Below, piece after piece: positions 1 through 64,000 of a stretch of DNA of 64,000 nucleotides (position 1 is the first letter of the stretch; every line of letters begins with the position of its first letter). The notes beneath the pieces were generated by a model. The model searched no databases. It was given only the letters and a program-made list of their open reading frames with translations, and was not told the DNA's origin. The translations under genes were made by a program, and so were the position numbers. The stretch is taken from the NCBI GenBank assembly GCA_022573285.1, contig JACZUF010000013.1, forward strand, positions 1-64,000, read 5' to 3'. Origin of the DNA: Chloroflexota bacterium. GTDB taxonomy: Bacteria; Chloroflexota; Dehalococcoidia; Lucifugimonadales; UBA3495.

Positions 1-905
1 TCGGTGCCGATGCCCACGTGGTCAATGCCGATCAATTTCACCATGTAGTCGTAGTGGTCCAGGACGCATTCGATGTCCTGCTCCGGGTCGTCGCTGAGTG
101 AGTTGGGCACGGCGGTGATGCAGACCAGGCCCCCCTTGGCGGCGCAGGCCCTGAGTTCCTCGTCTTTCCTGGTGCGCCTGTTGGGCCGCAGGGTGTAGGA
201 GGCGTTGTGGCTGAAGACTACCGGCGCCCGGGAGAACTCGATGGCATCCATCGCCGTGGGCGTTGAGGCGTGGGAGAGGTCTACGGCCATGCCCAAGTCG
301 TTCATCCGGTGGACGACTTCGATGCCGAACTCGCTCAGGCCGCCTGGGTTGCGCTCGTTCATGCCGTCGCCGATGTAGTTCCTGCGGTTGTAGGTGATGC
401 CCGCGAGGCGCACCCCCATGGAGTGGAGCTGGTCCAGACGCTCCAGGCGGTTGCCGATGGGCAGGTGCTCCAGCGTGGGCATGAATCCCACCTTGCCGGA
501 CTGCTTGGCCGCCAGTATCTCTTCGGCGTTGCCCACCCGGACCACGTCTTTCTGGGCCGACACATCGGCCAGCATCATGCCAACCTCGGCCGCCACGTCT
601 TCGTACTCCACGAAGGACATCTCCGTGGCGTTCTGCAAAGCGCCGAACACGTTGGAGGTGGTCACGGTGGACCAACCGCCGTACTTCACCGCCTCGAACC
701 CCCAGGCGTAGCGGTTGGTGCGCAGGAAGTCGATGAACCGGTCCATGGCCTCCGGCAGCACGAAAGGGTGTTGGTGCACGTCGATCATGACCGCAGCTTC
801 GGCCAGAGATTGGAACCGGGTTTCTTCTTGGGAGTTCAGGGGGACAGTGGAGGACGGCACCCGTCCAATCTCTTTGACCAATGGGAAATCGTTGCTGCTG
901 GTCAT
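1..905 (-). CDS. Membrane dipeptidase (peptidase M19 family), 3' end truncated by window edge
   Basis: Minus-strand frame open from ATG at 905 to the window edge (absent from ORF track because no stop in window). Reads MTSSNDFPLVKEIGRV...AVMIDVHQHPFVLPEAMDRF...GITYNRRNYIGDGMNERNPGGLSEFGIEVVHRMNDLGMAVDLSHASTPTAMDAIEFSRAPVVFSHNASYTLRPNRRTRKDEELRACAAKGGLVCITAVPN...IDHVGIGT, typical of M19 dipeptidases. Confidence 0.9.
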   Translation of the reverse strand, partial: MTSSNDFPLVKEIGRVPSSTVPLNSQEETRFQSLAEAAVMIDVHQHPFVLPEAMDRFIDFLRTNRYAWGFEAVKYGGWSTVTTSNVFGALQNATEMSFVEYEDVAAEVGMMLADVSAQKDVVRVGNAEEILAAKQSGKVGFMPTLEHLPIGNRLERLDQLHSMGVRLAGITYNRRNYIGDGMNERNPGGLSEFGIEVVHRMNDLGMAVDLSHASTPTAMDAIEFSRAPVVFSHNASYTLRPNRRTRKDEELRACAAKGGLVCITAVPNSLSDDPEQDIECVLDHYDYMVKLIGIDHVGIGT

Positions 906-1017
906 TTGTCCCTCACGAGATATCTAACCGGATAGAATGGATCGAGCCCTTGGCGGGTTGGAGTGTAAATGAGGCCGGGATTGGCGTCAACGGGACGTCG
1001 GCTAGCTCCCCGGCGTC

Positions 1018-1326
1018 CTAATTCAATGATATGGCTGCTCCGGCTCCTTGGGTCTGCTCGTTGACCAGGAATGAAGCGTTGTCACGGCCGCGGGAGGTCT
1101 CCAGGTCGGCGTCGAACCGCTGGCCGCCGATGGTGCCGATAAGTTCGTAGCGTTGCTCGGTGTAGAGCCGCCCTTCATATTCGGCCCCTTTGACGTTCCG
1201 CTCTGTCTCCCCCGCCAGGTACATCTCCACGGCCTGGACCATCAGTTCATGGAATTGTTCGGTGTTCAGGTACGACGACGCCTTCAAGAAGACGTAGCCC
1301 CAGCGTATCCCTTTGTGTTCCAACAT
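1018..1326 (-). CDS. Hypothetical protein
   Basis: ORF; likely start MLEHKGIRWGYVFLKASSYL; no family recognised. Confidence 0.5.
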   Translation of the reverse strand: MLEHKGIRWGYVFLKASSYLNTEQFHELMVQAVEMYLAGETERNVKGAEYEGRLYTEQRYELIGTIGGQRFDADLETSRGRDNASFLVNEQTQGAGAAISLN

Positions 1327-1412
1327 ATGGGCCGAATCGCTCCGATTTGCAATTATTGCCTTGCCCGGCGCCAAAATCCTATCGCACCCGGTCCGATGGG
1401 GCAAGCGATAGC

Positions 1413-2576
1413 TTATTCCTGAGTATTCGGCTGCCGCATGAACAGACCGATGACCACCGCCGAGAACACCGCCGCGCCCAGACATAGGTACCCAACCCCG
1501 GGGAACCCGCTGGTGGCCAACAACACGCCGCCCATGGCGGCCCCGCCGACGGCTCCCGTCTGGTTGCTCAGGCCCAGCAGCCCAACGCCGGTGGCCCGTG
1601 ACTGGTTGGACACCTCGGTGCTAAGAGTGAGCATCACCGGCCAGCCGACGCTGATGAGTGCAATCGCCCCCGTGGCGATGGCCACGGCCGCCCAGAGCGG
1701 GACGTCGACCGAGAACAGCAACAAGGCGGCGAGTCCGCCGGTCATAACTGAGGCCGCAATCAAGGGCATCCGGTCCTTCCGGCTCGCCACCGGACCGCCG
1801 GCGTAGGTGCCAATCACCGTGCCGATGCCCACAAACGCCATGGGCAGCGCAACCGCCCCCACGCTCATGTCGTAGCTGTCGATCAAATAGGTTGCCAGGT
1901 AGCTAAACAGCGCCATGTAGGCAATCCGCTGGGCAAAGTTAACCGTCAAGGCCGCCCTGAAGATGGGAATGGCCAACAGCGCCCGGTACCTGGAGAAGAA
2001 GGTGAAAGAACGGAGTCCCGCGCCCTCGCTTTTGGGGAACCAGAACCAGTTGAGCAGGGCGCACGCGGCCAACAGAGAACCAATGACCAGGAAGGGCAGC
2101 CGCCAGCCTCCCAAATCGGCCCCTATCGCCACCAGGGGTATGCCGATCACCGAAGACAGGGTGGCGAACGCCATCAGCCCACCCACCGCCTGGGCCCGGC
2201 GGGCCGGGGTAACGGAATCGGCGACAGCCGCCAGGCTGTTAGGGGGAATCATGCCGCCGCCAAGCCCGGTCACCACCCTCAGGGCCATCAAGATTCCGAG
2301 ATTGGGCGCGAAAGCCGAGGCCAACACTCCGATTGAGAGAAGTGTCAACCCAGCGAGAGCCACCGGCCTCCGGCCGATGGAGTCGGACAAGGGTCCAACG
2401 GTGACCACGGAGACGGCCCACGCTGCAAAAGTGACGGTGGCGAGTTGTCCGGTTACTGCCACGGAGGTGTCGAACTCCGTGGCCAAATCGACCAACAACG
2501 GAGCCAACATCAACGACGCGCTCATGGTGACGAACAGCCCCACGGCCACGGCGGCCAGGAAACGGAATTGGCTCAT
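1413..2576 (-). CDS. MFS transporter
   Basis: 387 aa, about 12 hydrophobic segments, MFS loop motif GPLSDSIGRRPVALAGL. Confidence 0.9.
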   Translation of the reverse strand: MSQFRFLAAVAVGLFVTMSASLMLAPLLVDLATEFDTSVAVTGQLATVTFAAWAVSVVTVGPLSDSIGRRPVALAGLTLLSIGVLASAFAPNLGILMALRVVTGLGGGMIPPNSLAAVADSVTPARRAQAVGGLMAFATLSSVIGIPLVAIGADLGGWRLPFLVIGSLLAACALLNWFWFPKSEGAGLRSFTFFSRYRALLAIPIFRAALTVNFAQRIAYMALFSYLATYLIDSYDMSVGAVALPMAFVGIGTVIGTYAGGPVASRKDRMPLIAASVMTGGLAALLLFSVDVPLWAAVAIATGAIALISVGWPVMLTLSTEVSNQSRATGVGLLGLSNQTGAVGGAAMGGVLLATSGFPGVGYLCLGAAVFSAVVIGLFMRQPNTQE

Positions 2577-2605
2577 TGGGCAGCAGACCGGCGGTCAGGG
2601 TTCAA

Positions 2606-3799
2606 TTAAGCCGCCTTTTCCGGTTCCCGCATGAACAGCCGAATCACCGACGCGGAGAATATCACCGCCACCAGGCAGAAGATTCCCACCGCCGAATACC
2701 CGCCGATGGCCAGGAACGCTCCGCCGCCGGCCGCCCCAATAAATCCGCCCAGCCGGTTGCTGGCGCCCATCATGCCCACCGCGGTGGCCCGGGACTGCCC
2801 CGCCACGTCGGTCGCAAAGGTGATGAACACCGGCCAGCCGATGCTCAACAGGCAGACCCCACCGAAGGCGATGGCGACCGTGGCCCAGATGGACGGGTCG
2901 ATGGCGAACACCAGGGTCGCCGCCGCTCCTCCCGCCAACGCGCTCCCGGCGGCGAAGTTGAGCCGGTTCCTGTGACTGGCAATCACGCCGGCCCATAGGC
3001 TGCCGACCACGGCGCCCGACCCCACCACCGCCAGGGGGACCGCGGTTTCTCTAACACTCATCCCGTAGGTGTCGATGAGATAGGCCGCGATGTAGCCCAA
3101 CACGGCGTAGAACACGATGCGCTGGGAAAGGGTGGCCAGCATCCCAAAGCGGAACACGGAGATTGAGCCAAGTTCCTTGAACCGGCTGAAATATGAGAAC
3201 GAGCGGGGACCGGCCGCCGGGCCTTTGGGATACCAGACCCAGGATAAGACAAAGGTGGCCAGCAACAGCGCTCCTAACACGACGAATGGGAGCCGCCAAT
3301 CTCCAACGCTGGCCAGGACCGCGACGGCGGGAACTCCGATCACCGCCGCCGACATCATGACGCCCTGGGCGGCCCCAATAGCCCGGCCTCGCCGGTCCGG
3401 AGCGACCACGTCGGTGATGGCGGCCATGCTGTTGGGCGGGATCATGGCGCCGCCCAGTCCGGTGCCGATGAGTAACGCCATAAGAACGAAGAAATTGGGC
3501 GCGAAGGCCGCGGCCAGGACGCATGTCCCCATCAGCGACAGGCCCATCAAAGCCACCGGACGGCGTCCGAAAGAGTCAGAAAAGGGGCCGGCCAACGGAG
3601 CGAAGATAGCCCAAGAGGCAAATGTGGCCGCAGCCAACTGACCGGCCACCGCCACCGAGGTGTCGAATTCTTCGGCAATGTCCACCAACAGCGGCCCCAG
3701 CATCAGGGCCACGGTGTTGTTCAGGAACAACGCCGCCGCAATGATGGCAAAGGTCCTCGCCTGGCCCGGCGCGGGAAGGTTTGCTGCTTCGGTGGTCAT
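2606..3799 (-). CDS. MFS transporter (tandem paralogue)
   Basis: 397 aa; GPFSDSFGRRPVALMGLSL motif; collinear with the adjacent MFS protein. Confidence 0.9.
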   Translation of the reverse strand: MTTEAANLPAPGQARTFAIIAAALFLNNTVALMLGPLLVDIAEEFDTSVAVAGQLAAATFASWAIFAPLAGPFSDSFGRRPVALMGLSLMGTCVLAAAFAPNFFVLMALLIGTGLGGAMIPPNSMAAITDVVAPDRRGRAIGAAQGVMMSAAVIGVPAVAVLASVGDWRLPFVVLGALLLATFVLSWVWYPKGPAAGPRSFSYFSRFKELGSISVFRFGMLATLSQRIVFYAVLGYIAAYLIDTYGMSVRETAVPLAVVGSGAVVGSLWAGVIASHRNRLNFAAGSALAGGAAATLVFAIDPSIWATVAIAFGGVCLLSIGWPVFITFATDVAGQSRATAVGMMGASNRLGGFIGAAGGGAFLAIGGYSAVGIFCLVAVIFSASVIRLFMREPEKAA

Positions 3800-3899
3800 G
3801 GGGGATCGCCGGGCATGAGTCTCAATGCATATCCAGGGAAATGAGAAACGCGACGGAGAGAAGAGATCATTGCCCGGGTATCGGCAGCCGTGGTAGAGG

Positions 3900-3970
3900 T
3901 GGTGGAGCTGCGGCCCCGATCCCTGTACCTTCCCGATTTCATCGGGACGCTCTTCCAGGGAGCTATATGC
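3900..3970 (-). pseudogene. tRNA-like relic related to the neighbouring tRNA-Ala; anticodon-arm position holds a TCCCGAT-GAA-ATCGGGA palindrome
   Basis: Minus strand ...tagctccctggaagagcgtcccgatgaaatcgggaaggtacagggatcggggccgcagctccacca resembles tRNA-Ala at 4229-4304 in the D-arm edge, variable region, 3' acceptor and CCA; 5' acceptor strand and T arm are degraded. Confidence 0.5.
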
Positions 3971-4211
3971 CGAGGTTCAACTTGGATTCGAGGTAGGTGC
4001 GGCTCTTCCAAGATTTTAATTGGGATTCCCTTTTCCGTGCCTCAGATAGGGACTCAAATTCCTCTTGATGAATCAGCCGCCTAGGGCGAAAATTCTTTGT
4101 TGATCTGGTCATCCCGACGTTGTGTTGCTCGACACGATTCCGCATGTCGCCGGTGCTTCCGATGTAATAACGCCCAGTGCGTTCACTACAAAGGATGTAA
4201 ACATGAAACAT
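3963..4211 (-). CDS. Small GIY-YIG nuclease domain protein
   Basis: MFHVYILCSERTGRYYIGSTGDMRNRVEQHN: VYI...YYIGST motif, conserved R and E. Confidence 0.88.
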   Translation of the reverse strand: MFHVYILCSERTGRYYIGSTGDMRNRVEQHNVGMTRSTKNFRPRRLIHQEEFESLSEARKRESQLKSWKSRTYLESKLNLGI

Positions 4212-4228
4212 ATCGGAGATGGAGTGGT

Positions 4229-4304
4229 TGGTGGAGCTGCGGGGACTTGAACCCCGTACCTCTTCAATGCCATTGAAGCGCTCTCCCAGATGAGCTACAG
4301 CCCC
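4229..4304 (-). tRNA. tRNA-Ala (anticodon GGC), CCA encoded
   Basis: Reverse complement ggggctgtagctcatctgggagagcgcttcaatggcattgaagaggtacggggttcaagtccccgcagctccacca folds into a full cloverleaf; anticodon loop ATGGCAT. Confidence 0.95.
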
Positions 4305-4632
4305 ACTGTTGAAGTATACCGGCCTGCTATTGGCTGCGGCCCCGATTTATTGGGAGAACCCGGTGCCTTCCCGATGTCAATCGGGACGCTCTCCCAGATG
4401 AGCTACAGCCCCACTGTTGAAGTATACCGGCCTGCTAATCGGCTGCCGCCCCGATCTATTGGGAGAACCCGGTGCCTTCCCGATGTCAATCGGGACGCTC
4501 TCCCAGATGAGCTACAGCCCCACTGTTGAAGTATACCGGCCTGCTAATCGGCTGCCGCCCCGATTTATCGGGAGAACCCGGTGCCTTCCCGATGTCAATC
4601 GGGACGCTCTCCCAGATGAGCTACAGCCCCAC
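4281..4632. repeat. Tandem repeat, ~109-bp unit, three units plus a 26-nt partial copy; unit contains the 5' half of tRNA-Ala and two CCCGAT/ATCGGG palindromes
   Basis: 'ctctcccagatgagctacagcccc' recurs at 4281, 4389, 4498 and 4607 (spacing 108/109/109) with nearly identical intervening sequence. Confidence 0.95.
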
Positions 4633-4725
4633 GGAAGCGAGAAGCGAGAAGCGATCAGCTATCAGCTTTCAGGCTGACTGACTGCCGCATATCAGGATAG
4701 CAAAACCGACTTCCAGGTACAATGT

Positions 4726-5643
4726 TTATCCCTCGCGGGTATATTTCACCACCCGGCGGCCACGGCCCCAATCGCCGGGCATCACCACGTACAGGTCCTT
4801 GTGGGAGTCGACCCAGATGCCGTGGCAGGAACGGTGCAGCATCTCTCCCCACTGGGCCAACCGCTCACCGTCCAGGTTCAATACGCTGACCAGACCGCCG
4901 TTGTGCTCGGGGATGTAGACGGTGTCCTCATCGTCAACGTACATCAGCGCCGGGCCGATGAGCTTGGTGGGCCAGGTCGTGATGTGCTCGCCGTTCTGAG
5001 TGAACACTTGGACCCGGTCGTTCTCCCGGTCGGAGACCAAGACCCGTCCCCGGCGGTCGATCCAAACGCCGTGGGGCAGGTTGAACTGCCCGTCGCCCGA
5101 CCCGGGGTCGCCCCAGGACATGATCAACTTGCCGTCCGGGGTGAACTTGTGGACCCGGGCGTTGGCGTAGCCGTCGGCGATGAATATCTCGCCGGCGTCG
5201 TTCACCGCGATACCAGCCGGCATGTTGAACGGCGCGCCGCTGTGGGTCACGCTGGACCAGGTGGTGGAACTGTAGTCGTCCTGGGCGACCCCCGTGTCCG
5301 AACGGACCCCCTCCTCGCCGATGGTCATCAGGAGTTTTCCGTCAGTGGTGAACTTGTATACCTGATGCTTGTTCCGGTCCACCAGCCAAACGTTGTCCTG
5401 TTTGTCCAGGTAAATGGCGTGGGCGAAGGAGATGATGCCCGCGCCCCAAGACGACACGAAATTGCCGTCCCGGTCGAAGATGCAGACCGGATGGTCCGGG
5501 TCGCGGTTGAAGCAGTAGACCCGGTCCTGCGAGTCGCCGTAGACTGCGGCGGCCGGCATCTCCCAACCCTCGGGCAACTTGGCCCAGTCTTCGTTCACTT
5601 CGTAGGTGTATTTGCCCGTGCCTACGGTACTCACTGTAGCCAT
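4726..5643 (-). CDS. NHL-repeat / 6-bladed beta-propeller protein
   Basis: Repeated NHL units: GQFNLPHGVWIDRRGRVLVSDRENDRVQVFTQNGEHI, FNMPAGIAVNDAGEIFIADGYANARVHKFTPDG. Confidence 0.88.
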   Translation of the reverse strand: MATVSTVGTGKYTYEVNEDWAKLPEGWEMPAAAVYGDSQDRVYCFNRDPDHPVCIFDRDGNFVSSWGAGIISFAHAIYLDKQDNVWLVDRNKHQVYKFTTDGKLLMTIGEEGVRSDTGVAQDDYSSTTWSSVTHSGAPFNMPAGIAVNDAGEIFIADGYANARVHKFTPDGKLIMSWGDPGSGDGQFNLPHGVWIDRRGRVLVSDRENDRVQVFTQNGEHITTWPTKLIGPALMYVDDEDTVYIPEHNGGLVSVLNLDGERLAQWGEMLHRSCHGIWVDSHKDLYVVMPGDWGRGRRVVKYTREG

Positions 5644-5667
5644 TTCAATCTCCTTGGCGCTTGTCTT

Positions 5668-6567
5668 TTAATATGGGCGGATGCCCGGAGTCTTGACCCG
5701 GAAGCTGTACAGAGACACTCCGGGAGTGGTGTAGACGGTGCGGAAGTCGGGACCGCCAAAGGCGATGTTCCGGGGGACCTCGGGTCCCTTGATGACGCCC
5801 AAGCGAGTCCCGTCGGGGTCGAAGACCCAGATCCCGCCGGAGCCGGTGCAGAATATCCGGCCCAGTGTGTCGACCTTCATGCCGTCGGGCACGCCCACTT
5901 CGGCGGAGGCCATGCTGGCGAAGACCCGGTTGTTGCTCAGAGTTCCGTCAGCGGCAACGTCGAAGGCCCTGATCTTGCGGTGTTCGCAAACCAGGCCTTT
6001 CTCCGCCTCCTCGAAACAGACCTGGCTTTCCCGGCTGATGGCCACGTACAGGACGGACTCGTCCGGGGAGAACGCCAGTCCGTTGGGGTACTCGCAGCCG
6101 TCGGTGGCAACGGAGATCGCGCCGTCGGGCGCGATACGGAAAACGCCGGCGAAATCGTACTCACGGTCGGCCTCGGGCACCCGCAGCTGCGGGTCGGTGA
6201 AATAGATGCTTCCGTCAGACCGGCAGACCACGTCGTTGGGCTTGTTGAACCGTTTACCCTCCCAGCGGTCGGCGATGACGGTCACCGTGCCGTCGGCGTC
6301 CATGCGGGTGACCCGGCGGTGGTCGGCGCCTTCGCACATCAACAGACGGCCCTGGCGGTCGAAGGTGCAACCGTTGCCCTCGCCGGTGTTCTCCCGCACG
6401 ACGCTCACCCCTGCATTCTGGTCCCAACGCAGCAGCCTGTTTCCGACCAGGTCCACGAAGGTCAGGTAGCCCTCTGGGTGCCAGAGGGGTCCTTCGGTGT
6501 TGCCCAGGTCGGTGGCCAACTGGGTGTGCTCGGGTGACTCAAGGATGTCGGCGAGGTTGTCAGGCAT
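5668..6567 (-). CDS. SMP-30/gluconolactonase/LRE family protein
   Basis: TEGPLWHPEGYLTFVD, NKPNDVVCRSDGSIYFTDP, PNGLAFSPDESVLYV, PDGMKVDTLGRIFCTG motifs. Confidence 0.9.
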   Translation of the reverse strand: MPDNLADILESPEHTQLATDLGNTEGPLWHPEGYLTFVDLVGNRLLRWDQNAGVSVVRENTGEGNGCTFDRQGRLLMCEGADHRRVTRMDADGTVTVIADRWEGKRFNKPNDVVCRSDGSIYFTDPQLRVPEADREYDFAGVFRIAPDGAISVATDGCEYPNGLAFSPDESVLYVAISRESQVCFEEAEKGLVCEHRKIRAFDVAADGTLSNNRVFASMASAEVGVPDGMKVDTLGRIFCTGSGGIWVFDPDGTRLGVIKGPEVPRNIAFGGPDFRTVYTTPGVSLYSFRVKTPGIRPY

Positions 6568-6795
6568 GGATTGCTCCGTTGGTGATGCCTAGGGCTCAGT
6601 TGATCAACAGGCGGGATTATAACAGCATGCCGTGCGTGGCGCACTCTCTGGCGGACCTGCGCCGGCCCGTTGCCAAGCCCCGTCGGTTGACCGGCGATTG
6701 ACCGGCCAGCAGGGCTTGATTAGAATGCCAGTCACCTGCCCCGGACCTTATACCCCGGAACGGGCGGCCAGGACTGAAGGCTGTGGGAGAACAAC

Positions 6796-6984
6796 ATGGT
6801 CAACATGAAACCAAACGATTCTGTCGAGGAGATCGCCGTGGAGCTCCGCGCCCAGGCGGTCCGCCTGTGGGGCGAGCAGCGGGCCAGCGAACTGGAAGAA
6901 TCCCTGCAGCAGACCGCCCGCCAATTATGGGAGTTGGGTCAAGTGACCCCCCACCGCGACTTGGAGCCCGGCTTTTATCAATAG
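6796..6984 (+). CDS. AtzG/DUF4089-like small amidase-associated protein
   Basis: 62 aa ORF directly upstream of an amidase; ELRAQAVRLWGEQRASELEESLQQTARQLW...HRDLEPGFYQ resembles small GatC-like partners of AtzE-type amidases. Confidence 0.6.
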   Translation: MVNMKPNDSVEEIAVELRAQAVRLWGEQRASELEESLQQTARQLWELGQVTPHRDLEPGFYQ

Positions 6985-7037
6985 ACTGGGAGACCCGGCC
7001 CCTAGTCAGATTCCCAACTCTATCGTGAGGCCCAATC

Positions 7038-8396
7038 ATGCCCCAGCCCTATGAACTAACGGTGTCCCAGGCAGCCCAGCAGATTAAAGAGAAGACCCTA
7101 TCGCCGGTGGACTTGGCCCAGTCGCTCTTGGACCGTATCGACGCCACCGATAAAGACCTAAGAGCCTGGGTGACCATCGACCGGGAAGAGGTCTTGACCA
7201 ACGCCAAAGAGCGGGAAAAAGAGGCCCAGCAGGGAAAGTCTCTCGGTCTCCTCCACGGCGTGCCCGTGGGACTGAAAGACATCTTCTACACCGCCGGGAT
7301 GAAGACCGCGGCCGGGTCCAAGGTCTACGCCGACTTCGTGCCCGATTACGACGCCACTTCGGTGGCCAAGATCAAAGAGGCCGGCGGAATCATACTGGGC
7401 AAAGCGGTGACCACCGAGTTCGCCACGTCGGACCCGTCGCCCACCTACAATCCGTGGAACTTCGAACACACCCCAGGCGGGTCCAGCAGCGGGTCGTCGG
7501 TCGCCGTCGCCACCAAGACAGTGGGAGCGGCCTTGGGCTCACAGACCGGCGGCTCCACCTGCCGCCCGGCCGCGTACAACGGCATCGTGGGACTCAAGGC
7601 CACCTACGGCCGCATCAGCCGTTACGGGGTGGTGCCGGTGAGTTGGTCGCTGGACCACGTGGGCATCCTGGTGCGCACCGTGGAGGACGCCGCCTTGATG
7701 TTGCAGGTTATGTCCGGTGAGGACCCCAACGACCCCGGTTCCGCCAGCGAGCCGGTGCCCGATTTCTTGCAACAGATGACCGAGCACAACCGGCCGCCCC
7801 GCATCGGGATCGTGAGCCAGTATTACGAGGAGAAATCCACCCAAGAAGTTTGGGCCCATACCCAAGATGTGGCCCAGCGATTGGCCTCTGCCGGGGCCGA
7901 GATCATCGAACTGGGCCTTCCTGACAGCTTCAAGACGGCCCACAGCGCCCAGCGGATAGTGATGAACGTGGAGTGCGCCGCTTTCCACGAGCAGTTCCAC
8001 GCCACCCAGGCCGAGGACTACGGTCCCCGGGTCCGGTCCGGCATGGAGATGGGGATGCTGGTCCCGGCCACCAAGTACCTGCAGGCCCAGCGGCTTCGCC
8101 GTCAGTTCCGCCGGGACATGGTCCAGATGGTGCAGCAGGTGGACGCGGTGATTACGCCCACCACTCCGGCCCCGGCCCCCAGGGACCGGAACACCACCGG
8201 AGACGCTGCTTTCCAGGTGCCCTGGACCACCAGCGGCCTGCCGACGGTCACCCTGCCCTCCGGACTGAGCGAGGACGGGATGCCCCTGGCGGTGCAGTTG
8301 GGCGGGCTGCCCTTTGAAGAGGGCAAGCTGCTGGGCGCCGCCAAGTGGTGCGAATCGGTTCTCGGGGTGCAGCTCTCCCCGCCTAATTACAGCTAA
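7038..8396 (+). CDS. Amidase (amidase signature family, GatA/AtzE-like)
   Basis: GVPVGLKDIFYTAGMKTAAGSK, GGSSSGSSVAVA, GSQTGGSTCRPAAYNGIVGLKATYGRIS. Confidence 0.92.
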   Translation: MPQPYELTVSQAAQQIKEKTLSPVDLAQSLLDRIDATDKDLRAWVTIDREEVLTNAKEREKEAQQGKSLGLLHGVPVGLKDIFYTAGMKTAAGSKVYADFVPDYDATSVAKIKEAGGIILGKAVTTEFATSDPSPTYNPWNFEHTPGGSSSGSSVAVATKTVGAALGSQTGGSTCRPAAYNGIVGLKATYGRISRYGVVPVSWSLDHVGILVRTVEDAALMLQVMSGEDPNDPGSASEPVPDFLQQMTEHNRPPRIGIVSQYYEEKSTQEVWAHTQDVAQRLASAGAEIIELGLPDSFKTAHSAQRIVMNVECAAFHEQFHATQAEDYGPRVRSGMEMGMLVPATKYLQAQRLRRQFRRDMVQMVQQVDAVITPTTPAPAPRDRNTTGDAAFQVPWTTSGLPTVTLPSGLSEDGMPLAVQLGGLPFEEGKLLGAAKWCESVLGVQLSPPNYS

Positions 8397-8506
8397 ATAA
8401 AGTTGGATCCCAAATCTCCGCCGTGCCGGGTTGCATCATATCTCTGGGTCTGGCCGTGCAAGATATGTGGTGGCCACACAGCAAAAGCAGCCTGAGGTCG
8501 GGTCGC

Positions 8507-8643
8507 TGTCATTCTGAGGCGTAAGCCGAAGAATCTCGTTGCTACTGGAATCAAGACTGCGCGGGAACAAAGAGACCCTTCGCTTCTCTCAGGGTGACCC
8601 AAGCGAAATTGATTCCAGTCCGGCACACTCGTCATTCTGAGGA
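8507..8643. repeat. Dispersed REP-like intergenic repeats (TGTCATTCTGAGG...GAAGAATCTC family)
   Basis: tgtcattctgaggcgtaagccgaagaatctcgttg; agacccttcgcttctctcagggtgac; gtcattctgagg. Confidence 0.75.
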
Positions 8644-8649
8644 TTTCCG

Positions 8650-10068
8650 GTGAAGAAAGACTACGACCTGCTGATCATTGGCGGGGGCTCCGCAGGGCTG
8701 ACCGCCGCCCGGTTCGCCCGCCGGATGGACCTATCGGTGGCGTTGGTGGAGAAGGCCCGCCTGGGCGGCGACTGCACCTGGACCGGGTGCGTGCCCAGCA
8801 AGACCCTGCTGAGGGCCGCCAAATCTATCCAGACCATCAAAGATGCCGCCCGTTTCGGGATAACCTCGACCGAGCCGGTAATCGACTTCAAATCGGTGAT
8901 GGGCCGGGTTAGCTCCGTGGTGCAGAAAATATTCGAGAGCGAATCGCCGGATACCCTGCAAGCCGAAGGCGTGGACGTGATCCAAGGCACGGCCCAGTTC
9001 ATCGACCGGCGGACGGTATCGGTGGACGGCAGAGGGATCAGCGCCCGCCGTTTTCTGGTCTGCACCGGGGCCCGGCCGGTGACGCCGCCCATCGAGGGCC
9101 TGGCCGAGGCCGGTTTCCTGACCTACGAGACGGTCTGGGACCTGGAAGAGCTGCCGCCGAGGTTGGCCGTCATCGGCGGCGGGCCCATCGGATGCGAACT
9201 GGCCCAGGCATTCTGCCGTTTGGGTTCATCGGTGACCCTACTGGAGGCCGCCGGCCGCATCATGCTGCAGGATGAGCCGGAAGCCGCAGATGTGGTCGCC
9301 CAGCGCCTGACTGAAGATGGGGTAGACCTGAGGGTTGACGCGGCTCTGGAACGGGTGGAAAAGACCTCGGTTGGCGTGCGGTTAATGCTAGGAGGTGGCG
9401 CTCAGGTGGAGGCCGACGCGGTGTTGGTCGCCGTCGGCCGGCGGCCCCAGGTGGACGGGCTGGGTCTTGACGAGGCCAAGGTCGTCCACGGTCTTGGCGG
9501 TATAGAGGTCAATAAAAACCTCCGCACCAGCCAGGCGAACATCTACGCTGCCGGCGATTGCACCGGCGGCTACCAATTCACCCACTACGCCGGTTACCAG
9601 GGGTTCATGGCGGTGCGGAACGCGTTCTTGCCCTTCAACAAAAAATCGGTGTTGGAGCATGTGCCCTGGGCCACGTTCACCGACCCGGAGGTGGCCCACG
9701 CCGGGCTGACCGAGGCTCTGGCCAGAGAGCGCCACGGGGGGAAGGTACTGGCCGCCACCTGGCCCATGGACCAGACCGACCGGTGGCTGACGGAGGGAGA
9801 CTCGCCGGGCTTCTTGAAGCTGGTTTACCTGCCCAACGGCAAGCTGTTGGGGGTGACGGTCGTGGCCTCGCGCGCCGGGGAGATGGTCCAAGAGTGGGCC
9901 CTGGCCCTGGACCGGGGCCTGAAGCTCTCCCACATGGCCGAGTCTCTCCACATCTACCCCACCTTTTCCCTGGCCTCCCAACAACTGGCGTCCAAACTGA
10001 GAGTGGACCAACTGCTGAGCGGCACGGTGGGCAAGATCGTGCGCAAATACGCCCGAATTGTGGGGTAG
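8650..10068 (+). CDS. FAD-dependent pyridine nucleotide-disulfide oxidoreductase (MerA/Lpd-like)
   Basis: GGGSAGLTAARFARR, redox motif GGDCTWTGCVPSKTLL, IGGGPIGCELAQAF, YAAGDCTGGYQFTHYAG. Confidence 0.92.
   Translation: MKKDYDLLIIGGGSAGLTAARFARRMDLSVALVEKARLGGDCTWTGCVPSKTLLRAAKSIQTIKDAARFGITSTEPVIDFKSVMGRVSSVVQKIFESESPDTLQAEGVDVIQGTAQFIDRRTVSVDGRGISARRFLVCTGARPVTPPIEGLAEAGFLTYETVWDLEELPPRLAVIGGGPIGCELAQAFCRLGSSVTLLEAAGRIMLQDEPEAADVVAQRLTEDGVDLRVDAALERVEKTSVGVRLMLGGGAQVEADAVLVAVGRRPQVDGLGLDEAKVVHGLGGIEVNKNLRTSQANIYAAGDCTGGYQFTHYAGYQGFMAVRNAFLPFNKKSVLEHVPWATFTDPEVAHAGLTEALARERHGGKVLAATWPMDQTDRWLTEGDSPGFLKLVYLPNGKLLGVTVVASRAGEMVQEWALALDRGLKLSHMAESLHIYPTFSLASQQLASKLRVDQLLSGTVGKIVRKYARIVG
9972..10055. 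repeat. 84-bp direct repeat, copy A (3' end of the disulfide oxidoreductase gene)
   Basis: Identical to 12956-13039 by eye; weaker similarity continues to ~10085. Confidence 0.95.
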
Positions 10069-10159
10069 GGCGGCTCGCCGCGTTATAGAACTGCGGTGAG
10101 ATCGCTATTTCTTAATCAGTGCCTTCATAAACCGCGATTTCCCTCATCCGGTGTTCCGA

Positions 10160-11431
10160 TTATTTGCTCGCCAGTGTAGGAATCTCTATGGCCGAGAGAC
10201 TTAAAAGGAATGAATCTAAGGGGGGGAAAAATTCGATTTGAAGAATAAAAATGTCTAGGCAAAGCGAGCCTTCGTAACCTGTAATTGCATCTTTTTGGTC
10301 TTTCAAGATTGCCAAGATTCCTTCGCAAGTGAGTACCATGCCATCGGCTGTCCGGACATCTTGACGAAGTTCAAAAATCCAAGCTAACTTAAGGCCAGGT
10401 AGCGGACCAGGCGGACCGAATTTCTCCAAGGCCAGGTCGGCGGACACATCTCCGTTTTCCTCCACCGAAATCAAATGCCTATGCCCCGAATCATGTTCTG
10501 GCATCGGCGGAGATGTTGGCTCAACAGTTGGCGCCGGCGGAGATGGTGACCCAACAGTTGGCGCCGGCGGAGATGTTGACCCAACAGTTGGCGTTCGCGT
10601 AGCTCTTATCGCTGGAGTCGATGTGGGCGGTGTTTCCGTTTCCTTTGTATCAGCCCCGTCCGTGGTATCGAACGACTTTTTTAATTCCTCGAACTCTCTG
10701 ACTTCTTCCGCCGTGAAGGTTGCGGGAGTTGGCGGCAGAATCGTCCGTTCTGTCACATCTACCAATACCTCTGTGTGTTCGCCAATCAAAATCGGTTCTG
10801 ATCCATACTCATCCCGAGGCGTGAGTAGGATGTGACCGCTAAAGACGGCGATTCTCGCCTTCTTATCGGCGCGAAGTACGACTCGTACCGTCGTACCCTC
10901 CGTCTCAATAAAGCCGACACCATCTATGTCGATGATTATTCCTTGGGTAGTCTTGCAATTGAATGCGCTGTCCTTATCCGAGCTCAATACTCTGAGAATC
11001 ACGTTTGGGATTTCGGAGATCGGACGTGTGAGACCAATGGCATTTGGCTTGCCGTTGCATCGCGCTTGCGCCACAAACATACCCTTGGCCTCGGAGAACC
11101 GCGCGAAAGAAATAATGAACGTGCCTGCCTGGCTGGCATTTATAGTCGTTTTTGTGCTGATCGGATTGACTTGATCAAGCGTCATACCCTCGGTATCCAG
11201 GTCAACTGCTGGACCTGAAGAAAGGGGGGTAACATTCACATCGGGTGTGAATTCTATGATTATGTCGTTAAAGCCCGAAGTGGGGCCGGCTGTGGGTGGG
11301 GCCTGACCATCGCAACCCACGACGAGAAATGTGGCAACGATTGCTATTATTAACAGAACCACTCTATGCACACGCCGAAGCAATCTCACCTTATCCTCCG
11401 ACCGAAGTTCGAATGTGACGATTTCAATCAC
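10160..11431 (-). CDS. Putative lipoprotein with FecR-like region and Pro/Thr-rich linker
   Basis: N-terminal TM with lipobox LVVGC; beta-rich region (RVVLRADKKARIAVFSGHILLTP); PTVGSTSPPAPTVGSPSPPAPTVEPTSPP linker. Confidence 0.6.
   Translation of the reverse strand: MIEIVTFELRSEDKVRLLRRVHRVVLLIIAIVATFLVVGCDGQAPPTAGPTSGFNDIIIEFTPDVNVTPLSSGPAVDLDTEGMTLDQVNPISTKTTINASQAGTFIISFARFSEAKGMFVAQARCNGKPNAIGLTRPISEIPNVILRVLSSDKDSAFNCKTTQGIIIDIDGVGFIETEGTTVRVVLRADKKARIAVFSGHILLTPRDEYGSEPILIGEHTEVLVDVTERTILPPTPATFTAEEVREFEELKKSFDTTDGADTKETETPPTSTPAIRATRTPTVGSTSPPAPTVGSPSPPAPTVEPTSPPMPEHDSGHRHLISVEENGDVSADLALEKFGPPGPLPGLKLAWIFELRQDVRTADGMVLTCEGILAILKDQKDAITGYEGSLCLDIFILQIEFFPPLDSFLLSLSAIEIPTLASK
10505..10595. 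repeat. 30-bp tandem repeat, 3 copies, within the lipoprotein linker
   Basis: 'ggcgccggcggagatgttgacccaacagtt' with period 30. Confidence 0.9.
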
Positions 11432-12603
11432 CGTGCCCCAAACGGGCGTTCCTTAAATATGAAACTGATTAAACTCGCCAACGCCGGAAGAACCGAACTG
11501 AACAGACCCAATAGAGCCGCGCCTAAAGCGGTGACAAACGTGCGGAAGATAGGGCTCGCTTCTATTTTTCTGGGGAGTAGTTCAGATTCCCCTAGTTTGA
11601 CACTGGTGGCCACAGCCGCGCTTCCGAGGCTGATCTTTCCATCGTTTATCTCCACTCCGATTGACCTATCCTCAAGCAACATCAACTCAAGAGTATCGTT
11701 ACTGACCAAAGGGACTCTCGTTTGACCGATGTCGAAGAATCCCTCGGTCCCGCTCAGGACCAGCTTGGATACTCTGGCGTCGAAGCGAATCCCCGGAGAT
11801 TCGGACACAGTGTGGGCGTCGAAAGAACTACTCACCAGTGAATCCCCTGGAACAGAACTCGGAACCGGGCTTTGGGGAAGTTTCAAAGTTCTGCTCTCCT
11901 TGCCCATTAGCACTGATGTAGTGCCGTCAGCGTCAGTTATCGCCACCTTTCGATCTAGCTCTTCAAGGGCCTCGATTCTTACTTTCGCTTGGCTGCTCTG
12001 ATCGGCGACAGTTTGTACGTTGATCCTGGTAATGCCCGGGTCATTCTTCGATGGCCTCCGGAGTGTTACCTGCTGTACCTCAGTGGCAGATACCAAAACT
12101 GATATAGGAGCGGCCCGGTTCTCATTTTCGGCACTGTCCTCCCCAGATATTTCGAAGTCCAACCTATCTATGCTGCCCTCATCTATGTTGCTCTCCGACT
12201 CTTGGAAAGCGTCTCCATCCAATGGCAGAATAAGCTCAACCGGTAGTAGCAAGCCCTGCAGACGGGAAAAATGTTCAACCCCATTCAAAAGCAACAAAAA
12301 AGACTCCTGCTGAGAAGAAGGCGATTTGTCCTTGGAAAGAACCGCTGTTAATTTGGTGTCCACGAGGAAACGTGCATTCAGGACCACAGTTTGAGCGGGC
12401 CTGTGGGTCCAACCCCAAGTAAACAGCCCTACTAATATCATCAATGCGATCATGTACCCGGCGCCGGTGATCCGTCTTCTTCGGTCCTGGTCACGATCCT
12501 GTTCAATGGCAGCCCGTAAAATGCCCTTGGCGACGGCTCCGGAGATACCCTCTAGATCCTGATTTGATAAGGCGTCGGTTTGAAGATCAGTGGAATCGGT
12601 CAT
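11428..12603 (-). CDS. Hypothetical membrane protein (TM segments near N and C termini)
   Basis: GYMIALMILVGLFTWGW near N terminus, FVTALGAALLGLFSSVLPALASLISFIF near C terminus; 4-bp ATGA overlap with the downstream lipoprotein gene. Confidence 0.7.
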   Translation of the reverse strand: MTDSTDLQTDALSNQDLEGISGAVAKGILRAAIEQDRDQDRRRRITGAGYMIALMILVGLFTWGWTHRPAQTVVLNARFLVDTKLTAVLSKDKSPSSQQESFLLLLNGVEHFSRLQGLLLPVELILPLDGDAFQESESNIDEGSIDRLDFEISGEDSAENENRAAPISVLVSATEVQQVTLRRPSKNDPGITRINVQTVADQSSQAKVRIEALEELDRKVAITDADGTTSVLMGKESRTLKLPQSPVPSSVPGDSLVSSSFDAHTVSESPGIRFDARVSKLVLSGTEGFFDIGQTRVPLVSNDTLELMLLEDRSIGVEINDGKISLGSAAVATSVKLGESELLPRKIEASPIFRTFVTALGAALLGLFSSVLPALASLISFIFKERPFGAR

Positions 12604-12955
12604 CGCATGAACATTTGTTGATGCTGGGCAATTTCATTTTTGTCCAATGGTCGGACATGAGATTGAACCGTGGGTCCAGAGGTTGGCCGATGAGGATTAG
12701 CGGACAAGAACAAGGATCGACGGACGAACTTCGCCACCAAAGTAACCAACCAATTCGTGCAAATACTATACCAAAAGATTTAGCTGCCGCGACCGAATCG
12801 GAAACCGACAAACCATAATGTAAGACGAAACCGCCACGTTAAAAAATTGATGGCTCAATCGATGATATGTAGCATGGTCCCAGGCTCATCGGAACAGCCC
12901 GGAGTTACACCGGAGCAGCGCCGCGACCTAGCGCGGGAAATGTTTGATGAGATCA

Positions 12956-13039
12956 GGCCTCCCAACAACTGGCGTCCAAACTGAGAGTGGACCAACTGCT
13001 GAGCGGCACGGTGGGCAAGATCGTGCGCAAATACGCCCG
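12956..13039. repeat. 84-bp direct repeat, copy B (orphan 3' end of the disulfide oxidoreductase)
   Basis: Same sequence as 9972-10055; encodes ...QQLASKLRVDQLLSGTVGKIVRKYARMVG* without the rest of the gene. Confidence 0.95.
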
Positions 13040-13089
13040 CATGGTCGGCTAGGGAGGCGGCTCGCCGCGTTTTCGTGGGGCGATTCCCC

Positions 13090-13203
13090 GTGTCTGTCAC
13101 CCTGACCCCACCGCAGTCGGGGGATGGGTCTCATCGTCCCTGGTCAGTGTAGGGCTTGAGCAACGGGATTCTTCCCCGACGCGTCGGGGCCTCAGAATGA
13201 CAG
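13090..13203. repeat. Dispersed REP-like intergenic repeat with perfect palindrome CCCCGACGCGTCGGGG
   Basis: ctgtcaccctgacccc...gattcttccccgacgcgtcggggcctcagaatgaca. Confidence 0.7.
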
Positions 13204-13293
13204 GCCCCGGACCGTTCACCCCACGGCGCCAAAACTGGGCGGCGCATCACTAGAACGCACCGCTACCGAAGGTATTTGCCCCGGCTGCGCCGG

Positions 13294-14244
13294 CTAGAAG
13301 ATGGCTATGGGGTTTACGGGGGAGCCGGTGGTGTTGTGCAGGCGGAGCGGGCCGATGGAAATCATGAACTCCCAGCGGTTGCGCTCTTTGCAGGCTTGGG
13401 CCACCCCTTCCAGGTCGGCGTTATCCAGGATCCAGATGCCCATGGCCGTGATACTCACTTGGTGGATGGGACTGGGCACCTTCTCGTACTGGGGCGGGTT
13501 AACGTCGTTGCCGGTGTCCGAGCCCATCATGGCGATGCCCCGCTCGTAGAACAGGGGCAGCACCGACGCCTGACAGGCGGTGGAGCCCTTGGACCGTTCC
13601 ACGGGTCCCTCGACGTTGCGGCGGTGCAACTGCCCGGTGCGGATTAGCAGCACGTCGCCCTCCTCCACCTTGAACCCGCAGCGCTCCTCGGCGGCCAGGA
13701 TGTCGTCGATCATGACGCCTTCGCCCCGTTCCACCCAGTCGATGCCCCGGATCATGGGCACGTCGACCAATACCGCCCGGGAGATGATGCCCTCCTTGGC
13801 CTCCTCCACCGAGCCGAAGGTTGCGCCCAGACTGGTGGACACCAAGTGGGCCGGCTTGCCGTTGTAGGTCTTCCCGTTCCAGAAGAAATGGGAGAGGGCG
13901 TCGACGTGGGTCACGGTGGTGCCGTGGAAGATCATGCCGAAGTAGTCGGTGGCGGCCGGGAAGGCGCGGGAGCTCACCTTGTCTCCGCTGGCCCAGCCCT
14001 CGCCGCTCTCCACCATGAAGTGGACCGGTGGGCTTGGCGCGTCCACGGTCGGCTCGAAGCTGATGGTCCGTGACATGGTGATGCGGACCCCATCCTGCAC
14101 CGTGGCGATGGCCTGCTTGACCTTGGCGGGAGTGATGAAATTAGGCGCGCCCAACTCGTCGTCTTCGCCCCAACGTCCCCAATTGGAGAACTTGTCGAAA
14201 TAGCTGAGTACCTCTTCTTCACTGGGTATATTCGCCTGTGGCAT
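13294..14244 (-). CDS. Cyclase family protein (kynurenine formamidase-like)
   Basis: Start MPQANIPSEEE; HGTTVTHVDALSHFFWNGKTYNG metal-binding HxxxHxDxxxH-like motif; EEGDVLLIRTG. Confidence 0.85.
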   Translation of the reverse strand: MPQANIPSEEEVLSYFDKFSNWGRWGEDDELGAPNFITPAKVKQAIATVQDGVRITMSRTISFEPTVDAPSPPVHFMVESGEGWASGDKVSSRAFPAATDYFGMIFHGTTVTHVDALSHFFWNGKTYNGKPAHLVSTSLGATFGSVEEAKEGIISRAVLVDVPMIRGIDWVERGEGVMIDDILAAEERCGFKVEEGDVLLIRTGQLHRRNVEGPVERSKGSTACQASVLPLFYERGIAMMGSDTGNDVNPPQYEKVPSPIHQVSITAMGIWILDNADLEGVAQACKERNRWEFMISIGPLRLHNTTGSPVNPIAIF

Positions 14245-14268
14245 CTTCTTCCTCCTAAATGCTGATCG

Positions 14269-14285
14269 CCCCGATAGAATCGGGG
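14269..14285. repeat. Dispersed palindrome CCCCGAT-AGA-ATCGGGG
   Basis: Same pattern as palindromes at 3931-3947, in the 4.3-4.6 kb repeats, and at 59246-59262. Confidence 0.7.
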
Positions 14286-14299
14286 CTGATAGCCGACAG

Positions 14300-15655
14300 C
14301 TAATTCTCGACTGGGGGAACCAGCCGGACGTCGATGACCCTCTCGCACCACCGGGCGGCCGCCAAGAGCCGGGCCTCTTCGAAGGGCGATGCAATCAACT
14401 GGATACCCAGGGGCAACCCTGATTCCGCAAGACCGATGGGCAGGGTGATTGTCGGCAGTCCGCACGAGGTCCACGGCCCCTGGAATCTGGTGTCGCCGGT
14501 GTTGGTCAGGTCGGCCAGCGGAGCGGTTGGGGTGGAGGGCGTGAGCAGAACGTCGGCCTTCTCCGCCAGCAACCTCATGTCGGCAGAGAACCGGAGCCTC
14601 CTTTCCAGGGCCTTCGAATAGGTCGTGGCGTCGGTCTCCAGGCCCTGCCGCAGCATCTCTCGCAGCTTAGGCCGGTAGTCCTGGGCCTGCTTCTCGTACA
14701 TGGGTTTGTGGAAGGCGGCGGCCTCGGCGCCCATGATCGTCATCTGGTCCTGGATGGCGGTCCCGAAGCTCTCCGGAAGGGTCAACTCCACCACTGACGC
14801 CCCGGCCGACGCAAGCTGCTCCACCACGGCTCTGGTCCGCCGCTGGGTTTCCTGGTCGGCTTCTTCCATGAAGAATGAAGTGATGAGTCCGATCCGTGGC
14901 GGCCCCGAAGACTCCAACCCCGATAGGTAGTCGCCGGCCGGCAAGCGCGAGGCCACTGGGTCTTGATCGTCGGGCCCGGCCATCACTTGCAGTAGGAGCG
15001 CGGCGTCTTCCACGGTGCGGCCCATCCAGCCCACGGTGTCCAGGGACCAGCTTACGGGCACCACTCCGCGGCGGCTGACCCGTCCGTAGGTCGGCTTAAG
15101 GCCGACGATGCCGCTGTAAGACGCTGGCCGGAGCACCGAGCCTATGGTCTGGGAGCCCATGGCCACCGGGCACATCCGGGCGGCAACGGCCACTGCCGAG
15201 CCGCTGCTGGACCCGCCGGGCGTATGGGCCGGGTTCCAGGGGTTCTTGGTGTGGGATGGGTCCAGGCAGGCAAACTCGGTGGTGACGGTCTTGCCCAATA
15301 TGACCGCGCCGGCGTTTTGGAGCAGGCCGATGGTGGCCGCAGTCTCATCGGGAACGTAGTCCGCGTAGACCTTGGAGCCGGCCTTGGTGGGCACGCCGGC
15401 GATATTGTAGATGTCTTTTATGCCGATGGGCACGCCGTGGAGCGGCCCGGTCTCTACGCCGCTGTCCAGTTCTTCTTGACGTTGCTTGGCGTCGGCCAGA
15501 ACCGTCTCCCGGTCAACGCGGACCCAGGCTTCCAAACGGGGTTCCAGGGAGTCCATCCGCTCCAGAAGCGACTGCGCCACTTGCACTGGAGTGATGTTTC
15601 GATCGCGGATCTGGCGTGCCAGTTCCGCCGCCGATAGGTCATAGGGCTGGGGCAT
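14300..15655 (-). CDS. Amidase (amidase signature family)
   Basis: GVPIGIKDIYNIAGVPTKAGSK, GGSSSGSAVAVAARM, GSQTIGSVLRPASYSGIVGLKPTYGRVS. Confidence 0.92.
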   Translation of the reverse strand: MPQPYDLSAAELARQIRDRNITPVQVAQSLLERMDSLEPRLEAWVRVDRETVLADAKQRQEELDSGVETGPLHGVPIGIKDIYNIAGVPTKAGSKVYADYVPDETAATIGLLQNAGAVILGKTVTTEFACLDPSHTKNPWNPAHTPGGSSSGSAVAVAARMCPVAMGSQTIGSVLRPASYSGIVGLKPTYGRVSRRGVVPVSWSLDTVGWMGRTVEDAALLLQVMAGPDDQDPVASRLPAGDYLSGLESSGPPRIGLITSFFMEEADQETQRRTRAVVEQLASAGASVVELTLPESFGTAIQDQMTIMGAEAAAFHKPMYEKQAQDYRPKLREMLRQGLETDATTYSKALERRLRFSADMRLLAEKADVLLTPSTPTAPLADLTNTGDTRFQGPWTSCGLPTITLPIGLAESGLPLGIQLIASPFEEARLLAAARWCERVIDVRLVPPVEN

Positions 15656-15728
15656 GGTTACTCCTGGGGGCGTGGATTGCGTCTCGAATGCTGCGCTGAT
15701 GGATGTTGTTACAAAAAGCCAAATTACC

Positions 15729-15765
15729 CTGTCACCCCGAGAGAAGCGAGGGGTCTCATTGCTGT
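15729..15765 (+). repeat. REP-like repeat left of the GIY-YIG ORF
   Basis: ctgtcaccccgagagaagcgaggggtctcattgctg. Confidence 0.7.
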
Positions 15766-16061
15766 CGACCTACCTCGTACCAGTCCTCGGACAGGTCTTT
15801 CCACCTGGGATTGGCCGCTTCAATCAGGTCTATCTTCTTGGAGCGTCTCCATTTTTTCAGCTCTTTTTCTCTGTTGACCGCTCCCTCGATGCTGGACGTA
15901 GCGTCGAGATAGACCAATCGGTTCAATTTGTATCGTTTCGTGGATCCTTCGATCGACTCCGATTTGTGTTTGTGTACTCGTCGCTCCAGGTCATTTGTTA
16001 TCCAAACATAAAGAGTTCGTGATCGGTTGGTCATGACGTAGACATAGTATTGCCGTGTCAT
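15756..16061 (-). CDS. Small GIY-YIG nuclease-like protein, YIG-motif Gly replaced by Trp
   Basis: MTRQYYVYVMTNRSRTLYVWITNDLERRVHKHK; NREKELKKWRRSKKIDLI. Confidence 0.8.
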   Translation of the reverse strand: MTRQYYVYVMTNRSRTLYVWITNDLERRVHKHKSESIEGSTKRYKLNRLVYLDATSSIEGAVNREKELKKWRRSKKIDLIEAANPRWKDLSEDWYEVGRQQ

Positions 16062-16071
16062 GGCCGGTTGT

Positions 16072-16117
16072 TAAGAAACGAGATTTCTCGTCGTTTCACT
16101 CCTCGAAATGACATGGG
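16072..16117 (-). repeat. REP-like repeat right of the GIY-YIG ORF, inverted relative to the left one
   Basis: Reverse complement tgtcatttcgaggagtgaaacgacgagaaatctcgtttctt. Confidence 0.7.
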
Positions 16118-16167
16118 GCGTTTTGCTCATATGTGTAATTTGGTCACAAATGCAAATGGATGCTCGC

Positions 16168-17583
16168 CTACACCGGCGGGCGGCGGTTGTGCCAGTCGGT
16201 GGCCTGTTCGTAGGCATGGGCCACGCGGAAGACCGTTGACTCATCGAAGGGACGGCCGGCGATCTGCAGCCCCACGGGAAGGTCGTCCGAGGTGAAGCCG
16301 CAGTTGATGGACAGGGCCGGAACGCTGGCCAAGTTAAACGGGGCGGTGAAACTACGCCGCCCACCCAGCATCTCCAGGAATTCCTCCTTGCTGGCGATGC
16401 CGGCCTTCTCCGGGATCGGCGAGGCTGGTATGGAGGACGTTGGCATCACCAACACGTCCACCTTTTCCAGGGCCTCCAATATCTGCTGACGGAGCATGTG
16501 CCGCAGGCGCACCGCCTTCTGGTGGGCCTGGGCCGGCAGGATGGCCCCGGTGTACAGCCGGAGCTGGATGTTGTAGTCGTACTCTTTCAGATGCTGGTCG
16601 ATGCCTTCCCGGTGGGCCGCGGCGGCATCGGCGTAGATCACCGCCGTGGAGATGGCGGCTGACTGGGCGATCAGTGGGATATCGACCTCTTCCACCGCCG
16701 CGCCCAGTTCTCCCAGTTGGCCGATGGCCCGGACCACCAGGTCGCGCACCTGGGGGTCGACGGCGTCGCTCTGGACCCGTTCGGTGATGACGCCGACCTT
16801 CAGGCCTTGGATCCCACCGTCCAGCGATGCCAGGTAATCGGGCACCGGTACGTCCCAGGTGTAGCCGTCCTTGGGGTCGTGACCGGCGATGGCGCCCAGG
16901 GTCATGGCGCAGTCGGACACGGTGCGGGAGATGGGGCCAACCTGGTCCATGGACCATGACGCGCCGAGGACTCCGTGGCGGCTGACCCGGCCCCAGGAAG
17001 GCCGGATGCCGACCAGGCCGCAGAACGAGGCCGGACCGCGGATCGACCCGCCGGTGTCCTCGCCCAGTGATGTGGCGCAGAGGAAAGCCGCAGTGGCGGC
17101 GCCGGACCCGCTGCTGGATGTGCCGGGGTTACGGGAGAGGTCCCAGGGATTGCGGGGCCGGCCGTAGGGATGATGGAAGGCGTCGCCCATGGCGAACTCG
17201 CTCATGTTCAGCTTGCCAAGGAGCACGGCGCCGGCTTGGTTCAATTTGCTGACCACCGTGGCGTCTTCCTCGGGCACAAAGTCCTTCAGGATGTTGGAGC
17301 CGCCGGTGGTGAGTATCCCCTTGGTGTAGAACTGGTCTTTAACCGCCACCGGCACGCCGTGCATCGGGCCGCGGTACTTGCCGGAGACGATCTCCTGCTC
17401 GGCCAGGCGGGCGTCGGCCATCGCCCGGTCGGCGGTCACGGTGATGTAGGAGTTCAACTTGCCGTCAACCTGGGGAATCCGTTCCAGATAGGCCTCGGTC
17501 ACCTCCACGGGAGAGACCTGGCGGGACTTGATGAGGGATGCCAATTCGGTGGCCGAGAGAAATGGCAGCTGTGATTGTTCCAT
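16168..17583 (-). CDS. Amidase (amidase signature family)
   Basis: Likely start MEQSQLPFLSATELASL (track ORF over-extended); GVPVAVKDQFYTKG, GTSSSGSGAATAAFL, GEDTGGSIRGPASFCGLVGIRPSWGRVS. Confidence 0.92.
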   Translation of the reverse strand: MEQSQLPFLSATELASLIKSRQVSPVEVTEAYLERIPQVDGKLNSYITVTADRAMADARLAEQEIVSGKYRGPMHGVPVAVKDQFYTKGILTTGGSNILKDFVPEEDATVVSKLNQAGAVLLGKLNMSEFAMGDAFHHPYGRPRNPWDLSRNPGTSSSGSGAATAAFLCATSLGEDTGGSIRGPASFCGLVGIRPSWGRVSRHGVLGASWSMDQVGPISRTVSDCAMTLGAIAGHDPKDGYTWDVPVPDYLASLDGGIQGLKVGVITERVQSDAVDPQVRDLVVRAIGQLGELGAAVEEVDIPLIAQSAAISTAVIYADAAAAHREGIDQHLKEYDYNIQLRLYTGAILPAQAHQKAVRLRHMLRQQILEALEKVDVLVMPTSSIPASPIPEKAGIASKEEFLEMLGGRRSFTAPFNLASVPALSINCGFTSDDLPVGLQIAGRPFDESTVFRVAHAYEQATDWHNRRPPV

Positions 17584-17797
17584 CCGTTGACCTCTGGTTG
17601 ACCCCACGGGCGGGCGAAGCTGAAGCACGGCCATTTTGCCCCCGGTCAGTCCCGTTGTCAACGCGAATCCGCCGGCGGAGGGCCGGGCCGGACGGGATGC
17701 AACGGGCTGTGGGCCAAGCACCGGAAAAACGGCCCCCGCTGGTATAATCGTGGGAGTATCAAGACGTTTTTCGACGCACAACGGCAGGGGTAGAGAT

Positions 17798-19147
17798 ATG
17801 GACAACTTGGCAGGGATCATATTGGCCGCCGGAGAGGGAATCAGGATGAAGTCCCGGACTCCCAAGGTGCTGCACTGCCTCTGCGGCAAGGAGTTGATCC
17901 GGTATCCGGTGGAGTTGTTGGGCCGGTTGGGCGTGGACCGCATCGTCGTCGTGGTGTCTCCGGCCAATCAGGAAGCGTTGAAAAAGCTGCTGGGCGATTC
18001 GGTGGAATACGCCGTCCAAACCGCCAAGACAGGAACGGCCGGCGCGGTGGAAGCCGCTGCCTCAATGCTCCGGGGAGAGGCCCGGCAGGTCTTGGTCATG
18101 GGCGGCGATTCTCCGCTGGTGACCGAAGGCTCGGTGCGCCGCCTAATCGACGGGCACCTGGCAAATGCACGCCAGATGTCCATCCTCTCAGGCATCGTCC
18201 AAGACAGCGGGGGTCTGGGCCGCATTCACCGGGACCAAGGCTTCCAGCGAAACGTTCTGGGTATCGTCGAGGACACCGAGGACAGCGACAGGGACGGTCA
18301 ACCCGTCGAGGTCAACTCCGGGGTCTACTGCTTCCAAGCCGATTGGCTCTGGGAAAACCTGGGCCGGGTGGAAGCCGGCAATGGCCCAGAGCGGCGTCTA
18401 ACGGACCTGGCGGCCATCGCCGCGGAGCAGGGGGCGGTAGTGGCGGCCCTGCCGTCGGACGACCCTGCCGAGGTCCTGGGAATCAACAACCGGGTGGAAC
18501 TGGCCCGTCTGGAGGACATCCAGCGCCGGCGCATCCGCGAGCGCTGGATGCTGGAGGGCGTGACCATCTCAGACCCCTCATCGGTGATGATTGACGCCGC
18601 AGTGGTGATCGGACAAGACACGCTGGTCCTGCCCAACACCATGCTTTTGGGAAACACCGTCATCGGGTCCGGTTGTGAGGTTGGCCCCGGCTCAACGGTG
18701 AAGGACTCGACCATCGGCGACGACTGCCGGGTAACGTCGTCGGCGCTGGAAGAAGCGGTCATGGAAGCTGGGGTGGGCATCGGCCCGTTCAGTCACCTCA
18801 GGCCGGGGGCCTACTTGGAGTCCGGCGTGCACATCGGGAACTTCGTCGAAGTCAAAGAGAGCCGGTTCGCCGCCGGGGCCGTCATGGGGCATTTTGGCTA
18901 TGTGGGCGACGCGTCGATTGGGGCCAACGTCAACTTGGGCGCCGGCATGGTCACTTGCAACTACGACGGCAAGGACAAACACCGTTCGGTGGTCGAGAAA
19001 GACGCGTTCATCGGCTGTGACACGATGTTGGTGGCGCCGGTCACCGTTGGCGCCGGGGCGGTCACCGGGGCGGGCGCAGTCATCACGAAAGACGTGCCGC
19101 CTGCTAGACTAGCCGTCGGCGTACCTGCTAAGATAATAGACCGATAA
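17798..19147 (+). CDS. glmU: Bifunctional UDP-N-acetylglucosamine pyrophosphorylase / glucosamine-1-phosphate N-acetyltransferase
   Basis: Start MDNLAGIILAAGEGIRMKSRTPKVLH; C-terminal left-handed beta-helix with GPFSHLRPGAYLESGVHIGNFVEVKES and GHFGYVGDASIGANVNLGAGMVTCNYDG. Confidence 0.95.
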   Translation: MDNLAGIILAAGEGIRMKSRTPKVLHCLCGKELIRYPVELLGRLGVDRIVVVVSPANQEALKKLLGDSVEYAVQTAKTGTAGAVEAAASMLRGEARQVLVMGGDSPLVTEGSVRRLIDGHLANARQMSILSGIVQDSGGLGRIHRDQGFQRNVLGIVEDTEDSDRDGQPVEVNSGVYCFQADWLWENLGRVEAGNGPERRLTDLAAIAAEQGAVVAALPSDDPAEVLGINNRVELARLEDIQRRRIRERWMLEGVTISDPSSVMIDAAVVIGQDTLVLPNTMLLGNTVIGSGCEVGPGSTVKDSTIGDDCRVTSSALEEAVMEAGVGIGPFSHLRPGAYLESGVHIGNFVEVKESRFAAGAVMGHFGYVGDASIGANVNLGAGMVTCNYDGKDKHRSVVEKDAFIGCDTMLVAPVTVGAGAVTGAGAVITKDVPPARLAVGVPAKIIDR

Positions 19148-19214
19148 GTGGTTCCAACTGACCTCCCGGTGGCGCTTCCCGCAGGCATAATCACCAAAGC
19201 GGCATATACGCGGG

Positions 19215-20429
19215 TTGACCGGGGGGACGGGGTGTTTGGAAACAGATTATTTACCACAAACCATAGTTTTTATCGCCTTCGTTCTCCTGTTCTCATACCT
19301 GAGCCTCCTGCGCCCAGGTGGGTCTACCGGTCCAACCGGCGGAGATGAGAATCCCTCGGCCCTCTCCGAACCGCTCATCTTCTGGCTAAAAGCGTCCTGT
19401 TTCTTCGCGGTTGTTCTCTCCGGTTTGGCCCTTGTTCAAAGCGTCGCAACCCCCGGTTGGTGGCCCATCGCCTTCATGGCTATTGGACTATTGGCCGGGC
19501 TTTTCTTGATCGACCGCGCGGCAAACTCCCTGATCAATCGTTATCCCGGACTGTCCCGGCCATGGGCCCGGTTGTTTTCTTCCGAGGGCCCAGGAGCGGG
19601 CAGGCCGGCGCTCATCGTCAACGGCCAGGTAAGCAACGGCAACGGCGCCTCGGCGGTCGAGCCTGAAGAGCCGGCCATCACTGAAGAAGAATTGACCAGC
19701 CTTGACGACCGGGACCGGGAGATGCTCCGTTCCATAATCCGTCTGGACGCCACCACCGTTAGAGAAGTCATGGTGCCACGGCTGGACATGGCCGTTGTCG
19801 AGGCCGACTCTCCCCTTAAAGAGGTCGCCGAAACCATGGTGAGCCGTGGCCACAGCCGCCTGCCGGTCTACGAAGAGACCATCGACAGGATACTTGGCAT
19901 TATCCATGCCCGTGACGTCATGGCTTCCCTGGCGATGTCCGACCCCAAGGACTCGCTGCGCAATCTGGTCCGCCCGGCGTTCATCATCCCCGAGACCAAG
20001 CGGGTCGACGACCTTCTGGAAGAACTGCAAGAGCGCCGCACCCAGATCGCCATCGTGGTGGACGAATACGGCGGCACCGAGGGCTTGGTCACCATGGAGG
20101 ACCTGCTGGAGGAGATCGTCGGCGAGATTGAGGACGAGTTCTCCCGGTCCAGGGACGCCCAGGTGATGCATCAACCCGACGGCACGGTGTTGGTGGACGC
20201 CGGGGTAACCACCGAACATGTGGCGGAGATCTTCGGGACCAGCATCGACGGCACCGAAGTGGACACGGTGGGCGGCTACGTCTACCACAGCCTGGGCCGG
20301 ATCCCCCAGACCGGGGACATCGTCGAAACCGGCCACCTGCACATAGAGGTGGTTTCCATGTTGGGGCGGCGTCTCCGGAAACTACGCATCCACCGCATCG
20401 ACGAGGGAGCGGTCAAACCAAGCGTGTAA
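19215..20429 (+). CDS. Hemolysin/CNNM-CorC family membrane protein (CBS pair + CorC_HlyC domain)
   Basis: N-terminal TM helices; TTVREVMVPRLDMAVVE, GHSRLPVYEETIDRILGIIHARDV, VVDEYGGTEGLVTMEDLLEEIVGEIEDE. Confidence 0.9.
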   Translation: MTGGTGCLETDYLPQTIVFIAFVLLFSYLSLLRPGGSTGPTGGDENPSALSEPLIFWLKASCFFAVVLSGLALVQSVATPGWWPIAFMAIGLLAGLFLIDRAANSLINRYPGLSRPWARLFSSEGPGAGRPALIVNGQVSNGNGASAVEPEEPAITEEELTSLDDRDREMLRSIIRLDATTVREVMVPRLDMAVVEADSPLKEVAETMVSRGHSRLPVYEETIDRILGIIHARDVMASLAMSDPKDSLRNLVRPAFIIPETKRVDDLLEELQERRTQIAIVVDEYGGTEGLVTMEDLLEEIVGEIEDEFSRSRDAQVMHQPDGTVLVDAGVTTEHVAEIFGTSIDGTEVDTVGGYVYHSLGRIPQTGDIVETGHLHIEVVSMLGRRLRKLRIHRIDEGAVKPSV

Positions 20430-20452
20430 CTACCCCGGAATTGCAACAACTA

Positions 20453-20485
20453 AAGCGACGCGTAAAGGTGGCGTCGCTTTTTATT
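20453..20485 (+). terminator. Rho-independent terminator
   Basis: aagcgacgc-N9-gcgtcgctt followed by T-rich tract, downstream of the CorC-family gene. Confidence 0.85.
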
Positions 20486-20650
20486 TGGGGCCAACGTTTT
20501 TTCAAGCGTTGCAACGCGCGTCGGCCCGCAGTGGCAATCTACAGCAAGGGGCCGGATGAAGAACGAGACCCCTCCCTTCGCTCGGAGCGACAGCGAGGGG
20601 TGCATGGTCTGCTTGTATGCCGAGGTGCAGCGTGGACGCCCGGACGGGTC

Positions 20651-21478
20651 CTACCTGAGGGCGATCAATTCCCCCGAGACCACCAGGCGGTAGTCGTAAA
20701 CGAACCGTGGCACAGAGGACACCAGCTTTATGTCCGCGTTCGGACTCGCATCCAGCCGCAGGTCGTCTTGGTGCACCACCCGGCTGGAGGTCGCCCGGTA
20801 GAGGAACTGGTTGATGCCGTTGTCGGTGATGATGAAGACGTCTTCGCCGTTGCGCAGCTTCTCCGGGACCTTTTGCAGATTGAAGAAGACCGACCCTTCC
20901 CGGCTGATGGGGCTCTCGGTATGCCCAAAGTACCAGGAGGTGCCCGTCTCGCCGGCGTTGGCCGATTCGGGGATGTGGCCCACGGTGTTGTCGGGGCTCT
21001 CATAGGTCCGGCTGTCTCCCAGGTCCAAGATGGCCAGTTCAGAGACCGTCGAATCAACGCCAATGGCCGGGACCAGAATCCTGGTGGAAGGCGGGATGTC
21101 GGCGAGGGTGACGCCGGTTTCGCCGATGGGTGAGAAACCGCTGAGCAACGCCTGTTCCCTCAAGTAGGCGGGCTCGTAGCCGTACAGGTTGTCCCAAGAG
21201 TCGGCTGGAACGGCCTTGCCGGGGAACAGACTAACGTCGGAGGCAGAACTCCCGGAAATGGCATTGACCGTCCTCGGTTGCAAGACGGCCGCCAGATCGT
21301 CCAGGTTGGACTTGGCTTTGGCCGAGTAGCCGTAGTAAGCGCCGCCCGACGCCAGCAGCAGAAAACCAAAGACTAGAAGAAATATTCCTGTGAATCTGGC
21401 GATACGCCGCTGTAGACGCCCTCGGATAAGCAGATAATCGTATCCGGCTTCCATGCCACCTCCTTCAACCCTCACCAC
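20651..21478 (-). CDS. Sortase-family protein lacking the catalytic cysteine
   Basis: TM helix; TRILVPAIGVDSTVSEL, TSWYFGHTES, and TLxTC-equivalent IKLVSSVPRFVYDYRLVV; no Cys in the 275 aa. Confidence 0.78.
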   Translation of the reverse strand: MVRVEGGGMEAGYDYLLIRGRLQRRIARFTGIFLLVFGFLLLASGGAYYGYSAKAKSNLDDLAAVLQPRTVNAISGSSASDVSLFPGKAVPADSWDNLYGYEPAYLREQALLSGFSPIGETGVTLADIPPSTRILVPAIGVDSTVSELAILDLGDSRTYESPDNTVGHIPESANAGETGTSWYFGHTESPISREGSVFFNLQKVPEKLRNGEDVFIITDNGINQFLYRATSSRVVHQDDLRLDASPNADIKLVSSVPRFVYDYRLVVSGELIALR

Positions 21479-21534
21479 CCGAAACCCATGGCTGTACGGA
21501 AAGCCCGGTCCTGGGAAATTATCTTATAAAGAGA

Positions 21535-21732
21535 CTAGCGTGCCCTGGGGGTGTTCATGCCGCCAGGGGAGATGGGCTCGTTGAGATAGATATCGCCGTT
21601 GCGAATCTTGATGTTGAACCCGCAGATTGGGTTGATGCAAACCCAGGCCTTGTAATGGACAGCGGCCCCCTGGCCGCCGTAGTCCGAGAGAGGGACGAGA
21701 CTCCCAATATCACAACTCAAACATTTGGGCAT
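21535..21732 (-). CDS. Small zinc-ribbon-like protein
   Basis: MPKCLSCDIGSLVPLSDYGG...WVCINPICGFNIKI: CxxC ... CxxxxC. Confidence 0.6.
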   Translation of the reverse strand: MPKCLSCDIGSLVPLSDYGGQGAAVHYKAWVCINPICGFNIKIRNGDIYLNEPISPGGMNTPRAR

Positions 21733-21911
21733 AGCCGATTCTTCCACGAACTCCTCCTCCCAACTCGGAATGGGCCGAGTATACCACCGTCAATTGGCCG
21801 GGAACTACAAAATATTGCATGATGTTTACTAATATTGACGAGACCAGGCAACATAATTATGAGATTCGTTATTATGTCGCCTGGTCACATTTTCATTCTT
21901 TGCGATTATGT

Positions 21912-23519
21912 CTACTCTAAGAAGTCTTTAAGTTTCCGTGAGCGGGTGGGATGGCGCAATTTCCGTAACGCCTTCGCCTCGATCTGACGGATTCTTTCAC
22001 GGGTCACGCCGAACTCCCGGCCGACCTCTTCCAAGGTCCTGCTTCGTCCGTCCTCCAGGCCGAACCGGAGCTGTAGCACCCGGCCCTCGCGCTCGGTCAA
22101 GGTGTGCAGCACCTCGCTCACCTGCTCCTTTAGCAGTTGGAACGAGGCCGCGTCCGCCGGCGCCAGTGCGTTCCGGTCCTCGATAAAGTCCCCCAGATGG
22201 GAGTCCTCTTCCTCGCCGATGGGCGTCTCGAGGGAGACAGGCTCCTGGGATATCTTGAGGATCTCTTCGACCTTCTCGGGGCCGATCTCCATGGCCTTGC
22301 CAATCTCCTCAGGGGTGGGCTCGCGGCCGTACTCCTGGAGCAACCGGCGGTGTTGGCGCATCAATTTGTTGATGGTTTCCACCATGTGCACCGGGATGCG
22401 AATGGTCCGCGCCTGGTCGGCAATGGCCCTGGTGATGGCCTGCCGGATCCACCAGGTGGCGTAGGTGCTGAACTTATAGCCTTTGCGGTAGTCGAACTTC
22501 TCCACCGCCCGGATCAGGCCGATGTTGCCCTCTTGGATCATGTCCAATAGGGCCATGCCCCTTCCGATGTACTTCTTGGCCACGCTGACCACCAATCGGA
22601 GGTTGGCTTCGGTCAGGCGGGCCTGGGCCCGTTCGCTCTCGGCGTCGATCCGCCGGAAGTAGGCGCGGAACAGCGGGTCCAGTTCCTGCAGGTCGGAGAA
22701 GCTGCTCAGCTCGGAGAGTTTGGCGTCCAACTGGTCAAGGGTGCTGTCTGCCAGGACATCCACTGCATCGGGCGGGACGAGCCACGAACTGAGGGAGAGC
22801 GAGATGACCTGTTGGTAGACATCGTCCGGGTATTCGTTGAGGTCTTCAGCCATGGCCGCCAGCAGGTCTACCGAGACCTCGGCGTCGATGGCGTCCCTGA
22901 GTTTCTTGTGGTCCGTTATCTGGGAAATGGTCAGGTTGGATGGCAGTCCCAGTTGTTCGGATAGGGCGTTCACCAAAGGCCCCGCCGCGACCATCCGCTT
23001 CAACAACCCGGCCGTGATCTCCCACGGGCGTGGTTGGCGTCCTTCCAGTTCGGTTAATTCCTTTCTGAGACCTTCAAGGTGCTTGCCGCCCTCGATCTTC
23101 CGGGCCAGCGAGCGTTCATCGGCGGAGGTCAGGAGGCGGACCCGGCCGATCTCACGCAGGTACATGCGGACCGGGTCGTCCAAGACTTCCACGGACTCGG
23201 TCTCGGGCTCCCACTCCGGTTCGTCGGAGTCACTATCGGCGTCACTGTCGGGGCTCTCGGTACTGTCGGTACTGTCGGTACTGTCGCCCTCTTTTTCCGC
23301 CGGCTGGACGCCGTCCCACGGCGCTTCACTGGGGTTCTGGGCCAGGTTGGCCGGTCTGACGCCGGACATGCCCTCGCCATCGGCGCCATCATCGTCCCGG
23401 GTGGCGTCGACATTCCGGATTATGTCCAGTACGGGGTCCGGAGTATCGGAGTCTTCCTGCCGGGATTCTAGGAAGTCCTCCGGAGTCAATTCGCTTGAAC
23501 TGTTTCTTCTCTTAACCAA
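21912..23519 (-). CDS. rpoD: RNA polymerase primary sigma factor
   Basis: [91 protein letters not shown]-terminal region 4. Confidence 0.97.
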
Positions 23520-23528
23520 TGCGCCTCC

Positions 23529-25361
23529 TCAGCCGGAGATTTCCTGTGCCTGGCCTCTCCGGAGGCCTTCGTTTTTCTTGATCTGTTGGTTCAAATGCAG
23601 GATATCGTCGTGCTCGCCGTCCTCCAAGTCGGGAGGCGATTCGGCGAAACGTATGACTTCTTCGGATTTTAGGTTTCTAAGGTTTCGCTCTTCCAGCCGG
23701 GACGCCACTTCCAAGAATGAGGTGGTCCGGCCGTTCGTGTCCAAGGGGATAACGGGCTTTTCCAGCAGCGCGTTAAGGTGTGCGGCGACCTCATCGTCGC
23801 CGTCCCGTCTAACCGTCGCCAACGTTTCAGCTTGGTCCATGCCAGGCCCAGCCTCCAGCCAGCGGGTGAAGAGCTCCCGGTTTTCGTGACGCCGGAAGAA
23901 TTCAGCGCGCAATCCATCCGCCAGCTCCCGCAGCTCCGGAAAACCCAAGAGCAATTGCAGGCAGTGTTCCTCCATCGGGTCGTGGTCCAACTTGGCGAAA
24001 GGCGACGCTGTCTCGGCAGCGGGACGCTGCTCCGCGCGGCGGGCGCGCCGGGCCACCGTCGGGCGGCTCAGGGCGGCCTTTACAGTATCGATGGGGACAC
24101 TTAGTTTGTCCGCCAACAATTCAACGGCATTTGCCTGCTGGACGCCCCCGCCAAGAAGGTGGATAAACGGAGCGGCCTCGGCAACGATCTGGGCCTTTCC
24201 CTGAGATGTAGTCGTATCGCCATGGTGCGTATATGCATCGATCCGGAAATTTATAGCTGGCACTGCGGAGTCAACCAATTTCGCCCAATCAGTGGGGGAA
24301 CGGTGAATCACTTCATCCGGGTCCTGACCCGGCGGCATGACGATTATTCTCGGGTCTGGATCGGCTGCCTGTGGAGAGCCATCCGGTCCCTGGTGTCTGT
24401 TCGCCTTGGTCCGGAAATTTTCCTGAATCACGTCCAGACTGCGCAGCGTGGCCGCCTGTCCCGCGGCGTCTTGGTCCAGCGCCATCGTAATTTTGCCGGT
24501 GAGGCGTCGAATCTCATCAACCTGGAACTCGGTCAGCGCCGTTCCCATCTGCGCCACGACGTTCTTGAACCCGGCCTGGTGGGCCGCGATGGCGTCCATG
24601 TAGCCTTCTACGATGACAGCGCCCTCTCGCCTCACTTCGGTCCGGGCCCGGTCCAGGGCGTACAGGAGCCGGCTCTTGTCGAACATGGGCCCCTGGGGCG
24701 AGTTCAGGTACTTGGGCTCCGAGCCGTCCAGAGACCTGGCCCCGAACCCCACCAGATTTCCGTGGGCGTCGCGGATGGGGAACATCAAACGTCCCCGGAA
24801 CAGGTCGTGGTTCAGACCGTCATCTCCGGTGCGCACCACTCCCGCGCTGGCCAGTTGTTCCGGCGAGTAGCCCTCCCGGGTCAGGTGGTTCTTGAGCGAC
24901 TCGCCGTCGGAGGGGCTGAGTCCCACCGCGAAGGCCTCGATGGCCTGTTTGTCCAGTCCGCGCTGCTCCAGGTACTCCCTGGCGGATGCTCCCTGGGCCG
25001 ACGCCAGCGTGCGCTGAAAGAAGGCCCGGGCGTCTTCATTTATCTTGTGGGCCGCTTCGTCTCGGGGGCTCTGTCCCCTCTGGGGAAGGGAGACGCCCGT
25101 CTGCTGGGCCAATTGACGCAGCGCCTCGCCGAACTCCAGGTTCTCGGCGCGCATCACGAAAGACAACACATCGCCGCCGGTGGCACAGGCCCCAAAGCAA
25201 CGCCACGACTGCCGGTCGGGAAAGACGTGGAACGAGGGCGTCTTTTCCTGATGGAAGGGGCAGTTGGCTTTATAGCTACGGCCGGACCGTTGCAGGGGAA
25301 CGCGCTGGGAAATTACCTCGACAATGTCCAACCGGCTCTTAACGTCATCGACGACGGTCAT
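23529..25361 (-). CDS. dnaG: DNA primase
   Basis: Start MTVVDDVKSRLDIVEVISQRV; zinc motif CPFHQEKTPSFHV; EGYMDAIAAHQAGFKNVVAQMGTALTE; DQDAAGQAA. Confidence 0.96.
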   Translation of the reverse strand: MTVVDDVKSRLDIVEVISQRVPLQRSGRSYKANCPFHQEKTPSFHVFPDRQSWRCFGACATGGDVLSFVMRAENLEFGEALRQLAQQTGVSLPQRGQSPRDEAAHKINEDARAFFQRTLASAQGASAREYLEQRGLDKQAIEAFAVGLSPSDGESLKNHLTREGYSPEQLASAGVVRTGDDGLNHDLFRGRLMFPIRDAHGNLVGFGARSLDGSEPKYLNSPQGPMFDKSRLLYALDRARTEVRREGAVIVEGYMDAIAAHQAGFKNVVAQMGTALTEFQVDEIRRLTGKITMALDQDAAGQAATLRSLDVIQENFRTKANRHQGPDGSPQAADPDPRIIVMPPGQDPDEVIHRSPTDWAKLVDSAVPAINFRIDAYTHHGDTTTSQGKAQIVAEAAPFIHLLGGGVQQANAVELLADKLSVPIDTVKAALSRPTVARRARRAEQRPAAETASPFAKLDHDPMEEHCLQLLLGFPELRELADGLRAEFFRRHENRELFTRWLEAGPGMDQAETLATVRRDGDDEVAAHLNALLEKPVIPLDTNGRTTSFLEVASRLEERNLRNLKSEEVIRFAESPPDLEDGEHDDILHLNQQIKKNEGLRRGQAQEISG

Positions 25362-25636
25362 GGTCCGCCCTCTTCGCCGGTGAGCCTGCCACCCGTTGGC
25401 CGCCCGTCTGATTCGCTCAAGTGCTCCGTGGCTCCACCGCCCAACAACAGGTTTGACTGGACTCAACTACACGCAATGCGCACAATAGGTCAAGCTTATT
25501 TTATCATGGAGGCCGACCTTTGGACAGGCGATCTTGACCGGCTAGCCATATCATTTGATGAAGCCGATGCCGGATGGGATGCAGGCTTCCGGCAGGAAGG
25601 GGACGAAGCCGCCGCCGCCAGAGACCTGAGCCGGAC

Positions 25637-26446
25637 CTAGGTAAGCCGTTCGGCCAGTTCCCGCTTCCGGTCCAGCATCTCTTGAAGGGAGTCGGTAACG
25701 ACGGCATCCAAGCGGGCGGCTGCCATCTTCTCCATGTTCCGGTCAAAATCCAGGTCCCAGGCCAGCACCCGGGAGCCTCGGGCCTGGAACTTCCGGTGCA
25801 GCGTGGGGTTGTAAGAGTCTTTGGCCGGGTCGTACCAGTCGGCCTGCACCAGGGGGCTGAAGCAGCGTGAGCGGATGGGAAAGGGGTGATGGCGGGACCA
25901 GATGTATCCCCGGGCGATCTGCGGCTCAATCTTCCTGAGTTCGGACAACGATATTGGGTTGAAGCTGGCCACCAGGGTGCTATCCCACCGCGCGTGACGC
26001 CGCACCACCTCCGCCACCCGGTGGGCGATCAGCCTCATCCCTTTCATGATGACCTTCATCTCCACGTTGATCAGGAAGTCCGCGGGAAGAGACTCGAACG
26101 CCTCGTCCAAAGTGGGTGGCGGCTCTCCCTCGAATCCGGGGCCGAACCAAGACCCAGCGTCCAGACCGAGGACCTCTTCTTGGGTGTAGTGGTTCACCGG
26201 CCCGCTGCCGTTGGAGGTGCGGTCCAGGCAACGGTCGTGGAACACCACCAACCTTTCGTCTTTGGTGAGGCGGACGTCCAATTCGATGCCGTCGGCGCCC
26301 AGGTCAAGGGCCTTCCTGAAGGCCGGAATGGTGTTCTCCGGCGCGTTGGCGACGTCACCCCGGTGGGCGATGATCAGGGGAAGGGGCTGAGAGCCGGGAG
26401 CGAAATCCCAGCGGGTCACACGTCCGGTGGTAATGTGGATTGCCAA
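25637..26446 (-). CDS. Glycerophosphodiester phosphodiesterase family protein
   Basis: IAHRGDVANAPENTIPAFRKALDLGADGIELDVRLTKDERLVVFHDRCLDRTSNG. Confidence 0.95.
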   Translation of the reverse strand: MAIHITTGRVTRWDFAPGSQPLPLIIAHRGDVANAPENTIPAFRKALDLGADGIELDVRLTKDERLVVFHDRCLDRTSNGSGPVNHYTQEEVLGLDAGSWFGPGFEGEPPPTLDEAFESLPADFLINVEMKVIMKGMRLIAHRVAEVVRRHARWDSTLVASFNPISLSELRKIEPQIARGYIWSRHHPFPIRSRCFSPLVQADWYDPAKDSYNPTLHRKFQARGSRVLAWDLDFDRNMEKMAAARLDAVVTDSLQEMLDRKRELAERLT

Positions 26447-26650
26447 GTTGGGACCTCGATGCGCCGGTGGTTACGGCCAGGCCTATGCACCATACCCAGG
26501 GCCTTCGTTGGGTGTCAAGAAAGACTTGGAGGCCATGGCCGGACACTGGGAGTAGAATAACCAGGCTATCCCGCTTTCCCGTGGCTGCACGATCCGTGAA
26601 TTCCGTGCGATCCGGGCGATCCGGGCAGCCATCCGAGGCATTGTGGGGGC

Positions 26651-27952
26651 ATGAGGCGATTTTCAGGGGTTAGAGGAACGTTGTGGCCGGTGCTGCAAAG
26701 CGCCGATTTTCGCGTTATCTGGTATGTAGGCAGCCTGGGCGAGGTCGGCCGGCGTATGGAACTGCTGGTCTTGAGCTGGCTGATCCTCCAGTTGACCGAC
26801 TCTTACTTCCAACTGGGTCTGGTGCTGGCGTTCAATAATCTGTCCCGGCCGATGGTCTCCATGTTCTCCGGCTACATCGCCGACCGGTTTCCCAGGGGCC
26901 GGACCCTGCTGGCGGGTCAGGCGATAAACGTTCTGACCACGGCCACCCTGTTGTCGGTGATTGCCTATGACTTCGATCTGATCAAGCCTTGGCACGTGTT
27001 TGGGGCGGTGTTCATCCAGGGGATAACCAAGGCCATCGAGGACCCGTCCCGCCGCACCGCCATCTTCGACATCGTCGGCCAGCGGCGGTTGGTCAACGCT
27101 CTTTCCCTTGACGTGATCAGTCACAACATCGGGAAGATGGCCGGGCCCATAATGGGCGGGATTCTGCTGGACACCACCGGGTTCACCGGGGCCTACTCCT
27201 TCTTGCTGTCGGTCCATATCTGCAATCTGGCCCTGATGACCAGGCTTCGGATACCCAATTACCAGGGTCCGGCCCAGATCGAGCCGGTCTTGCGCAGCTT
27301 GAAGGTTGCTGTAAGTTACGCCTGGCGAAGCCCGGTGCTGGTGAGTTTGTTCTATATCACCATCGTGATGAACGCCCTGGCCTTTCCCGTCCAGCAGTTC
27401 ATACCCGCCATCGGCCGCGATCACTTGGGCGTTGGCGTCATATTGGTGGGCCTCCTGGTCGCCGCCGACGGGTTCGGGCAACTGGCGGGCGCGGGAATCA
27501 TGGCCATAAGCCGCGACCTGCGCTACCACGGACGGGTCTTCGTGCTGGGTTCTCTAGGAGTCCTGGTGATCGGCGCCATCTTTGTATGGTCGCCGTGGTA
27601 CGGGCTGACCTTCGGGCTGCTGACCATCAGCGGCATCGCGCAGTCGGGTTTCTCCACCATGCAGAGCGCCGTGACCATGCTGGCCACCCCCCACGACATG
27701 CGGGGCCGGATGATGGGGCTGCTCAGCGTGTGCATCGGCGCCGGAACGCCCTTGGGGGCCTTGGAGTTGGGGGCGTTGGCTTCGGCAGTCTCCATTCAGT
27801 CGGCCATATCCCTAAACGCCCTAGCCGGGTTATTGCTTCTCTTGCCAGCCATCGCCTTCACTTCCCTTCCTTGGAAGCCCCTGAGCCAGGCGGAAACCGA
27901 GCCAGCGCTGGAGCCGGATGCGGCCCCGGAGCCCGCCGCCGGCGAGGCCTAG
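26651..27952 (+). CDS. MFS transporter
   Basis: 433 aa polytopic; YIADRFPRGRTLLAGQ motif. Confidence 0.88.
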   Translation: MRRFSGVRGTLWPVLQSADFRVIWYVGSLGEVGRRMELLVLSWLILQLTDSYFQLGLVLAFNNLSRPMVSMFSGYIADRFPRGRTLLAGQAINVLTTATLLSVIAYDFDLIKPWHVFGAVFIQGITKAIEDPSRRTAIFDIVGQRRLVNALSLDVISHNIGKMAGPIMGGILLDTTGFTGAYSFLLSVHICNLALMTRLRIPNYQGPAQIEPVLRSLKVAVSYAWRSPVLVSLFYITIVMNALAFPVQQFIPAIGRDHLGVGVILVGLLVAADGFGQLAGAGIMAISRDLRYHGRVFVLGSLGVLVIGAIFVWSPWYGLTFGLLTISGIAQSGFSTMQSAVTMLATPHDMRGRMMGLLSVCIGAGTPLGALELGALASAVSIQSAISLNALAGLLLLLPAIAFTSLPWKPLSQAETEPALEPDAAPEPAAGEA

Positions 27953-28066
27953 CCCTGAGAGCTTGTCCGGCCCGCTTTCCCTTGCCCACCTTCATGGGAA
28001 CCGTTATATTCTGGTAGGCTGACCGTACGACCTCCTGAGACGACCCGAACAAGACCCGGAGTAGAC

Positions 28067-28639
28067 ATGTCGCGAATCGTAGATTGGCCGGCCCGGATGA
28101 GAGAGGTTGCCGGGTTCGTGGGCCTGGACCAAAACGAACTTGAGATTATACAGTCCACCCGCGAATTGGTGCTGGCCAGGGGCGAGGAGTTGACCGCTGC
28201 GGTTTACGACCATTTTCTGAAGTTCCCCGAAACCCGCCGGTTCTTTCTGGACGAGGATGGCGAGGTCAACGAGGAGAAACTGGAGCGCCGCAAACGCAGC
28301 CTGATGCGCTGGCTGACAGGCTCCATCGACTTTAAGATCGACGAAGATTACCCCATCCGGCTGCTGGCCACGGGAATCGTCCACAGCCATCCCCCGTCCC
28401 ACCGGGCCCACTTGGGGTCCATCCCCAGCAGGTTCATGATCGGCTCCATCTCATTCATTCAGACAGCCCTGGCGCAGATATTTCAAGAAGAGATAAACGA
28501 CCCGCGGGAAGCCCAGAGAGCGTCCGTGGCCTGGAACAAGATGCTGATGGTCCAGCTCGATATCCTGCAGGCTGGCTACGTCAACGAGACCCCGACCGAG
28601 GCAACGGGCGAGGCCCCGGCCGGGCCTGATTTCGAATAG
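28067..28639 (+). CDS. Protoglobin-domain protein
   Basis: AVYDHFLKFPETRRFF...RRKRSLMRWLTG...ATGIVHSHPPSHRAHLGSIPSRFMIGSISF, globin-sensor-like layout. Confidence 0.8.
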   Translation: MSRIVDWPARMREVAGFVGLDQNELEIIQSTRELVLARGEELTAAVYDHFLKFPETRRFFLDEDGEVNEEKLERRKRSLMRWLTGSIDFKIDEDYPIRLLATGIVHSHPPSHRAHLGSIPSRFMIGSISFIQTALAQIFQEEINDPREAQRASVAWNKMLMVQLDILQAGYVNETPTEATGEAPAGPDFE

Positions 28640-28697
28640 AGTTTCGTTCTGATCGATAGACCAGATTTCCTGGCGACTTTAATTAGGAGAGAACAAC

Positions 28698-29123
28698 ATG
28701 GGTAAGGTGTTGGTGATCCAAGGCGCGGGCATGAACATGAGGGGCAAGGTCCAGGTGGAGACCTTCGGGTCCATGACCTTGGACGAGATGAACGAGCAGA
28801 TACTCGGTTTCGCCGAGGGTCTGGGGATGGACGTGGAGCTGTTCCATTCCAACATTGAAGGCGAGGTGGTGAACGCCCTCTACGACGCCCACGACCGCGA
28901 CTTCGACGCCGCGCTGATCAACCCGGCTGGTTACACCACCGTCGCCGGGCCCCTCCGGGGCGCCATATCCCAGGTGAAGTTCCCAGTCATAGAGGTCCAT
29001 GCTTCCAACCCCACGGCCCGCGGAACGGTCTCCCAGGTGTTGCCAGTCTGCAAGGGCGCCGTGTACGGGTTCGGGGTCTATGGCTACAAACTGGCCCTGG
29101 AAGCAGTCAAGCAGATGGCCTAA
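28698..29123 (+). CDS. Type II 3-dehydroquinate dehydratase (AroQ) homologue with altered catalytic residues
   Basis: GKVLVIQGAGMNMRGKVQVETFGSMTLDEMN, FHSNIEGEVVNALYDA, LINPAGYTTVAGPLRGAI, PVIEVHASNPTARG, GFGVYGYKLALEAV. Confidence 0.8.
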   Translation: MGKVLVIQGAGMNMRGKVQVETFGSMTLDEMNEQILGFAEGLGMDVELFHSNIEGEVVNALYDAHDRDFDAALINPAGYTTVAGPLRGAISQVKFPVIEVHASNPTARGTVSQVLPVCKGAVYGFGVYGYKLALEAVKQMA

Positions 29124-29143
29124 CGGCTAGGAGCAACGGGCGG

Positions 29144-29335
29144 TCATTCACAGCGAAGGCAGCGGCTCTGCCCGAATACAGCGTCATGAACGTTCTGGGT
29201 GACCATCAGATAATCGATGGCGACCCGGAACGTTTTGCTGTCATCGGCGATCTCATATTTCTCTTTCATGGAACGGATGAAGGCCATTTGGTCCGGGTTT
29301 AGTTGGATCTCATAGGTTTCTTTAGGACCCGCCAT
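29144..29335 (-). CDS. Small hypothetical protein, ribbon-helix-helix-like
   Basis: 63 aa MAGPKETYEIQLNPDQMAFIRSMKEKYEIADDSKTFRVAIDYLM...RCLRCE. Confidence 0.55.
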   Translation of the reverse strand: MAGPKETYEIQLNPDQMAFIRSMKEKYEIADDSKTFRVAIDYLMVTQNVHDAVFGQSRCLRCE

Positions 29336-29449
29336 CTCGTGTCACCTCGACCGTTAATTAGATTGCTCGTGATCTGACCGCCCAAGAACGCCGGACGGAA
29401 TTCCCTTAACCGAGATCAGTAGGCTGGCGTGAACCTTCAAAGGCGCCGG

Positions 29450-30550
29450 CTACAGGGCGGCGTCCTGGACCGCCTGTGAGATTGCCGCCAGCCTGGGCGT
29501 GTTGGTGGACTCGGCCCGGAAGCCGTTGGTAATGTAGGCCACGGCCAGTCCCGAGTCTTGGTTGGCCCAACCGATGGATGTACCCGAACCGGCGTGTCCG
29601 AAGGTACGGATGCTCTCGTTGCCGGGCGCCGCGGAGCGGGGGTCTCCCAAAGACAGACCCAGCGAGCGTTTCACGTTCCGGTCCAGGCTGTGGTCCAGTC
29701 CTTCGGCCTGTTGCTTGGTCACCTCCGCCACCGTCTCCGGCTTCATGGTGGTCACACCGTCCAGTGTCCCACCGCCCGCCATCATGGCGTAGAACCGGGC
29801 CAGCCCCCGGGCCGTGGCGATCCCGCCGCCGGCCGGCAGGACGGCGGTATGGACCTCCGGCCGATTGTAGATGGTCACCTGGCTGGTCCGGTCGCAGTCC
29901 TCCATGGCGTGCAACTTCGACACCCGCTCTTCCATGGATGGGTCGATGCCAAGGTGAAATTCTTCTATCTTCAGAGGGACGGTAATCTCTTCCCGAATGA
30001 ATTGGTCGATGGACCGCCCGTCGATGCGGCGGACCAATTCCCCCACCACCCAGCCGAAATTCCGGGCGTGGTAGGCAATAACCCGGCCCGGTTTGTAGTC
30101 CAGGGGTATCTGCTCCATGGCGTCGACCGCCGCCTCCCAGTCGTGCCACCGGTCCCAGGTCATATGACTGGGGGTGTCGGGGAAGCCGGATTGGTGGGTC
30201 ATGACGTGCCGGATGGTGACCTCCCCCTTGCCCTTCTGAGCGAAGCCGGACCAGTGGGATGCCACGGTGTCGTCCCAGTCGAACTTGCCCCGCTCCCAAA
30301 GGATGTGGAGACAGGCGGCAGTCACCGCCTTGGTGGAAGAATAGAGGACGAAGATCGTGTCCTCGGTCACCGGCTTGCCCGTCTCGCGGTCGGCCAGTCC
30401 GCCGTACAGATCGAGGACCGGCTTTCCGTGCCGGTAGACCGCCAACGCCGCTCCTGGGTGGCCCCCGGTCTCTATCTGTTGGTTGAATAGCTCGGTTACA
30501 CGGTCGAGTCCCCGGGGGTCCATCTGAGCGCTTTCCGCGGCTACCACCAT
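29450..30550 (-). CDS. Serine hydrolase, beta-lactamase family (class C-like)
   Basis: SxxK as YSSTKAVTAA; YHARNFGWVVGELVRR; FGHAGSGTSIGWANQD. Confidence 0.92.
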   Translation of the reverse strand: MVVAAESAQMDPRGLDRVTELFNQQIETGGHPGAALAVYRHGKPVLDLYGGLADRETGKPVTEDTIFVLYSSTKAVTAACLHILWERGKFDWDDTVASHWSGFAQKGKGEVTIRHVMTHQSGFPDTPSHMTWDRWHDWEAAVDAMEQIPLDYKPGRVIAYHARNFGWVVGELVRRIDGRSIDQFIREEITVPLKIEEFHLGIDPSMEERVSKLHAMEDCDRTSQVTIYNRPEVHTAVLPAGGGIATARGLARFYAMMAGGGTLDGVTTMKPETVAEVTKQQAEGLDHSLDRNVKRSLGLSLGDPRSAAPGNESIRTFGHAGSGTSIGWANQDSGLAVAYITNGFRAESTNTPRLAAISQAVQDAAL

Positions 30551-30599
30551 TCAGTTATATCCTCTGCGCACTATGCCTAAGCCTTTGGGCCGGGTCCGG

Positions 30600-31397
30600 T
30601 TATACAATGTTCAGGTCCGCCCCGCCCAAGCCCTCAATCATTATGGAGGCCGTGTCGCCGGCCTTCACGATTTTGGGAGACACGATACTGCCGGTGATAA
30701 TCACCATGCCCGCCGTCAGACCCAAGCCCTGTTCCGACAGCTTGTTCGCCAGCCAGGCCAGGGGCTCCAGGGGGTGGCCCATCACGTCGGAGCCGTGGCC
30801 GTCTCCCACCATTTCGCCGTTTATGGTCATCGACCCGTAGGCCGCCGACAAGTCTAGACCGAGCCAATCGGAGACGGGTTCTCCCAGCACAACCCCGGCA
30901 TTGAAGATGTTGGCGGCCACACCGGTCATGAATTGGACCTTCGGGTCTTGGCCGGGTGTGCGTCTAATATCGATTATCTCGAAGGCGGCCGTCAGGGAAG
31001 CCACGGCTTCAGTCACCATTCCCCGGTCGTAGGGACCTCCCGAAGGAGGCAGGTCGGCGCCAAGCCGGACCGCCACTTCACATTCTAGGCCCAATTGGAC
31101 GAAATCAGAGGCTGCCAGGGTGCACGGAGACTGACGGATATTGTCCGCCAGCATTATCCCCAAACAGGGTTCACTGACGCCGTTGGCCTGCTGCGAGGCC
31201 GCTGTGGTGTAGGCCAACTTATATCCGGCTATGGGCCCTTGTTCCTGGGAGATGTCCGTCTGGAACTCCCGTTGGATCGAGTAGGCCTCGTCCAGATCGC
31301 TGGGCATCAGGCGGTCTTCCAGGAAGTACAATCGGTTGGCCCTGAATTGCTCCGAGAGGGTTTGGGCTGCCTGCTGCACCTTGACGTTTACCGACAT
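30600..31397 (-). CDS. 2-keto-4-pentenoate hydratase family protein
   Basis: IAGYKLAYTTAASQQANGVSEP, LECEVAVRLGADLP, GHPLEPLAWLANKLSEQGLGLTAGMVIITGSIVSP. Confidence 0.9.
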   Translation of the reverse strand: MSVNVKVQQAAQTLSEQFRANRLYFLEDRLMPSDLDEAYSIQREFQTDISQEQGPIAGYKLAYTTAASQQANGVSEPCLGIMLADNIRQSPCTLAASDFVQLGLECEVAVRLGADLPPSGGPYDRGMVTEAVASLTAAFEIIDIRRTPGQDPKVQFMTGVAANIFNAGVVLGEPVSDWLGLDLSAAYGSMTINGEMVGDGHGSDVMGHPLEPLAWLANKLSEQGLGLTAGMVIITGSIVSPKIVKAGDTASIMIEGLGGADLNIV

Positions 31398-31486
31398 CTG
31401 ACCGATTCCTTTAGGGAGTTCCAGGCGTCGTTAGGCAAGACGGGGCCTAGTATAGCACCTGGATACAGAGCAGCCGTTGGTATGAG

Positions 31487-32245
31487 CTAGGCAATCTCGA
31501 TGCCCACCGGGCAGTGGTCGGAGCCCATGACATCCGGCAGGATAAACGCCCCGGTCAGGCGGCCGGCGAAGTCCTGGTCCACGAAGAAATAATCTATGCG
31601 CCATCCCACGTTACGGTCTCTGGCCCGGGTCATCTGGTCCCAGTAGGAATAATTGTCCGGCTCCTGGTTAAACAGTCTAAAGGTATCCTTGTACCCGAGG
31701 GCCAGAAATTCGTCCATCCAGGCGCGTTCCTCGGGAAGAAAGCCCGAGATTTTGGCGTTCTCATTGGGCCGGGCCAGGTCAATCTCCTTGTGGGCGGTGT
31801 TCACGTCGCCGCAGACCACCACGTGTTTGCCGCTCTGCTTGGTTTTCTCGGCGTAATCCAGGAAAGCGGCGTAGAAATCCATCTTGTACTTGAGACGCTC
31901 GGCGGACCGCTTTCCGTTGGGGAAGTAGATGTTGAACAGGACGAAGTCGCCGAAGTCGGCGATTATCGTCCGCCCTTCGCTGTCAAACCGGTCGCCGAAG
32001 CCGAATTGAATGCTCTGCGGCTCTTGCTTGGTGTACAGGCCCACACCGCTGTAGCCCTTCTTCTCCGGGGTGGAAAAGTAGGAGGCGTAGCCATCCACGG
32101 ACTTGACCTCCTCAGGAAGCTGCTCCTCGTGAGCCTTGGTCTCCTGTAGGCATAATATGTCGGGGTCTTCGCCGTTGAACCAATCGAGAAATCCCTTCTT
32201 ATGGACCGCTCTCAGACCGTTTACGTTCCAAGATATAACCCGCAT
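31487..32245 (-). CDS. xth: Exodeoxyribonuclease III
   Basis: [76 protein letters not shown]. Confidence 0.96.
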
Positions 32246-32734
32246 GGGACCAACTCCTTGCTGGACGCTACCCGAATGGCTACACGCCCCGAAACCGAAG
32301 TATAGGATAACCTCTTCGGCCCCGGCGGCCTAGCCGTCCTTCAACAACTTGAGGCAGTTTTCGGGACTACCGGTCATGATGCTGCGTTCACCCAAATATT
32401 AGGAGGCCATGGTCTGCATCCGCTCCACGATGTCCGCGAAACACCGGATATGGCTGGAGCGATGGCCCGGTTGGAGGGGATGGCAGGCAAGATGGCACGG
32501 AAGTATTTGAGTCGTCAGAACCCTTGGACCTGAGGGGAAAGGGCCACCACCCCCAAAACGACATAAGCATTGGCACCTGGAATCCCACAGTCGAACGCCT
32601 AGGAACCTCACGAAAGGTGTAAACTCGAGGCGACGAAATCCTCCTCCCAGAAATTCGGGAGAAGGATTTTTCTCTGAAATGTAACTCCGGCTTTGCCCCA
32701 AGCAAATTGGAGCTAGGCAAAGTTTTAAATCTGT

Positions 32735-33094
32735 TCAGGTATTACTCTGGGCTTTGGCCATGGCTGCGATCTGTTGAGCCTTCACTAGATTGGCTTGGAA
32801 GGTTATTCGTTTGTGCCTGAATACGTCTATTATCGTGCCTACGTAACACAGGCCTCCAGTCAAGAGATAGAGAATCCCCATCCCGATATTGCCGACATAG
32901 AACCTTCCAATCCCTGCAAGTATGATGAAACCGATGATAGTTAAGATAAGGCAGGTTGTTGGATCTTTGCGTTGTGCGCGGTAGGCGACGGCGAAAGTTT
33001 GGGCTTGCTGATCGGTCATATCCGCTATGAGGCCAGAGATCAATAGTTGTTCTTCTCCTTCAGCCTCGGGAAACACCTGTAGAACGTTCGGCAT
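32735..33094 (-). CDS. TM2-domain membrane protein
   Basis: LTIIGFIILAGIGRFYVGNIGMGILYLLTGGLCYVGTIIDVFRH. Confidence 0.75.
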   Translation of the reverse strand: MPNVLQVFPEAEGEEQLLISGLIADMTDQQAQTFAVAYRAQRKDPTTCLILTIIGFIILAGIGRFYVGNIGMGILYLLTGGLCYVGTIIDVFRHKRITFQANLVKAQQIAAMAKAQSNT

Positions 33095-33121
33095 AATTAA
33101 CCTTCCATGTGGTCCAGATTT

Positions 33122-33436
33122 CTACTTGGAACCGGGTGGCAAGGACTGTCTGAAAAACAAATGTAGAATGCGATACAAGATTATCGACATGGCTATCGGA
33201 CCCAAGTAATGGGCCTCTAATGATTGACGTAATTCACCTCTAAACAAAAATGAAATTGAATGGCCTAGTCCATAACCGGGACTCTTAATGTCAAACAATA
33301 AATCGGGCAAAAAGATTGTGAAGTGTTTGTCCGAATAAGGGTCCATGGCTGCCAAGATTGCGAGACCGCATATCCAAATCCAAGCCTCTAGAGAGGAAAT
33401 ACGTTGGACCAGAACATTCACACTCGGAAATGCCAT
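33122..33436 (-). CDS. DUF2752-like membrane protein lacking the usual cysteines
   Basis: DIKSPGYGLGHSISFLFRGELRQSLEAHYLGPIAMSIILYRILHLFF resembles GxPCPGCGLTrA...G.....A...NPLG. Confidence 0.55.
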   Translation of the reverse strand: MAFPSVNVLVQRISSLEAWIWICGLAILAAMDPYSDKHFTIFLPDLLFDIKSPGYGLGHSISFLFRGELRQSLEAHYLGPIAMSIILYRILHLFFRQSLPPGSK

Positions 33437-33655
33437 CTTCTAAACTTGAAGCCTCTTTCGCCCATTCATCGGCGGTGATCGTCAGCCATGGCGAGCCGCA
33501 AAAACGCGTTGAATTTTGATACCCGTCGAGATTAGGCAGGACGTTATACATATACCGTTAGTTTGTCAAGCAATTAGATCGGGTTTGATTACATCAACTG
33601 AGCAGGCGCTTTGGCGAGTAGTATTCCCAACTCTGGCCGGCCGCAAAGCCGGTGC

Positions 33656-33892
33656 CTAATTGGCGCCGGCTTTTTCTCTCTCCCGGCGGTGTCTTTGGGC
33701 AAAACGCCGGACGGCGACCAATGCCCATAACCCTTCGATCACCGTGATGGGGTAGACCTCCGCCAGCCCGCTGTAGAGTGAGGTCAGCGCCGATCCAAAG
33801 GCGAAAACCAGCACCAACCACTTGGAGCGTTCTTCGGTCCAGTAGGAAAGAAACATGATGCTAACGGCGATGGCGCCGAATAGGGTCAACAT
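33656..33892 (-). CDS. Small hypothetical membrane protein
   Basis: 78 aa, 2-3 hydrophobic segments. Confidence 0.6.
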   Translation of the reverse strand: MLTLFGAIAVSIMFLSYWTEERSKWLVLVFAFGSALTSLYSGLAEVYPITVIEGLWALVAVRRFAQRHRREREKAGAN

Positions 33893-34004
33893 CTGCGGTC
33901 TGATTCTCCTTTCCGCTCGCTGTTTTTGGGCATTGCCGGTCTAAGGAGCGCCTCATAGGCCAACGGTCCCACCGGCTCTCCCGCCAAGCGGAAAGATACC
34001 CGGA

Positions 34005-34478
34005 TCAGCCGGCCGGAGGGCCTTCGTCGAACTGGACCAGTATCCCATCGGGGTCGTGGACGAAGACGGTCCGGACGTCGCCCGAACCGTCGGTGAAGTC
34101 CTCCATGGTCCCCGCCAGGGTCACGCCTTTGGCCATCAGTTCCTGGGCGCAGGCTTTCACGTCCTCGACCTCAAAAGAGATATGGCTGATGCCCTTTTGG
34201 TCCAACTTGATCGGTTCGCCGCCTACCTGGTCACCCGGATGCGAGGTCAACACCAAGAATGGCTGGGGAGAGCCGGGGTCATCGATCCAGATGTTGGCCA
34301 CGGTCCGGGCTTTTCTGGGATGTTCGTACATCTCCGTCGATTCCGCGCCCGGCCGCCGCGCCATCTCCTGGGTGGTGTGCATCTTCACGGTCAGCCCCAG
34401 AAGGTCCCGGTAGAACTTCAAGGACTTCTCCAAGTCGGCCACACAGACTGCTATGTGGGATACGCCTTTGACTTTCAA
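34005..34478 (-). CDS. VOC/glyoxalase family protein
   Basis: KVKGVSHIAVCVADLEKSLKFYRDLLGLTVKM...GISHISFEVEDVKACAQEL...VFVHDPDGILVQF; TTG start inferred. Confidence 0.88.
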   Translation of the reverse strand: MKVKGVSHIAVCVADLEKSLKFYRDLLGLTVKMHTTQEMARRPGAESTEMYEHPRKARTVANIWIDDPGSPQPFLVLTSHPGDQVGGEPIKLDQKGISHISFEVEDVKACAQELMAKGVTLAGTMEDFTDGSGDVRTVFVHDPDGILVQFDEGPPAG

Positions 34479-34661
34479 ATTGGACTCCCCCTGAAAGCGT
34501 TGAATGGAAGGGATTGCCGCGCGTCCCAGGCGGCGGCGCAATGCTAATGGGCAGCCATCGGAAAGTCAAAGGCGGCGTTGCTGCGGGCAACGTGTAAAAT
34601 GCTGGCACATATCCTTCCGAGCGACAGACTTGTGCCTCGGAAGGATGCAAGAGGTATTTGA

Positions 34662-35903
34662 ATGACCGAAGCAAGCGGGAAGCTGCCCCTGCCCCTGGAG
34701 GGCATCAGAGTATTGGACGCCACCCATATAGTGGCCGGGCCTTTTTGTTCCATGGTCCTAGCCGATATGGGAGCGGAGGTGATCAAGATCGAACGGCCCC
34801 GTACTGGAGACCTGGCCCGGAGCCGCGGCCCTTTCATCAAAGCCGAGGACGGCCGGGAGGTGAGCTCCCGCTTTCTGGGCGTGAACCGCAACAAAAAAAG
34901 CGTCTCGATAGACCTACGCAACCCTAGATGTAAGACGGCTTTCGAGGAGCTGGTCCGTCACTCCGACGTGCTGGTGGACAACTGGGGGTCCGGGGCCTTC
35001 CGCCGCCTGGGACTGGGTTACGACCACCTGAGCGAGATCAATCCCGGCCTGGTCTACGCCAGCATCACCGGCTACGGCGACAGCGAAGGCTTGAGCGGCC
35101 CCTACTCCAACTGGCCGGCCAACAACCTGAGCATCCAGGCCATGTCCGGGTGGATGGAGATCACCGGCGACCCTGATGGGCCTCCCCAGAGCGTGGGCGA
35201 CAACATCGGCGACTCCATCCCCGGCGTCTGGACGGCCCTGGGAATTGTCCTGGCCCTGGAGACCAGGCGCAAGACCGGCCGGGGCCAGTATGTGGATATG
35301 GCCATGTACGAATGCATGGTCTCCCACATAGAAAGCAACATGAACTCTTTCCAGGCCACCGGCGCCAACCCTGGGCGGTCCCGAGAGAGGCTGGCCACCG
35401 CCGGCATCACATTTCGGGCCAAGGACGGCTACGTGGTCATGGCCGGAGTGCGTAACGAGGAACGGCTGCGAAAGCTGTGGAAGGTGGTGGGCCGGGAGGA
35501 CCTGTTGGACGGCGACCCTAGATTTCTGGCCGGGCCCGGCATGGACGGCCAGTTCTACCAAGACCACATCATCCCAGCCATCGAAGGGTGGTCGATCCAG
35601 GTACCCAAGTTCCAGGTGGCGGCGACGCTTACGGAGATCGGCTTCTCCATGGGAGTCACCCAGACCATGGCCGACCTGGCCCAGTGCCCCCAGTTGGAAG
35701 CCCGGCAGATGTACGTTGACACCGGCGACACCCTGGGCGGCACCTTCCGCGGGGTGAAGACCCCCGCCCGTCTCACGGCCTGCGTTGATTCCCCCGAAGT
35801 GGCAGCGCCGCTGCTGGGCGAGCACAACTCGGAGATACTCTGCTCACTGGGCGGAATGACGCCGGAGGAAGTGTCCGAATTGGAGGCGAAAGGGGCGCTT
35901 TAG
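34662..35903 (+). CDS. CaiB/BaiF family (class III) CoA-transferase
   Basis: LEGIRVLDATHIVAGPFCSMVLADMGAEVIKIERPRTGDLAR, NRNKKSVSIDLRNP. Confidence 0.94.
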   Translation: MTEASGKLPLPLEGIRVLDATHIVAGPFCSMVLADMGAEVIKIERPRTGDLARSRGPFIKAEDGREVSSRFLGVNRNKKSVSIDLRNPRCKTAFEELVRHSDVLVDNWGSGAFRRLGLGYDHLSEINPGLVYASITGYGDSEGLSGPYSNWPANNLSIQAMSGWMEITGDPDGPPQSVGDNIGDSIPGVWTALGIVLALETRRKTGRGQYVDMAMYECMVSHIESNMNSFQATGANPGRSRERLATAGITFRAKDGYVVMAGVRNEERLRKLWKVVGREDLLDGDPRFLAGPGMDGQFYQDHIIPAIEGWSIQVPKFQVAATLTEIGFSMGVTQTMADLAQCPQLEARQMYVDTGDTLGGTFRGVKTPARLTACVDSPEVAAPLLGEHNSEILCSLGGMTPEEVSELEAKGAL

Positions 35904-36127
35904 GCCGCTTCTGTAACCGGGTCACAAACATCAGGGTTATAAAATCCGCTCATGGTGAGCTCCGACCGGGGGTCGAGAGTCTCGATGTAATCGGACTTGT
36001 CGAACCACCTGCTATGCGCCCTTCGACAAGCTCAGGATGAGCGAATTATATTAACGGCAATATTTGAAAGTAGTGATTTTCAGAGCGATGGGACGCGAGA
36101 CGGGCCGCAACATTTCAGGTAACAAGC

Positions 36128-38431
36128 CTATTCCCCCTTAGACTCAATGGCCGCCAGGATAACGTCGGGGGTCATGGGCAGGTCGCGCATCGGGACGCCG
36201 ATGGCGTTGGAGACGGCGATAGCCATGGCCGGCAAGGGAGGGATGATGGGCGCTTCGCCGACTCCCCGCAGTCCGAACGGATGCTTCGGGTTGGGGACCT
36301 CGATCATCACCGTGTCGATCATCGGCACGTCCAGCGAAGTCGGCATCCGGTAGTCCAGGAAACTGGAGTTCAGCATGGCGCCGTTCTCGTCGTAGACGTA
36401 GCTTTCGTTGAGCGCCCAGCCGATGCCCTGGACCGTGCCGCCTTGGATCTGGCCCTCAACATATGCGGGGTGTACGGCGGTGCCCACGTCCATGAAAGCG
36501 GTGTAACGCAGGATATCGACCTTGCCGGTCTCGGGGTCCACTTCGACGTCCACCAGATTGCCCGCGATGATGGGCCCGCTCCCTGGGGAAGCGGTTGAAA
36601 CCGAACAGGTCACCGGGCCGCCGGTCCGCATCAGCCGCGCCGACAGGTCTTGGAAGCTGATGGTGTCTTCGGTTTTGCCGCAGATGAACGTCCCGCTGTC
36701 GAAGTTGATATCTTCGTCCTCCACTTCCCAGAGGATGGCCGCCCGGGCTTTCATCAACCGTATGATCTCTTCCGCGGCCTGGATGGCGGCGAGTCCGGTG
36801 TCGAAGGCGGTGCGGCTGCCTCCGGTGACCCCGGTCCAGCCGATGGTGTCGGTGTCCACCACGGTGGGCGACACGTCCTCTGCGCGCAGTCCCAAGACCT
36901 CGGCGGCCTGCATGGCGACGGCGGTCCGGGTACCCCCGATGTCCACCGATCCGGTAATCAGGTTTATGGTGCCGTCGCTATTGACGTTGATGGTGGCCGA
37001 CGATGCCTGTCCGCCCTGCCAGCGGTAACCGATTGCGACGCCCCGGCCCTGGTTGGGGCCAGTGAGCGGAGTCTGATAGTGGGAATGGGCCTTCATAGCC
37101 TCTTCCATCTCCCTCACGCCGAAATGAGGGTGGGGCACGCCGTTGGGCATCCGGTCGCCCTCTTTGACAACGTTCTTCAACCGGAACTCCAGCGGGTCTA
37201 GGCCCAGCTTTTCGGCCAGTTCGTCGATGACCGGCTCCACGGAGAATGCCCCTTGGGGTTGGCCCGGAGCACGGTAAGCCTGGACCTTCTGTTTGTTGCA
37301 GACCACATCGTAGCCGTCGACGAGCAGGTTTTCGATGTTGTAGGCCCCGGTGGCGCACAGGGTCGCGCCGCCGATCGGGGAACCGGGATAGGCCCCGGCC
37401 TCGAAGGCCATCCACAGTTGGGCGGCCGTAATCTTCCCGTCCTTGGTGGCGCCGATTTTGGTTCGCATCCGGGACGCCGAGGTTGGGCCGGTGCCTTCGA
37501 ATACGTCTTTGCGGGTCATGACCACCTGCACGGGACGGCCGCTCTTCTTGGACAAGACCGCGGCCACGGGCTCTAAGTAGGTGGTGATCTTGGCCCCGAA
37601 GCCGCCGCCGATCTCAGTGGGGATTACCCTGATCTGCGATTCGGGGATGTCCAAGATGGCGGCGCAAGATGAGCGTATGGCGAACGAGCCCTGGGTGCAG
37701 GTCCAGATGGTGAGGCGTCCGTCTCCGGCCCAGGTGGCCGTGGAAGCGTGGGGCTCGATGTAACCCTGGTGGACCGTTTGGGTGGTGAATTCCCGTTCGA
37801 CGATCACGTCGGCCTCTTGGAACCCCTTTTCCACGTCCCCCAGTTTGTGCTGGATGTGGCTGGCGATGTTGCTTTTCACTTCGGTGTCGTCGCCCCTGGC
37901 GAAGCGCTCCAACTTGAAGTAGGTGGTCAGGTTCTCGTGGAGCAACGGAGCGTCTTCTTTCATGGCCTCAACTAAAGTGAGGACCGGCTTCAAGACCTCA
38001 TAATCGACCTCTAAAAGCTCCAATGCCTGCTCCGCGATGTGGGGGCTGGTGGCCGAAACGGCGGCCACGGCATGCCCTATGTAGAGGACCTTGCCGGCGG
38101 CCATGACGTGCTCCGCCATCATGCGGGCGTTGCCCTGGGTCTCGGCCAGGTCGATCATCTTATCGGCGATGATGGGGAAGTCCTTGGACGTGACCACTGC
38201 GGTGACGCCGGTCAGCGCCTCCGCCTTCTTGGTGTCGATGGACCGTATGCGGGCGTGGGCGTGGGGACTGCGCAGCACCTTGCCGTGCAGCATGCCTGAG
38301 AGCTGTATGTCGGCCCCGTACTTGGCCGCCCCGATGACTTTGTCCACACCGTCGTGGCGGATGGGCCGGGTGCCCACGACGTCGTATTTACTGGTTTCCT
38401 GGGACTGCTGGCCGGTGGTGGTCGTGGTCAT
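36128..38431 (-). CDS. Xanthine dehydrogenase-family molybdopterin-binding subunit
   Basis: DGVDKVIGAAKYGADIQLSGMLHGKVLRSPHAHARI, IGGGFGAK, VQAYRAPGQPQGAFSVEPVID, RGVGEAPIIPPLPAMAIAVSNAIG. Confidence 0.93.
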   Translation of the reverse strand: MTTTTTGQQSQETSKYDVVGTRPIRHDGVDKVIGAAKYGADIQLSGMLHGKVLRSPHAHARIRSIDTKKAEALTGVTAVVTSKDFPIIADKMIDLAETQGNARMMAEHVMAAGKVLYIGHAVAAVSATSPHIAEQALELLEVDYEVLKPVLTLVEAMKEDAPLLHENLTTYFKLERFARGDDTEVKSNIASHIQHKLGDVEKGFQEADVIVEREFTTQTVHQGYIEPHASTATWAGDGRLTIWTCTQGSFAIRSSCAAILDIPESQIRVIPTEIGGGFGAKITTYLEPVAAVLSKKSGRPVQVVMTRKDVFEGTGPTSASRMRTKIGATKDGKITAAQLWMAFEAGAYPGSPIGGATLCATGAYNIENLLVDGYDVVCNKQKVQAYRAPGQPQGAFSVEPVIDELAEKLGLDPLEFRLKNVVKEGDRMPNGVPHPHFGVREMEEAMKAHSHYQTPLTGPNQGRGVAIGYRWQGGQASSATINVNSDGTINLITGSVDIGGTRTAVAMQAAEVLGLRAEDVSPTVVDTDTIGWTGVTGGSRTAFDTGLAAIQAAEEIIRLMKARAAILWEVEDEDINFDSGTFICGKTEDTISFQDLSARLMRTGGPVTCSVSTASPGSGPIIAGNLVDVEVDPETGKVDILRYTAFMDVGTAVHPAYVEGQIQGGTVQGIGWALNESYVYDENGAMLNSSFLDYRMPTSLDVPMIDTVMIEVPNPKHPFGLRGVGEAPIIPPLPAMAIAVSNAIGVPMRDLPMTPDVILAAIESKGE

Positions 38432-38566
38432 TATTCCCCCAATCCTGGCGGGCTTGGGCCCGGATGAGATTTTGCAGCTAATAGACTGTGCGCCCCACTA
38501 TATCCCTGGCGGTGTAGATGTCAATTGCAGTTTAGCGGCGCAGGCGCTTCTACGAGGCTAGAAGCT

Positions 38567-39526
38567 CTAGCCTCTAACGGCAGGCAGCACCTCTTTGCCG
38601 CAGAGTTCCAACTGGCCGGACTGGTCCGGGCCGCCGAATCGGATGACGATGGTCTGGACGCCGACGGCGATGAACCCCTTCAGCCAGTCCCTGGCCTCCT
38701 GGACGTTGCCGGTGAAAACGCTCTGCGAGCGGGCCATGGTCTCAAAGGGCGTGTTGTAGTAGCCCTCTATGAACTCACGCATCTCCCGCTCGGCTGTGGC
38801 CTTGTCCTCGTTGATGTTCAGGGTGGTGTACAGGGCCCGGTGCAGGCGGCCGGCGTCCGTGCCCGTCTCCTTGGCCAGGGCCTCGATCTGCTGCCACCCC
38901 TGGGTGAACGTCTCCGGCGAGGTGGGGTTGGGGAACCAGCCGTCGCCGATCCGCAGCATCCTCCGTTGGGGCTTCTCGGTGCTGGCGGCCATCCAGATTG
39001 GAACGCCGCCCTTCTGTACCGGATGCAATCCCAGGCTAATACCGTCCAGTTGAAAGTGGCGGCCAGCGAAAGTGACTTCGGGCTCGGTCCAGAGCCTCCG
39101 CATGACCGTCACGCACTCTTCGAAGATGCTCACCCGGTGCCGGAAGGACACTCCGCAGGCGTTGAATTCCTTCTCCACGGCCGGCGTCTTGCTGGCGATT
39201 CCCACGCCGAGGATGACCCGGCCCTGGGAGATGATGTCCAGGTTGGCGACCTCGTTGGCCAATATAACCGGGTTGCGCAAGGCGGGCAGGAACACGGCCG
39301 TGCCCAACTTCACCCGCTTGGTGCGCCCGGCGATGGCCGCAAGGGTGCTGAGCGCCTCCAAACGGGGACGGGCCAGTACGCTGTCTCCGCACCAGACGGA
39401 GTCGAACCCGTGGCCTTCGGCCCGTTCCGCCAGGTCGATCATCGACGCAAAATCGGGGTTTCCAGGGGCCATGACAACCTCTCGGGTGGGGAGCAGGTAG
39501 CCGAAAGAAGTCTGTGCGTTCGCCAT
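38567..39526 (-). CDS. LLM class flavin-dependent oxidoreductase
   Basis: GYLLPTREVVM...MIDLAERAEGHGFDSVWCGDSVLARPRLEALSTLAAIAGRTKRVKLGTAVFLPALRNPVILANEVANLD. Confidence 0.92.
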   Translation of the reverse strand: MANAQTSFGYLLPTREVVMAPGNPDFASMIDLAERAEGHGFDSVWCGDSVLARPRLEALSTLAAIAGRTKRVKLGTAVFLPALRNPVILANEVANLDIISQGRVILGVGIASKTPAVEKEFNACGVSFRHRVSIFEECVTVMRRLWTEPEVTFAGRHFQLDGISLGLHPVQKGGVPIWMAASTEKPQRRMLRIGDGWFPNPTSPETFTQGWQQIEALAKETGTDAGRLHRALYTTLNINEDKATAEREMREFIEGYYNTPFETMARSQSVFTGNVQEARDWLKGFIAVGVQTIVIRFGGPDQSGQLELCGKEVLPAVRG

Positions 39527-39640
39527 TAAAGGGCCTCGCTCTTCGATTTGCAGGGATACGGTAATTGGGGTGTCCTTCCGCGGAAGGACACCCCTGCCAG
39601 GCCCTAGATTATAGCCTGCCGGGACGGATGCCGCGGCGCG

Positions 39641-40927
39641 TTAGTCTTCGCGCCGCATTCCCACCCGGTACGCTCCGTAGAGCATCATTCCCAGGACAGC
39701 CACCAGGCCCGCGCTGCCCAGGGGTGCGAAGATGGCCAGATTGCGGCCCAGGGTTGACGATTCCTGCTCCTGGAACGTTATGTCCAATCGGGCGCCGGGC
39801 TCCTCCGACCCGGTGTCCCCGGCTTGGCCCTCCTGGACCTCTTTGAAGACCAGCCCGCCCTGGTCCTCCACGGCGGTGACCAGCAGACTGAAGTCTTCAG
39901 CAAAGACCCGCACCGTCATCAGCGCCCGTTGGCGGCCGCCTTGGATCGTGGTGAATACCCGGTCGATCTCTCCGCCCACCTGGCCAACCACCCCTTTGAT
40001 CGCATTCACGCTGCCGCCCACATCTGAAGACTCGATGGTAAGCGAGCCCCACGGCGCTTGGCCGTTGTCCTTCTGGGGCGGGGTCAGGAAAACGGTGATG
40101 CTGGCCAGGTCAACCCGCCGTTCCAGGAAGTTCAATTGGCCCTGCAGCCGCTCCAACTCAGTGCGCACCCGTGTCAACTCCTGCTCGATGATCAGGATCT
40201 CGCTAATTTTCTCCGCCCGGTCCAACAGGGAGAGCAAACTCAGTTCCTCCCGCTGGGCGCCCTTCAGCCGGGCTTCCAGGTCGATGAACCGCTCGGTGAC
40301 GTCTTCGCTCCCGGCGTTCTCGTTCTGCACCTCTCCCAGGGCCTTGATCTGCTCGAACACCGAGAAAAACTCGGCCTGGGGCACCCGCACCGTCAGGGTT
40401 GACTCTTGGGACTCGCCTACGCCGAAGCTGGAGAGTTGCTCGACAAACCCGCCTGCGCCCTCGGCGATGGCCCGCACCCGGGCGGCCGCGGTGGGAACGT
40501 CGGGCACCTCCACGGACATGGAGCCTTGGGATATGACCTGCCGCTGGCCTAATGTACCGGAGACGATTCGACTGGCCGCGCTCGAGGTCTGGAAGGCCGT
40601 CTCATTGGCACGTCCAAAGCTAGGTCCGCTTTTGAAGGCGTCGTTGGTGACGGTTACCGTCATTGCGCTGTCTTCCCGGAATCCGCCCGGAGCCGGGGCG
40701 CTAGCCGGTATTGCGGCTTCGCCGAATCCCGTTGCTGGGCGGCCGGGCTCGATCGTCGAGAACGTACCGCCCCCACCGGCCAACGGCCCCGCCGTGAACA
40801 TCCAAGTCAAGAACACGGCAACTGCCACGGTCAGCGCCGCGGTTATCCCCAGCAGAGAAATTTTATTTAAATGCGGGTTCGGCCAGAACCGGCCTCGCGA
40901 GATGGCTGAAATTGCAGAGTTGCTCAT
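39641..40927 (-). CDS. DUF4349-domain membrane protein
   Basis: Start MSNSAISAI; RQVISQGSMSVEVPDVPTAAARVRAIAEGAGGFVEQ, ERFIDLEARLKGAQREELSLLSLLDRAEKISEILIIEQELTRVRTELERLQGQLNFLERRVDLASITV. Confidence 0.85.
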   Translation of the reverse strand: MSNSAISAISRGRFWPNPHLNKISLLGITAALTVAVAVFLTWMFTAGPLAGGGGTFSTIEPGRPATGFGEAAIPASAPAPGGFREDSAMTVTVTNDAFKSGPSFGRANETAFQTSSAASRIVSGTLGQRQVISQGSMSVEVPDVPTAAARVRAIAEGAGGFVEQLSSFGVGESQESTLTVRVPQAEFFSVFEQIKALGEVQNENAGSEDVTERFIDLEARLKGAQREELSLLSLLDRAEKISEILIIEQELTRVRTELERLQGQLNFLERRVDLASITVFLTPPQKDNGQAPWGSLTIESSDVGGSVNAIKGVVGQVGGEIDRVFTTIQGGRQRALMTVRVFAEDFSLLVTAVEDQGGLVFKEVQEGQAGDTGSEEPGARLDITFQEQESSTLGRNLAIFAPLGSAGLVAVLGMMLYGAYRVGMRRED

Positions 40928-41176
40928 CAGGGTCTCCTTTCTGTCACCGGAGCGGTGGACGCTCCCGGCTGTGCGCGCCAAATTCCTGTTACTGAGCTAG
41001 ACGGAAAGGAGACGGTAAAAGTTCCCTGCGGAGTCGGAGGATTGGCCGCTGAAACAAAAGATCCGGCGCGATAGTCAGCGCTTTGGCTTAATATGGAGGT
41101 GAAACTTAATTAATCCAACCGCCGTTTTAAGATCATTGATGTGTAGTCTGACTTTTGTTAGGTGAGCTAAGCCCGT

Positions 41177-41725
41177 ATGGCTATTAACGCGAAACGGATA
41201 TCGAAATACGTCCGTGTTTTTCTGCTCGTGCTTGGGCTAGTTCTCGTCATTGCCTGTGGTTCTGAGGCGGTTGTGGAATCCGGGACCGGCCAAAACGTGA
41301 CGGCCATACCTACGGCTGTCCCAAGTCCTGACGCGGAAGCTGGCCGGCCACAACCTGGCGCGGCAAGAATCCTAGCGTCGGGCGAGTTTCGTTTGCCTGC
41401 TGCCAATGCCTTCGGAGAGCCTGGGTTTCACGAAGTGCTTACGGCCACCCACGATCTGCCTTCGGACCTGAGCAGCATTACCGGAAAGAGGTTGGTGCTC
41501 AGGCTCTGGGACGCTGGCCGGCCAGAGCGTAACTGCAACAGCGAACACCCGTTATCCGGCTGCGCAACCGTGGACTGGTCGGATGCGCCGGGCCGCCCCA
41601 ACGTTCCACCCCGTGGAGTATTCGACAACAGCATCACGTTCCAGTTTGCGGCCGGCGAGCGCAACTTCTTTCTCAGCGAGTCGAGCGATCTCAAAGATAA
41701 GCCGGATTCCTTCGACCCAGGTTGA
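41177..41725 (+). CDS. Hypothetical lipoprotein
   Basis: N-terminal signal with lipobox LVIAC. Confidence 0.65.
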   Translation: MAINAKRISKYVRVFLLVLGLVLVIACGSEAVVESGTGQNVTAIPTAVPSPDAEAGRPQPGAARILASGEFRLPAANAFGEPGFHEVLTATHDLPSDLSSITGKRLVLRLWDAGRPERNCNSEHPLSGCATVDWSDAPGRPNVPPRGVFDNSITFQFAAGERNFFLSESSDLKDKPDSFDPG

Positions 41726-41917
41726 CCGCACACGTCGGTGGGCGGTTCCGCCCGCGAGTGGAGCACCGCGGTTGAAACGGCGGTTGGCCCGGAGTCGGGC
41801 GCCGGCAGAGCGGTCCAATTGCGGCTGGTAATGACAAAGTTTGGGTCGCCAAGCGTCCGGATCGGGTACGAGATAAGTCTGGAGCCGAACCAGTAGTTCA
41901 AAACCCCGAACTCTTCG

Positions 41918-42910
41918 CTATTGCGTGCTTGTCCGCCACATCACTTCAAATATTTGTTCTTCTTCGTCGAACCCTTTGAGCGTTCTCCACCCAAGGTCCG
42001 AGTACTCATGCTCGGTGTTGGCATGGCCACTGGCGACTTTTCGCAATAGGTCAGACACAAATATTTGGCCTCCGGCGGCCTCATTCATGATCCTGGCGGC
42101 CACAACAACGGCGGTGCCAAAGTAATCATCTTCCTCTTTTATTACTTCCCCCAAATTGACTCCGATGCGTACCTTTAATTGCCGGTCCGGGTTTTGGCGG
42201 TTGAACTCTTCCAGTTCTTTTTGAATTTCCACCGCGCAGGAGACGGCTTTCCGTGCGCTGTAGAAGGCGATCATGAAACCGTCGCCGGTGGTTTTTACTT
42301 CCTGGCCGCCATGGTTGTCCAGTTGTTGGCGGATTATCCTGCTGTGGACCGCCAACAGCGACTGGTTTTCCTCATCGCCCAATCGAGTGAGCAACTGAGT
42401 TGAACCTTCCAAGTCGGTAAACATGATGCTGGCGGTGATTTCCCGTACGCGCCGCTCTAGCTGAGTGTAGGCTTGCTCCAATTCCTTGAGAAGATTCTGT
42501 TGCTGGTCCTCGGCATTCCTGCGGGCCTGCCGTCCTTCGGCCTCGCGCAGCTCCCTTTCAACTGCGGGGCCCAGCCTGGCCAGATTGCCCTTTAAGATGT
42601 AGTCATGGGCACCCGATTTCATGGCTGCCACGGCAAGGTCTTCGCCTATGCTGCCCGAAACGATGATAAACGGCAGGTCCAGACCCGTCTCGTGCAGCAG
42701 CTTCAAAGCTTGGAGGGAATTGAACCTGGGCAGACCGTGGTCACAGAGAACAACCTCCCACCCGCCTTCTTCCAACGCGGCGCTCATTTCTTGCTCGGTT
42801 TCGACCCGTTCGGATACCGGGTCGAACTGCGCTCTGCGCAGTTCCCGCAACATCAGTGCCGCGTCATCTTCCTGGTCTTCGACGATCAGGACCCGCAACG
42901 GAGTGCTCAT
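41918..42910 (-). CDS. Response regulator with class III adenylate/guanylate cyclase domain
   Basis: REC: VLIVEDQEDDAALM...VVLCDHGLPRF...FIIVSG; cyclase: ITASIMFTDLEGSTQLLTRLGDE, EVKTTGDGFMIAF, VRIGVNLGEV. Confidence 0.9.
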   Translation of the reverse strand: MSTPLRVLIVEDQEDDAALMLRELRRAQFDPVSERVETEQEMSAALEEGGWEVVLCDHGLPRFNSLQALKLLHETGLDLPFIIVSGSIGEDLAVAAMKSGAHDYILKGNLARLGPAVERELREAEGRQARRNAEDQQQNLLKELEQAYTQLERRVREITASIMFTDLEGSTQLLTRLGDEENQSLLAVHSRIIRQQLDNHGGQEVKTTGDGFMIAFYSARKAVSCAVEIQKELEEFNRQNPDRQLKVRIGVNLGEVIKEEDDYFGTAVVVAARIMNEAAGGQIFVSDLLRKVASGHANTEHEYSDLGWRTLKGFDEEEQIFEVMWRTSTQ

Positions 42911-42922
42911 TCAGGCCTCCCA

Positions 42923-43360
42923 TCACCTGGGCGGAGGTTCGTTCAATACCAGCCAATACTGGCCAAGCTGACGAACCGCCTCGGTGAATTGCGTAAAGTC
43001 CACCGGCTTTTGAATGTAGCTATTGGCGCCGAGATTGTAGCTGTCGATCAGGTCTTGGTCCTCCTTGGAGGAGGTGAGGACGACCACGGGTAGGCGTTTG
43101 GTCCGGTCATCGGCCCGGATACGGCGCAAGACTTCCAGGCCGTCGGTCCGGGGAAGCTTAAGGTCCAGCAAGACCAATTTCGGCAGGTCGTTTACATCAC
43201 GGCCCGAATGGGAACCGGTGGCGAACACGTAGTCCAGCGCTTCGACCCCGTCGTGGGCCACGAATACTTCATTAGTGATGTCGTTTCGCTGCAGGGCGCG
43301 GATGGTCAACGCCTCGTCGTCGGGGTTGTCTTCCACCAGCAGGATAACCTCACCGCTCAT
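42923..43360 (-). CDS. Response regulator receiver protein (Rcp1-like, single REC domain)
   Basis: ILLVEDNPDDEALTIRAL...LVLLDLKLPRTDGLEVLRRIR...LPVVVLTSS...SYIQKPVDF. Confidence 0.92.
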   Translation of the reverse strand: MSGEVILLVEDNPDDEALTIRALQRNDITNEVFVAHDGVEALDYVFATGSHSGRDVNDLPKLVLLDLKLPRTDGLEVLRRIRADDRTKRLPVVVLTSSKEDQDLIDSYNLGANSYIQKPVDFTQFTEAVRQLGQYWLVLNEPPPR

Positions 43361-43376
43361 TGTTTCTGATCCTCCG

Positions 43377-45258
43377 TCACCCCAGGGTGAAAAAGAATGT
43401 AGCGCCCTGCTCCACTTCGGCCTCGGCCCAGACACGTCCCCCGTGGCGGTGGATGATGCGCTGAACGGTGGCCAGTCCGATGCCGGTGCCGGAAAACTCG
43501 GTCATGGCGTGGAGCCGCTGGAAGGCGCCGAAGAGATTGGCCGCGTAGGCCATATCGAAGCCGGCGCCGTCGTCCCGCACGAAATAGGCCGGCCGGCCAT
43601 CCTTTTCGGTAACGCCGAACTCAATTGTTGCTGTTGGATGGTTCCCGGTAAATTTCCAGGCATTCCCCATAAGGTTATCCAGCACCGTGCGCAATAGGTG
43701 CGGGTCTCCCATTGTAACGGCTCCCTCCGCCACTTCAAAGGTCACTTGACGTCCTGAGTCCTCTCGTTGCAGCTCCGTGGCCACCAGCCGGGCTATGGAG
43801 CTCAGGTCCACCTGTTCGCGGCGAATGTCTCCCCGCGTCACCCGGGACAGATTCAGCAGATCGTCGATTAATATACCCATCCGCTGACTGGCGGCGCGGG
43901 TGAGCCCCAGATAGTCTTTCCCCTGCTCATCCAACTTGTCCCCGTAGTCTTCAAGTAATGCCTGGCTGAAACCGTCGATGCTCCGCAGGGGCGACCGCAG
44001 GTCGTGGGAGACCGAGTAGTTGAAGGCTTCCAACTCTTCGTTGACTGCGGCAAGCTCGATGTCGCGGCGTTGCAGGTCTTCCGTCATCTTATTGAATGCG
44101 TCCGCCAGCATTCCGATCTCGTCTCTAGAACCGACCTCGACTCTGGTGGAGAGGTCGCCTCCAGCAATAACCGTGCGTGGCCCGGGTCAACCGTTCCAAT
44201 GGACGGATTGTCCGCCACGTGACCCACAGCGCCATCGCGCAGATATACAGGAAAACACCTGTCAAAGCGACCAAGAACCACTGGATCTGGTCAATTTTCT
44301 CGCGGGCCTCCCGCTCGAACATGCCTATGGCCACGGTACTCTGCCGCACCAGAGGCTCGCTGCTGGCCGCAATCGCCTCGGCGGCCTCCAATCCCTCGGC
44401 AAACTCCTCCGCCACGGGAATCAAGGCCTGGATATCCTCGTAAAATTCATCCCACAGCACCGACAAGCCGTTTATCGGGTCCAGCAACTCCCGCCTGAGG
44501 GCGCCGCCAACCGGGCGCAAGGCCAGGGCCGGGTCGCCGTCGAGTAAAACTCGCAATACGTCGTCGGTGTTTCCGGAATCTTCGGCCAGATCCGGCGCGT
44601 TTTGCCGCGGGTCCTGGGCTATCTCCGACACCCGGAAGCGCATCCGGCTCAGGGCCTGGCCAACTCCGGTGAGCGCGGCCGAGGAGTTGAGGTCCACCTC
44701 GCTTTCCCCGGATAGCTCGAGGGTTTCCAATGCCCGGTCATGGGCTAGAAACAGGGCTGGGAAACGGCCGGTGACTTGCAAGGCCAGCTCCTGTACTTGC
44801 CGGCCGGCCGGGGCCGTTTCGCTAACCACCGTCGCATTCCGGTAGATGGGCTGCCAAATCTTGTCGATACGGTCGAACTGAGATTGGATGTAGGCCGGCG
44901 CCACCGGCAGATCAAAAGCGGTCCCGAGAGTGCCGAAGGCCAGGCCCCCATCGCGCAGCGCTTTCAAGTTCAAGTCGAATTCGTTGGCTGCTTGCTGCAG
45001 CCTGCCGCCGGACTGTTGGTCGCCGCCGATGGCCTTGGCCGCGCGGTCGACTATGCGCTGGACGGCCAACCGCTGCTCCGTGGCCACAGTCACTACCGAA
45101 GCGACGCCACCTTGCTGGCGCACCTGAAGAAAGACCGCGCCGATGGCGAACAGCATCAGCACGGCCATGACCGACAGTCCTAACCCTACCTTGCGGGTAA
45201 GGCTGGCGCCGACCCAGCCAAAGATGTTCATTGTTGCGAAGGCAGAGGTCAATGCCAT
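43377..45258 (-). pseudogene. Sensor histidine kinase, frameshifted in HAMP (or sequencing error): TM-sensor-TM-HAMP in ORF 44125-45258, HAMP end-HisKA-HATPase in ORF 43377-44111
   Basis: First ORF ends ...VTWRTIRPLERLTRATH|GYCW (out of frame). Another frame of the same DNA reads TVIAGGDLSTRVEVGSRDEIGMLADAFNKMTEDLQ...FNYSVSHDLRSPLRSIDGFS, continuing the HAMP domain. Confidence 0.9.
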
Positions 45259-45607
45259 CGATGGATTCCCAGCGAAATTGCCTTATTTATGAGGTTTATC
45301 GGAAATGGAGGCCTCGCCGCCCAACAGATTGTACACCGGCCTTGGTTCTGCCGCCCGTGAATTTCCATTCGGAATTAAAGAAGAGGTTGCCTCCGGGATG
45401 AGAGTAGACGGCCTCCACCAAATGGTGGTACGGCTAGAATTCACTGGAAAGCGTGAAGTGGCCACGCCGAGCAGGAGCTCCAACCCTAGGCGGGATAGGG
45501 CGGCGTTGCCTGAATAATCCACATTTGGCCTATTACGTTTCGGGAATGACGGTGGGCCAGACTGACCTTGATGTTACAATTGCTGCTCAAATACAGTCTG
45601 GTTCCCC

Positions 45608-46315
45608 GTGGCGGTGGTGCCGATGGACCGCATGACAACTCCCGAATTTCTCGCCAAGGTTCCCATCTTCGAAAACCTCACCCCCGAGCAGCTTAAGCCT
45701 CTGGGTGAGAAGATGCGCACCAGGAAATACCAACGGGGCGAGGTGGTGTTCCATCAGGACGACCCCGGCGACCGGATGCACATTATCGTCCAAGGGCGCG
45801 TGCGCATATCCATAGATTCGTATGACGGCCGTGAAAAGGACGTAGCCCTGCTGAATCCCGGCGACTGCTTCGGTGAGATGGCCCTCTTGGACGGCTCAAA
45901 CCGCTCCGCCAACGCCACCGCGGTGGACGACATCGAGACCCTGGTCCTGCTTCGTGACGACTTCATCAAGTTCATCGGGGAGTATCCCCAGGTGGCGGCC
46001 CAGACCACCGCGATCTTGACCAACCGCCTGCGGAACACCAATCAGATGATGGGTGACCTGGCGTTTCTGGACGTACCCACCCGCGTGGCCAAGCAACTCA
46101 TTGGACTTGCCGAGAACCAACTGGGCGGGGCCGCTCCCGACGGGCCCGTCGAGATATCCATCGGCCAGGACGAGCTGGCGCGCCTGGTGGGCTCAACCCG
46201 CGAGACCGTGAGCCGCGCCCTGACCAGCTACCGCCGCATGGGACTGCTCACCACCTCCCACCGCCGCATCTCCATCACCGACCTGGACGGCCTTGAAAGC
46301 ATGGCGTCCGACTAG
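45608..46315 (+). CDS. Crp/Fnr family transcriptional regulator
   Basis: cNMP-binding fold (GEVVFHQDDPGDRMHIIVQGRVRI...GDCFGEMALLDGSNRSANATA) and HTH (GQDELARLVGSTRETVSRALTSYRRMGLL). Confidence 0.93.
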   Translation: MAVVPMDRMTTPEFLAKVPIFENLTPEQLKPLGEKMRTRKYQRGEVVFHQDDPGDRMHIIVQGRVRISIDSYDGREKDVALLNPGDCFGEMALLDGSNRSANATAVDDIETLVLLRDDFIKFIGEYPQVAAQTTAILTNRLRNTNQMMGDLAFLDVPTRVAKQLIGLAENQLGGAAPDGPVEISIGQDELARLVGSTRETVSRALTSYRRMGLLTTSHRRISITDLDGLESMASD

Positions 46316-46386
46316 GTCTCGGTCTTCTCTCGCCGCCCAGGTTATGTTCGCTCCAAACCTAATCGATAAGTATTTGCCGGCGACCG

Positions 46387-48657
46387 CTACCTGGAAGCGG
46401 CTTTCACCGCCTTGCGGTATCTAAAAAGGGCCGGCTCCACGTAGGCGCTGGGAGAAGACAAAGCGTCATCGATGATCTGTAATACGGCGGAGATGACCGG
46501 CTCCTTCAACAGGCCGGACCGCTTTTCCTCGGTATCCGTCATCGGCACGTACCCAGGCTGCCCTAGGTTCTGTTGGTCCAAGATCTCGGCCGCCTTTTTG
46601 ACCGCATCCTCGATCTCCTGCTGGCTAACCACGCCGTGTAGTTTCCAGTTGGCGATGATTGCACCGTCGATCCGCTCGGTGGCCCGGTCCTTCATCTCTT
46701 CGATCTGGCTGAAGTTGGGTACGCCACTACACCCGATGCCCCGGTGTACCCAGGGTTCCACGTAGGCGACCATGCTATGAGCGTAGCTCAATAAGAGCGT
46801 TTCTTTTGCTTCAGGCTCGGCCAGCTTTTCGATTTCCAATGCCGGGAAAGTCAAAAGGTCCCTCCTCGATATATCCGGCGAAGGGGAATCCTCCATCATC
46901 CTCTGGACCTGGTCGACATCGATCATGTGGTAATGCATGGAGTGAAGGTGGCTGGGGTTCGGCGCCGGGACCCAGGCTGTGTTTCCTCCGCTCTTGGGGT
47001 GGTCTATCTTCTTCTCTAACATCTCCGCCATGGCCCGGTTCCTGACCTGCATCCCCTTGCCGATTTTCCCCTGGTTATGTACCCCAGCCCGGAGGCTCAC
47101 AGCAACATTGTGCAGCTCATAACTGGTATTGAAAACGGACTTGGTAAGATCGTCCCTCAGGTCAACCGGCCCGGCATGGGTCTGCACCCGGATCTGGGAA
47201 CCCGTCCGGTCCAAGAACCCGGTATTGGTGAAGAAAGTCCGGCTCTGGGCCGCCCTGAGCGATTCCGCGAGTTGCAGGGTCATCCCAAGCTCTTCGTTCA
47301 TGATGCCGATGAGCATGGCGCCTTTGGCCAGACCCAACCTATCTTCGACGGCCTCAAAGAACCGCACCTGCTCGGCCACTTCTTCGGAGGTCTGCAGTTT
47401 GGGGGTAACTTGGTAAACGTACCCCTTCTTGCTGTTGGGTCCTCTAACGGGTGGGTGGCTGGAACCTGGCGCACCGTCTGAACCATGGTCGTGGGCGGTG
47501 GCGATCAAAGTCGTCAGCAAGACCCCAAGGATCCTTTCCGGAATCTGATGTCCGTCCACTTTTACCATGTCCGTATACATGTGCAACGAGACGTTGCGGA
47601 CGGACATCAAGCTGGTTCCCTTCATCGTCTGAGCGGCCCCGTAAACGTCGATGAAGCCGATGTCGGAATTCATGGTCTTGAGAGCGCCGCGGGAACTGTA
47701 CGCTTGGATGTCACCCCTGATCAGCCCCAGGTAGTTTCGTAGCGCCAATACCATGTCCTCTGCATCGACGATGGCCACCGCGTCCTCAAAATCGACTATG
47801 GTGGTGACGGCCGACTCCACCACGAGGTCCTTGAATTGGCCGTTCTCCTCATTGACCTTGCCGCCTTCGTAGAGCTGGAATCGTATCTTCAGGCCATTGT
47901 CTTCCAGGAAGAACTCGGTCAGTTGGTCTTCGTGCTGGTTGAATCCAATGAACTTGGCGGGGTCTTGTAATCCGGATTCGGCACCGTTAGCGGTACGGCC
48001 GATAAGTTCGTACCTACCGTCCGGGTTTGGGCGCGCGGAGTAAGACACGAAATCATTGAATCCTAGGCCGTTCTCCCACTGGGCCAGGTGGCTATCCAGA
48101 TATTCATTGGTCCGGTCCACCACCATCCGCAGCCGCTCGATGCGGCTCGCCTCGCGGTCTATCTCGGGGTTTATGTCACTAAGGAAATAGGCATCGTAGA
48201 GACTGCCCCATCTGGCGTTGGCGCCGCCGACCGCCATGCTCGCGTTGTTGACCGGAGTAACTAGCTCGGGACCGTTTTGGGACATTTCGAGGTCGAGCTG
48301 CGGAGTCGTCATGCTAAATTCGACGGTGGTTTCCGATGAATTTTCCGGTTCCAGGTAGCCCTCATGCACCAGAAACTGCCCAAACTCCGCTGCGTCTTTG
48401 GCCGCAGACTCGGCGGTGGGCTCCCAACCTGCTTTCCGCTTTTCGAGGTAATATTCGTCGATCCTCGATTGCCGGTCGGCGCGCTTGGCCAGAAGTTCCC
48501 GGTTCCTGGGATCAAATTGCAGCACCAGTTCGCCAAGTATGGAGAACACCTCTTCTACGGTCCTACCCGTAGCCGGAACAACCTCGTCTCTGACGAACGC
48601 GTACAGTACTTCGTCGATTTCCACGGATGCTCCAGATGGCAGCATTAAGGTCGTCAT
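46387..48657 (-). CDS. glcB: Malate synthase G
   Basis: MTTLMLPSGASVEIDEVLYAFV; NARWGSLYDAYFLSDINPEI; VDFEDAVAIVDAEDMVLALRNYLGL; IGIMNEELGMTLQLAESLRAAQSRTFFTNTGFLDRTGSQI. Confidence 0.93.
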   Translation of the reverse strand: MTTLMLPSGASVEIDEVLYAFVRDEVVPATGRTVEEVFSILGELVLQFDPRNRELLAKRADRQSRIDEYYLEKRKAGWEPTAESAAKDAAEFGQFLVHEGYLEPENSSETTVEFSMTTPQLDLEMSQNGPELVTPVNNASMAVGGANARWGSLYDAYFLSDINPEIDREASRIERLRMVVDRTNEYLDSHLAQWENGLGFNDFVSYSARPNPDGRYELIGRTANGAESGLQDPAKFIGFNQHEDQLTEFFLEDNGLKIRFQLYEGGKVNEENGQFKDLVVESAVTTIVDFEDAVAIVDAEDMVLALRNYLGLIRGDIQAYSSRGALKTMNSDIGFIDVYGAAQTMKGTSLMSVRNVSLHMYTDMVKVDGHQIPERILGVLLTTLIATAHDHGSDGAPGSSHPPVRGPNSKKGYVYQVTPKLQTSEEVAEQVRFFEAVEDRLGLAKGAMLIGIMNEELGMTLQLAESLRAAQSRTFFTNTGFLDRTGSQIRVQTHAGPVDLRDDLTKSVFNTSYELHNVAVSLRAGVHNQGKIGKGMQVRNRAMAEMLEKKIDHPKSGGNTAWVPAPNPSHLHSMHYHMIDVDQVQRMMEDSPSPDISRRDLLTFPALEIEKLAEPEAKETLLLSYAHSMVAYVEPWVHRGIGCSGVPNFSQIEEMKDRATERIDGAIIANWKLHGVVSQQEIEDAVKKAAEILDQQNLGQPGYVPMTDTEEKRSGLLKEPVISAVLQIIDDALSSPSAYVEPALFRYRKAVKAASR

Positions 48658-48739
48658 TCTTGGCTCCGATTTTGTTTGGTGCAGGTTTACTTGGCCTCGC
48701 GCCCGGTAATAGCAACTGCTCGAATGCGGAGATCGAACT

Positions 48740-49819
48740 TTAGCCGTGGGTCCGCTCAAATTCTTTCATGAATGACACCAAGGCCTCTACGCCCTCTCTC
48801 GGAAAGGCATTGTAGATCGAAGCCCGGATGCCACCCACCGAGCGGTGGCCCTTGAGTTCAACAAGCCCTTCCGCGGTCGACTCGTTGGCAAATTGGGTCT
48901 CCAACTCGGGGCTGGGCAGACGGAAAGTCACATTCATTCGGGACCTATTCTCGGGCAGGGCGTGGCCACGGTAGAACTCGGACGAGTCGAGCTCGTCATA
49001 TAGCAACCTGGCTTTGTCCTCGTTCAGAAGTTCCATGTGCTCCAGGCCGCCCTGTTCAGCAAGCCATTTGACCACCAACCCTAGGATGTAAATCGAGAAT
49101 ACCGGCGGCGTGTTGTAGGCTGAATGTCCCTTGCAGTGGGTGTTGTAATTGAGCATCACAGGAAGACTTTCAGGGCTGCGGGACAGCAGGTCGTCTCGAA
49201 TCATCACCAGTGTGACCCCTGCCGCCCCCAGGTTTTTCTGCGCGCCGGCGTAGATCAGGCCGTATCGCGTGACATCGATCGGTTTGCTGAAGATATTGGA
49301 CGAAAGGTCCGCCACCAGAGGAACACTGCCTACGTCCGGCTCCGTGGGCCATTCGGTCCCGTAGATGGTGTTGTTTCCGGTGAAGTGCACGTAATCGGCC
49401 TCAGGGTCGAGATGCAATTCATCCTGATTGGGGACGCGGTCGAAGTTCCGTTCCTCGGTGGAACCTGCTACCCGTATGTCGCCGATTTTTTGCGCGTCTT
49501 GCAGCGCCAATCTGGCGAAGTTGCCGGTGACTATGTGATCGGCCTTGCCGTCCGGGGTCAAGAGGTTCATGGGCACCATGGAGAATTGCAGCGAAGCGCC
49601 GCCCTGAAGAAACAAAATATGATAGTTGTCCGGAATTCCGGCCAGCTTGCGGATGTCTTCTTCCGCGCTCTCGATCATCCCCTGGACCGGTTTTGACCGA
49701 TGACTCATCTCCAGCAAAGACATCCCTGCACCGGGAATCGAGACCAAGTCCCTCTGGGCTTCTTGAAGCACCGGCGCAGGTAATGTTGCCGGTCCCGCAG
49801 CAAAATTATAGATACTCAC
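48740..49819 (-). CDS. serC: Phosphoserine aminotransferase
   Basis: IYNFAAGPATLPAPVLQEAQRDL, LFLQGGASLQFSMVPMNLL, DLSSNIFSKPIDVTRYGLIYAGAQKNLGAAGVTLVMIR. Confidence 0.96.
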   Translation of the reverse strand: MSIYNFAAGPATLPAPVLQEAQRDLVSIPGAGMSLLEMSHRSKPVQGMIESAEEDIRKLAGIPDNYHILFLQGGASLQFSMVPMNLLTPDGKADHIVTGNFARLALQDAQKIGDIRVAGSTEERNFDRVPNQDELHLDPEADYVHFTGNNTIYGTEWPTEPDVGSVPLVADLSSNIFSKPIDVTRYGLIYAGAQKNLGAAGVTLVMIRDDLLSRSPESLPVMLNYNTHCKGHSAYNTPPVFSIYILGLVVKWLAEQGGLEHMELLNEDKARLLYDELDSSEFYRGHALPENRSRMNVTFRLPSPELETQFANESTAEGLVELKGHRSVGGIRASIYNAFPREGVEALVSFMKEFERTHG

Positions 49820-50398
49820 TGATGATCTCTTTCGCCCTTCCCAGCGCCCTCAAATTTAGATACCAAAACCAAACAACAAACTATGCTAGCCGACCCCGAA
49901 TACTTTGGCAAACTGGGAAACCTCCAAGAGGGTTGACCCTCCTACCTCCGCTATGCCACATCCGCCAACTAATGTACCCAGGACTCAATTCCTACGCCTC
50001 CCGTCTTTGACGAGAAGCCGTCTGGGCTATCCCTAGTCCAAAGAGCGGAGCTGCGGCTTCCGGGTCAGGGGCCTCCGTACCTGTCGCCAAGACAGTCCCA
50101 GCAGTCCCGCATCCCCTGGACCAGTCAGACCCCCTCGTTGTATCTGCCGGAGCACCATCGTGCGATGCCGTTCGTTTACGTTGAATGGGATTGTGTCTCT
50201 TCTCATGGGGCGCCATTTTCCTGGGCTAATCAGGGATGTCATCTTCTCCGGTCTACCACATCTGGTTTGACACATGAGGTAATTCGGATTAAAATCGTAA
50301 CGATTGTGACGGTATTCAACGCAGACAGAACTTAACATAACTTTTCGGTCACACAAGTTCGGTCGCAGGCAACGATTTGCCGAGGGAGCGAAACTCAG

Positions 50399-51241
50399 AT
50401 GGTAGAAAACAGTCAAGGGTCGCAAGGACTCGAAGCGGGCCACCAGCCAGAGGCAACTCCGAAAGAAGGAAACAAGCAGTCATTGTTGCTTAAGCTCGCC
50501 GAACGGACCGTTCTCCAGGCCGAAGCCTTGGCGCAAGAGATTACTGACCATGCCAGGCAAGAGAGCGAAGCCGAGGGCGCCAAAATTCTAGCGGAATATA
50601 CGGAAAAAGCTAAATCTGAAGCTCAGCAGACGATCGAGTCCGCCCAACTCCGTAGCGAAACCCTCCTCAATGAGGCAGCTGCCGAAGCCCTCGCAGAAAG
50701 CGAAAAGACGTTGAAAAAGGCTCGATCAGAAAGCGAAAAGACGTTGAGCAAGGCTCGATCAGAAAGCGAAAAGATGGTGAGCAAGGCTCGATCAGAAAGT
50801 GAAGACGATTTGGACAAGGCCCAGACCGAAAGTCAGGAGATCCTGGGTAAGGCCCGGCAGGAAGCGCAGGCCATCATCAAAACTTCACAAACCCGCGCGG
50901 AAAGCACCGAATCCAATGCCAGGATGAAAGCAGAGTTCATGATCAGACAGACGACCCAGAACGTTGCCGAAGGAATCCGAAGCGCGGTCTTGGAAATTTG
51001 CAATAACCTGCTGCCGGCTGTGGAAGAATTCGGGAATGAAGCCCCGGGAGCACTCATCGCTAACCAGGCTGACGGAGCTTCGGCAATTGAGACGAAGATG
51101 CTGGAAAACGCGGCCTCCAGCGAGACAGCGGAGAGCTCTTCTTCGCCGGACTCGGTTCGCACCAATACCGGTACTCAATCTTCGGACAGGGCATCCGGCG
51201 GGAAGGCCAAGTCTTCTGCCAGTAAGAAGATTGCGGCGTGA
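50399..51241 (+). CDS. Coiled-coil protein with 11-residue (hendecad) repeats
   Basis: 280 aa; tandem ESEKTLKKARS/ESEKTLSKARS/ESEKMVSKARS/ESEDDLDKAQT/ESQEILGKARQ; matching 33-bp DNA repeats around 50700-50830. Confidence 0.7.
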   Translation: MVENSQGSQGLEAGHQPEATPKEGNKQSLLLKLAERTVLQAEALAQEITDHARQESEAEGAKILAEYTEKAKSEAQQTIESAQLRSETLLNEAAAEALAESEKTLKKARSESEKTLSKARSESEKMVSKARSESEDDLDKAQTESQEILGKARQEAQAIIKTSQTRAESTESNARMKAEFMIRQTTQNVAEGIRSAVLEICNNLLPAVEEFGNEAPGALIANQADGASAIETKMLENAASSETAESSSSPDSVRTNTGTQSSDRASGGKAKSSASKKIAA

Positions 51242-51313
51242 CAAGGTTTTTACACTAAGGAAAGCGCTTCGGGACTCAATTTAAGGAGCGCAGCGTGCAT
51301 TGGAGAACGACTG

Positions 51314-51351
51314 AACCCCACGACATGATAATCGTCGTGGGGTTCGTTTTT
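51314..51351 (+). terminator. Rho-independent terminator
   Basis: aaccccacgac-atgataatc-gtcgtggggtt then cgttttt. Confidence 0.88.
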
Positions 51352-51435
51352 AAGGTCATCCAATGGGTCACGCCATTAACGCAATTCTCCCAGGCACCGC
51401 CCGATTCCTCAGTCACCTATTAAGGCAATTTCATC

Positions 51436-52107
51436 TTATCGGTCGCCACCGGCCACCGACCGCAGTCTGGCCGCCCTTGCGAAGTCCCTTTCAGATTCAG
51501 CGTATTTGCCGAGACGCTTCAACGTGACTCCCCGGTTGTTGTAGGCGTCTGAATAATCGGGGTTGAGGCGGATTGCTTCGTCGTAGTCCTTTAAGGAACG
51601 AGCATACTGGCACAACCTGGACAGGGTGTTTCCCCGGTTGATGTAGACCTCCGTATCTGTGGGGTCGAGACGGATGGCTTCGTCGTAGTCCTCGATGGCA
51701 CGCTCATGCTGACCTAGGTCGTGGTAGGCGGTCCCCCGGTTATTGTAGGCTGCGGAACATTCTGGGTTGAGGCGGACGGCCTCATCGTAGTCTTCGATGG
51801 CACGCTCATTTTGACCTAAGGCGTGGTAGGCGGTCCCCCGGTTGTTGTAGGCCGCGAAATCTCCAGGGTCGAGGCGGACGGCCTGATCGTAGTCCTCGAT
51901 GGCACGCTCTTGTTTACCTAGGGCGTGGTAGGCGTTCCCCCGGTTGTTGTAGGCCGCGGCATGCTTAGGGTTGAGGCGGACGGCCTCATCGTAGCCCTCT
52001 ATGGCATTCTCATGTTGACCTAGGGCGTAATAACCGATCCCGATCTGCCTTCGCAACTCGGCCAGTTCGTCCAATAGCTGCTTTTTCGTTTTTCTCTCGT
52101 CTTTCAT
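51436..52107 (-). CDS. TPR-repeat protein
   Basis: Consecutive 34-residue repeats AYNNRGTAYHALGQNERAIEDYDEAVRLNPECSA; ~102-bp tandem periodicity. Confidence 0.92.
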   Translation of the reverse strand: MKDERKTKKQLLDELAELRRQIGIGYYALGQHENAIEGYDEAVRLNPKHAAAYNNRGNAYHALGKQERAIEDYDQAVRLDPGDFAAYNNRGTAYHALGQNERAIEDYDEAVRLNPECSAAYNNRGTAYHDLGQHERAIEDYDEAIRLDPTDTEVYINRGNTLSRLCQYARSLKDYDEAIRLNPDYSDAYNNRGVTLKRLGKYAESERDFARAARLRSVAGGDR

Positions 52108-52629
52108 GCGAGGCTTACATCGGTATGGAAGGTCGGGTTCTGGTCATTATAGTAAATTGGGAGAACCGTCGAAAAGGTTGCCGGTTTTTCTTAAATTAGT
52201 GGAGACGGGACCGGCCTACTCTTTCCCGGATGGGGGATTCGCTCCTCTCGATGTCCATTATCGTGGAATAGTAATACGGCCGCATCTACATGTCCACAAC
52301 AACCAGGTCCGTGGTTCTCCGAAACGGGAGCGCCATGCGCCCTAATAACGTCGGGGATAAAATAACGCCCTCCAAATGTACTTGGATTCGTGGCGTTTAA
52401 AGATAAACGCCCCAAATAATGATGCTGGAGCATCAATTCGCATATTGGCGGAGACGGCGGTGCGGATTCAGACCGGAAAAAGTGCACCCGCGAGACACCT
52501 GAGGAGGTGGGTCTGGTCACCATGGCGCAAATATCGGAATGTACGTTCTTTCTTAACCAAAAGACACAAGGAGGTCCATTCAAGATATGCGTCCAACTCC
52601 GAATGGGTACTTAGACTGGTTGGTGTGGG

Positions 52630-52950
52630 TTAGTGGATGTGGAGACCGGGGAGAGCCGGTTTTTCATTATTTGCAAATGCCGTTCGTTCTACGTTTGCCT
52701 GGTGGGCGATCAAACGCTTTTGGAATTCGCTGAACGGGATGTAGGGAGGAACCGTAATCGCAATCGCAAACGTGGGGTAATAACCAGCCGCGCCGTTCAG
52801 ATCATCGATCCCTACCCAGGGGATGCTAACCACCGGTCCTTCGACATTGACTTTCGCATTCGAATCCGAACCGGTGTACGCCAAGTCTGCCCCCAACATC
52901 AGAACGCCCAACACGACCATAGCTGCCGCAAGTACTTTCATTCGCCGCAT
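52630..52950 (-). CDS. Small secreted/membrane hypothetical protein
   Basis: Likely start MRRMKVLAAAMVVLGVLMLGADLAYTGSDS (signal-like). Confidence 0.5.
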   Translation of the reverse strand: MRRMKVLAAAMVVLGVLMLGADLAYTGSDSNAKVNVEGPVVSIPWVGIDDLNGAAGYYPTFAIAITVPPYIPFSEFQKRLIAHQANVERTAFANNEKPALPGLHIH

Positions 52951-53385
52951 CAGAGGATCCCCTAATTTGAAAAACATTAGGCGGCTAAGGCCGATATTTG
53001 TGGGTAGCGGCAGGAAACTTTGTGAACTGGCTTGCAACTGATACCCCCCCGTGGTTAAGGTGCCTACAGCTTCTTAGGTGTCGTACATACGGTGGTATCG
53101 GAACCAACCAACTTTACGCCCGTGATTGGAGCAAATCCCCGGGTAGTCGAGACGACGGTGTCTGGCTCGGTCCGCTTGGCGCGGGTGGCGATGAGCGTGT
53201 AACTACGCATATCCAACCGATGGTCTGAGCTCGTTGCGGGAAAAGCTTGATCGCGCTCGACTGCATGTTTCGAGCGCGTGATTCGATCCGCAAGTCCGGG
53301 GCTCGGCGGCCATATTCAGCGGCCTTTGTCCGTGCCGTTGGCTTCGCGTTCAATTAGTCGAGCCGTTATGGCAGTCTCTTCTAAT

Positions 53386-53427
53386 GCGGTGGGGGCCGGC
53401 ACTTCGCGGTGTGCCGGCCCCCACCGC
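53386..53427. promoter_or_regulatory. 17-bp perfect inverted repeat / strong hairpin downstream of the 44-aa ORF
   Basis: gcggtgggggccggcac-ttcgcggt-gtgccggcccccaccgc. Confidence 0.85.
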
Positions 53428-53434
53428 CGGCTGA

Positions 53435-53569
53435 CTAACAGAAACAGCCGATTTCGTCACTTCCGCCACTAAATCCAGCGGAGGCCACCGCGGGCACCAA
53501 TGCGCCGGCGATGATTCCGACGATAAGGATGAGCCACCGGTACTTCCAGAGCGTGTAAAGATTTGCCAT
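53435..53569 (-). CDS. 44-aa peptide with signal-like N terminus and C-terminal CFC (not in ORF track)
   Basis: ATG at 53569, TAG at 53435-53437: MANLYTLWKYRWLILIVGIIAGALVPAVASAGFSGGSDEIGCFC; ggggaggaa SD-like sequence upstream with suitable spacing. Confidence 0.6.
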   Translation of the reverse strand: MANLYTLWKYRWLILIVGIIAGALVPAVASAGFSGGSDEIGCFC

Positions 53570-53693
53570 GGTTTGGGTTCCTCCCCTGCTTGGTGATTTG
53601 GACTGACAAGGAGAGGATGAGCCGTGGCCGTTGCCAAACCGTTACCACACCCATTGAAAGACGGGCCGGCTTAGAGCCTGGCACGTCAAATCA

Positions 53694-53733
53694 TGGAAAA
53701 CAAAAAGAGGGCCAACCGAAGTTGGCCCTCTTT
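53694..53733 (-). terminator. Rho-independent terminator with UUCG tetraloop
   Basis: Minus strand aaagagggccaac-ttcg-gttggccctcttt then ttgttttcc; follows the regulator gene. Confidence 0.92.
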
Positions 53734-53783
53734 GACTGATCTGAATTCGGGAAGCGAGCTAAAAAATCCCGGTGTCTCTTACG

Positions 53784-56700
53784 TCAACGGTCCTGGCGCT
53801 CCTCCATCAAAGATTCGAATAGGGACCGCAGTTTGGCGCCGGGACTCAGCCCCATTTCCCTGCTAATTAACTGCTCGAAATCCCGATATACGCGCACCGC
53901 CGAGGCCGGCCGTTCCACCAGGATAAGCAAGTTCATCAGTTGATACAGGGCCGCTTCGTTTAGGCGGTCCAATTCCACAACTCGGCTCAACGTGCGCACT
54001 GCGTCTTCTAGGCGTCCGGTTTCAATCTGCGCTTCGGCCGCACCGAGCCCGGCTTCGACCGCGTCCGTCTCCAATGTTGCCCTGGCCTGAATCGACCAGT
54101 CGGAATAAAACTCCTCGACGAACGGACCCTCGTATATGGAAATTGCTTCCGACAACATGTTCTCTTTCACGGGATTGGTACTTGGGAGGCTCCCAGCCTG
54201 GTGGATGAGGCTTCGGAACCGGTCGACGTCATAGGTTAGGTTGGCGTTGGCATCCAAGCGCAAGTTTTTGGCCGTGCTCTGCACCAAATCGAAGTAAAGA
54301 GCGCGTCTCAAGCGAAACAGAGTGGACCTCAGACTGCTCTCAACTGACCCGGGAGACCGGTCCGGCCAGAGGTCTTCGATCAACTGGTCCCTTGTGACGG
54401 ACCCTTGATTGGTGGCCAGGTAGAAAAACAACTCCTTTGCTTTGCTGCTTCGCCATTGTGACGGCGAAACTATCGTTCCGTCGGCGTACACCTCGGTCCG
54501 GCCCAGGCCAAAGGCCACGATGCTCGGCTTAGATACTTCGGTCGGATTGGGATTTTCAGCTTCTTGGCTGATTTGGGAAATGTGATTACCGGTCCGAAGG
54601 TCGAACAGCGCCGACTCAAAATTCTGAGCCAGCGCTGCGTCTTCGCAAGCAAAGACCAGGGCTTCCTCTGCAATCGGTCCAAGCCGTTTGACGAATCCGT
54701 GATGTCCCAGGGCCTGGGCCATTTTTGCGGCGTATTTGATCTTCTCCTTGGCCAACGTAGTACGCCCTTGCCGGAGGTGGACCACGCCCAGTAGAAGAAC
54801 GGCTCCCGCCTGCTCCCACAGACACGAATTTTGATCGAGAATCTCAGTGGCCGCAATTAGGTCTGCTTCCGCCCCACCTAGATCGCCCGAAGCCAGAAAA
54901 ATCTCGCCTCTAATGGCCAATTGAGAGCCTTCCTGCATAGACTCTCCCAGATGGCGTGTAAGGAGCAGCGCTTCATCTATCAGCCTTGCCGCCTGGGCCG
55001 TTTTGCCCGTTAGTTCCTTTGCCCTGGCCATCTCTCCCTTGGCGCAACTGAGGAGGTGGGCATCGTTGAGGTCGGCGGCGATTTCCAGTGCCTGTTCAAA
55101 AACACCGATTGCCTGTTCCGCGTTGGCAGCGCTACTTAAGACCTTTGCAATGGACGTAAGTACGTACCCGCGAATCCGCGTTAGGTCAAAATCTTCGCAA
55201 ATGCCATTGCTTCTATTTAGGAATTCAAGGGCCAGGTCGTAGTTGCCGGTCTCGTGGTACAGGGTGCCGTAGCTGTTAAGGCATGACGCCAGCCGGGAAT
55301 GGTTCCCAAGCTGCTGCCAGCCCCTGGCTGCCGCGTCCAGTTCGATGATTGCGGTCTGAATTTCGCCGGCGTCTTTGCAGGCCACGCCAAGATAATGATG
55401 GCCTGAAGACGATTGCGCGGTATCACCTACGGACTCGAAATATTGGGTGGCCTCGGTGAGATGCGTCCTAGCTTCTCTTAGCATGCCAAGACGAAGATAA
55501 CATAGACCTACTTGGTAATTTGCGGCGGCAACGTCCGCAGAAGGCGCATGGGATTCCTCAAGTTGAGATAGCGCCTCAAGGGCCAAGTCGAGCGCAGGCC
55601 GAGTCATTCCCTTGAGCCTCAACGCCATGACCTTGGATAAAAGGCTGCGGGCGTACCCCAGACAATCTCCGGATTCGCCAAACGCCTTCAAAGCGTCATC
55701 GCTTAACTTTAAATGTTTGTCTGGCTCCCCCAACTCCCCGTGGGCGCGGGCGAGTCCCAACAACAAATGGGGGTGCTTGGCCAGAGAGGCGCCGGACAGT
55801 CCATTCAACTTCTCACAAATCGTGACCCACAGCCCCTGTGCAACTAGGCCGTCCACGGCTTTATCGGCCACTACCGCTGCGTGGTCCTCCATATCTGCCA
55901 GAAGGAAGTGATCGAAAGAGTCGATCCAACGCCCGGTCTCTTGGAACCAGGTCGCAGCCTTCAGGTGAAGGTCGGTCTTCCCATTGGCGGCTGCATCCAA
56001 CTCGCTCTTTAGATGCTCCCGCAAAAGGCTGTGCAGCACATAGGAGTCTTCCCCGGTCTTAATGACCAGAGGGTTGCTCTCAGAAAGCCCCTGCAGCACG
56101 GCTTGCGCTTCATTGCCGCCTAATATGTGGTCACAAATAGCTGGGTTGAGTTCGTTTAGCACACTGGTGCGAACCAAGAAATCCCGGACATTTGGGGCCT
56201 CTCGGTCAAGGACTTCATTGGCGAGATAGTCGATCAAGAGGTCATCGTGAAGATCGAATTGGGGAGCCTCTGGATCGACCAATTGTCCAGGTGGAGAGAT
56301 AGCGAGGATCGCGGCCCACCCGCGTGAGCGATGCCAGGCGAGGTCGCACTGCGCTGAATCAAGGGTGATTCCGTGGGTCGCGGCGAAGAAATCGTGCACC
56401 TCTTGCTGAGTGAAGCGCAGATCATCCGCAGTGAACAGAGCCGCGAGCCGGTTCGCGAAACGGCGGGAGAGGCTGTGGAATGGCAGCCGTTGCCTAGTTG
56501 CAATTAGAAAATGCAGGCTATCGGGCAGTTGAGACGTAAGCGCCTCAAGAAAGGCCATGGCCGCCGGCTCGTCTATAACCTCGTGTACGTCATCGAGGAC
56601 GACCAAAGTATAATCAGTGACCCGATTTGAGATGTCCGAAAGGAAAATCTGCGCCAGTGCTTCCGCCTCGGGTTCGCCTGCTGCACCCGTGTCCAAAAAG

Positions 56701-57002
56701 CCTAGGGTCTGCTGGCCGAACTCGGGGAAACTTGCCGACAAGGAGGAGACGAGTCCGTGGACCAAGGTCCGTAAGTCGCGGTCCACCGGGCTCACCTGAT
56801 ACCAGCAAACGGGGAAGTCGAGTTCAGCGGAGAACTGGCCGAGCAACGTGGTCTTGCCCATGCCCGCTCCAGCCTGGACCACGACCAATTGGCAGCCTAC
56901 GCTTTGGTGCAGGCGGTCCAGCAACCGGCGCCGTTGTATCAGGTCCGGCCGCAGATTCGGTCCGTTTATCTTGGCTGCGTCAAGTCCTATCGCAATCGAC
57001 AT
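53784..57002 (-). CDS. MalT-like STAND ATPase transcriptional regulator with TPR region and C-terminal BTAD (SARP-like) domain
   Basis: Walker A VVQAGAGMGKTTLLGQF; YTLVVLDDVHEV; helical repeats; C-terminal winged helix (KAKELFFYLATNQGSVTRDQLIEDLWPDRSPGSVESSLRSTLFRLRRAL) and BTAD (DAVRTLSRVVELDRLNEAALYQLMNLLILVERPASAVRVYRDFEQLISREMGLSP). Confidence 0.9.
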   Translation of the reverse strand: MSIAIGLDAAKINGPNLRPDLIQRRRLLDRLHQSVGCQLVVVQAGAGMGKTTLLGQFSAELDFPVCWYQVSPVDRDLRTLVHGLVSSLSASFPEFGQQTLGFLDTGAAGEPEAEALAQIFLSDISNRVTDYTLVVLDDVHEVIDEPAAMAFLEALTSQLPDSLHFLIATRQRLPFHSLSRRFANRLAALFTADDLRFTQQEVHDFFAATHGITLDSAQCDLAWHRSRGWAAILAISPPGQLVDPEAPQFDLHDDLLIDYLANEVLDREAPNVRDFLVRTSVLNELNPAICDHILGGNEAQAVLQGLSESNPLVIKTGEDSYVLHSLLREHLKSELDAAANGKTDLHLKAATWFQETGRWIDSFDHFLLADMEDHAAVVADKAVDGLVAQGLWVTICEKLNGLSGASLAKHPHLLLGLARAHGELGEPDKHLKLSDDALKAFGESGDCLGYARSLLSKVMALRLKGMTRPALDLALEALSQLEESHAPSADVAAANYQVGLCYLRLGMLREARTHLTEATQYFESVGDTAQSSSGHHYLGVACKDAGEIQTAIIELDAAARGWQQLGNHSRLASCLNSYGTLYHETGNYDLALEFLNRSNGICEDFDLTRIRGYVLTSIAKVLSSAANAEQAIGVFEQALEIAADLNDAHLLSCAKGEMARAKELTGKTAQAARLIDEALLLTRHLGESMQEGSQLAIRGEIFLASGDLGGAEADLIAATEILDQNSCLWEQAGAVLLLGVVHLRQGRTTLAKEKIKYAAKMAQALGHHGFVKRLGPIAEEALVFACEDAALAQNFESALFDLRTGNHISQISQEAENPNPTEVSKPSIVAFGLGRTEVYADGTIVSPSQWRSSKAKELFFYLATNQGSVTRDQLIEDLWPDRSPGSVESSLRSTLFRLRRALYFDLVQSTAKNLRLDANANLTYDVDRFRSLIHQAGSLPSTNPVKENMLSEAISIYEGPFVEEFYSDWSIQARATLETDAVEAGLGAAEAQIETGRLEDAVRTLSRVVELDRLNEAALYQLMNLLILVERPASAVRVYRDFEQLISREMGLSPGAKLRSLFESLMEERQDR

Positions 57003-57228
57003 ACGCCAATCTAAGGAAGGCGTCTAGTATAAATGCCGGTAGTCTGCAACTTAAACTAGGGCAATCACGCCTTTCCTCGTCCCACGCCGGTATTCTAACA
57101 TTTCAATGGGGTTCTCACGAATTGCACACTGAATCCGCTTTCTATTTGAAAGACGGCGCCGGAATGCTACGGAGCGTCGGCATTTTATTACTGAATTGGT
57201 AATACGCAAACCAGAGGAATCCCGTTAA

Positions 57229-57594
57229 AACGCCGGCATTCGTGTGAGTGGTCTGAGGGTGGCGACGATTTGGCAAAAATGCGTCCAGGTGGGGCCTCTG
57301 CAGCGGGTCGTCCCAGAGCAGATTGTTGATATCTTGGCCGATCCGTAACGAATTTTAGACGAAGTGAAACGAATTAATGCGCAATCTTTTGCCGAATCGC
57401 AAGCAATCCGAGTGGGCGAAGAGCTAGAAAAGGTGGAAGAGCAACAGGCCAGACCCGCGGACGCGTACTCCAAAGTATCGTTGCCCCAGAATGTCCTAGA
57501 GACCAAGAGCGAAGAGTTAAGCCAACACCGGAATCGTCTCGAAGCGGAAAATAGAATATTACTTCCGTCGCGCTCCGAAAGGCTAGACTATTAG
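57229..57594 (+). pseudogene. Possible remnant of a large serine recombinase C-terminal region with in-frame stop
   Basis: VQVGPLQRVVPEQIVDILADP*RILDEVKRINAQSFAESQAIRVGEELEKVEEQQARPADAYSKVSLPQNVLETKSEELSQHRNRLEAE resembles the DPELL..V..RLN...EL..LE..L..L..A.E.G coiled-coil tail; TAA at 57346-57348. Confidence 0.4.
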
Positions 57595-57682
57595 CGGCCG
57601 GCTGCGACCGTGCCCGACGCAGTTGGCAATCTCGCTTCTTGTTTGGACCCTGGACCCGTAGTGTGACCTACAATCGTGATAC

Positions 57683-58021
57683 CTAGACCGGCCAGCCTTC
57701 CACCGAAATGTCTACCCGGTAGCCTTCGGCGTCGTAAATCATGCTTTCCCCCACGGCGGCCGCCGAGTTGGCCACGGCGGTGGTCTCAGCGATTTCTTCG
57801 ATCTGGTTGATGCTATCCACTTGGAAGCCGAAGTGGTTGATGCCCCAGGGCATCTCGGAGCGGCTGATCAAGGCCACGCCCACGAACCCGTCGGAAAGAT
57901 AGATCGTCCCGTTGGGCCCCCGGCTCTTCTCTTCCATGCCAAATACCCGCTTGTAGTATTCAGCCTCCTTGTCCCGGTCCTTTACGTTCAGGGCGATGTG
58001 GCGTATCCTCGGCCGTTCCAT
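57683..58021 (-). CDS. VOC/glyoxalase family protein
   Basis: RIRHIALNVKDRDKEAEYYKRVFGMEE...GINHFGFQVDSINQIEE...IYDAEGYRVDISVEGWP. Confidence 0.88.
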   Translation of the reverse strand: MERPRIRHIALNVKDRDKEAEYYKRVFGMEEKSRGPNGTIYLSDGFVGVALISRSEMPWGINHFGFQVDSINQIEEIAETTAVANSAAAVGESMIYDAEGYRVDISVEGWPV

Positions 58022-58290
58022 ATTGCTGCTCCTTGGTCAAAACTTCCGTAGGGCAGTCGGTTGGAGTGAGTATAGCTCCCAATGGAGCGGGCAGGCAATC
58101 AACTCGCAGACCAGAGATGGGTACGCCGGAGGTGGATTCTGTCGATGTCCCACCCGCATCGACGGCTCGCTTGTCAGGCTGGGTGGCCCGGTCTATCATG
58201 TCCCTGACCTCGCCCTTTGGTGCTTCCAGCCTGCCTGTCTAAAGAACGCACGCGAACGCAAGGGAGCGGAAGCTGATACGCCCCTTTAGA

Positions 58291-59184
58291 ATGCACGAGC
58301 CCGAGACCGTGGCCGACGCCGTTTCATTGTTGGAACAACACGGTGCCGAGGCGGCGCTTTACGCAGGCGGCACGGAACTGTTATTGGCCATGAAAGAGGG
58401 GCTGCTGCGGTACGGGCATTTGGTCAACCTCAAGACGGTTCCGGGCCTGGACCGGCTGGAATACCACCAGTCCGCTCATGAACTGCATATCGGTCCGGCG
58501 GTTACCCATCGGGCGTTGGAACTTTCTCCGGAAGTGGCGGCCCAGTTTCCCCTCATCGCCAAGGCCGAAGCCAGCGTGGCCAACGTGAGGGTGCGCAACG
58601 TGGGCACTCTTTGCGGCAATCTATGCTTCGCCGAACCCCATTCCGACCCGGCGGCGTTCCTGCTCCTCTACGACGCCCGCGCCGAGGCCCAAGGGTCCAG
58701 TGGAAGCAGGACGATTCCCTTGGACCAACTGGTCTTGGGTCCCTACGAGACCTGTTTGGAAGAGGGTGAAATGCTCACTTCAGTTTCCGTGCCCCAGTTT
58801 GGACCGGAGATGAAGGCGGCCTACCAAAAATTTGGATACCACCAACGGCCGACCCTGGGCTTGGGTGTGGCCGTCAGGCTGGAAAACGGTTCAGTGGCCG
58901 AAGCCCGCATCGCCGTGGGCTCCGTGGGGCCCAAACCGGTGCGGGTACCGGAGGCCGAAGAATTGCTTGGTGGCAAGGACGTTGGCGACCTTTTGGGGAC
59001 AGCGTCCCAAACGGGCCCATCGGTTCTGGACGTGGCCGGCCGAATGGCAGCCGAAGCGGCCCAACCGATGGACGATCTGCACGGGGCCGCCGACTACAAG
59101 GAGCACTTGGTCCGCGTCTTCCTGGAGCGCGTGTTCGCCGAAGCAGTGGGGGCCGCGCCGGCGGCCCAGCCGTCCGCAGCCTGA
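58291..59184 (+). CDS. Molybdenum hydroxylase FAD-binding subunit (CoxM-like)
   Basis: ALYAGGTELLLAMKEGLLRYGHLVNLKTVPGL, VRNVGTLCGNLCFAEPHSDPAAFLL. Confidence 0.94.
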   Translation: MHEPETVADAVSLLEQHGAEAALYAGGTELLLAMKEGLLRYGHLVNLKTVPGLDRLEYHQSAHELHIGPAVTHRALELSPEVAAQFPLIAKAEASVANVRVRNVGTLCGNLCFAEPHSDPAAFLLLYDARAEAQGSSGSRTIPLDQLVLGPYETCLEEGEMLTSVSVPQFGPEMKAAYQKFGYHQRPTLGLGVAVRLENGSVAEARIAVGSVGPKPVRVPEAEELLGGKDVGDLLGTASQTGPSVLDVAGRMAAEAAQPMDDLHGAADYKEHLVRVFLERVFAEAVGAAPAAQPSAA

Positions 59185-59201
59185 ACGGATAGAGAGGTAC
59201 A

Positions 59202-59735
59202 TTGTCGAGCGAGGATCGAAAAAACGGGCGAGACAACGGGCACAGTCCCGATGGAATCGGGATCTCCATCGGGCTGACGGTCAACGGGCGCCGGGTCTCC
59301 CTGGACATCCCGCCCCAACTGACGCTCTTGGACCTGCTCCGGGACCGGCTTAGCCTCAAGGGAGCCAAACGTTCCTGCGACCTTCAGGTCTGCGGCACCT
59401 GCACTGTCTTGGTGAACGGGAAGGCGGTCAGCGCCTGCACTTACCTGGCTTACGAAGCGCGGGGCGCCGAGGTGCTTACCATCGAGGGCGTGGCCGACGG
59501 CAACCGCCTCCATCCCATACAGCAGGCGTTTATCGACAACGGCGCCTTTCAGTGCGGCTTTTGCACGCCGGGGATGATTCTGGCCGCCAAGTCGCTGCTG
59601 GACGAAGTCCCTCGGCCCAGCGAAGAAAAAGTCAAAGAATACATGCAGGGCAATATCTGCCGCTGCACCGGCTACCGGAAGATCGTCGAGGCCATCCTGG
59701 ACGCCGCCGGCAAGACCGTGGGACCAACGGGTTAG
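59202..59735 (+). CDS. Molybdenum hydroxylase [2Fe-2S] subunit (CoxS-like)
   Basis: CDLQVCGTCTVLVNGKAVSAC, QCGFCTPGMILAAKSLL, GNICRCTGYRKIVEAI; TTG start. Confidence 0.95.
   Translation: MSSEDRKNGRDNGHSPDGIGISIGLTVNGRRVSLDIPPQLTLLDLLRDRLSLKGAKRSCDLQVCGTCTVLVNGKAVSACTYLAYEARGAEVLTIEGVADGNRLHPIQQAFIDNGAFQCGFCTPGMILAAKSLLDEVPRPSEEKVKEYMQGNICRCTGYRKIVEAILDAAGKTVGPTG
59246..59262. repeat. Dispersed palindrome TCCCGAT-GGA-ATCGGGA inside the N-terminal codons of the [2Fe-2S] subunit
   Basis: 7-bp arms, 3-nt spacer. Confidence 0.7.
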
Positions 59736-59744
59736 GGGAACAAA

Positions 59745-62018
59745 ATGGACATCATCGGGGTCTCCGTACCCAGAATCGACGCGGTGGACAAGGTAACCGG
59801 CCGCGCTGCTTACGTGGGCGACCTGGAAGTATCCGGTATGCTCCACGGCAAGATACTCCGCAGTCCGCTGCCCCACGCCGTGGTGCGGGAGATAGACGCC
59901 AGCGAGGCCCTGAAGCTGCCCGGCGTGGTGGCGGTGCTGACCCGGGACGACTTGGAAGGGCTGGACCCATTCTACGGCGCGGTGGTGCGTGACCGGCCCT
60001 TCATCGCCACCGACAAGGTCCGCTATCAGGGAGAGCCGGTGGCCGCCGTGGCCGCCGTGGACCCGGCCACCGCGGAAGAGGCGCTGGATTTAATCCAGGT
60101 GGAGTACGAGGAGTTGCCGGTGGTCTCCGATACGGTTGAGGCCCTATCGGGCGTTGGGGCAACGGTCCACGAAACCAACCTGTGCAACCAGAGCGGCTAC
60201 GAGTGGGGAGACGTGGAAGACGCCTTCGCCAAGGCCGACCACATATTCGAAGACACCTTCACCTTTCCCATGGTCTACCACTACGCCATGGAGCCCCACG
60301 CCGTCATCGCCGACTATTCCAACCAGGGAATCACCGTCTGGTCCACGGCCCAGCACCCCTTCCTGGTGCGGGAAGACCTGGCCCGGATGTTCGGCTTTCA
60401 GTTGCATCAGGTGCGGGTGGTGGTGCCCTACCTGGGAGGCGGGTTCGGCAGCAAGTCCTACACCAAGCTGGAGCCCTTGGTGGTGGCCTTGAGCAAGGTC
60501 GCTGGGCGGCCCGTCCGAATCGCTCTCACCGTTGAAGAAGCGTTCAAGACCATCCGCAGGCATGCCGCCCGGTGCACTGTCAAGACCGGGGTGATGGACG
60601 ACGGCGAATTCGTGGCCCGGGAGTGTCTGATCCATCTGGACACCGGCGCCTACGCCGATAACGGGCCCTTGGTGGCCAACCGGGCCGCCCAGCGCATCAT
60701 GGGCGCGTATCGTTGGGCCAACGTAAAGATTACTTCCTACGCGGTCTACACCAACAGCACACCCGCCGGTTCCTTCCGGTCCATCGGCGCTCCCCAAGCC
60801 GCTTGGGCCAGCGAGTCCCAGGTGGACATCATCGCCCACGCCTTGGGCTTGGACCCATTGGAGATTCGACTAAAGAACCTGGTGGCCAGGGGCGAGGAAT
60901 TCCGGCCGGGAAACCGCCCGCTGGACGCCGACCCGGCCACCGGGCTGCGCCTGGCCGCCCAAGCCGTGGGCATGAGCCTGGACCGAGAACCGGAAGAGCA
61001 GGAATCGCCGCTTCCTATAAAGACCGGCCGGGGGCTGGGCTGCAACCTATCGGGCGTGGGCTCGTCGCCAACGTCCACCGCCATCGTCCGCCTGCACGTG
61101 GACGGCACGGTCACGGTCTTGGCGGGGACCACCGAGATCGGGCAGGGCTCCCGCGGCGTCTTGGCCCAGGTGGTGTCCCAAGAGCTGCAGGTGCCCATGG
61201 AGCAGGTGGCCATGGTCTCGTCGGACACCGGGATCGTGCCCTACGACCGGTCCACCGGTTCCAGCCGCTCCACCACGATGATGGGACTGGCGGTGCAGGG
61301 CGCGGCGAAGGAAGTGAGGGAACAGTTGCTGGAACTGGCCGCCTTGCACTTCGATTGTGACGTGGAGGAGCTGTCGGTGAACGACGGGCTGGTAATGCGG
61401 GGCACAGAGTCGGTCACTTATGGCGCTCTCATTGAAGAGGAGTTCGGCCAGCGGGCCGGCGAGCTACTGGGCCGGGGGTACGTTACTCCCCGCCGGGACA
61501 ACGGCCGGCTGAGCCAGTCGCCCGCCTTCTGGGAGGTGGGCATCGCCGCCGCCCGAATAGAGGTGGATACCGAAACCGGCGCCATCCGCATACCCCACTA
61601 CGTCTCGGTGGCCGATGTGGGAGTCGCGATCAATCCCCAGCAATGCGAGGGCCAAGACGAGGGCGCTTGCATGCAGGGCCTGGGCCACACCCTGTTCGAA
61701 GAGATGCTCTACGAAGACGGCCAGTTGCTCAATCCCAACCTGGTGGACTACAAGGTGCCCACCTTTGCTGATTTGCCCGGCAACCTGGAAACCATCATGA
61801 TCGAAAACCACGACGGGCCCGGCCCCTTCGGCGCCAAGGGCTTGGGCGAAGGCGGTATCGTATCCGCCGCGCCCTCCGTGGCCAACGCCCTATTTCAGGC
61901 CACCGGCGTGAGGATCAAGGACCTGCCCTTGACCCCGGAGCGGGTCTGGCGGGCGCTGAGAGACGCCGGGGCAATATCCGGCGAACAGGGCGGCGAACAG
62001 GGCGGCGCCAACAAGTGA
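59745..62018 (+). CDS. Molybdenum hydroxylase molybdopterin-binding large subunit (CoxL/XDH-like)
   Basis: DAVDKVTGRAAYVGDLEVSGMLHGKILRSPLPHAVV, YLGGGFGSKSYTKLEPLVVAL, PAGSFRSIGAPQAAWASESQVDIIA, GPFGAKGLGEGGIVSAAPSVANAL. Confidence 0.95.
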   Translation: MDIIGVSVPRIDAVDKVTGRAAYVGDLEVSGMLHGKILRSPLPHAVVREIDASEALKLPGVVAVLTRDDLEGLDPFYGAVVRDRPFIATDKVRYQGEPVAAVAAVDPATAEEALDLIQVEYEELPVVSDTVEALSGVGATVHETNLCNQSGYEWGDVEDAFAKADHIFEDTFTFPMVYHYAMEPHAVIADYSNQGITVWSTAQHPFLVREDLARMFGFQLHQVRVVVPYLGGGFGSKSYTKLEPLVVALSKVAGRPVRIALTVEEAFKTIRRHAARCTVKTGVMDDGEFVARECLIHLDTGAYADNGPLVANRAAQRIMGAYRWANVKITSYAVYTNSTPAGSFRSIGAPQAAWASESQVDIIAHALGLDPLEIRLKNLVARGEEFRPGNRPLDADPATGLRLAAQAVGMSLDREPEEQESPLPIKTGRGLGCNLSGVGSSPTSTAIVRLHVDGTVTVLAGTTEIGQGSRGVLAQVVSQELQVPMEQVAMVSSDTGIVPYDRSTGSSRSTTMMGLAVQGAAKEVREQLLELAALHFDCDVEELSVNDGLVMRGTESVTYGALIEEEFGQRAGELLGRGYVTPRRDNGRLSQSPAFWEVGIAAARIEVDTETGAIRIPHYVSVADVGVAINPQQCEGQDEGACMQGLGHTLFEEMLYEDGQLLNPNLVDYKVPTFADLPGNLETIMIENHDGPGPFGAKGLGEGGIVSAAPSVANALFQATGVRIKDLPLTPERVWRALRDAGAISGEQGGEQGGANK

Positions 62019-62470
62019 AGATTTCCGACAGTCTGGAGGTCGAGTTTCCAATCCAGCGGGTGTGGGACCTGCTACAGGACCCGCGGCGTTCCATGGGGGC
62101 CATGCCCGGAGTCCAGTCCATCGAAATCCGCGACGAAACCACTTTCGACCTCACGGTGGCACAGCGGGTGGGCCCATTTAGAGTCCAGTTTCAGGTGACC
62201 ATGCACCTGATCGAAGTTGCGCCGCCGACACGCCTGGTGGCCACCGGTCAGGGGAAGGAATCCGCTGGGACGTTGTTGCGGATACCCTCGGCCGTCTTGG
62301 AGTTGGAAGCCTTGGGCGAGGAGCGGACCCGGCTGTCCTACGAGATAGAGTTCAGTCTCATGGGCAAATTGGGCACTCTGGGTTATCCCATGATCAAGCA
62401 CAAAGCCGGGGAGATGTCCAAGACATTCGCCGATAACCTGCGAAAGGAACTGGCCAGCGCGGCTTCCTGA
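62015..62470 (+). CDS. CoxG-like SRPBCC family protein
   Basis: KISDSLEVEFPIQRVWDLLQDPRRSMGAMPGVQSIEI; overlaps the large-subunit gene by 4 bp. Confidence 0.9.
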   Translation: MKISDSLEVEFPIQRVWDLLQDPRRSMGAMPGVQSIEIRDETTFDLTVAQRVGPFRVQFQVTMHLIEVAPPTRLVATGQGKESAGTLLRIPSAVLELEALGEERTRLSYEIEFSLMGKLGTLGYPMIKHKAGEMSKTFADNLRKELASAAS

Positions 62471-62618
62471 CTCCCTAACCAACCATCTGTCTGGAGCGAT
62501 GAAAATGCCCAGTTCCGTGTTTCCTAGCTACCTAAGGTTTAAATCAACGGCGCCAAAAGGACTTCTTTTCGGTGCGTCGAGACAGCCAGTTTAGCCAAGC
62601 CGTAGAACGAGGTTACTG

Positions 62619-63677
62619 ATGCAATACTACTTGTATGTTTCACTGCAAGACGATGACAAGATATCGATATTCACTATGGATTCTGGGACGGGCAAGCTAA
62701 CGCCGAATGCCGAGGTGCCTGTATCGGGGGGGCCGTCCCTGCTGACAATAAGCCCGGACCGAAAAGTTCTCTACGCCGGGCATCGCACCGTTCCGGAGAT
62801 ATCTAGCTATCGGATAGACCACGGCACCGGCGGACTTACTCAGAATGGTACAGTATCGCCTGACGACCCTCCCGCTTTTCTGTCCACTGACCGCAAGGGT
62901 AGGTATTTGCTGTCATCCTATTATCAAGGCGGGCGTGTGGCGGTACATCCGATCGGCGATGACGGAGCTGTGGGAGAACCACCCATCGAATGGCTGGCAA
63001 CAGACAATGGCGCCCACGCGATGCAGACCGACCGATCCAACCAGTTCGCCTTCGTGCCTCACATCGCCCGCTTAAACGATAACGTATTGGAACCGGTGAA
63101 GGAGGCATATGGGCCAAATGTGATTTTTCAGTTTAGGTTTGACGGAAATACCGGCCGTCTTACCCCCAATTCTCCGCTAAAGGTCGAGCAGGGGGAGCGG
63201 CTTGGCCCCCGCCACTTTTGCTTTCATCCAACCCAAGATGTCGTCTACTTTTCCAATGAGCAAGGCTGCAGTGTCACCGGCTACCGTCTAGACACTTCGG
63301 CTGGAACGCTGTCGGCTTTTCAAACTATAACGACCCTGCCCGACGGCTACGCAGAAAGGAACACTTGCTCCCAGATTCAAATCACTTCTTCGGGGAAATT
63401 CTTGTACGTTCCCAACCGAGGCCACAACAGCATCGCAGGCTTCTCGGTAGACGCTTCCAGCGGGCGGCTGACGGCCATCGGTCAAGTTTCGACCGAAGCT
63501 GTGCCTAGCGCCTTCAGCCTGGACCCTGAGGGGAATTTCCTCTTCGCCGCCGGCTCGGCGTCGGGCCGTCTCACCTCGTACCGAATCAACGGAGATACCG
63601 GTGAGCTTACTCCGTTGGAGACATATTCTGTAGGCCAGCGGCCCATGTGGGTGCTGGTAACAAGTCTCGGAGACTAG
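62619..63677 (+). CDS. Lactonase family protein (7-bladed beta-propeller, YbhE/Pgl-like)
   Basis: YYLYVSLQDDDKISIFTMDSGTGKLTPNAEVPVSGGPSLLTISPDRKVLYAG; LGPRHFCFHPTQDVVYFSNEQGCSVTGYRLD. Confidence 0.9.
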   Translation: MQYYLYVSLQDDDKISIFTMDSGTGKLTPNAEVPVSGGPSLLTISPDRKVLYAGHRTVPEISSYRIDHGTGGLTQNGTVSPDDPPAFLSTDRKGRYLLSSYYQGGRVAVHPIGDDGAVGEPPIEWLATDNGAHAMQTDRSNQFAFVPHIARLNDNVLEPVKEAYGPNVIFQFRFDGNTGRLTPNSPLKVEQGERLGPRHFCFHPTQDVVYFSNEQGCSVTGYRLDTSAGTLSAFQTITTLPDGYAERNTCSQIQITSSGKFLYVPNRGHNSIAGFSVDASSGRLTAIGQVSTEAVPSAFSLDPEGNFLFAAGSASGRLTSYRINGDTGELTPLETYSVGQRPMWVLVTSLGD

Positions 63678-63771
63678 CAGCTGGCGTTACGGCCCTGATC
63701 AACCTCTGCGATCAAGATGGTGGGGATTAATCGGCAGATTGATTGAGCCCTTTACCGAAAGGAGGACCGAA

Positions 63772-64000
63772 TTGACCACTTACGAAGTAGTTGGAAGACC
63801 CGTGACCCGGGAAGATGGGCCGGAGAAAGTGTCCGGCGCCCATTTGTACCCCGCCGACGTGGTCCGGCCAGGGATGATCTTCGGCAAAGTATTAAGAAGC
63901 CCGTTTCCACACGCGAAGATCGTTCGTATCGATACGTCTCGGGCGGCGGGCCTGCCCGGGGTCCGCGCCGTGGTTACCGGCCAGGACTTGCCCGGAATGC
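63772..64000 (+). CDS. Xanthine dehydrogenase-family molybdopterin-binding subunit, 5' end only
   Basis: TTG start preceded by aaggagg; TTYEVVGRPVTREDGPEKVSGAHLYPADVVRPGMIFGKVLRSPFPHAKIVRIDTSRAAGLPGVRAVVTGQDLPGM. Open at window edge. Confidence 0.9.
   Translation, partial: MTTYEVVGRPVTREDGPEKVSGAHLYPADVVRPGMIFGKVLRSPFPHAKIVRIDTSRAAGLPGVRAVVTGQDLPGM

Follow-up and report, generated by a model that had tools for sequence, protein, structure and literature searches.

A 2.9-kb insertion at the 3' end of a bacterial oxidoreductase gene: a possible decayed integrative element with a relic of a large serine recombinase

Introduction

The replacement of gene ends by integrative elements, and the decay of such elements, are already well known (PMC5704250). 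One described case is e14, found in icd of Escherichia coli, where the displaced 165-bp end of the gene (icdC) differs from its replacement by 12 nucleotides and the reading frame of icd is intact (PMC11148124). In Dehalococcoides, islands located at ssrA carry dsiB, which encodes a large serine recombinase and in every case overlaps the att repeat with its 3' end; dsiB is paired with dsiA, which encodes a small serine recombinase, and the repeat is 20 bp long (PMC3146451). The repeats of IMEs that employ serine recombinases are very short, and the elements termed CIMEs keep att-like flanking repeats and have lost the genes for integration and transfer (PMC5704250).

Here, we describe a locus that shares features with e14, the ssrA islands, and CIMEs. 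It lies in a window of 64 kb, the whole stretch of DNA that was analyzed, and consists of an insert that separates two copies of the end of an oxidoreductase gene. The gene content hints at a Chloroflexota/Dehalococcoidia-like host. Its features are collected in Table 1.

Table 1. Features of the oxidoreductase locus, in window coordinates
Feature	Position	Strand	Remarks
Target gene, pyridine-nucleotide-disulphide oxidoreductase (MerA/Lpd-like), 472 aa	8650..10068	+	last five codons from the insert
Copy A (attL-like)	9972..10084	+	end of the gene with its stop codon plus 16 nt; same as copy B over 9972-10055, incoming allele over 10056-10084
Insert	10085..12955		GC 0.51; missing from six congeners
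Cargo gene 2, 423 aa	10160..11431	-	lipoprotein-like N terminus by eye; without known relatives
Cargo gene 1, 391 aa	11428..12603	-	hydrophobic segment near either end by eye; no known relatives
Relic, C-terminal part of a large serine recombinase	12835..12957	+	cut where copy B begins; strongly similar over 12874-12957
Copy B (attR-like)	12956..13071	+	orphan gene 3' end with the native last codons
Right neighbor, putative cyclase, native	13294..14394	-	Pfam Cyclase E 1.2e-13; directly after the oxidoreductase in congeners

Results

A repeated gene end on either side of the insert

The initial annotation of this DNA had reported a perfect direct repeat of 84 bp followed by a diverged yet recognizable continuation, and both are borne out. 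The repeat (9972-10055 and 12956-13039) can be extended without gaps to 103 nt at 95% identity or, if a single 3-nt indel is allowed, to a homologous unit of 113 bp (9972-10084) in one copy and 116 bp (12956-13071) in the other, and both copies of this unit close with GGCGGCTCGCCGCGTT, 3' of the stop codon. A search for the repeat elsewhere, which had been proposed as a check, found the unit twice in the 3.17-Mb genome, both times at this locus. Copy B had been described as an orphan 3' end, and no gene body is indeed present there. The window has just one other exact direct repeat of at least 24 bp with copies at least 300 bp apart, a 28-bp segment belonging to a tandem array of tRNA-Ala sequence, so a chance origin of the 84-bp repeat is excluded.

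A 27-mer from the repeat gave no match in viral contigs. The tail motif of copy A was considered as a dispersed repeat and rejected, since this genome has it only once. G045, also of the order, contains a match of 25/26 nt to this tail, including an exact 21-mer, inside a palindrome that sits upstream of another gene (L016, 1501-1526); this is either a chance match or a dispersed palindrome.

The site in related genomes

In all six congeners in which the gene was detected (L017-L022), the site is empty: a single oxidoreductase end is followed by a short intergenic stretch and then by the cyclase gene, and the 2.9-kb segment is absent. These six loci are collinear with the window across most of about 4.7-19 kb, the insert excepted. 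Five other congeners, in which there was no oxidoreductase orthologue at E 1e-60, stand outside this count. Because the congeners have an empty site and lack the insert genes, the segment is an insertion, specific to this genome, and not a decayed tandem duplication. The initial annotation had looked to relatives to decide between site-specific insertion into a gene terminus and a tandem duplication. The empty sites, each with its single gene end, establish the insertion, and a site-specific mechanism is a plausible reading of it; the tandem duplication is rejected, as a second oxidoreductase that ends where copy B lies is present in no relative.

The oxidoreductase end was also considered as a recurrent integration site. 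This was rejected: in 30 orthologous loci, the 1.5 kb downstream of the gene yielded no convincing repeat of the tail. One congener (G006; L017, G006:C53) has a different insert in the intergenic stretch between oxidoreductase and cyclase, 1.3 kb long, of low GC content, and without direct repeats, with ORFs that by eye are PadR-like and glyoxalase-like.

Native and incoming ends of the target gene

The product of the target gene matches Pyr_redox_2 (E 1.1e-66) and Pyr_redox_dim (E 1.7e-23) of Pfam and is 70-81% identical to congener proteins. The gene ends with CGA ATT GTG GGG TAG in copy A, and copy B has CGC ATG GTC GGC TAG. The four coding differences (10056, 10059, 10062, and 10065) all fall at third codon positions, three of them silent and the other changing M to I; the peptides first read from the two copies, KYARIVG for A and KYARMVG for B, were correct. 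Methionine is present at the position of copy B's ATG in five of the six relatives, copy B thus being of the relatives' type. Judged by these codons, copy B is the native gene end, displaced, and the end in copy A arrived with the insert, which both supports and resolves the initial suggestion that one of the ends had been brought in. Random decay would not confine all differences to third codon positions, and the copy A end is therefore a functional, diverged allele of foreign origin. The frame of the oxidoreductase end is restored by the element, and the native end is displaced, an outcome to be expected when DNA integrates into a gene end.

This emphasizes the likeness to e14: in both cases a protein gene has the element at its 3' end and adopts, in frame, the element's synonymously diverged end, and the native end is orphaned. 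However, e14, a prophage, possesses a putative integrase gene of its own, and its displaced segment is 165 bp long with 12 changes, whereas the locus described here amounts to 2.9 kb, with two genes without known relatives and no integrase.

Cargo genes

The GC content of the insert, 0.51, contrasts with the 0.65 of the oxidoreductase gene; its two genes have GC3 values of 0.50-0.55, as compared with 0.82-0.84 in neighboring genes. The two overlapping minus-strand genes noted at the outset are confirmed; they encode proteins of 423 and 391 aa, have a 4-nt overlap, and resemble a single operon. The N terminus of the 423-aa protein is seen by eye to contain a hydrophobic stretch closing in VVGC, and we tentatively infer an envelope role for the cargo proteins.

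For the 391-aa gene, there was no match among the other 249 genomes of the order, and for the 423-aa gene none in 59 relatives, apart from two marginal matches over short stretches near E 1e-3. Neither gene had a credible match in Pfam, PADLOC, or PHROGs, or any match in plasmids and viral contigs. Cargo gene 1 had no match in phages, and cargo gene 2 had a marginal match only in the PDB. Pattern-based searches of genome contigs found no relatives of either, and AlphaFold models of the two proteins, with pLDDT near 40, were too poor for use.

A relic of a large serine recombinase

On the plus strand, the insert's right edge codes for MVPGSSEQPGVTPEQRRDLAREMFDEIR before passing into copy B. In searches, this peptide matches the C-terminal part of recombinase genes of congeners, and the similarity stops at the boundary of the repeat. 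With the longest relative as the query, tblastn gave E 5e-5. A profile of the tails of this recombinase family detected the relic at E 1.4e-8 as the sole match in the six-frame window, and the family profile detected it at E 3.6e-6 against the whole genome. The family is one of large serine recombinases (Resolvase, PF00239, and Recombinase, PF07508). The initial annotation had recognized neither integrase nor transposase between the repeats. This holds for an intact gene, as the two ORFs of the insert have no recombinase or transfer matches, but not for the relic.

The relic is truncated at both ends and stops about 25-35 codons before the usual C terminus of the family. Members of the family occur, at E 1e-3, in about four places in the 3.17-Mb genome (contigs C61, C70, and C37 and this locus). 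Because such places are so few, a relic at this very border is unlikely to be accidental; because it stops 25-35 codons short, the junction may merely cut through dead DNA.

The succession of gene end, cargo, recombinase 3' end, and orphan gene end may be called similar, by analogy, to that of the Dehalococcoides ssrA islands. A gene 3'-end repeat lies at the border in both, large serine recombinase sequence leads into the repeat, and at one locus (L096) a relative comes after a small resolvase-type gene, which recalls DsiA. The likeness to DsiB is one of layout, and the relic abuts the repeat but is incomplete. The islands also differ in that their target is tmRNA, their repeat measures 20 bp, and their integration module comprises several genes; at the present locus the target is a protein gene, the repeat measures 84 bp, and of a recombinase there is only a relic. 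Integration at tmRNA, by which the ssrA islands are recognized, does not apply to this locus, where the target is an oxidoreductase gene.

C-terminal fragments of the same recombinase family are scattered through congeners (L088-L098) and the present genome (G000:C37, C61, and C70), often as tails only, and many of these tails then run into the dispersed sequence TCATCCTGAGCCTGTCGAAGG. A search for att sites by way of these other tails returned this downstream dispersed repeat and no clean element borders.

Discussion

We give roughly an even chance to the view that the locus is a small decayed integrative element at the oxidoreductase 3' end that still has both att copies but no longer a recombinase. 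In its circular form, such an element would have carried a copy of the oxidoreductase gene end beside a recombinase gene. Recombination between this copy and the chromosomal gene end would have inserted the element, with the host gene adopting the element's last codons (copy A) and its native end moving to the far side (copy B). The recombinase would have been lost afterwards, the scrap of a serine recombinase against copy B being its last trace. The insertion itself, the native status of copy B, the foreign allele in copy A, and the relic are established, and the action of a recombinase, the role of this particular family, and the circular intermediate are steps that we infer. This reading is favored because of the layout, which resembles that of the ssrA islands, and because the genome contains a second decayed element of similar size, described below. 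The locus has the att-like flanking repeats of a CIME and lacks integration and transfer genes; no parent ICE or IME and no helper element were found for it, and its likeness to CIMEs is one of retained anatomy. Against an integrative element stand the lack of an intact integrase, the truncation of the relic, the length of the 84-bp repeat, far greater than that of reported serine-recombinase repeats, and the finding of no other element at the gene end, over 1.5 kb downstream, in 30 orthologous loci. Moreover, identity over 84 bp followed by four differences within the next 15 nt requires either that the att core is conserved or that gene conversion took place afterwards.

This last feature is where homology-facilitated illegitimate recombination, a process documented in transformable bacteria (PMC6382021), has its appeal. 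Linear DNA of a related strain, comprising gene end, cargo, and relic, would have been taken up; on the left, a crossover would have taken place by homology in the gene end near 10055, and on the right, 2-3 nt of microhomology (GG or GGC) would have joined the incoming DNA to host sequence 84 bp upstream. The outcome would be a duplication of 84 bp of the host's own gene, with the relic as chance DNA at the break. The identity of the 84-bp copies, with all differences on one side of 10055, is directly explained in this way, and most simply, because both copies would be host sequence; truncation of the relic at both ends is likewise expected of a break in dead DNA. Since about 25-35 codons are missing from the relic at the C terminus typical of its family, illegitimate joining fits nearly as well as site-specific recombination. 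We consider it somewhat less likely than an integrative element. A donor with the cargo already behind the same gene is required and is seen in no relative, and natural transformation is not known here. The 2-3 nt overlap at the junction is no more than chance and does not discriminate, and a breakpoint within one of about four relics in 3.17 Mb would be improbable if the relic were irrelevant.

A Campbell-type single crossover of a plasmid-like circle that possessed, by chance, about 113 bp of the gene end would produce the same final anatomy as site-specific integration, namely two near-identical flanking copies. It is an improbable route, however, given that 113 bp is short for homologous recombination, that the circle's possession of exactly the gene end is left unexplained, and that the cargo has no plasmid match. 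The genome is a draft of 81 contigs with about 5% estimated contamination, and the joining of two strains or loci by the assembler has therefore to be considered; we judge it very unlikely, as both flanks are syntenic with relatives and the probable assembly k-mer, 127 as inferred from a contig with identical ends of that length (C59), exceeds 84 bp. Collapse at the repeat is likewise unlikely. A tandem duplication of the oxidoreductase, followed by decay and a later insertion between the copies, would account for two gene ends, but it is contradicted by the empty sites and by the lack of a second copy here in any relative, and copy B has no gene body and a recombinase relic directly against it. 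We find this account barely credible.

The locus by itself changes nothing in the known picture of integration. Its value is twofold. The end of a protein-coding gene has clearly been replaced, and the differences at third codon positions reveal the incoming allele; and a small cassette of relative-less genes is tied to relics of serine recombinases, which has until now been described for the tmRNA islands of Dehalococcoides. What most deserves the attention of specialists is that, in this lineage, small cargo cassettes and gene ends are linked with serine recombinase relics that consist of a tail only. To extend the decayed-element reading further, one family of large serine recombinases in the lineage might insert small cassettes at the ends of protein genes, with att overlapping the recombinase's own 3' end, and cassettes left with cargo and a recombinase tail alone might be mobilized in trans. 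This is a speculative and rather improbable proposal; if true, such mobilization would also account for the tail-only relics across congeners.

Other elements and repeats in the genome and window

Further gene-end repeats were sought in selected stretches of the genome. The second decayed element (L039, 7730-9543; G000:C72) has 1.74 kb between 51-bp repeats (7757 and 9493) of the 3' end of tRNA-Lys (CTT) and contains a truncated tyrosine integrase and small ORFs. Two full-length tyrosine recombinases, on contigs C67 and C38, were considered as element integrases and rejected, as by eye their sequence and context have the look of Xer-type housekeeping enzymes. Contig C59 (L038, 1-16727; G000:C59), with its identical 127-bp ends and two tyrosine recombinase genes, is probably a circular 16.6-kb element, which could be a plasmid or a virus.

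Within the window, after a tRNA-Ala (GGC) gene (4229-4304, minus strand), comes a tandem array in which a 109-bp unit is present about 3.3 times (the whole spanning 4229-4655). The unit carries a 28-nt piece of the tRNA (4279-4632), and similar partial tRNA repeats occur in several congeners. Two further tandem arrays, at 50661-50858 and 51523-52032, have units of 33 and 102 bp, respectively; as both lengths are multiples of three, these are possibly coding repeats.
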